The notes under the pieces are model-generated. The model saw only the letters and a program-made list of their open reading frames with translations, was not told where the DNA came from and searched no databases. A program made the position numbers and the translations under genes. 64,000 nt of DNA from Antennarius striatus (Eukaryota > Chordata > Actinopteri > Lophiiformes > Antennariidae). Below, piece after piece: positions 1 through 64,000 of this stretch (position 1 is its first letter; the number at the start of each line of letters is the position of its first letter). Where the stretch lies: contig NC_090784.1 of the NCBI RefSeq assembly GCF_040054535.1, positions 13,679,501-13,743,500 on the forward strand, in the 5' to 3' direction.

Positions 1-1181
1 AAGACTTCATGAAACATTACTGTGATCCATATTGGGGACCCCCCCCCCCTCCCCAAGTATAAAAATAATGTAATGTTAGATAGATTTAATGGATTGCTTA
101 ATTCTCTTTGAAGTGCTGCACCATTAATGATCTATTTTGTAATTCTGGTAAACTCTGAACCATATCAGTAGCGATTGATCCATTGAAACAAAATGTCAAA
201 ATCGAGGACACACTTGCGTCATGATGAGACCGAAGTGTAGCTGTGATTACACAAACGCCACATCTGGCTGTAAATCGTACATTCACCGCACATTAGCAGG
301 TAATCATGTAGCTTCCAAGCAGTATCCATTACAACAGATCTTATTTGTCATAACCGTAGAATCCATTAGATTTTATGTAGATTATGTGTAAATCTGTTTT
401 CAGTCAGGTTGAACGTCTAATTAGGCATTCCATTACTGGTATAATAAATACAGCATTGTGCTCGATTTAGAGCCCATTTATTTATTTATTTATTTTTTAG
501 CCAAAGACAACATTGTCAAAACATGAAGTATGAATTTGCCCTTTATGAAAATGTTTTCAAGCCGTTCACATCCTGGCTCGCCAGTAGAGGGCGCCGTTAC
601 TTCATCCGTGAACCGACACAAGCCGTAGCTATGCACACATAATTGTTACTATTACTGGCCAAGCCAAGTCTAATTTAGTTGGCCTACTAGTCACTCGTAA
701 AAAAAAAAGAAAAAAGATCTACATTGTTCCTTTTGTTAGTTGTTGGTTTTAGCAGGGTTACACTAAAACTATTGGAAGGATGTCCACAAACTTAAAACCT
801 ACAAGGATGGAGCAATCCCGTAAAATTTGGGGCAGATCTGGATTTTTTCCCACTTCATTCAACATACTTGTAGTTGACTTTTTTTTCTGTTTTTTTTTGG
901 TCAACTTTCTTGGTTATGCCGACTAAATGCATATCGAAAACACGCTGATTTCACAAGATATCACAGGTCAAGCAAGTTAAATAGATGTGTGAATTGTTGA
1001 GCCTTGGCAGACGAGTTTTCTACAGAGTGATTTGCTCATTAAACTGTGCATTAGAGAAACTGTGACAACCAAAATGTTTACATTGCAGTTAATTTCATGC
1101 TGTACAATTCATTTCATGCCGGCAACAGACAGGACAGCAGCTTTGTCATAAATTTAGTGTGGTTACAAGGTTCCAGGATCA
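1..1181. other. Intergenic / probable npyb 3' flank
   Basis: AT-rich sequence with no gene that I can support. It holds a short C run near 40-50, a TTTA-type tandem tract at about 477-497 (AATAAA signals when read on the minus strand), and one strong CTCF-like match at 581-595 described separately. The part next to 1181 is probably the 3' untranslated region of the NPY-type gene. Confidence 0.5.
581..595 (+). promoter_or_regulatory. Candidate CTCF binding site
   Basis: The 15-mer CCAGTAGAGGGCGCC fits the known vertebrate CTCF core (CCASYAGRKGGCRS) at every position. It stands alone in AT-rich intergenic DNA left of the neuropeptide gene, a plausible place for an insulator. This rests on motif match only; a chance or repeat-borne match is possible. 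Confidence 0.45.
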
Positions 1182-1667
1182 TCACCACAGTGGCAGGCCA
1201 TCATACCTATAACAAAATGAATTACATGTTAAAAGAAATGTTCTGTTTTGCATACATTAACATACGTAAGAAAACTCTTTGCAAGTTTCAAATAAACACA
1301 AAATACAACTGAATTAAGGTTTACCCGACATAGTTTGATTCTGGAATACTCTCCGTGCTCTCTCTCATCAACATATCTGTCAATACAGTATCTGGGGTGT
1401 CTCTTTTCCCATACCTACACACAAAAAAAATATCAAAACTTTCTTGCATACATTTTCTGAATTTTGTACATTTAAACAATTTCATAGAAACTGAATGACA
1501 AACCTTGGTCGTGTTATCAGATTGATGTAGTGTCTTAGTGCAGAATAATATTTGGCGAGCTCCTCAGGTGGTGCTCCGTTGCGGGGACTGGCAGGCTTGA
1601 CTGGATATGCATGTATGCCGTAGTGACTACAAGCCAGCAGGCAGAGAGCCACAACAGTCAGCAGCAT
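1182..1667 (-). CDS. npyb: Neuropeptide Y family precursor, npyb-like
   Basis: Prepro-neuropeptide, 92 residues, from three coding exons (1504-1667, 1325-1414, 1182-1206; 279 nt, phases close). Residues 1-20 form a secretion signal ([20 protein letters not shown]). The 36-residue peptide follows, starting [11 protein letters not shown], with [20 protein letters not shown] in its helix and ending TRPRY. Then comes GKR, the amidation and dibasic cleavage site, and a C-flanking peptide containing MRESTES and ending LPLW. The split of the last Arg codon before Tyr-Gly is the family's conserved intron position. The start is fixed by an in-frame TGA upstream across a CTCCAG acceptor. The flanking peptide is NPY-like, not PYY-like, and malsu1 nearby matches human 7p15, so I call npyb. 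Odd point: Pro34 replaces the usual Gln34. The peptide is expected to act on Y-type GPCRs as a neurotransmitter or hormone. Confidence 0.85.
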
Positions 1668-4600
1668 CGCAGCGCTGGAGCGAATCCTGGATCACATGGA
1701 ATTTCAACAATCAAAACGCACAAGAAAAATCATTATCCAACAAAGCAATTCCAAAAGCAGAGCTCCATATTGGAGTGATTCTCAAGCATAAAAGTTGCTA
1801 TGTCCCAAATGACTGAATTAATTTCTTTTGAAAGTCCTTTATTTAAAATTATAGAAATACTAATGTTATAAAGCTTACATGATGGTATTATGCCTGAAAA
1901 CACTGCTATAGTTGGTTTTCTTGCAGTTGATGGTACCTCTGTCAATTTCTCAACATTGCCTGTGTTTTATAGAGAGAGAGAGTCAGATGGGGAGGGAGGA
2001 TAATTTAATTCACTTTTAGGGTACTCCAGAGAAATATCTCCTGCCTCATTAATTTTGTAATTCCTGAATGTCTCGAATGTGAAATAAATGAACCAAGACA
2101 TAGACTTTAAGATTTTATGGCATTCATTTTATTAAAAAACAGTTTTTGTACTTGATGGTGAACATTAGTTGTGCAATTTATTAAAACAAACTGAATTAAA
2201 AGATAACTGCAGTTGGTCAACGTGTGTTTTGTGAGGATTTCTTGTTTATTTTTCAACCCATGACAGCAAATTATGCAGACACATAATTGATTCAGTTTCT
2301 AATGAAAGTGAACTTCTTTTACTTGCTTCTACAATACATTAAGTACTTAACACTGCAAATTTAGTTGTTGGCCAAGAATACAATTTGAATTCTAAGTTGA
2401 GTGATGTCTGTAAAATGCTGAAACAGACTCTTGAAGACGTTTCGTCTCTTGGATGAGAGACGAAACGTCTTCAAGAACTTTCTTAACGTCCAGTGGATCG
2501 ACTCAACAGCTTTTGGATAACCATGACCTAGATGACTGAGAACCTACACAGACATGCTGAAACAGACATTAAGTTAAAATCAACTAAAGAGTCTCAAGCT
2601 CTAAGATGTCAGCAATGTGTCACTAATAATGGTCTAGTGTTTGGGTTAAATCTATGTGTATTGAATATTTGGAAAGTTGATATGTCAGTTTATTGGGAAA
2701 TACACAGGAAGTGTGAAATATATTTTAATATGTACAAAAAAAAATTAACTTAAAAAGAAAAGAATGGCAGTAAAAGTGGGTTTCTCTACAGGGCCTAACT
2801 ATAATATAAATACATGTCTTGAACCATTCTTAAAATTATAAATCCATCAATGTTGCATGTGACATGAATCTACACTGGTGGCACTAGAATGGAAGTTTAA
2901 ACTTTGCTGGCAGTACATCAATCACACATGAAATTACAGTAAATTGCTCAAGCCTATATTTTGTTCAATTCCAGTTGCAGTAAGGCACAAAAGATAATCG
3001 GCTCTAAATGTATGATTACTTTAATGATCACGACTTTTTTTTTAAAGTGCTCACCTCCAAAAATCTGACAGCACGCATGGGTGCCATTGTTTCCTATGAC
3101 AGTCATGTGAGAGCACCATGTCAGAGCGACAGCAAAGTCTGCAGAAAGAAGTTCTACTATTTACCAAATGACTGGAGGTTATGGGTTTTGAGGAATGAGC
3201 GAAAAGTGTGTAAATATTTAAATACAATGATTTCAATAGACAGCTTGTCACGATTATCCTGCAGATGATCAATACAAATCAATCAATGTGAATACTTTGA
3301 AATATTTAGAGAGCAAATGAAAAAAAAAATCAAAAAGTATATTGCAGTTCTACATTCTATTGAATGTGGTAGACGTGTATTACAAATTCAGAGCACCTAA
3401 GTGGGAAGGTTTTTTTTGTTTTTGCTGAATTTTTTATTTCATTGACAGGAGATCAAGTAAGGAAATTGTATTTTGTTTATATATGTTTCGGGGGGAATAA
3501 GTACATTTAGTTTAATAGTCATATTTTAGTCTTGTTTTGGGCATTACACAAATCTGAACTAGAACTAAGCTGTTTTTGTGTTGGGCTGGCTGTATTTGAG
3601 TGGGGGCTCACAGCATGTTCTGTCAAGGTTCTGCGAGATCGGGGGTACAGCAATGGTGAGTAAAAAATGTCTACTTTAAATTCTTCTACTTTGCTGTAAA
3701 GTGCCTTGCTGACAAATGAGGGCCAGGTGGATAAAGCAAAGTGTCATGTCTCATACAGCTGATGTGCCCACTGGTGATAGCTGCTATTAACATGGAGGAT
3801 GTTAATGAGAAAGCACCAAAGACTAGCCAAGAGCCAACCCACCTGCAACGGCCCAAATGCTTTGTCCATCCACTTGTTTTTAGACAACAAACACAATCTT
3901 GGAATGAAAAAAGTAAAGAGGGTACATGCGCTTTTAGATGAATATTGAGACCATATTGATATATTGAGGTCTTGCATAAATGCTTGGACGATTTCTTTTT
4001 AGTCAAACTGTAAGGTAATTTGCTCTTGTTTCTGTTCAGCACAAGTTTATATGCAAATGCTGCAGAGAAGCTCCATAATGCATGGTTGAACTTTACAGTG
4101 CAGTAAAATGCACAAGGAATTAAGCAGCAATACATAAATTAGCTAATTTACTGTCATTATGTCCAATAGCTCCATAATCCTTATCATCAAGAACTCTTAA
4201 CACAGTGGATTAAATAGCTGTGTAGCTGATGCACTTTATTCAGCCAGACACAAAAAAGTATAAAATATGTGATAATACATTCATTTTATGCAATCCCATT
4301 CATGTGCAACCAAAATCTAAATCTCTATTAGCTAAATATTGTACTTTTTATTTTAAGAAAATTTACCAATTGAAAATGGGATCTCTTATTTATGTGTGGC
4401 CTGGCCAAGAAGGTAACAACATGTCATGATGCCGGCCAGGTGTAGCATACAAAGTGCAGTGATACATAAGACGGTTTGAGGCCAGTAACATTTCAGGGAA
4501 CAATGATAAGTATTGTCAAGACAATGCAAACAATGAGCAGAAGCATCCATGTATGACAAGCTACCAGGCAAGCAAGGGCAAGAAGGTTGGTGATTAAAGA

Positions 4601-5549
4601 TATTATCTTGCTCTACAAGAAAAGCAGGATGTTATCCTGTAGTACAAGCTTCAACTGGATCGTGGAGATTTGATTTGGAGAAAGCACACATTGTACTTTT
4701 GATTTCTTTACCTAAAAGAATAACTCTAGTTTACTACTAGGTTCCACACAAAATGCAAGCATTTGAAACTTTGTAAAAACCTCGTTTTTTCCCCCAAATC
4801 TATCAATTGGGGTGTTCCTAAGTGACACATTACAGATATGTCAAATAGTTTCACAATGAAGGAAAAATCTTACCAACTTTAAAAAAAAAAAGTACTGTAT
4901 ACTCAAGAAATAAAGAATATTTTCTAATTGCAAAGCATGGTGTCCTAAATATGGGTTATTTGCCAAACAAGCTGTGCAAATAGAAGATCTTTGAATTAAA
5001 TCAACAAATTTACCAGGGTGTTACCAACTCACTAAGCAATAATGCTTGACTCATACTTTAACCAACAACTTCTGAATGGAACAAAGCTTGTTTGATTTGG
5101 TGTGGGATTGTTGGGTAATGTACCATTACCAGAAAAATAATATCTAGGCTTCAAGGACACATTTATCTTCTGGTTGGATCAAATTTAAAAAAATATTTTT
5201 TTATCAAGAAGCAGAAAATGTGTTCAACATACTTAGATATTTATTGGGAGAACACATCATTGCATCAAATGTTGCTAAGTTCAGACCCCATTAAGTAGAC
5301 AATAATGTAAAGGCTTTTGGAATAGTAACAAAAATGATCAAATATTAGAACGTTAAAGAAAATCATTAATAGGCATTAAGATATTTTGGGGGAAAACACC
5401 ATATGATGTCCTCTGTATTTAAACAAAATGTAAAGCAATTGGATTTCAGTCCAGATGCTGTAAGAGATCAAACCATTTACATATCTGTAGCACCAATCAA
5501 CATGAGACAGGATGGGTTTGTGCACAATTAAATATTTTGTCCTGTGCGG
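1668..5549. other. Intergenic, npyb 5' side to malsu1 3' side
   Basis: No supportable coding region. The first, untranslated npyb exon should lie here but I cannot place it. The stretch is AT-rich, with a perfect hairpin at 2429-2476 (separate entry) and a GA run at about 1973-1982. A TTTATT at 5240-5245 is a possible minus-strand poly(A) signal for malsu1. Confidence 0.5.
2429..2476. repeat. Perfect hairpin, 21-bp arms and 6-nt loop
   Basis: The left arm at 2429-2449 is the exact reverse complement of the right arm at 2456-2476, with loop TGGATG. The right side (GATGAGAGACGAAACGTCTT) is a motif I recall from teleost interspersed repeats, possibly the end region of a Penelope-like element. 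A short related tail runs on to about 2545. Family assignment is from memory and weak; the palindrome is directly visible. Confidence 0.6.
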
Positions 5550-6936
5550 TCACTTTGTGTCTTCAATATCATATATAAAATCTTTTGGTAGTGTCTCAGC
5601 AGGGATGTTCTTCAGCTGCTCATCATAAGAACGGAGAGTCCAGAGTTTCTCCAGTTCATATACTTCTCTGGTCTCTGGTAGCATGAAATGAACAACCATA
5701 TTCCCTGAGACATAGAGAGAGAAAAGTAAGACAATTAACATGTCCAGTGGACCTACTGGCCAAAACATCACTTTATACTTTGAATCACTGAAGTCAGGAT
5801 CTTTCAAGATTACCGAAGTCAATACAGATCCAGTCCTCTGCATCCTTTCCTTCAATCTTGACGTTTGGTTCACCTTTTTTCTTCAGAAACTTGTACTGTG
5901 AGAAAAAGTATCCTTTATGCAAAGCTTAGGATCCAATCAACATTTAAAAGTGTGAAGTGTATGTTAATTACCACTTTGACGGTATAAAATGCCATTGCAC
6001 GGAGGTGTCTCACTGATATGCCACTCACAACAATGAAGTACTCTGCATATTTGATCTGTTCAGGTACTCTAATAACACAGATGTCCACTGCATTTTCCTG
6101 ACGCAGTAGAGACACCAGCACATCAAGAGTGAATTCTGGCGGTGAAAAATGGTTATAAAATTGAGTAGCAATATTCAAGCAAAAAGAGACACATTTTATT
6201 AAGTGTTCATAAATTAATATGATTGGTTTTAGACACTGGTTGGAGACCACAAGCTATTTTTCAAATATCGCCTCTGGCTGTGGAAAATTGTAATGGGAAT
6301 TTCGTATATTTTCTGGCATGTGTAAGTTTAAAAAATGATTCCATCGTTTGGGAAATAAACTAATTAACCAATAATAAAATGTTGTAGCACGAGTAATTTT
6401 CATGAACCAAAAGGGAGGTCTTAAAATTCTAATGTGGCCTTATCAAACAACCTTTGGATTGTCAAATTAAGATGTTACAAATTTTATACACAAACAATAA
6501 TTTGTAGACAAATCGCTTAATTATTTAGTAAATATCAAATAATAAAGAACAATGTAGTTGTTTCTTTGTCCAACCAACACCTGGATGGGACCAGCTACTT
6601 ACTTGTTTGTTTGTGGACGCTGTCTATCTCCTGTGATTTCTCTTGTTCCACACCAGCGCTCCTCTTCTGTTCACCGTCAGTGCAAACCTCCGAATACCAT
6701 CGTTGTGTGTCCACATGACTGTTCCCTACACACCAGCTTTGACTTGAGGACAAATGTGCTCGTCGAGGTAAATTCAGATTAAAACGACTTTTGGGGATCG
6801 AACACAAGTTTCTAAAAACACCACTTTGTTTCACAATAACGCTGCTTTTAAATACTGGTGATACAAGTTTCTTGAGGCAATAAGGAATAATCTGCATTTT
6901 AAATTTAATATGAGTAAAACTGTCAACTAGCCACAA
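5550..6936 (-). CDS. malsu1: MALSU1, mitochondrial RsfS-family ribosome factor
   Basis: Four exons (6603-6936, 5972-6135, 5814-5895, 5550-5704) give 735 nt, 244 residues from the first Met. A second Met at 6897 would give 231 residues and a better mitochondrial presequence start ([12 protein letters not shown]). The RsfS/iojap domain is clear: [57 protein letters not shown], then [20 protein letters not shown]. These match human MALSU1 segment by segment, including exon junctions. The human protein acts in the mitochondrial matrix, binds uL14m of the large subunit and guards its late assembly. An inverted CCAAT box lies at 6982-6987, upstream of the start. Which Met is used is uncertain; the identity is not. 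Confidence 0.93.
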
Positions 6937-6981
6937 CTCTCAGAGGATAAAAGCAGGAAGTGTTTGCGGTCCTTGGCTTAC

Positions 6982-6987
6982 GATTGG
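6982..6987 (-). promoter_or_regulatory. CCAAT box upstream of malsu1
   Basis: The plus strand reads CGATTGGTC, so the minus strand carries ACCAATCG about 45 bases upstream of the first malsu1 ATG. CCAAT boxes in this orientation are bound by NF-Y in housekeeping promoters. No TATA box is apparent nearby. Confidence 0.4.
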
Positions 6988-7464
6988 TCTAAACACCTTC
7001 TTCGTTGCTTTCTGGGTTTATAAATGAGAAACACTACACCTACAGGTTACAAGTGGTATTTATTTCAGGATTTGGGGTCCGTCTCCCCATAATGAATTCT
7101 AACTACAGTACTTTATACAAGGCAGAGTTTGACATTGAGGTCATTGTGTCACTTCACCCAAAACACTCACAACATTGAGACCAGATTTAAACATCTGAGT
7201 AACCCATCCATCTCTTCATTCCCATCATTTTCCTGTCCCAACCCATCATCTTTCATTCATTAAAAAAAAAAAGGAATCATTTATTTTTGGGATTATTAAA
7301 GCATTCATTCACTCATCTGGCTGGGTGAGTAACTCATACCTGTTTGGAGTAGCTAATAATAAAACAGCAGCTCTGAACAAAATCTAGCTACCAGAACAGT
7401 AAAAGTGTCAAAACATATTTGTAATTTATGAGGAAAGACAAGGATTGCTTGATGTTTTATAACA

Positions 7465-7545
7465 AGCTATCAATCAATCAAACTTCATTTATAAAGCTCT
7501 TTTCATACAAAATGAGCAACCCAAAGTGCTTTACATAAAAATAAT
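7465..7545. repeat. Teleost interspersed repeat (SINE-like)
   Basis: The segment starts with ATCAATCAATCAAACTTCAT, goes through TTTATAAAGCTC, and ends CAAAGTGCTTTACAT. This layout recurs in many fish genomes as a short interspersed repeat. A related ATCAATCAATCAATAGACTT piece lies near 33895. I cannot name the family. Confidence 0.4.
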
Positions 7546-7577
7546 ACAAGACACAAAAAATATCCTCCCTTTTCCCC

Positions 7578-7689
<112 letters not shown>

Positions 7690-7845
7690 TTAAGAACTAT
7701 GCTACCTCGAAAAAGGAAGATTTATAAACCCAATCATTAAGTCATTATATGATGACTGATTTGTGCTGTATCACAAGCATGAACGGGTAAATTTATACAA
7801 CTCATTTGAAAGCAAAAAATAAGGAAAATGACATAATTTTTAAAA

Positions 7846-7851
7846 TTTATT
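7846..7851 (-). terminator. Candidate poly(A) signal of smpd5
   Basis: TTTATT on the plus strand is AATAAA on the minus strand, about 300 bases past the smpd5 stop. This would give a short 3' untranslated region. No cleavage-site evidence is available. Confidence 0.4.
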
Positions 7852-8153
7852 TCTGTAGAAAAGATTTGTGCAAAGATCCCAAATGTTTCACTGTTGTTTT
7901 CTTTAAAAAAAGAAAAATCAATATATCTGCACTAAAAAAATCCAAATGTATAAATTCTTAACATTGTGAAAAGCCATTCCTTTTAAATAAATTACTGAGG
8001 TACAACCTATTTACCTGTGTATTTCAATCAAAATGACATATTCAAGTATGTAAAAAAGAAATTCTTGTGCCTGCATAAATTACAGCAATGAATTATTTTT
8101 TTTGCTTATGTGTTCACTTTGTTCCCTTTGTTTGAACAAATCTACTTTAGCCC

Positions 8154-10647
8154 TCATTCATCAACAGACTTTGAGTCCATAATGACATTCAGTCTCAAGC
8201 CCACAGGGATATGGTCCGTAAGTCCAGCTAGCTGGGTTATGAAAGTCATCTCTTCAATTTCCTGGATGGAGACAAAGACAGAGTGTGTGGGACTTTTATT
8301 TTGCTTTACGCTTCTTGATGCATGATAACTTATGTTAAAAAAAACTCTATTAAAATAATCATCACAAAATAGCTTCAGGAAGACAGATACAGTAGCAAAG
8401 AATGAGTTAAAAATGTAAAGTTAAAAATGCAGAGACACATACTGTCCGATAATGCTCTGAAATGGAGTTTTCACGGTACAGGATGTAATCGATACGACGT
8501 CCAATCCACGGCTGGCCAGTGTTTGGGTAAGCCAATGGGGAATCCTGTGCAGGAACAGGAGGGCAGATAAACTGCTTCCTCAATTCTTCACTTTCCAAGG
8601 TTCTACACAGACACAAAGATTCTCAAATTAGGGTCTAGTGAACTTACAGTGAGACAGACATTTAGTTTATTCCATATTAGTAGTGCTGAGCTACAAGACC
8701 TTAAAATAATAGTGTACCTCTGTAGATTTTCTGGGGTATTTATGGCATCTTCATACAATGTGGGCTGCTCCAGCAAAGTACCTTTAGATTCAATTAAATA
8801 TCCAGTGAGTCCATTTGTATTCATGTAATTCTTACTGTACTGGTTTAAAACTGTACACACCAATAACCCAGGGCTTCTCTTCTCCAGGCCCCGCCCTACA
8901 TGGATCTTTATACTGCTGAAAGAGAATGTGATTCTGCTCCAGGGTGTCATCTAGACAAACCAGAATACATGTATTAAGAATGTGTTAATACTGAAAAACA
9001 TTTTGGTTAAGATGTCTTTAGACAAATGACAGATATATACTATATGAAAAGGAGTGCAATATTGTCAGAGGCACACCAGGTGAGCAGTTGTCAAAATTGA
9101 AGTCTCCACACAGCACATCAAAAGCAACATCTTCATTGGGCTGCTGGTTAACAGCCTGAAAATTGCCAATCCAGTCTGTAACCATGTCTAACTGCTCACA
9201 GCGAATTTCCCCTTCACCTGATGAAAGAAGGCACAGAGCAACTATAATAGCACTATCTTATATTAGTTTTTTCCCTTCTAAAGAAAATGCTCAATTATAA
9301 TTTGATCGGAGCAGATGACAAAATAAAGTGCTTACCCTCTGGTGCATGTAAATGTGTGCAGTTAAAATAGCCAACCATTTTTTTATGGTTAGGATTCTGC
9401 TTGATGAGGACCTGAGAGTTTAAAAAACATCAATTCATCTTATTTGTCTGGTCATACTGCGACAAAAGAGTTAACACAAGAACGACAATGGCAACAAATA
9501 ATAGTCATATTCATGATATTAACAAAGGTACCTTAACAGACAGGAGTCCCTTAGCAGCCAGTGCATCCTCTCCACGGCTGTTGGGAAAGCACTGATATTG
9601 GGCCTCGAGCACAGGGAATCTACTGGCCAAGAAAAGGCCACTGTTGAAAAACTTGAAAGAGGAACAGAGGCAGGGCGGCTGGCAGGCATACACACCTACA
9701 TCATACAATATGTGTCCAAACACAGGTTTCAGTACTTGTTTGAGCTTCTGTGCTGCCCTCTTGTCAAATACCTCCTCCAGACACAGTATGTCCACATTGG
9801 CTGGAAACATTGGTGAAATTTCCCATGGTATATTTTCCTGCTGGCAGACACCTTGGGATAGCAAATTTTGAGGAGAAGTGTGTTTAGCAGTTTCACCCTG
9901 CTGATTGGAGTTCTGATTTGAATTAAAAATAGGAGAAGGTGACTCTGCCAGTGGCTCTTCTGTACCGTCACAAGGTAAACAAACCACATGACTATTGGAA
10001 TTTTGGAATGAAGCATGTCCTTCAGTTGAATCTGAACGGTAACCCACATGGTGCTGTGTCTGTCTATCAGTAGTACCGTAGTTGGAGTTACTTGTTGGGA
10101 GTATACTGTTTGAAGGGCTGAGAGTCCCACAGCTGCTGGGGGAGTCGATAAGGATGCGAACATGGGGTCGGCACACACCCTGCAAAATGCGTTCCCCAAT
10201 GGTGGCTGCCCTGTACTGTGTGTGTCCCAAGTTGTTGAAACGAGCCAGACTGTCAGGCAACAAACACAGGTTGGCTGTGGCAAATCCAAATGATGTCCCT
10301 CCTGCCCGTTCTGTGTACATTTCTTTTTTTTCTATTGGGAATGTTTTCTCTCTATGATAGCGAAAAGGCCTTCGACAGGCCTGAATAGGAGCCCAAATCA
10401 GAAAGCCCAGAAATGCGAAGGGGGTCGTAACAAGAAAAAGAATAAAAAAGATAATGAAGCCAAAAAAGACCTTGAGGGGGTGAAGGTAACATTCCTGCTC
10501 CATTCGCTGAGTTTGCTCCAGGGTGGTGGACTTGCACACAGAAATAAGGCGATCAAGACACCAGAAGCAGGGGAGGATGAACGCCCATCCAACAGCGTGG
10601 GCGCCAGAAACACATCCATTAGGAAATGGAGATGATTGCAGGGCCAT
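8154..10647 (-). CDS. smpd5: SMPD5, neutral sphingomyelinase
   Basis: Seven coding exons (9532-10647, 9336-9411, 9077-9217, 8861-8950, 8718-8781, 8443-8602, 8154-8261) give 1755 nt, 584 residues. It hydrolyses sphingomyelin to ceramide and phosphocholine in the DNase-I-like fold of the nSMase2 group. N-terminal hydrophobic segments lie at about residues 17-35 and 57-85. Landmarks are FATANLCLLPDSLARFNN, LCLEEVFDKRAAQKLKQ (Mg-binding Glu), GEDALAAKG (the Asp-Lys switch), YFNCTHLHAPE, CGDFNFDNCS, GRRIDYILY and GLTDH (catalytic His). All key residues of the family are kept. SMPD3 is the closest alternative; I choose smpd5 because spatc1 and grina follow, as around mammalian Smpd5. A splice acceptor lies 12 nt before the ATG, so the 5'UTR is split. 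The central insert is Ser/Asn/Gln-rich and variable. Confidence 0.9.
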
Positions 10648-10659
10648 GCCACCTTCTTT

Positions 10660-11797
10660 CTATGTAGCAATCAGTATATGCAGCATAAGGACTTCCTGTT
10701 ATAGTCCTATTCCTGTGCAAGTTTCTGTATCATCAGCTCCACTGGACACTAAGATAACAGACAGAAAAATATGTTACAAAGGTAGGTTCTCAGGAATAAC
10801 CTGTTTTTGTTCTCTCGTATTCATACATACCATTGTAGCACCCTTCTGTCACAAATGTAATGCACTCTGACTCAGACTGGTTCACTGGATGCTTAAATAA
10901 TAATCACTTTTAAAGACCTAAACATATTGTTAAAAGCAAATCCATGACTGCCAACATCTAAGCATGTTGTAAACCTCTGACGAGATACCAACAAAAAGCT
11001 TGTCTGAACACCACTCCTTTGTGTTCATGTACAGTCAGTCCATGGGTGTGTCGAAAACATAACCTGACACAAATATCTGATACGGATACATAAATAAACT
11101 TTGTCATATATACCGATCAGACAGAATGACATATTGTAATTTGATAAATAAAATTAGAATATAAAAACTCCTAGTGTAGATTTGCCCTTTAACTTTTGTG
11201 TATTACACAAAACACGTCAAATCGCAGACTTTGTACTGTGACAACTCATTAAATGAGACTCGGCACGGCATTCAGACTACACAACAAGAACGTTTCAAAA
11301 CAAAGACACCAACATTGCATACAAAGATCTCATTTGAGGCTAGCTGAGGCTTCACATGCCGTGTCATGTTGGGATGAGCGCTTTCTTGCCTCTGCCCGCT
11401 CTCGGAGCGTCCAGGTATCTCATGCTGCAATCACCCGGAGTGTCAAAGGTAAGCTAGCAGTCACACCTAATACTTTCAATAACTACTCAGTACTTTTGAA
11501 TCCATAAAAACTGTGATGAATGGCATAACAACGATTCTGTATCACGACAGCACAGGGTTACTGTAATCACTGACTTAAACGATAATATATTTTACTAATC
11601 GCGTAAAAAGCCATCACCTGTCCTGTTGCCTAGCTAGCTTAAGTCAGCTCTGATGGTCTTACCTTTAGCACGTAACCTGGGACAGTCCGTCTAATGACTC
11701 ACAGCGAGCAACTTACTAATGAAATGATTCCGTTCCGTTCATTCATTCATTTTTTCTCGTCGCATGTCCAAAATGATACGTGCAGTTTCTTACTTAC
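10660..11797. other. Probable smpd5 intron 1
   Basis: No coding region supported. On the plus strand a short GC-richer segment near 11250-11449 ends in a good donor (GTGTCAAAG|gtaagc) and could be a first exon of an unknown plus-strand transcript. Nothing else shows. Confidence 0.4.
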
Positions 11798-11908
11798 GAA
11801 ATGAAAACCGGTTTCCCTGAATATTCTGCACTCTAAACTCAACTGTTGGAAATATTAAGCCCCGCCCTCTTAGCGTTGTCATAGTGTCCGGTCCGTCTGT
11901 CACGTGAC
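11798..11908 (-). promoter_or_regulatory. smpd5: Probable smpd5 first exon and promoter with CLEAR E-box
   Basis: On the minus strand GGTTTTCATTTC is followed by the donor gtaagtaag (exon edge 11798). It would join the acceptor just before the smpd5 ATG (exon edge 10659) as an untranslated first exon. At 11899-11908 lies the palindrome GTCACGTGAC, an exact match to the CLEAR motif bound by TFEB/TFE3 and also suited to USF. A GC-rich stretch (CCCCGCCCTC) sits at about 11861-11870. The start site is inferred. Confidence 0.5.
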
Positions 11909-12690
11909 TTAAGACGACCTGCTTCAGGTTTTAGAGCTCTGCCGCGTTAAATCATGTGTACGGATCAAAAGGAAAAGACAGGCTCTTTAATGCGACTAGA
12001 TCAAACTAATGTCTTAACACCAGAGAACACTAGAACATCCATATAAAATGGAAAGATGGACAAGGATGACAATGATTGGAGGACAATGATACTGTACTGT
12101 ATATCCTTGTGCATCCTACTCAGACTCAATGGTAACTCAGGCTGGAAAGTGGCCCCACTCTGTTGCCGGTCCCTGGGGAGGAGGAAAAAAAATCAGTTAT
12201 ATCATCAGTGTTCTTTGTTTTGCTGTGTTCTTTTTATGTTTGTTGTTGTTGTTTTTTATTAGGCTGACGTAATAATTAACAATCTTGTTCACTATCTACA
12301 TATCAGCCCCATCCATCCATTTTCTTTGATGTGTTTGGCATTGGGAGTCTTAAGATATTACTCAAACATGTCATCATTTTATGTACATTATGAACATGCT
12401 TTAAAAGTTCATTCAATGTCAAGCTATTATATTGGAGTCAGAATATTCAAACTCGGTTTTGTAAATGTGTAACTCTGAATCTCCTGTTAAATCTGTACTG
12501 TAAGAATGTCAGTGTTTAGACGGCTGAATCCAGCCATTAGATAGCCAAACATGTTAAGGACTCTGTATTATGTATCTGAAAGAGGAGGATAGATTCCATG
12601 AGAGTCTGTCCTAGATTAGTCAATAAAAGTTTGTTAGCTGACGTAAGTAAATAATAATGGTCCCAAAAGAAAGTGGGAGAAAAAGATGGT
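11909..12690. other. Intergenic, no gene seen
   Basis: AT-rich sequence upstream of the smpd5 promoter. I see only short open frames and a GTT run near 12240-12255. Confidence 0.5.
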
Positions 12691-13440
12691 CACAGGTTGA
12701 CCATGATTCCAGTGGACCTTGTTCTTTCTCTTTTCCTTTTTTCCCTTTCACCTCATCTCCATTTTTCATTTGGAGATTTTTCTGCCACTGAGAGTACACC
12801 TTTGCTGGTAGAGTGGAGAAGGTCTTGTTTATTCTCCTGGCCTCAATCTCCTTGGTGTATCTCTTCAGTCAGGTAGCCAGAGCCGTCAGTCTCTGTTTGG
12901 CAGTTTACCTGTCTCTGTTTGGCAGGTACCTGGGATACCTGGGTACCCCTTTATTCACCATGTTCCCCTTCTGCAGCTCGGCTAGCTGGCTGACTTCTCT
13001 CCGTGTCGCCTTTATCTTGGCCTCTAACCGTCTCTTCCATGGAGGGTATTGTTTGTTATGCCCTGTGTTGATCTTACATCCCAGCATCTCGAGGATTACT
13101 GTTGCTGTACTGTGGATCAGCTTGTTGGTCTCAGTTATGTTCCCTGTGGGGATGGTTCTTATTGCAGCATTCACATCTTCTAGCAGATCTTCTGAAGGTA
13201 CTTGACAACTTAGCTTCGGTATTTGTCGGAGGCTCCAGGTTTCCATTTGGGTCACGATCTTCCTTCTCAGGTCAGCAGCTCTTGTATTGAGGCTGTGTAT
13301 GTCTGTTGGGGCTTGGTACCCAATCTCGGATTGTGGGGGGGGTGATATCCCCCCGCTGACCTGGCGTCCTGGCTCCCCCTTGCCGTAGCATTGTTGTAGT
13401 ATTTCATCGATCTCTAATTGTGACAGCAGTTTTCAGTTAC
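12690..13440 (-). mobile_element. LINE (non-LTR retrotransposon) fragment, pre-RT region
   Basis: Minus-strand reading gives NTGHNKQYPPWKRRLEAKIK and REVSQLAELQKGN, then in another frame YTKEIEARRINKTFS and KVYSQWQKN. From memory these are successive pieces of a LINE polyprotein found in fishes and other animals, lying before its reverse transcriptase. The frame changes and stops show a decayed, 5'-region fragment; no RT core follows. The clade is uncertain (R4/Dong-like is one possibility). Confidence 0.6.
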
Positions 13441-13472
13441 GGATGTTGGAACACTGGGCTAACAGCTGTTTC

Positions 13473-13506
13473 TTTGTTAAACTACATAACTATGTAGTTT
13501 AACAAA
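13473..13506. repeat. Perfect palindrome, 16-bp arms and 2-nt loop
   Basis: The arms TTTGTTAAACTACATA and its reverse complement flank AC. It sits about 30-35 bases from the edge of the LINE fragment and is followed by a partial copy of one arm (GAAACTACATAAATATG). It could form a cruciform or be the remains of a short inverted-repeat element. Confidence 0.65.
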
Positions 13507-13699
13507 TATGAAACTACATAAATATGTACAGTGAGGGGAGGGTGGTTGGGGTATGGACAATGCTTGTGCTTTTGTAACGTTGACGTACAGCCAGTGATTA
13601 TGCTTGGGTGATATCATTGGTTTTTGTTTAAAAACCACATTTTTGTGGCCATGTCCACATGTGCCGCATAAGTGCATTAATCAACACATTTATAAGCAG

Positions 13700-14132
13700 A
13701 ACGACTCCGAGAATGGGACCGGGATGCCGTTTCTCCTGGAGGACGACCATCACAGAGTTCTCCCACCAGCAGGCAGCACATCCCGGTCAGACCCAGAACT
13801 GACGTCGGTGAGGAAAGTGATGAATGAATAAATAACTATACAAACTTCATGACTCATAAATAAAGAAACAGACGGACAAATATTCAAGTAGCAAGCATGT
13901 TTATCAACATGGAGCTGTTATACGTCAGAAAATAGCCGGTTTGACCTCCGTCCATTCTGTGTGTACATGTAAACATGGGTCACACACACTGACGTCACAG
14001 CGGTTTTCATCGCAGGGAGACGCCCCCCGGATAGAAGTTCTGGTTACAGCATCCATACAACAAACCATACTCAGCATTTTCAAAAAACTTCACTTTGGCC
14101 AGCGTTTTCGTCCCAGATGTATAACTTTAGAG
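13700..14132 (+). CDS. Two candidate exons of an unidentified plus-strand gene
   Basis: Exon A is 13700-13807 (108 bp, acceptor TATAAGCAG, donor gtgagg) and reads NDSENGTGMPFLLEDDHHRV then PPAGSTSRSDPELTS. Exon B is 14016-14132 (117 bp, acceptor TTTTCATCGCAG, donor gtaaga) and reads GDAPRIEVLVTASIQQTILS then IFKKLHFGQRFRPRCITLE. Both are stop-free, multiples of three, in phase 0, and GC-richer than their surroundings, so they would splice in frame. I do not recognise the protein and found no convincing further exons. It may be a pseudogene piece or chance. Confidence 0.3.
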
Positions 14133-15722
14133 GTAAGAAGTCAAATGATTTCATAGATAACCATCACTGCAAATTCTGGAGACTGGTACAAAATAAAAAA
14201 GAGATGCAGCCTTGAACCTACAGACAAAGATAACTACATCCTGTCAGGATATAAAATTGGTGCCATATTATCCCTCTTTGACATCGCTTTAAATGTCTAA
14301 AAGACAACATGGATGTAAAAGTTTACCATTCAACATGAATTATATATGTCGATATATAACTTCATTGAAAAATACATGCATTTTTTGAAAACACAATTTT
14401 GTTAGAGAAAACCTAGTACAACTTGTGTTATCAGCAGTACAATAAACATGAAGTCATGGAGGTTTCAGAATGTTTGTTACCAGACAACAATATAAAGTAC
14501 GGTATGCACCACATGGAAGCACCATCTACATCTACAATACTACCTTAAAACATTTGGTGTGCTACAAATGAAACTGAAATTCTTGATATATAAGCGTTTT
14601 TTTCAATGATTTTGTGCATGAGATGACTATCGTCATGAGGCAACCACAGACATAAAATGTTAAAAATATAACTATAAATATATTTTTGTACCTTTTGTCA
14701 TACACACATACAGAGTAATTTACCGTACATGGAAAGAATAACTGCTACAGTATTAGTATTTAGATAAAACAGATTAAATCTGTATAAAAGTGACCATAAT
14801 CATGTTTAACAAAAAGCACAAGCAATGTACCATCACTTTTATATTATGACACTTTCTAAAACATTTGCCACCATATCAGATTGTTTCTGAAAAGACGTTT
14901 GACAAATTTTGAACAAAAAAGGTTGATAAAACAGAAGTATTTTCAAAGTGGTGTGTTCAGGATGGAGAATATATGTAAAAACATAATCTTGCCAACTGAA
15001 ATGAGTTGCAGCTGGGTCCTTGACAATTTTTAAAGTCAGGAACATTTTCTGCCAGGAGGTGGTATGTGGCTGTCGTGTGCTCGTGTTACTTGTAACTGGA
15101 GTAACACGAGTGTATAAGCTGGTGAAAAAATCCATCTCACATCTATTTCTCAGTGATAAATGTAAAGATCTGGATTATTAGTAACACTAAATAAGGACAT
15201 TGCAAACATCTTGAACGTTGCTGGTCCAGCCTGTTGATGTCACCTGTTTTTTTTACAACTTTATATACAACTTCAAGTCACATGAAGTTCTGGCTTCAAA
15301 AACTGATGACAGGAAAAGAAATAAGAAATAAAAAATCCTTCCATCTGCTGTTGCGGGTCTTGGGGTGCTGGAGCCTATCTCAGCTGACTGGGGGCATAAG
15401 GCAGGGTTTAAAACTTTTTTTTTTTTTAAATTTCAATGCTAGACAGTGAGTCGAAATAGCCCAGTAGCCAGACTAATGTGCAAGGAAAGGAAATAAATGC
15501 CACTACACATAATGTAGATTCTTAATTTTCCCCCTTAATTGTTGCTCTCTGCCTAGACAAGCATCGCAGATACAAAGCATCTTGTTTTCTCTTGGAATAG
15601 TAGTACATATGTCTATCTGCTCTCCAGAGAAGAAGATAAAGAAAGCTAACGGGAAACCTCAGGTTTCAGTTTGCAATGCTTTCAAATAAACAAGATGATC
15701 ATTGATGACGTCAGCAGCCTGA
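14133..15722. other. 3' flank of the slc1a4-like gene, repeat tail
   Basis: AT-rich, without coding evidence; the right part probably holds the transporter's 3' untranslated region. At about 15340-15415 lies an L2-type LINE tail (GGGGTGCTGGAGCCTATCTC, AGCTGACTGGGGGCATAAGG) followed by a T run. Confidence 0.5.
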
Positions 15723-17279
15723 TTACAAGACAGACTCAGATTCAGCCTCATTACTGACCTCTTCATTGCCATGACCATTTTTCTCCATTAGCTGCGAGCA
15801 TTCAGGAACATCAGTTCTGACTTCAATTAGCTCTGTTAACTCTCCTCCGTTGGATGAATCTTGAAAGAACTGTAGGATGCCAGCTCCCAAGGCATTGCTC
15901 TCTATATCCAGCACTGTGCGGGTACTGTCAATGAGCCAGTCAACAGCCAGAATGAGAGAGATGTCACTGGTGGGCAATCCGACGGCCTCCAGTATGATAG
16001 CAAGGGTCATAACACCTCCAGCAGGAAGGCTTACTGCACCAACATTGGTTACTGTAGCTGTCAACAGGATTGTAATGACTTGGAGGAAGTTGAGGGGAAT
16101 GTTGTTCAGTTGAGCGATGAAAATAGTAGCCACACACTGGAACAGCGCCGTTCCATTCATGTTGACGGTCACTCCGATGGGTAGGATGAAACGACTGATG
16201 TGCTTGGATACGCCATTATTTTCCTCCACGCACTTCATTGTCACGGGAAGGGCGGCCAAGCTAGAGGCAGTTCCAAAGGCAGTTTCCAGAGCGGTGAATG
16301 TTCCCCAGAGGAATACGTAAGGGTTCTTATTTGTAATGAAGCAGTATATGCGGGGAAGTACAATGATGCCATGGATGGCATGTCCAACAATGCAACATGC
16401 TATATACTTTCCCAGACAGGCAAACAGTGAAACCACATTGTTCAGCTTAACAATCTTGACAGCTACAAGGAACATGATACCAAAAGGGGCATACCACATG
16501 ATCCAGGACACCAGCACCATGGTGGCCTCACTGAAGGACTTGAAGAACTTAATGAGGATCTCTCCTTCCTCCCCCAGCTTCCTTAAAGCTATACCAAACA
16601 TGACGGCGAAGACGACCAGACCAAGAATGTTCATGCTGTCCTGATGTGTTCCGATGGGCAATTTTTCCACTGTGACATTGGGGTTTCCGTCAGTGCCATT
16701 CTTGGTAACGAGTTTGTAGCTAGTGGTATATGATTGAAAGGAAGCAGATACCAGGTTGGAGGGGAAAATGTTTCTGATCAAATCTAAGAAGGAGTCTATC
16801 ACGTTTTTGGGTTCAGAGATGCCATCATCCAGCAATTCGATTCTGGTTTTGGTCACCGACCCCGGCATTACAATGAAAGCCATCGCAACCCCGATGATGG
16901 AGGCCATCAACGTGGTCATCAAGAAGAAGAGCATTGCCCAACCACCGAGCCTGCCAAGGGTTTTTGAGTTGATGTTGGCATCCACGGACACAACACTGCA
17001 CACCACCAGTGGGATGATGATCAATTCCATTAATTGAATGAGCAGATCACCCGGGAAGCCAATGTAGATGATCTGTGATCTAGAGAGTGTCACGTTGCGC
17101 ACAGCAAGGCCAATCAAAACTCCGGCAATGATCCCTACCACAGTGAGAATCACAAGCAAATTAGCCATCACAATCCTCTTCACCCGCTGGGACAGTGGTT
17201 CAGGATTTTTCCTTTTGGGACTCGTCGATTCATTAGTAAGCGCCTCGCTGTTGGAGGCTGTGCCTTCTTCTGAGTCCAT
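15723..17279 (-). CDS. Intronless SLC1A4/ASCT1-like transporter
   Basis: A single uninterrupted frame of 518 residues with the full SLC1 fold. It matches human SLC1A4 from the first membrane segment (residues 36-60) to the last residues (ESVL), including MNILGLVVFAVMFGIALRKL, EATMVLVSWIMWYAPFGIMF and ISRFILPIGVTVNMNGTALF. Extracellular N-glycosylation sites NGT (194) and NVT (201) are present. SLC1A4-type genes are multi-exon, so this is likely an old retrocopy kept open. Key sites differ: NMDGA is NMNGT (Asn375), the HP1 tip CSSSAT is ASSLAA (338-343), the HP2 GAAG is GAVS (414-417), and TM8 reads D451-S-T-R454-T with D458 and N462, where ASCTs have T/C, N and D. Arg454 is the acidic-substrate residue of EAATs. 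Sodium binding or substrate may therefore be altered, or transport lost. A retained gene is more likely than a pseudogene, given the long frame. Confidence 0.88.
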   Translation of the reverse strand: MDSEEGTASNSEALTNESTSPKRKNPEPLSQRVKRIVMANLLVILTVVGIIAGVLIGLAVRNVTLSRSQIIYIGFPGDLLIQLMELIIIPLVVCSVVSVDANINSKTLGRLGGWAMLFFLMTTLMASIIGVAMAFIVMPGSVTKTRIELLDDGISEPKNVIDSFLDLIRNIFPSNLVSASFQSYTTSYKLVTKNGTDGNPNVTVEKLPIGTHQDSMNILGLVVFAVMFGIALRKLGEEGEILIKFFKSFSEATMVLVSWIMWYAPFGIMFLVAVKIVKLNNVVSLFACLGKYIACCIVGHAIHGIIVLPRIYCFITNKNPYVFLWGTFTALETAFGTASSLAALPVTMKCVEENNGVSKHISRFILPIGVTVNMNGTALFQCVATIFIAQLNNIPLNFLQVITILLTATVTNVGAVSLPAGGVMTLAIILEAVGLPTSDISLILAVDWLIDSTRTVLDIESNALGAGILQFFQDSSNGGELTELIEVRTDVPECSQLMEKNGHGNEEVSNEAESESVL

Positions 17280-17446
17280 TTTCTCAGCCGTTTGGGGCGT
17301 AAAGTTAATGATAAACTATGACTTCCGTATTGACAAAGTGGTCAACACGGATTTAACCTTTTAAAGATTTAATCTTTTGATCTTTCTTCATAGTACTTAG
17401 TTTACTCTCCTTTGATCATTCTTTATCTTTCTATTTTATGATATAT

Positions 17447-17485
17447 ACTGTACTGTAAACTGTACTGTAAACTGTACTGTAAACT
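17447..17485. repeat. Tandem 12-bp repeat, about three copies
   Basis: ACTGTACTGTAA is repeated about three times just left of the compound microsatellite. Single related copies (ACTGTAAACTAAATAG) appear right of it. Confidence 0.7.
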
Positions 17486-17491
17486 TTAAAA

Positions 17492-17615
<124 letters not shown>

Positions 17616-18795
17616 CATGGATATACATACATACTGTAAACTAAATAGATATACTGTAACTTTGATCTACACTCCCTTGATCAATGCACAAATGAGACTC
17701 TTTGTTACGTCATTCAGCTTGTGAATGACGTGATAAACTGCCAGACTCTGAAGACCATGCACAACTGCTGAACTACTGTTCAGTCAAGGCTTCAGATTCA
17801 GATAAAGCACACATTGCTGGGGTATTTCAGGTGCAGTCTTCATACTTTGACAGGTGACAAATTTTACATCATGGACATTTTAGATTTACATTCTAATACC
17901 TGTTTACCATTAACATTGACTCTGACACCTAAAGAATCACATAAATGACATTATGAAGCAGCTGCATTGGTAACATTTGGACCTGAACTGCATCTCATGA
18001 GCAGTAATGAGTTATAATGAGCCTAGTAATAATGCTGCGCTAATGATGTCCTTATTGTGGATTTTAAAAAAAGGCAAAGAAAAAAAGAACAGGGCAAAGA
18101 AGAAACTTTAGCAAATAACAAGGGTTTCTTTCTGGATGAAAATAGCGAAGGAAAGCGTGGAAAACACCAGAAATCTTTGGGCCTAATTTAATGTATCTTC
18201 AGTATGTTCACAATTTTCCTTGTTGATTTAAATAAAGATGTTAAAATACCAAGAACTTGTCTTTCAGATTTTTATTATTAAAGCTTTGACTCACATCACC
18301 CAACCACCCATGGTGTTTGGGAGAAGAGAGTGAAGAGTGGTTACAGAGTGTACATATTTTAAGAAATACAAGCAGTATTAGCAATACAGGCAGGGGTGTA
18401 CTGGGTGTAAAGAAAGCAAACAACGGAATCGTCAAGCACCATCAACCGAGACACAATCGGAGCATTAGTGTAACCACAGTAAACGACGCCTTGCTTCAAC
18501 ACTCAAAATTTATAGGTGCTAAAATTATAGGTGTCAACGCTTTGGTTTTCATCAGTACTTAGAACAAACATGCAAAGTAAGATGCCCTGAAGAAAACAAT
18601 CATATTATGCAAGATATAAATAGCTTTCTACTATATCGTCCCAACATGAGTAGTTTCCATTACAACAGATGGGACAAAGATATTAAAATAGTTAGCATCA
18701 ACATGCCTTTTGCTGACAAACTGAGATTTCAATTGAATCTCACAAGATTTTTCCCAATATTTTCCACCCCCCCCCACACACACACACAACTACAG

Positions 18796-18954
18796 TAGGT
18801 CTCCCATAGAAAGAGGGTCTTATTGCCTTTCTCTGCCATTTTACAGAGGCAGTTGAGCAAAATCTGTTTGTCCTTCTGAAATTGGTGAAGTTTATACCAA
18901 CAAAGGTGCCTTGATTGTTGTCAGGTTCTTCAGAAGATTCGAATTATTATAATT
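18796..18954 (-). pseudogene. Broken copy of the last spatc1 exon
   Basis: This segment repeats the end of the functional last exon (19702-19848) at high identity: TTTTACAGAGGCAGTTGAGC, AAAATCTG, GTCCTTCTGAA and GAATTATTATAATTC recur in order. Minus-strand translation gives NYNNSNLLKNLT and, in another frame, ILLNCLCKMAEK, so the frame is lost by indels. It lies about 750 bp downstream of the gene in the same orientation, as expected of a partial tandem duplication. The words GTGGGACCCAT flank it at 18961 and recur at 19557. Confidence 0.8.
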
Positions 18955-19189
18955 CAGTGGTGGGACCCATCTAAATTACTGTACACATGTCGATCAAAGC
19001 CAGACTGTGTATCTTCTCATTCTGACGCGTGCATCCGCTCTACTGCTCTCTTAGCTCAAACATTAAGTCATCATGATTTTTCCGCCTCGTGAATCACTTG
19101 TTTCGAGACTCATTGTGGGGCCACATGAGAAACACACACCCTGAAACTCAAACCTTAGACAATCGACCAATTCTGACAATCGACCAATT

Positions 19190-19660
19190 CACCTAGGTTG
19201 CCTGTTTTCGGGAGGTGGGAGGAAGCCGGAACACCCGGAGAGAGCCCTCGCAGACATGGGGTGAACATACAACTCCACACAAAAAGGAACCAAACAAGGA
19301 ACCTTCTTGTTACAACATTACCGACTGTGCCGCCATGCTGTCCATATTGTTTTATTCATTCAGTCATTCATCTTCAGTACCCGCTTTTTCTGCTGTCACG
19401 TCATGGGGTTGCTGGAGTCTATCCCAGCAGACTTGGGGCATGAGGCGGGTACACTCCGGGCACAGTGGGAGGTGCACTGCTTCGCCACATGAAGAACAGC
19501 TACGCACGAACACTTATGGACAATTTTAGACCAGCCAGTAGTACATATTATATTAGTGGGACCCATGTATATTACATGGATTTTGTATGCTTTTGGGAGT
19601 GGGGGGAAGCCGGAGCACCCGGAGAAAACCCACCCAGACACATGTACCAATATTTGCTAC
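19190..19660. mobile_element. L2-type LINE 3' tail fragments
   Basis: Two copies of a common fish motif (GGAGGTGGGAGGAAGCCGGA at about 19210; GTGGGGGGAAGCCGGAGCAC at about 19600) and one copy of its partner (GGGGTTGCTGGAGTCTATCC at about 19403, then GGCATGAGGCGGGTACACTC). I recall these as parts of L2/Maui-like LINE tails. The tandem GACAATCGACCAATTC precedes them at about 19159-19188. Confidence 0.55.
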
Positions 19661-19701
19661 CCCATTCCTCCAGGAAGTGGCAGCTACAATTACCGGTATG
19701 T

Positions 19702-22011
19702 CTACCAGAGAAAGAGGGTATTATCCTTCTCTGACATTTTACAGAGGCAGTTGAGCAAAATCTGAATGTCCTTCTGAAGTTGCTGAGGTGCCCTGGATGT
19801 TATCAACTTCTTCAGAACATTTGAATTGTTATAATTCGTCTCCAGGGTGCTGAGGTAATTCGTCTGCATGATCCCATAGGTGTTCACGACAAATTCAGAA
19901 AAAACAGGGTGAAACTTTGTTTGATAACCAAGCTGGGACAAACTATCCATGAGCTTAATGTATCTCTTTGTGAGAAAAAGCCGATAGTCGTCATCTTCCT
20001 CCCCTGTCAGTGGGTGTGTGCTCGCCTGTAAGAGAGAAAGAAGACCTTGTTACATTCCAATGTCATGAAGATGGAACTTTATGCACTGAAGAATCAAAAA
20101 GCAAGAAGTTTTTCTGAAGAGTTCACAACTTTTTGAAACATAGATAAAATTATTACTGTCTCACCTCTTTGATCTTGTCAGGTATATTCTGGACTGTGAA
20201 GCCATAAAACCTCTTACGCCCCCGGAAAACATATGACAAAATTCTTTTATCCAGCTGATAGGCAATTTCTCCCAGAAACTTTTTTTGACCTTCAATAAAA
20301 TAAGACAGGTCAAAAAAATAAATGCGTCTTTCTACAATTTGGACTGTCAATACTTTAAAGGAATCCACCTGTAGGAGTGTCACTCACCTTCGACCTCTGA
20401 GGAGGTTTCTGACCGTATGCCTTGAGTCACTTCTGGGTTTGGGCACGCTGAATTTTGTAGGAAAGATGTGAAGTTGATGGGGGATGATGCTCGATTTTCA
20501 CCTTTGAGTCTGGTATGTTGAAAATCTTTTAGAAGCATTTCTTCATCACACGTGTTTCTGAGCTGGCTGGTTGGCTTTGGTGCTGCGAAGGATGTCCAAC
20601 TAACTGATAACACAAATTAAAGATATTATCATTGTCATTTTTCATTAATGAAAAACAGAAGATACCTGTCTTTTGACATTTAAGAGATCAGTGAAGAGAC
20701 ACCTATAAGTTATAAGGAGTAAGTATCAAATGCACCAAGTGACATGTTGAGTAAACAGGAAATCATCGTTTTCTTGCAGATTTTGGGATTCAATCAGATG
20801 TTGCATTAAACCATATACTGTACTGTACATATAGATATCAGTTCTTCGCTAAGGCACAATACATTTTTGATTTACCACGGCAGTTGTTGAATGCAGTGAG
20901 AATGAATAAGTCAATAAAAGCAGCGGTCCCCAACCTTTTTAGCACCACTGACCGGTTTCATCTAAGACAATATTGTCATGGACCGAGCTTCATTTGCTGG
21001 CTGATCTTTAATGACGCCAGGACGGCTTGTTGTAATAATAAATCACTGCAGTGGTCTAATGCGAAATGCAGACATCAACAGACAATACACAACCCTTTTT
21101 TTTTTTTTTTTCATAAATTGATTATCAACATCTCTGTAAACAAAACTATTTATGTTCGAGCAAAAATCCTTTTCAATAAGAAATAATTATAATACAAATT
21201 TTATTCACGTGACTGGGCTGATGGGGTTTATTTTGAAATATAGCGACTTACTATCAGTGCGTTCACTATAGGAGAAATTCTGATCATTTTTATATAAGAG
21301 GTTGAATAAGTCAATCATAAAGTAATAATAATGAGAATTAGTGGGAGCGATCCGGTCCCATGTTGGGGTAACGAGATACAATAAAAACCGGAGTGTGTTC
21401 CGGATGTCTGGTCTGCTTCGTAGTTGGGTTTTGGTTGCGGTCACTGCAGAAAATCCCGCTTCACAAAGACAGGTTGGAAATGGAAGCAGGGTTTTCACTG
21501 CTTTTTGGGTGATCTCATGATATTCTGCCTTGATTTTACTTCAGAACATCGGCAGAACACTCATTTTTGCTCGCTTGTGGCCTTAATATTGGGGCTGGTA
21601 ATCTGTGGTCACCGAGATCTGTCAAGCGGGACAGACGCATGCATTCGTCTCTGCGTCATTCCGCACAGAAGTCACTTTTCAAAATAAAACATCTTTCGAT
21701 TGATAGTAAAAAAAAGGAAAATTCAAACGTTCTGTGCCGAATGGTGCCTAATGGTTGGGGACCGCTGAATAAAAGCACTGCGCCTTGCCTCAGCACCACT
21801 GACCCGTTCAATAGCTGCCATCTACTGGCAGAGAAAAGTATTGACAATTACCTGAGTGCCGCTCCGTACTGTCGTCGACAAAGCTGTCCAACCTGCTTCT
21901 CAAGTCTTTGTTTTCCTTGACTAATTTAATCATAATCCGCAGATTGTCATTTTCCATTCTGAGTTGCCCCATTTTATTGGGCAGGTCGGCTATGGTCTCT
22001 TCCCAGTTCAT
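19702..22011 (-). CDS. spatc1: SPATC1, speriolin
   Basis: Four coding exons (21852-22011, 20388-20603, 20165-20289, 19702-20025) give 825 nt, 274 residues. The N-terminus (MGQLRMENDNLRIMIKLVKE) is a short leucine-zipper-like coiled coil as in speriolin. The middle is Ser/Pro-rich and variable. The C-terminal domain is diagnostic: FLGEIAYQLDKRILSYVF, RFYGFTVQNIPDKI, HPVFSEFVVNTYGI and IQILLNCLCKMSEKD, ending FLW. Mammalian speriolin is a testis protein of the centrosome that binds CDC20. A splice acceptor (CTTTTATACTAG) lies 10 nt before the ATG, so a non-coding exon exists upstream. SPATC1L is the alternative; adjacency to grina favours spatc1, as on human 8q24.3. The first coding intron carries an 847-bp hAT insertion. 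Confidence 0.85.
20921..21767 (-). mobile_element. hAT DNA transposon, 847 bp, with 8-bp target duplication
   Basis: The ends are perfect 15-bp inverted repeats (CAGCGGTCCCCAACC and its complement) with further imperfect matching inward. AATAAAAG directly flanks both sides (20913-20920 and 21768-21775), the 8-bp duplication typical of hAT. Inside, the minus strand encodes the end of a hAT transposase (LPFPTCLCEAGFSAVTATKT, RSRPDIRNTLRF), so this is an internally deleted, non-autonomous copy. It lies in the first coding intron of spatc1. The intact duplication suggests a fairly recent insertion. Confidence 0.92.
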
Positions 22012-22021
22012 TCTGTTGCTT

Positions 22022-23639
22022 CTAGTATAAAAGCAAAGAATTTTTTTTTTTTCATTTTCAACTTCAGAAATCAAACACGTACTGAATATCAGTAATATAT
22101 TGTGTACTTCCGGTTGTGGACTGTGTACTTGTGGCCAACTGAAATGCATTGAAACAACATTTTTAAATTCCTTGTTATGTACAGTTAAATCATAAAATTT
22201 AGGTTAAAATGCTTTCATTCTAAATTCACTTTTTGACACTTTAATTTTAAAAGTTTTCTACCAGATTATTTATAAATTTTTTGGCTAAGGGAGTAATTTC
22301 ATCTAATATGGCTTTCCAATAGGGACACATGATGGTTTATTAACTCCAATGGAGCAAATAAATGAGTAATGTAAGGATGTTGGCCAATGACGTGTCTATG
22401 CATGAAACTGCAGCACAAACATGTATTTGCAAGATAAAATGACAAATTATTATGCATCTTACCTCTAAATCTTCCTGGAATGTAAGTTTCAGTTGATGCC
22501 TACCATATATGCAAGTGACAAAGGCGAAATTGCTTTTGATGTCACCTGTTGAAAGAAACTGTTTGTTGCTTTGTTCTTTTCTTAATGAACACATGCTTCT
22601 TTGTTATGTCAAGATCAAAGAGTTAAGATGTTGAGACATTCTCTGCACTTGAAGACAGATCACCCAAGATGAGGGCACCTGAAACACTCAGAGGATGACA
22701 GCATCACAACTGATGATATTTGCTGCATTTCATGTCCTGTGTGATAAGAGGTTGGCAAAACCTACCAATAGAAAGTGTTCCTGGAAGAGCTGAGGCACAG
22801 CAATTGCCAGATGGCCTTGTCCCTCACATTCAACAGCCACTAATGCCCTTGTTGCTGAGATAAAGCATCCCAAGTCACAGGATGACCCACAACCAACCAG
22901 CACCAGAGAAGGTGTGAACTGTGCACATCCAGGAAAAAAAATGGTGTAGGATCACTGTGGTCTACACATTATGCTACCTTTGACCATCGCACACACACAC
23001 ACATACACACGCACGCACACACGCACACACACAAAATATTGTTGTTCTCTTGCTCTTATAAAATTCATGTTTTTCTTCTTTAAAACAAAGAAGCACTGCT
23101 TTATTTAAAGGGTTAAAATACACAAATTGAATTAAAAATTTTGATGTCACAATCAGATCTGATGCCAAATTAAAAAATTTACATTGTAAAAGTGTCAAAT
23201 ATTTTCAGTGTATAGTGTTTGTAAAACATCATTTTTCAACAGCAATCAGAAGGCCTATGTAATTCACATGGGTCCCGCTATTAATTCACGAAAACTCAGA
23301 TGCACTGCAAATACACAAAGTTGGCATTTTTAAGGTTGTTTTCCAACAAGGGCATTGTGCAAACAAACTAGCATTTCCAGGGTTAAAAAATTAAAAATGA
23401 ATTGAGTTTATATTTAAAAGAACTGATAGTTAACTTTATGCATAAAAGCAAGTTAAATATCAAAAAAATTGTAGTTATTGGCCATATCTGTCCAGAATCA
23501 AACTGAGTGGATAGATAGTCATTTTGAAGGCCAGAGGGTTAAACTTCCTGTCCTGCGACTCCCTAGTCAGAACAAAGTGATGTAGCCCTGGTGGGCGCTT
23601 GTGTGCCATACAGAAGACAGCCAGAGATGAGCCAAGTTT
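22022..23639. other. Intergenic between spatc1 and grina
   Basis: Mostly AT-rich. One orphan candidate exon lies at 22463-22545 (separate entry). A GC-richer stretch at about 22620-22930 might be an old transposon piece (HSLHLKTDHP on the plus strand) but I cannot support a family. An imperfect AC/GC microsatellite lies at about 22989-23034. Confidence 0.4.
22463..22545 (-). CDS. Orphan candidate exon, unidentified
   Basis: On the minus strand, acceptor TTTCTTTCAACAG precedes 83 bp ending GATTTAGAG|gtaaga. The frame reads DIKSNFAFVTCIYGRHQLKL then TFQEDLE without a stop. Good splice sites and a protein-like composition suggest a real exon, but no partner exon was found and it does not join spatc1 in frame. 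It could be an upstream exon of an unknown gene or a relic. Confidence 0.25.
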
Positions 23640-23650
23640 TAGAAAAAATT

Positions 23651-23656
23651 TTTATT
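23651..23656 (-). terminator. grina: Probable poly(A) signal of grina
   Basis: AATAAA on the minus strand (CTTCAATAAAAATTTT), about 870 bases past the grina stop, followed by a T/A-rich run. It would end an 880-base 3'UTR covering 23640-24525. Confidence 0.55.
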
Positions 23657-24525
23657 GAAGTATTTCTTTTTAAAGAATAGTTAAACGTTTCCTGTTCAAC
23701 ATCCACTTATTACAAAACACTGACTCTGGTTTTCAACTGTGTACATCAGCTGTTGTTAGGGTTAGGGTCAGGGATTTAACAGTGTGAGGATTCATGCATC
23801 AGTTTTCCCTTTCTGATCTCTGTGGGTTTATGGGTCAAGTATTTCTTGTCAATCTTGAACTGGGAATAGCAGTTTAACTAAACAACCCTAATTTACAATC
23901 CATTAACAATTTTTTTAGAAGTGTAATTGCATTACAAAGTATGTGACCTATGTATTTATTTTTGCTGAAGCAACGATCTCCAGCAAATATCATTCAACCA
24001 CTTCTCATCATGGTTGTCATTGTAGGTACTTCAGGACTGTTTTATCTGAAATGAACAGTTTCCTCCATGAAAAAGCCCACAGCCAGCCAAGGTCTTCTTC
24101 CACTGAAGTCAACAAACCAAATGAGAAGTCGTTGAAAGGCAACAGATGAAATCTACCAAAAACTTTCATGCCAACAGACTTGTCTCCATAACAAGAAAAT
24201 CTTACTGCTTCCACTGATGAAAGCCCTCTCAGAGTTTGTCAAATATTTACATTTACATGATTTTATAAACCATACAATATATTTTCAGCCAAAATTAAGT
24301 AGTACATCAGGTCATACAGCTCAAAAAACTTCAATAAGCCCCAAAACTACACCAAAGATTAACTGCTTATAATATCTTTAAAATAAGATTTACATTGGTT
24401 AATGGAAAGAAATACTGAAATACCTGTTTAGTGCACACTACAAGATGAAAAATATGATTATTGGAACCCACATCTAGAAATGAACTGAAAGCCATCTTCT
24501 GTCAGAAATGTGATTTTTTAGCTGC

Positions 24526-27373
<2,848 letters not shown>

Positions 27374-27981
27374 CTCCGGCAGACCGTCTGCAGCGTTGGA
27401 TTAACAGAGTGAATGATGAAGGTTTAGAATTAAAGACGTTACGCGGCAGGACATTGAAGGGGAAAAAAAAGCAACGTTCAGACAATGACGGTACCACAGT
27501 GCGATACGCAGTGACGTCACAAGGTCACATGACGACCATGACTTCCGGTATAATGGTCGATAAAAAATGTCAAACGGCAATTTTATGTCAACAGTTTATA
27601 ACTTGTACATATTTTTTGGTTTAGTACCACTGAAATCCACACCACGCTTCGAGTTAAACTGAAATTTAGGCTCCGAGTTTGAAACCAATCGACAACATTC
27701 ACGTTACTTCGAGTCTCAATATTTCACGCAGCTGCAGTTTTCGTTCGCTAATTTTTGGCCTTCTTATTAACCTCAAGTCAAGAAAAAAACCATTTATCCC
27801 ATTTGAAACAAATTAATTCAGCAGGTTGTTTAAAGTTTGGGCGATAATCCGGAGACAAAATAACGTTACATGACACCGCGTTGTTCGTCAAAGCACAATG
27901 TTTCCATGTTTTACCACCAGAGTTAACCGATGCGATTATATAACGACCAGAAAAGTTAAGATACCTTTCTAAGATACTCAC

Positions 27982-28090
27982 GTTAGCCGCAGGGAGCGTT
28001 TTAAGAGTTCCTCTAAGGCGATCTGTTGTGTTTTTAGTCTATCCCACGAAGACGAGTGTTTCGTTCACCCTCACTTCCAGTAACCTGCGT
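27982..28090 (-). promoter_or_regulatory. grina: Probable grina untranslated first exon and promoter
   Basis: On the minus strand GCGGCTAAC is followed by donor gtgagtatc, which can join the acceptor CGCTGCAG just before the grina ATG. The DNA to the right is CpG-rich (GTCACCGCCCCCAGTAAGGG near 28090). A perfect CRE palindrome TGACGTCA lies at 27512-27519 in the resulting intron. The right boundary is a guess. Confidence 0.5.
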
Positions 28091-28606
28091 CACCGCCCCC
28101 AGTAAGGGGCGTTCTGAGCCTCGCTCGAGTGTCGGAAGTGATGGAACGGAGGTGTAGGCTCTATGAAGCACGACAGAAGTCGTTCGTGGGAATCAGTTGT
28201 TTGGATGAACAATCAAGTATTGTTACCACCAAACTTAGATTTAAAACCTGCGTTGCAATCCAGACTGACATAATGTACCCATATCTGCATAGTTCTGATC
28301 AGCATCAGTTTTCTTCAGGGGAAATTCCAATATATCATATCCAATAACGATCGTTATAAAATTAATGGTGAAAACATTAAAAATTCCCATATGAACCTGA
28401 ACGCAGCATGTCAAACCGGGTTCTGTGTTTTGAACCAGCTTGCATGACTTGGTGATATCTCAGATTAAGCTTTAAATTCCTCAATAACAAGCTGACTAAA
28501 CCTTTTTCTGCCATTGAAAAATAACTGCGATTTTTAAATCACAGAGACGACATTCCCTCTGAAGATTAATGTTATTATCATTATAAGTATATTATAGCAG
28601 TCGTAG

Positions 28607-29759
28607 TTATAGTTGTAATAGTATCATCATTATAATTATTAGCAGTAGTTGGTAAACTACATTTTCAAGCAGTCTGACCACCCTGAGCAGCTCCCTGTGT
28701 GTCACAGCAGGTTGGATTCGTGTTACACAAACATCACTGCCTTGAAAGTCCACCAAAACCTGTAGTTCATTATTATTTAATGACACAGATCTCCACCGAT
28801 GCAGGATGCACAACTTATCTCTTAGCTTTAGATTTCTGCTCGAAACTGGTTGTTGAATTATCTTACATCTGCAGAGATGTTGATGAAAAAACGATTATGA
28901 CAATTCATATCAAATGAAATTCTGCCCCACTGCACTGACATCACATTACACCTTAAAGCACAAACATATTAAAGACTTAAAGAAAAACTGACATGCCACT
29001 GTACACAGAAGGTCCTTTTATTTAACCAGTTAACTTTTGCATTAATTCTGACTCATGCATTACAAAACACAAGGTGAAAAAGGATGACCTTGCATTAGAA
29101 CACTTAATGTCAAATGACATAAATGTAAAAATAAAACAATGCTTTTTCACTGTCTTATCAAAATATAAAAAATTGTCATTTAAGAATTAAAATGTATTTG
29201 AGACAAAAACATTAAATCTACAGAAAACAAAAAAATGCTTTGATTTATTGTTACCTTTCAAATTTGTTCTGTATACAGTGTATCACTTTCTCACACCAAC
29301 TTTGAAAATCCATCAATTGCTCTTGATCATTACGCAGCAGCACAAGGGCATGCTATAAACACATGAACACCAAAAGGGTTTATTACTGTAAGGCTCCGTA
29401 ATAAATACATAAATACTGTAGTATAATTTAAAAGGCACATAATGAAGCATTCTGTCAAAAATGATTCACATTCAACAATGTTTCTTCCCTTTTCTCAATC
29501 TTATTTGAGGTGCAATTTAAAAGGGAAGAAAAATTAGTGCTTTTACCAGCTTCAGCTGTCATATGTATCTCCGTGAAAATAAATTTTAAAGGAAGTAGTT
29601 CAGTGTGTCTAATCTATTTCACTCCAAACATAAAAAAAAACAACAACGGACAATCTTAACAAAACACCAACATGTCCCAGTGTCTGCATAGCTTTACCAA
29701 ATAAAATACTGGTCCAACACTATGAAATACTGTTGACTGCATGATGACCTAACATACGG

Positions 29760-29805
<46 letters not shown>

Positions 29806-30084
29806 TGTGTGTAAGTCTTCTGGTTTTCTTTTAAAGAACTGGGGAAGAAACCTGATTGTAAGACAAAAAATGCACTTGGGAATTTAATTCTAAATCCCAT
29901 TGCGGTATATATACAAAACTGATATGAGATCCAGTGACTCTCCTTGAATTGACATTTTCCAGCAGAATAAATATTAAATATTCCTTCTCATTGTTTCTTA
30001 ATAAAATACACAGTAACTCCTCATTTGTCTCCACATTTTTGGTAAATTTCTTCAGGCTCTTTGGTAGGAGTGTTAACTTAAAAC
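28607..30084 (-). CDS. Three candidate exons of an unidentified gene
   Basis: Exon 1 (29852-30084) reads LPKSLKKFTKNVETNEELLC and EYLIFILLENVNSRRVTGSH, then IPQWDLELNSQ. Exon 2 (29255-29352) reads HALVLLRNDQEQLMDFQSWC then EKVIHCIQNKFE. Exon 3 (28607-28820) reads LCILHRWRSVSLNNNELQVL, VDFQGSDVCVTRIQPAVTHR and ELLRVVRLLENVVYQ. Phases fit across both junctions (233, 98 and 214 bp; about 180 residues). The composition is protein-like and unlike the AT-rich flanks. Weak points: the first donor (gtttct) and last acceptor are poor, no start exon is found, and the region overlaps the expected rbm24 3'UTR. I do not recognise the family; it may be a decayed gene. Confidence 0.33.
29017..29022 (-). terminator. 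rbm24: Candidate poly(A) signal of rbm24
   Basis: AATAAA on the minus strand, about 1.15 kb past the rbm24 stop. If used, the rbm24 3'UTR would include the (GT)n tract at 29764 and overlap the candidate exons of the unidentified gene. Confidence 0.35.
29764..29818. repeat. (GT)n microsatellite, about 50 bp
   Basis: Nearly perfect GT dinucleotides with one TC interruption near the right end. It lies in the probable rbm24 3'UTR. Confidence 0.95.
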
Positions 30085-30167
30085 CTGGATGTGACAGTCA
30101 TCATTCAGCCCCTATGGTCTGCCCCCACCTAACTTTACAACCTCCCCTTCTTTCAGTTCTCATCTTT

Positions 30168-31332
30168 TTACTGCAGACGATCTGTTTGGAGCTGTTGAGG
30201 TTGATACTGGCTGAAGGCGGCAGCAGCTGCAGCAGCAGCTCCCGGGGTAGCTGCAGTAGCGAGGGGCTGTTGAACGGTGTACCCATACCCTGCTGTCGTC
30301 ATGTAGCTTGTCGGTGCTGGTGAGGCCGCGTATGGGTATTGCTCATAGGCAGCGGCGGCGGCAGCAGTAGCAGCGGCAGCAGTTGCGGCCGCCGAGTACT
30401 GGGCATACGCAGCCCCGGTATAGTCAAGATATGGGGAAGTGGCAGCGGCAGCTGTTGCCGTAGCAGCAGAGGGTTGTACGTGAGGGATCACCACACTGGG
30501 TTGGACAAAAGCTTGAGGGTAGACATAGTGTGCAGGGACACTGTAGGACACAAAAATGCATAAAGTTAAAGCGGTGTCACAGACAGTCATGTTTCCAACG
30601 ATGAAACTAAGTTGTGAAAATCAGAAAAGCAGGTGCCACGAGTATAAATCAATCCAGTCCTCACTGCAAATCATTCATTACCAACTGAGAAACCCAACCT
30701 AGAAGTGGAAAGTTAAGGAAGCAGCAAAACCACAAAGAAACACAGGCACAGCTTTTAATTTCAAACAGCACTTGAATCTTGAACACAGTGAGGCATTAAA
30801 GAAGACAGCCCAGCTCTGCACCCCATGTTTCACTTCATAAAGTATTTGACAAAATGCGAGCTGATCAGACAACACATCATCATATCAATAAAGGTAGTGG
30901 ACATTATTCCATCCACGTACTGTCACACCAACGCCACACATATACGCATGCCGACGCATGTTAATAGGCCACTAATAACAACCAGATAGGGCAAAGACGA
31001 GGCTTTCTGTTTCTTAAAAGAATGGAGCAGCAATTACAATGTAGTTAGGTGACCAAAAGGTATGTATGGAGGTGTCACGTTCTGCAGAGGCCTTGCTGTT
31101 TTCATTTACCAGAAAAATAAATACATTTAATATTGTTTTGGTTTTTTTTTCAAAAAGGTCACCACTGAAGAGCAATAATCTGAATATAGACCAAAGTAAA
31201 GATATACTTGGGCTTCCTTGGTTAATTTTGCCCCACATAAGTTTTCTGTCTAAGTGACCCTTAGTAAATATACTGAGGAGCAGGTGTGAAACTGTTATAG
31301 CTGTCTGTACACAAGTGCCCTTCCCCTCATAT

Positions 31333-31404
<72 letters not shown>

Positions 31405-34150
31405 GCATGCCAGCTTGACTGACAAGGGAGGCTGGAGGCACGCTATTTTTGCTTCCCTTGTCTCCAAAGGACGAGACGATCTTCTCCTTCACAAACACAT
31501 GGCAGGGCACTCATCTTTTAGGGGCTGCATATTCCATAATACTTTTTGAGTGAATTGACTTCTTTTGTACAAGACTGGAGGTGTCCTGGTTTAGCATTAA
31601 ATGTTGCCCTTGTAACAAAGTTGGATGACAGATTGAAGCAAGAGCTTCAATTCTCACACTAAACCGGACTAATCTTTCTTTTTTATTGCGTACGTTCAAA
31701 CTTAAACAACATGCTGGTGTCCTTTCCAAGTGATACGACACATTTTAATCCAAACAGTGCAAGGGCTGAAAGGGCACAGCTGACTTAAGTCATCTCTGTT
31801 GAAACTGATGGGTTGAACATGTTGCGGTCCTGCAAGTGGGGAGCTAAATAAAGATGCTTTGTAAATCACCAGGACACATGGGTAATCCCTAGCACATAAC
31901 CAAAAAGCTTCACAGGCACATGGCTCGGCCCACCTGTTGTCCACAGCCGAGTGGCTCTGTCTGTGCCATACATTATTAACAGCGCTGCAGAGTGACTCCC
32001 ATTTTCCATCTGAATTTGAGAGGCCGTGGAGATCACTGTAACCAACAGCTGCTGCCTCAGAGACCAGCAGAGACCTCTGTCTCAAACATTTGAAATTGTC
32101 CTTTTATTAAAAAGAATTACTTGTTTATCGCAAAGCTAAATAATGAATGAATACTCATATTTATAGTGGAACATCCAAAAATAGCTTTGCGCTGGGATCC
32201 TTACATTTTCATGTACTTCAAGATTCAATGATGTTAATGATACCACAAATGTGGTGGCAATTAATCCTGTTTTTCTTTAGTCATCATTATCCATGTTTGT
32301 TCTCGTGCGCTTTCACATGTTAACACTATTGTTGAAAGAGAGCTACTGGAGGGATGAGAAAAACTAAACTGGATTTTTTTTTTTCTTGGCAAAAAAAGTG
32401 CACAGCATAATGTACTTTTACGTAGATGTAAGCTACAAGTAAAAGCAGTGTGTTAATAGAATAAAAAACACAGCATCATGGGTAAGGAAACAGAAAAAGA
32501 ACTCCCACATGCAAACCAGTGTTTGTTTTGTTGTAGGGGATCAATTTTGAAATCAGCACACGGAGTGATCGTCACCCCCCTTTTTACAACAAAACACGAT
32601 CGTCTTGATGTTAACGAGAAACCAGGGGAAAAATGAACCACAGGCTAAAGCACAACTCAGTCATTAAAAGGGAAAATCAAACACCCCAGAGGTACAATTC
32701 CCTATCAAAAAACAGAATGTCTGCACAAAAAAAACAAAACCTCCTGCACCCCCCAACTTCCCCACTGCAAGTAGAAATCAGCACACAGTTAAGCTGAACA
32801 CCACATCATACTGAACAAAACCAAGGCACACACACGTCTAAGCACTATGGAAAACTGAAAAAAAATCAGAAGACTTCCATGCATCTAGTCACCATTTGTG
32901 TATGTCACAGTACACAGGTAACACTTTAGTGCTCTGCCCAATGCAGACTACTCCTCAAACCATCATGTCCCTTCATCAGCTATTTTAACCGTTACCGATC
33001 CTGTTAGATCAGAGAGAAATGGACAACATGAAGTCAAGTCCTGTATGGCTGGGGACAAATGTTAACTTCCTTCACAGTCAGCGCCAAGCAGAGGAGCACA
33101 AGTCAACACTCACGTCCTCATTCCAGATTAAATGGGAAGAGGCAGTAACAAATGGCATGTTTACAACAATAAGAACAGATAATAAAAGATCACAAGAGAC
33201 AAAAGCAGATTTTGTGAGAGAAATGTAACTAAAAAAAAAAAGTAAAACTAACTAGAAATTTCTGTAACTAAACATACCCATAAGGCCTTTGGATAAACGC
33301 TGGGTGGATCTGAGGCACACCAAATGCAAAACCTAGAATGAAAACAGACACCTGTTAAAGCTTGTTTGCTTACGGTACATTTTTAATGAACTGTGACTGA
33401 AAATGAAAAAACTGAAATTCTTTTAAATTTCATATAGAATTAGCGTAATAGTCTGTTAGCCCGTGATGCCATGTTGGCTTCTGTCTTTGCATTCACGGTA
33501 CTAGTTAAGGTATGTTCCAGTCCCTCACCCCCTTACCTGGCTGTATGACCCTGGGTTTGGCCCCCAGGTACGCCAGGTTAACATTGGCTTTCCTGCCGTC
33601 TATTATGGGGTTTGGATCCTTGCAGGCTCGGTCAGCAGAGGCCCTGTCTGCCATGGTCACCTAAGCGAAACAACAAAATTTCCATTGACCTTGGATATTT
33701 CACTGTACGGTTTGATCATGGTGATATGACCCCTCACATTATTGATTTTTACGGTCTTTTGGTTTATCTTAGATTACTCAGATCTTATTTTAGGTTCCAC
33801 GTCTTGACTGTCAACATCAGATAAGCTATTTCCAACTTAGTTGTCACCTAGAAGGGAAAACAGGAGACTCGTCTGTTCCTCCTGTCGATACATCGATCAA
33901 TCAATCAATAGACTTTATCCCCTGCACGTGTGCAATGAACTTTATAATGTCAAGTTCAAACTGACCATAGGTTACTTACAAATCCATAACCTCTGGATTT
34001 CCCTGTCTGCCGATCAGTGATGACAACAGCTTCCTCAATGTCTCCAAACACCTCGAAATATTTCCTGAGACTGGAGTCGGTGGTGTGATAAGGAAGACCT
34101 CCAACAAAGATCTTGGTGAACGTGGTGTCTTTCTGTGCCGAGTGCATCAT
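30168..34150 (-). CDS. rbm24: RBM24, RRM splicing and mRNA-stability regulator
   Basis: Four exons (33980-34150, 33537-33660, 33278-33332, 30168-30540) give 723 nt, 240 residues. Residues 1-90 hold one RRM with RNP2 (KIFVGG) and RNP1 (KSRGYGFV), followed by [20 protein letters not shown]. The C-terminal half is Ala/Tyr/Gln-rich with poly-Ala runs, [20 protein letters not shown], and the family end [11 protein letters not shown]. The start has two Met codons; the second matches the usual MH start. Known RBM24 proteins control muscle and heart splicing and bind GU-rich RNA. The next gene is kif13a, as on human 6p22. Teleosts have two copies; with npyb and grina here I expect the hoxAb-linked one (rbm24b), but sequence alone does not settle this. 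RBM38 is ruled out by the C-terminus. Confidence 0.93.
30541..33277. other. rbm24: rbm24 intron 3
   Basis: A 2.7-kb intron with no other gene that I can support. It holds an (AC)n tract at 31335-31402 and A-rich runs near 32700-32860. Conserved regulatory sequence is plausible but cannot be judged from one genome. Confidence 0.6.
31335..31402. repeat. (AC)n microsatellite, about 68 bp
   Basis: Pure AC repeat inside rbm24 intron 3. Open frames across it on both strands are artefacts. Confidence 0.97.
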
Positions 34151-34270
34151 TTGTTGATTTCTGTAAGTGGTTTCCAAGAAGTTTTCAGGCAGACAAAATA
34201 GAAAAACCGGCTCAGATGAGCTGAGGGAGAGAGAGTGGCAGCCCCCACTGATGTGGATCCGAGAGGAGTG

Positions 34271-34302
34271 GAGGAGGAGGAGGAGGAGGAGGAGGAGGAG
34301 GA
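34271..34302. repeat. (GGA)n tract in the rbm24 leader region
   Basis: About ten GGA units 120 bases upstream of the rbm24 start; on the minus strand (TCC)n, a pyrimidine tract. It could lie in the 5'UTR or promoter, where such purine/pyrimidine tracts may adopt triplex structure. Confidence 0.9.
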
Positions 34303-36830
34303 CACCTGTTAGTTTGTTGCGGGAGATTTCCCAGTTGTGTGACATAGATACTTAACTCCACCCAGATCCAGACCCCCGGCTCAGCCTGCCGACTGGCGCG
34401 CAGCTGGTAAAACAATGGCGATGTGCGCTTCTGGTGGTTTCTGACACCACTCCTGTTTCTAACGGAGAGGCTAATGCCAGTCACAGGGAAATAAGATGCT
34501 GCTCAAGGCGGCTTCAGTCCGAAATCGTGGCCTTTTTAAGAATAAATACAGGAAACTCGTGCTGTCAATTTCAAAGGTTGAAAACGCGCAAATCCTATCC
34601 AAGGCCTCATTGCGCACGCCAAGAAAAGTTGCCAAAAACGTTTAGTACGTGTTGTATCACACTTCCCACTCACTTTAAATATTTTAGTATTTGATTTGAT
34701 GAAGTAATACAAAAAACGTAAGCAAACGCCACTAGAGAGAAATAAAATCACAAATAAAACTCCCACAAAAGAAAACATTTAGGCGCAAATTTCAAAAATG
34801 ACAAGTTTTCCTTCCTAATTGCAATTCTTGGTTTAGTATTTTTAAGTCCAGCTGATGTTTAAAACTAAAACTATGAATTTTGACAAACTTCTGGCTGCCT
34901 ATTAAAAAAAAAAATCAGGCCGTGTTTCGCAGCACCTGTGACGGAGACGTTTCCAGCAGTCACGCCGTGTTCTCGCGAGATCACACCAAATCTCGAAGGC
35001 AGCGAGAAACAAGTGGTTTTATAGAATCAGTGTGAGATTATATTTAGATTAAGAGTACCTGGAAATGTGCTAAAAATAGATCTTTGAATGAGAATATCAA
35101 AACTGTTTTAGATAAATATAGAAACATCAAAAATGTTACTGTTAATAAAAATGTTGGTCTTTTTTGTAATTGAAGTTTAATTGAATTTTATTTGAACTTT
35201 CAATGACATTGTGGGGTCAGTCGACCAAAAGTCCTTTCTGAATATATTTTGGCTTTGAAGCACTTGAGAGAGGACATGGCCAGTCAGTGTGTTATGCGCT
35301 AAAATTAGAGCTACACTCATAAAACATACTAAAATGTCCAAACGTCAGACCGAAGGAGCTGAATGAAGAATCAACACAACACGCTGATTGTGATTGTTCT
35401 ATTCTAGAACATTTTGTACCATTTCAAACAGTCTGAGATACAATATAAATACAATTCTATACATTATAATACTGTAAATACTATGTTCAAATACATTTCT
35501 ATGTACAACTCCTTCTGAGGGAGAGCAGCTTTGTTCTCTTCTTTAAAGTAAGGTCTTGGGTTTCATGTCCTTGAATTACAGCTCAGATATATAACAACAT
35601 CTTAGTCAAATCCACAGATCACCACTTCCATAAAAATATCAGTTCATCGCACAGTTCTTCTCCATAACTAAGCTACTTTTGCACCATCCTCCATGAGCTG
35701 AAATTGTCCATCATCCATTCATCCAGTCCTTGGTGTGAAGAAATACATTTTTGAGTACCTTTGTACAATAGCGTTATGTGTCAGTCAGTCTAGATATAAG
35801 ACGCAGTCAAAGTTATTCCATCGGTAAGTCAGGGAGGCTGGATGACCTTTTGAATAGCTCTGGGCATCGTGACATACAAACACAGGTTTCAGGTCCATAC
35901 AGTTGGTTAGTTAGTCAAAAACTGAATGAACTTATTATGGATTTCATGAAGTAGTTTGAGTTCTATGTGCACTGCCTTTATGGAAAAGGGCATTAAGGCA
36001 TCAATAGTTAAGCCTTAGACAAACCCAAGCTGCTACTAATAGTGATGACCCATGGTTTCTCAGTCACTTCTGTTCGAACATATTTCATCAATCCAAAATG
36101 GAAGAGTCGGTGGACTCTCCATGAATCCTTCCAGTGCAAGCATTCAAACAGCAACAGTCTGGTGCTGGATGGGGATTAGTTCCTCTACAGTGTTACAGTA
36201 CTTCAACAGGATCATTTATCATACGAATTGCAGTCAAACACAGAGAGCAACTCGGGTATTTTTCAGATTTTTCCTCGGTTCGGGTTACGTGGCATTACTC
36301 ATAAAGATATGGCACTAAGCTTTACATGAACACAGATATACATATTTACGTCAACATACATTACAAAAATAACATATTATTCAGCAGATATGGAACCGTA
36401 GTTCTTTGGTTACCCCTGATATATCATATCAATGTGTAAATATCATTGTTTAATAACAGTAGTACATTCTTAAACTTCATATCCCAGATTATTCCACTAT
36501 GAGCCTCAGGTGAGGATGCATTGTCTTACAAAAATATTATATAGAATAATCAGAAAGTGATGTAAGAAAATTTAAGGGGACAGACTCCCAATTCAATTCT
36601 CTATCAAAAATAGAACCATGTAGAAACTGTATAGATATGTGCATAGTGAATTTTCAGTGGTAATTAAGCAATAGCTTCATTAAATGCACATGTCATATAA
36701 GCGCTGGGAAATGTCTAACAAACTAATCAACTCAGGGGTTTGAGTGGAAAATTCAGCCTGTGATTCAACCATAGGCACTGGATATGAGGATGACCCCTGG
36801 GTCCCCAGTGTCCACCCCCTTCATTGGATC
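34303..36830. other. rbm24 promoter side and kif13a 3'UTR
   Basis: The left part (34350-35000) holds scattered CpGs and short GC-rich patches fitting an rbm24 promoter. From about 35190 to 36830 the AT-rich sequence is probably the kif13a 3'UTR; an AATAAA on the minus strand lies at 35187-35192, 1.6 kb past the stop. No other gene seen. Confidence 0.45.
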
Positions 36831-58004
<21,174 letters not shown>

Positions 58005-58529
58005 CTGTTGAATCAGAGGGGAAATCCATCATCAAGAGAACAGCCCCACAGGAGAGAAAGAGAGAAAAGAAATAACATAGTTAGCATTGATATAATTCAA
58101 CAGTCAAGACATTCAGAAAGCTCCACTTTTATATGGAACCTCAGGCTCTTTACAAATATTTTACATCCCCAAATTCCAAGAGTGCCTTACTTATTTTTTT
58201 ACTCTCTTATATAGTTATTCTCTTCCTTCTGCACGGTGGCATTTCCTAACAGTAGGTGCTGCTGGGATTGAGTTGATAATTGGGCCGTTGGAACATGTGG
58301 ACGGGAAAAGATTGACGATTCAATGTTTCACTGACTCTGTTAAGTAAATAGTTGTTATGCCAGTGGACTTAACAGAGAGGCCAGGTTAGGAAAGGCGCAC
58401 ATAGCATCAACAGCTCCCGGAACAGGGAACAAAAGGGTAACATAAATGGCACAATGTTATGGTGGATTACTCTCTTCAGAGGGGATTCCCCAAATAAGAA
58501 ATGCAGCAGTGGTTCCAAACCAATGCTAC

Positions 58530-58760
58530 AGCTATTATAATATATGGTTAGGAAATTACATTTCCATTTTAAATGGAGGTTGTTGTATGATGCTGCACAA
58601 CATATGCACCAACCGAATGCCTCGACATCTGTCACAGCTCCGTCTTTCAACAATTGTCATCCTTCACGCAAGGCGAGTCTTGGCACAGAGAGTCGTGTTC
58701 AACACAGTAACAAACAGGGATGGCTGCTTTAGAAGGACTGAAACACGGCACCAGACTGAG
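58530..58760 (+). mobile_element. PIF/Harbinger-like transposase remnant
   Basis: Plus-strand reading contains CCMMLHNICTNRMP, close to the CxLHNICxxxxxP block near the end of Harbinger transposases, then LAQRVVFNTV, similar to their C-terminus. No inverted ends or target duplication were located. Assignment rests on this short block only. Confidence 0.4.
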
Positions 58761-59234
58761 CTGAGTCACCAACAACAGCACGCCTGGACAACTGTGCCAC
58801 CCTACCCAGTCATCTGTACTTTTATTTTTATGTTATGTATTAGATAAAAGAACAAATTCTAAGCAGATAACCCTCAAAGACTAAATACAAAAATAACTGA
58901 GCTGAAGCTCATTATAATTAGGGACAGAGAAGGAGTGAGTTGGGGAATAAAAAGAAAAGGGCCTCGCTTGGGTTCATACTAAAATTGAATCTGGGCCACA
59001 AACAACCACCGCGACTCAATTTAATCAAAGTAGACAAAGGCTGCAGCAGGGTCCTGTCCTCCAGCACTGCAGAGCGGAGGGAACGTCCATGAGGGGCCGT
59101 GAGATCCGCATCAGACAGGAGGGGATGCAATTCAGATCAGCCCCATGTACATAAAGTCAAAACATTAAAAATCGGATGTACAGTCCAGCTCATGATGATT
59201 CACACATGAAGCTGTTTGCTTCGTAGTTAATGTA

Positions 59235-59490
59235 CATGTCACTTCACTTCTTCTTCTCCTTTGGGCTTTTCCCTTCAGGGGTCGCCACAGCGAATCACTT
59301 GCCTCTAACCCTGTCTTCTGCATTCTCGTCTCTCACACCAACTACCTTCATGTCCTCTTTCACTACATCCATAAACCTCCTCTTTGGTCTTCCTCTAGGC
59401 CTCCTGCCTGGCAGTTCAAAACTCAGCATCCTTCTACCAATATATTCACTATCTCTCCTCTGGACATGTCCAAACCATGTCACTTCATGT
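59235..59490 (-). mobile_element. RTE-type LINE 3' end fragment
   Basis: Minus-strand frame MTWFGHVQRRDSEYIGRRML, SFELPGRRPRGRPKRRFMDV and VKEDMKVVGVRDENAEDR is the typical C-terminus of RTE/BovB-like reverse transcriptases. It is followed by the common tail (TGGCGACCCCTGAAGGGAAA). A 5'-truncated copy, as usual for LINEs; the frame is open over 62 codons, so it is fairly young. Confidence 0.75.
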
Positions 59491-59777
59491 CACTTCACGG
59501 CCTGAGGAATTATTAACGACCATGTTTCTGGTTGAAAATATGTTCGATACAAATGTATGACACAGATGTGCCATCACAACTCTGGCTTCTCAGACTTGCA
59601 TGCATGAGGACACTGCAGACCCACCGGGTACGACTGAAGTCTAACAACCCCAGTGGGAGCTGGTTTCATGTGCGTCAAAGTGTTTGTCATCAAGGGCGCG
59701 CTCAGTCTGTCACACCTCCAGCTACCTGATGCCAAAGCACTCATGAATGAGTTCAACCTTGCCAAGGGTATAAATTT

Positions 59778-59886
<109 letters not shown>

Positions 59887-62800
59887 CACATTGTGACCTC
59901 TTCAGGTGACAGTATGATGAAGAAGCGGTTTCTTCCTGTGCAGCTCACACTCGGACCCTAAAGGCTGGTGTGTCAGGGGGGTGAGCAGCAGTGGAATCCC
60001 CCCTGTGGTTACGAAGCCAGATTAAGGCCACTGGGTCATTATGCCACAGAAAACTGCACTCTTCTTTTCCAGAAGGCAATGCATCAGATTGTATCATCCA
60101 CCCAATGAAGCGTCTTACTATCCTTAAAGACACACAACAGGCCCACTGATGTGAAAGACAAATACATACATTTTTATGTATCATTTAATGTACTCTGAGG
60201 ATATCCTTACACCTCATCTGATAAAGACACGGGGTGCAGGCTAGTTAAAATCAGCAGTAGGAAATGGTGTAAACTGCTTCATTCCATGAAATCCCGGTTT
60301 GACAGTCCCCAAAAATTCCAGTCATAAATCTCAATCCTGAGGCTCACATGCTGTGGCTGCTCATTTTTCAGTGCATGGAGGCTGTGACCCATTGAGCAGT
60401 GTGATTTACCAGGATTTGTAAGAATTTCTGATTATTTAATCTTGATTGGCAAGTTGAATATGGAAATCACAAATATGACGTTAACCCCCCACACACACAC
60501 ACTTACTGTAGATGACACTGACAATAATTTACCTCGTTGAAACACACTAGCAACCATTTTTCTGCTGCTCCCTCTGCATAAATTAAAATTTTACTTCATA
60601 TTATGTGTCAGAAATTGTGCTTTCCCCACATTTTCAAACTACATTTAACTGCATGTAAACCTCTTTACCATGTGGAGCCATGAACATGTTTCAGACAATC
60701 AAAAAATAACTACCTCCACAGCGGAACACAACATTCAGACCTCTGTGTCTCTGTATGTGTGTGTGTGTGTGTGTTACTGTGTGAGTATTGGGTTACAGCA
60801 CACCGCGCTCTCACAGCAACAAGCTAACATTTCAGACGGTCATCCAGTATGTCTAGAACTGAACACACCAGTCCACTCCCACTGCAAGCAGAGGTCACCC
60901 TGCAGCATAGACGGACAAGAGAGCCAAGAAGCATCACAACAAGATTGGCCAGCCATGTCTGAGTAATAACACTCAAGGCCTTATACATGATTATCAAACT
61001 AACTTTAGTGGTAAGAGTAATCCTAAAAGTAGTGTCTGGAGTCAGAGGTTTACGTAGGAAAGTATAAAAAACCGGCAATAAAAAAAGTTGGCTTGCTGAT
61101 AACAGAAACAGACCTGCAGGTCCAATCCAAGCTACCGAGACAGCCAACTCTGACTTCTGCTGGAAAAATTCTAAAACTTCATTATGTAACACAACCACTA
61201 TAAATATTCAAGGTCTTTGCTTGTGGTAGATGAAATATAAGAATACCTGTACAGTGAAAGTCATACATTTACTATCTTCTGTAATTAGTAAATGTCCAGA
61301 AATATTATAAGCTAAACTTTCAGAAAGGATTAAAAGTGAACATGCTTGTTCATAAACCTACATTTTAATGAAATAAATTAAATATTTATAGAGACGCATC
61401 ACTGTGTTCACTAATCCTAATCTAATCTCTACAAAAAAAGAAATAAATTGAAGGGTAAAATTAGCTTCAGATGAAAATAGTCCTGGTGGCTGTGGGATAT
61501 TGCTCATTAGGTCATCAACATAGCTCCAGAACATTTCAGTATCTTCCGTCTCTAAGCAACACTTATAAACATGGAGGCAAGACAACCACTCAGCCTCATG
61601 AGTCAAAGTTCCAACAAGAAATCTAATGTCAGGATCTTAAAAACAACCTTAATGAATGCACTGCTATGAGCAGCAGCACATCACACACTCACAACAACGT
61701 CTGCGTCGGGTTTCCACAAGAAATATTAACAACACAAGTTATGATGCAGACAGGGTCCAATTTAATCCCCTCCAACATTTCTGACACTAGTCTAGTAAGT
61801 TGGGTCAGAAAGAAGTGGGCAAAGTGTGCGTATGCCAGAATGCAGAGAGGGATATGGACCACATCTGCTCCAAAGGTATACATCTGGTTAGCTTCAAAGG
61901 CCAGAATAAACACAAGTTCATCATATGGTAAGGCTTCCTCCCCAGGGGAAACAAAATGACATATTTACTACCAGGACACACCTCCTTTGACCTTGTCTAC
62001 TTGCTAAATGTCACTTATCTGAATACATGTGCCATGTGTCGGCTAAGGACTTCACACGACAAAAGCCATAGTAAGTCTGAAGCAAATCTCAATATACAAT
62101 AAATACAAATATGTCAAACCAACTGTGGCAGTAACCGCATGCTTGAACATAATGAGATCCAATTAGCTCTTTTTTTCCTTTGTTGCACCGCCTGATATGT
62201 CAAAAAGTTGTTTTTGTAAATTTAACTTGGCTCCACTTCTCTCAAACGAGACTGAAAATGAGTTAGAAATAAACATGTCCCGCCATCAAATTAGATTTGC
62301 ATAAACAGAACAAGCTGACTTCAAAACTTCAACAAGCCCTCGTCTGAGACAAGAACACAAACCAGAGTTATTATGAAAGAAATGTATGAGTGGATTTTAC
62401 TGCTGCTTTCAGAAAACGACACCACATCTGAGATTAATGATGCACAGACCAAATGAAGAGGGAGGAAAATGTCTTTTCTTTGTTCTAGATTAAGATGCAA
62501 ACATTGTTCCACCTGCTGAATAAACAAGAAATAAAGGGAATAAAGTTATTTCAAGAGTAACACTTTCTACTAATGGAGAGTAGAGCATGTCTTGTGGATT
62601 GGTGGAAAAAGTTATTGGCACACGAGGGACAAAAAGACAAAGGGAACATTCCGATGGACAAGGCAGTATTGTCCTTTAGTATAGACTCATTTTGGAAAGC
62701 ATGTTGACACGAGGTCATGTGTGTCACAGGACAAAGAGTGACCAACCTCCAAAACTTCAGCAACATAAGAGACTCTCATGTCCATTAAACATTCATGTCT

Positions 62801-64000
62801 TGAGTATCTCTGTAGCATAAGGGTTAACAACCCAAGAGACAGCAATGGAGCCAGTCTGTAAAGGGTTAACAAAACATGTTGAACACACTGGATTTACCCA
62901 TGGCAGTTACCAGGGAATGACTGTGCTAACAAATTTAAAGGACTAGTTAACATAAGTTTGTGCTAAAATGAACTGGCAAGCTAAACTAGGTGAGATTTAC
63001 TTTGCACCAACAAACAAGTTATTGATAATTCATTAATAATTAATAATTTCTGCTGAATGAAACAAGAAATTGTAGTTACAAAATTTTGTAAGGATTACAC
63101 ATGTTAAGTGCATTTGGCAGAGGGTGTTTCCAGCTGTGAAAAACAGCTGCTAATTATGGCTTCATATTTTGCATACAAACATGACAGCAGCATTAATCTT
63201 CTCATGAAAATTGTCAACAAAAACCTAGGAAGTGTGTTTCTTTTTCACAGAATTTTAACAAGAACCAGATTCTGAGAGAACGTAAACATGTAGGCTCCAA
63301 CCGCACGGTAATCGCTGAACGTACTTGAAAAAATATTCGTTCAGGATAATTTCCGGATGAGGAATTACACCACAATGGCTCTCTCCTGGTGGACAACTTG
63401 AAGCTCCTCTTCACACAATTAAGATTACAATACTGAGTGAAATCACAATATCAGATTACAAGCTCCAAGTAAGCAAGATAACATAGTGGAATGGAGATAA
63501 ATCTGACTGGGCTCCTCAACAATTAGTGACAAAGAAGATAAGAGCGGAAATTACACGATTGGACGTAGACGTTATCAGATGAAGACATATGTCCATGCTC
63601 GTCTGCAGAGCTGAGTAGAGACTGAGGGATAAGAAAACTGGCTTTTTGAAAAGCTAGTTTTTATACAAAAACATCTGCTGCTCTTAAGAGTTAGCTGTGG
63701 TTAGTTTCAAGCTTTAAAACAACTCTATATTTAACTTCAAGAAACAAAAAAAAAAGGGGGATTTACATAAAGAATTCTCACAACTTGATGGTCCCGTATC
63801 TATCTTTACAGATGACAGACATGCTTGGGCATGATGGATATAAAATGGCTCTTTTGTGTGAGTCCAGGGGCTTTTTTTTTTTTTTTTTTGGTCATGACGT
63901 TCCACCACTCATCCCCTGTTCGGACATCAGCCTCAGGTATTTCTCTACATCTCTGCCCCCACCTTTATTGTGTGTAAACCCCAAAGGAGAACAGACGTGA

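Follow-up and report, generated by a model that had tools for sequence, protein, structure and literature searches.

An intronless slc1a5 copy of Antennarius striatus, probably coding, with altered SLC1 ligand residues

Identification of an intronless slc1a5 copy

The window analyzed here is the whole stretch of 64,000 nucleotides of Antennarius striatus DNA, and its sequence makes it probable, as a joint reading, that it contains a member of an slc1a5 retrogene family that still codes for protein and has lost standard Na+-coupled neutral exchange. The open frame lies on the minus strand at positions 15723 to 17279, begins with ATG, comprises 518 codons (518 amino acids) and is intronless. Its product matched a single Pfam family at E ≤ 0.001, SDF (PF00375; E = 7.9e-104), over residues 42 to 469, with the domain present at full length (profile positions 1 to 384 of 387). 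An open frame of this length and with a match of this strength does not arise by chance. Human ASCT2 chains could be aligned to the protein without intron-sized gaps, and all seven introns of the parental gene are missing. The open intronless retrocopy proposed in the preliminary description of this DNA is thus borne out, at a locus other than that of its parent. The label "SLC1A4-like" was wrong: amino acid identity is 0.784 to the slc1a5 gene of the same genome and only 0.524 to its slc1a4, which rules out slc1a4 as the parent and, by sequence comparison, places the copy in the slc1a5 lineage of the SLC1/SDF family. SLC1A4/ASCT1 lies on the same neutral exchanger branch of SLC1.

The likeness to SLC1A5/ASCT2, the closest relative found in the genome, extends to the untranslated regions (UTRs) and to a shared C-terminal ESVL. 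About 32 bp of parental 5'UTR stand immediately upstream of the ATG (17280 to 17311, minus strand; 81% to parental positions -32 to -1, E = 0.004). The 3'UTR homologue (14124 to 15722, minus strand) was aligned in three BLAST blocks with 74 to 78% identity, gaps included, and lacks the 3' end of the parent along with its poly(A) site. The presence of parental UTRs is a criterion for retrocopies. The copy differs from SLC1A5/ASCT2 in having no introns, in the replacements D375N, A377T, C454R, N458D and D462N, and in its changed HP2 tip.

Parent gene and sister copies

The genome to which the window belongs (548 Mb, 42 contigs) was searched at both the protein and the DNA level. The protein search returned 70 matches, including the window copy, three other long intronless copies, on C3 (72%), C6 (69%) and C12 (65%), a C2 fragment free of introns (84%, codons 174 to 357) and the exons of multi-exon SLC1 genes. 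Among the 17 matches of the DNA search was one additional site, C7:6720693-6720824, where 132 bases match the window copy at 80%, possibly a further relic. By sequence, the genome thus has at least five intronless slc1a5 copies including that of the window, four of which keep near full-length frames, and the idea of a lone retrocopy is ruled out.

The parental slc1a5 gene lies on C6 and the window copy on C9. The parent has eight exons with GT-AG introns, an open frame of 523 amino acids and the TM8 motif DRTCTVLNVEGD. The gene slc1a4 is a separate one on C11, likewise with several exons, in which the corresponding motif is DRTTTVVNVEGD. We take these two names to be correct on the basis of such motifs and of alignments with the solved human ASCT1 and ASCT2. 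The expectation of a multi-exon parent elsewhere in the genome therefore held, with slc1a5 and not slc1a4 in that role, and the multi-exon slc1a4 is likewise present as a separate gene. Identity to slc1a5 was 0.844 for the C3 copy, 0.779 for the C6 copy and 0.721 for the C12 copy.

The genome's slc1a5 also ends in ESVL, an ending kept among the copies by the window copy alone. Loss of the C-terminal tail occurred at a similar point in all three sister retrocopies (parental codons ~488 to 495), through an early stop in the C3 and C12 copies and through a frameshift within the tail in the C6 copy.

Pattern searches for relatives elsewhere gave 2 matches in viral contigs and 76 in bacterial or archaeal contigs, none of which was confirmed. 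No account of slc1a5 retrocopies was found by literature searches covering the top-ranked part of larger result sets. In zebrafish, slc1a4 and slc1a5 are each represented by one gene (PMC2873418), and the terms "retro," "single exon" and "pseudogene" do not occur in the main text of that paper. Intact retrocopies are common in fish, with 159 of 218 (73%) in medaka (PMC3136929). The present case differs from these in that several copies occur and transporter ligand sites are altered.

Selection on the coding frame

Codon models were fitted to 475 codons shared by the five sequences (slc1a5 and four copies). Omega was 0.069 on the slc1a5 branch, 0.84 for the window copy, 0.43 for C3, 0.73 for C6 and 0.76 for C12. 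Taken singly, C3 was the only copy to reject omega = 1 (2dlnL 17.0); the window, C6 and C12 copies did not (2dlnL 0.76, 2.39 and 2.41). The dN/dS check suggested in the preliminary description thus gives 0.84 for the window copy with an interval, interpolated from the profile, of about 0.57 to 1.25, which includes values near 1 and is compatible with neutrality. Jointly, the four copies had a dN/dS of 0.68, which is below 1 (2dlnL 16.8, p = 4e-5), and equal omegas among them were not rejected (p = 0.08). A two-class fit to the four copies placed 38% of codons at omega 0.11, with the rest at a fixed value of 1. We infer that the copies have been kept coding by selection, with constraint relaxed over most codons.

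The ratio of nonsynonymous to synonymous changes in the window copy was 2.09, compared to a neutral value of 2.23, and its changes fell only slightly less often on sites conserved between slc1a4 and slc1a5 (0.53, neutral 0.63 with a range of 0.54 to 0.72). In neutral simulations with a mutation spectrum drawn from the copies themselves, about 13.9 stops were expected in total in the first 485 parental codons of the four copies, and none was found, counts that are not independent between copies since these share changes. For the window copy, 3.2 stops were expected (P(0) = 0.03).

Alignment of the parental and window coding sequences (CDS) revealed 7 gap events in 1,555 aligned sites, two near nucleotides 17 to 21 and five from 1422 on, which together leave the copy in frame. 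The core of ~1,400 nucleotides between them (parental nucleotides ~22 to 1422) has none, compared to 44 gap events in 1,325 aligned sites of the 3'UTR (the three BLAST-alignable blocks). Mismatch levels were similar in the two regions, 15.5% in the CDS and 16% in the 3'UTR. Only part of this contrast, perhaps half, would be the window copy's own, since slc1a5 is itself constrained in its CDS and less so in its UTR. Frame integrity and indel depletion argue against simple decay of the window copy.

Other processes that might have shaped the changes were considered. Positive selection (omega above 1) on a subset of codons, confined to the window branch, was unsupported (2dlnL 0), and strand-biased hypermutation as the source of the G>A ligand changes was rejected, as G>A (59) and C>T (58) changes relative to slc1a5 show no strand bias. 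CpG decay was rejected as well, D375N not being a CpG-type change relative to slc1a5. Local clustering of changes in the window copy was not significant for the maximum in 9-residue windows (P = 0.31); counts in 15-residue windows were overdispersed (P = 0.007).

A broken relative for comparison is provided by the C2 relic, which has a 14-base deletion and a stop at codon 352. It lies on the reverse complement of L013 at about 4995 to 5524 and 7058 to 8035, and reverse-transcriptase-like frames, judged by eye, occur nearby. The relic and the window copy have in common 17 nonsynonymous and 3 synonymous private changes that are absent from the other four sequences. After their split, the window copy acquired 5 nonsynonymous and 4 synonymous changes and the relic 19 and 6, with 3 differences unassignable. 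Neither the comparison of 17:3 with the neutral proportion of 0.69 (p = 0.09) nor that with 5:4 (p = 0.16) was significant. Since the split, 9 of 530 coding sites and 49 of 798 UTR sites changed in the window copy (p = 5e-5). Changes were also fewer in the coding part of the relic (24 of 530, compared to 61 of 798 in the UTR; p = 0.03). Between the two sequences, the numbers of coding changes differed (9 versus 24, p = 0.014) and those of UTR changes did not (49 versus 61, p = 0.29); the coding/UTR contrast itself was not significant (2x2 p = 0.105). These counts are suggestive of slower coding change in the window copy than in the relic, and an early fast phase followed by constraint on the window copy would fit them.

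Residues of the ligand site

All residues named in the preliminary description (Asn375, Arg454, Asp458, Asn462 and the HP1 and HP2 changes) are present. With GltPh numbering mapped by motif alignment, codon 375 (16155 to 16157; this and the following positions on the minus strand) has Asn in place of the NMDG Asp, D312 of GltPh. Asn is also found there in the C3 and C12 copies and Asp in the C6 copy. Codon 377 (16149 to 16151; T314), a change missing from the preliminary description, has Thr, as in the C12 copy, where slc1a4 and slc1a5 have Ala. Codon 454 (15918 to 15920; R397) has Arg, compared to Cys in slc1a5 and Thr in slc1a4. Codon 458 (15906 to 15908) has Asp for Asn at N401, a highly conserved residue that binds the main-chain carboxylate of the substrate (PMC12668577), and codon 462 (15894 to 15896) has Asn for Asp at D405. 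D312 coordinates Na3 and D405 coordinates Na1 (PMC5110648). In the HP2 tip, codons 410 to 418 (16026 to 16052), 6 of 9 residues are changed.

In the window copy's own numbering, the hairpin changes are S341L in HP1 and S412N, A416V, G417S and I418L in HP2, and the residues kept are F119, T122 and T123 (TM3), S339, S340, N373, M374, D451 and T455. Expressed in GltPh numbering, the changes from slc1a5 are D312N, A314T, S349N, A353V, G354S, I355L, C397R, N401D and D405N, with S279L, R395S and G404S as neighbors.

Ligand residues were not protected from change: 7 of 25 residues in a strict contact set were altered, compared to 4.6 expected (P = 0.15), a count that leaves out D312N, since most of the five reference sequences have Asn at that position. 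Among 199 sites identical in the five other sequences, 23 were changed in the window copy, including 4 of 13 ligand sites (P = 0.048), with no such excess in the C3 (1 of 10), C6 (2 of 11) or C12 (3 of 12) copies. A wider ligand set (11 of 32, P = 0.019) was not relied on, as it was partly chosen after the changes had been seen.

The residue sets given in PMC12668577 allow a more specific reading. Na+-coupled SLC1 proteins have [S/T]92-93, N310, [M/S]311, [D/E]312 and [D/E]405; the window copy agrees except at 312 and 405, both Asn. Only N405 is found of the H+-coupled signature (hydrophobic 92, L311, N405). The EAAT-type acidic substrate site consists of T314, D394, R397 and N401, of which the window copy has the first three and Asp in place of N401. 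By these sets, as described in that paper, the copy would be neither Na+- nor H+-coupled.

The copy can also be set beside known homologues. The residue that it has at 405 is found in bacterial H+-coupled homologues, and most members of an intermediate clade resemble it in having an incomplete set of Na+ ligands (PMC12668577). The window copy is unlike both in its vertebrate retrocopy origin, in keeping T92 and M311, and in combining D312N with N401D. EAATs carry Arg and Thr at the R397 and T314 positions. The window copy shares both residues, whose roles are known from GltPh (PMC12668577), and differs from EAATs in that the equivalents of D312, N401 and D405 are all changed.

Possible functions and alternative explanations

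On these data, the window copy is probably functional. It would make a membrane protein with an SLC1 fold, predicted to be a folded trimer, in which standard Na+-coupled neutral amino acid exchange has most likely been lost, because two cation-binding carboxylates (D312 and D405) are gone and N401 is changed. Candidate roles in its place are uncoupled binding or exchange, anion conductance, or the formation of trimers with slc1a5. A doubtful alternative is that the copy is a retropseudogene that has by luck remained without stop or frameshift so far, its ligand changes being neutral drift. This would agree with an omega not different from 1, a near-neutral ratio of nonsynonymous to synonymous changes, a chance of lacking stops that is not extreme for the window copy alone, ligand sites changed as often as others, and loss of the parental poly(A) site; the first AATAAA or ATTAAA in the 3.7 kb searched lies at 12955, ~2.8 kb past the stop, which also counts against a coding frame. 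It does not sit well, however, with the gap-free core beside a 3'UTR full of gaps, with three sister copies likewise open to parental codon ~488 or later, with the joint omega below 1, or with coding change slower than in the C2 relic at similar UTR change. Even non-functional copies would be an example of a retrocopy family that retains its frames while the ligand site drifts.

If the copy is coding, as we favor, it may take more than one form. One of them, which we put forward very tentatively, is a non-transporting SLC1 subunit that alters trafficking or conductance in trimers with slc1a5, or else an anion channel. Retention of the frame and of the ESVL tail while ligand residues drift is in line with this, as are the 30 changes in 196 scaffold positions compared to 50 in 242 of the transport domain (borders approximate and set by us), but that difference is not significant (p = 0.17). 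A new ion-uncoupled carrier of acidic amino acids seems unlikely. Here R454 and T377 would bind the side-chain carboxylate as in EAATs and D451 the amino group, the loss of D312 and D405 accompanying that of Na+ coupling. In favor of such a carrier are the presence of the R397, T314 and D394 equivalents, the neutralized D312 and D405 equivalents, the ligand-site excess among otherwise identical sites and a bacterial precedent: a reconstructed ancestor is reported to need neither Na+ nor H+ for transport, and most of its descendants, of which just 16% have the complete set of Na+ ligands, are expected not to be ion-coupled (PMC12668577). Against it, the tested uncoupled ancestor retains the full Na+ ligand set, and its authors state that eliminating three Na+ sites would diminish substrate binding (PMC12668577); moreover, unchanged T92 and M311 leave the H+ signature incomplete, and the window branch lacks support for codons with omega above 1. 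Since R397 and T314 would favor an acidic group but Asp401 would repel the alpha-carboxylate, uncoupled acidic transport is possible rather than likely, and the data agree no less well with a non-transporting or anion-conducting role.

In SLC1 proteins, coupling depends on a small number of carboxylates and on a conserved Asn. A natural experiment on the fold without standard Na+ coupling would be provided by open retrocopies whose ligand residues change stepwise alongside a parent that is intact. That a retrogene deprived of two Na+ carboxylates and equipped with EAAT-like acid ligands has become an ion-uncoupled carrier is, in our judgment, quite improbable; if true, it would be a natural vertebrate counterpart of the uncoupling reported for the reconstructed ancestor of bacterial glutamate transporters and predicted for its descendants (PMC12668577).

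Origin and spread of the copies

Parental 5'UTR sequence reaches to -118 in the C6 copy, -72 in the C3 copy and -32 in the window copy. The C6 and C12 copies extend to or near the parental AATAAA, the window copy ends ~200 nucleotides short of it, and the C3 copy matches the parental 3'UTR over some 210 nucleotides only. The C12 copy ends in an A run; the 3' end of the window copy is lost. On the 5' side of the UTR sequence, a non-parental flank is common to the window, C6 and C12 copies; it is represented in the window by an interspersed-repeat-related segment at 17658 to 17723 (minus strand, -444 to -379; matches of 79%, E = 1.8e-9, and 74%, E = 8e-7). A further segment at 17826 to 18343 (minus strand) matches the 5' flank of the C12 copy at 70%, and parts of it recur elsewhere in the genome. 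The C3 and window copies have only a 23-base match in this region. No match to the shared flank was found within 3.5 kb upstream of the parental slc1a5, nor any to its interspersed repeat in 8.7 kb at that gene. Beyond the A run, a stretch of 57 bases is likewise common to the C6 and C12 copies (75%, E = 3e-5). A genome search with the flank in question gave 46 matches, none of which was this stretch, and failed to recover C12 as well. An interspersed repeat (L012 4687 to 4807, also L048 to L053) with a TATA-like CTATAAATACATAAACT lies immediately 5' of the C12 copy and could act as a promoter.

Because a non-parental 5' flank is clearly common to three of the four long copies, the simplest account would be one retroposition of slc1a5 followed by copying at the DNA level, an account weakened by part of that flank being an interspersed repeat with other copies in the genome. 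In slc1a4-rooted trees, the copies group apart from slc1a5 with supports of 89 to 100 by region. This is weakly consistent with a common origin, since the slc1a4 branch is long and the sequences differ in base composition (GC3 of 0.83 and 0.70 compared to 0.57 to 0.62). Inner supports for the order among copies were 48 to 58 for the whole gene and 51 to 74 in columns 1 to 339. As columns 340 to 460 group the window, C3 and C12 copies at 86 to 87, D375N may have arisen once in the history of that region, with conversion or parallel change as alternatives. Under an assumed star tree, branch dS was ~0.25 for slc1a5 and ~0.12 for the window copy, and 0.38 for the pair. Ks values of 0.35 and 0.413 correspond to ~50 million years in other fish (PMC3136929), by which the pair would be some tens of millions of years old.

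Neighborhood of the copy

An exon-like frame on the same strand (19705 to 20049, minus), ~2.4 kb 5' of the start codon of the retrocopy, matches Speriolin_C (PF15059, E = 1.3e-31). Speriolin is testis-expressed. A Pfam scan of ten neighboring frames gave no match for six of them; matches in the neighborhood include CAP_GLY (37426 to 38706), RRM_1 (33959 to 34351) and RsfS (5553 to 5882), all on the minus strand. A tandem repeat of 36/18 bases at 26931 to 27240 lies within an open frame that would read as repeated PGGF-type units.
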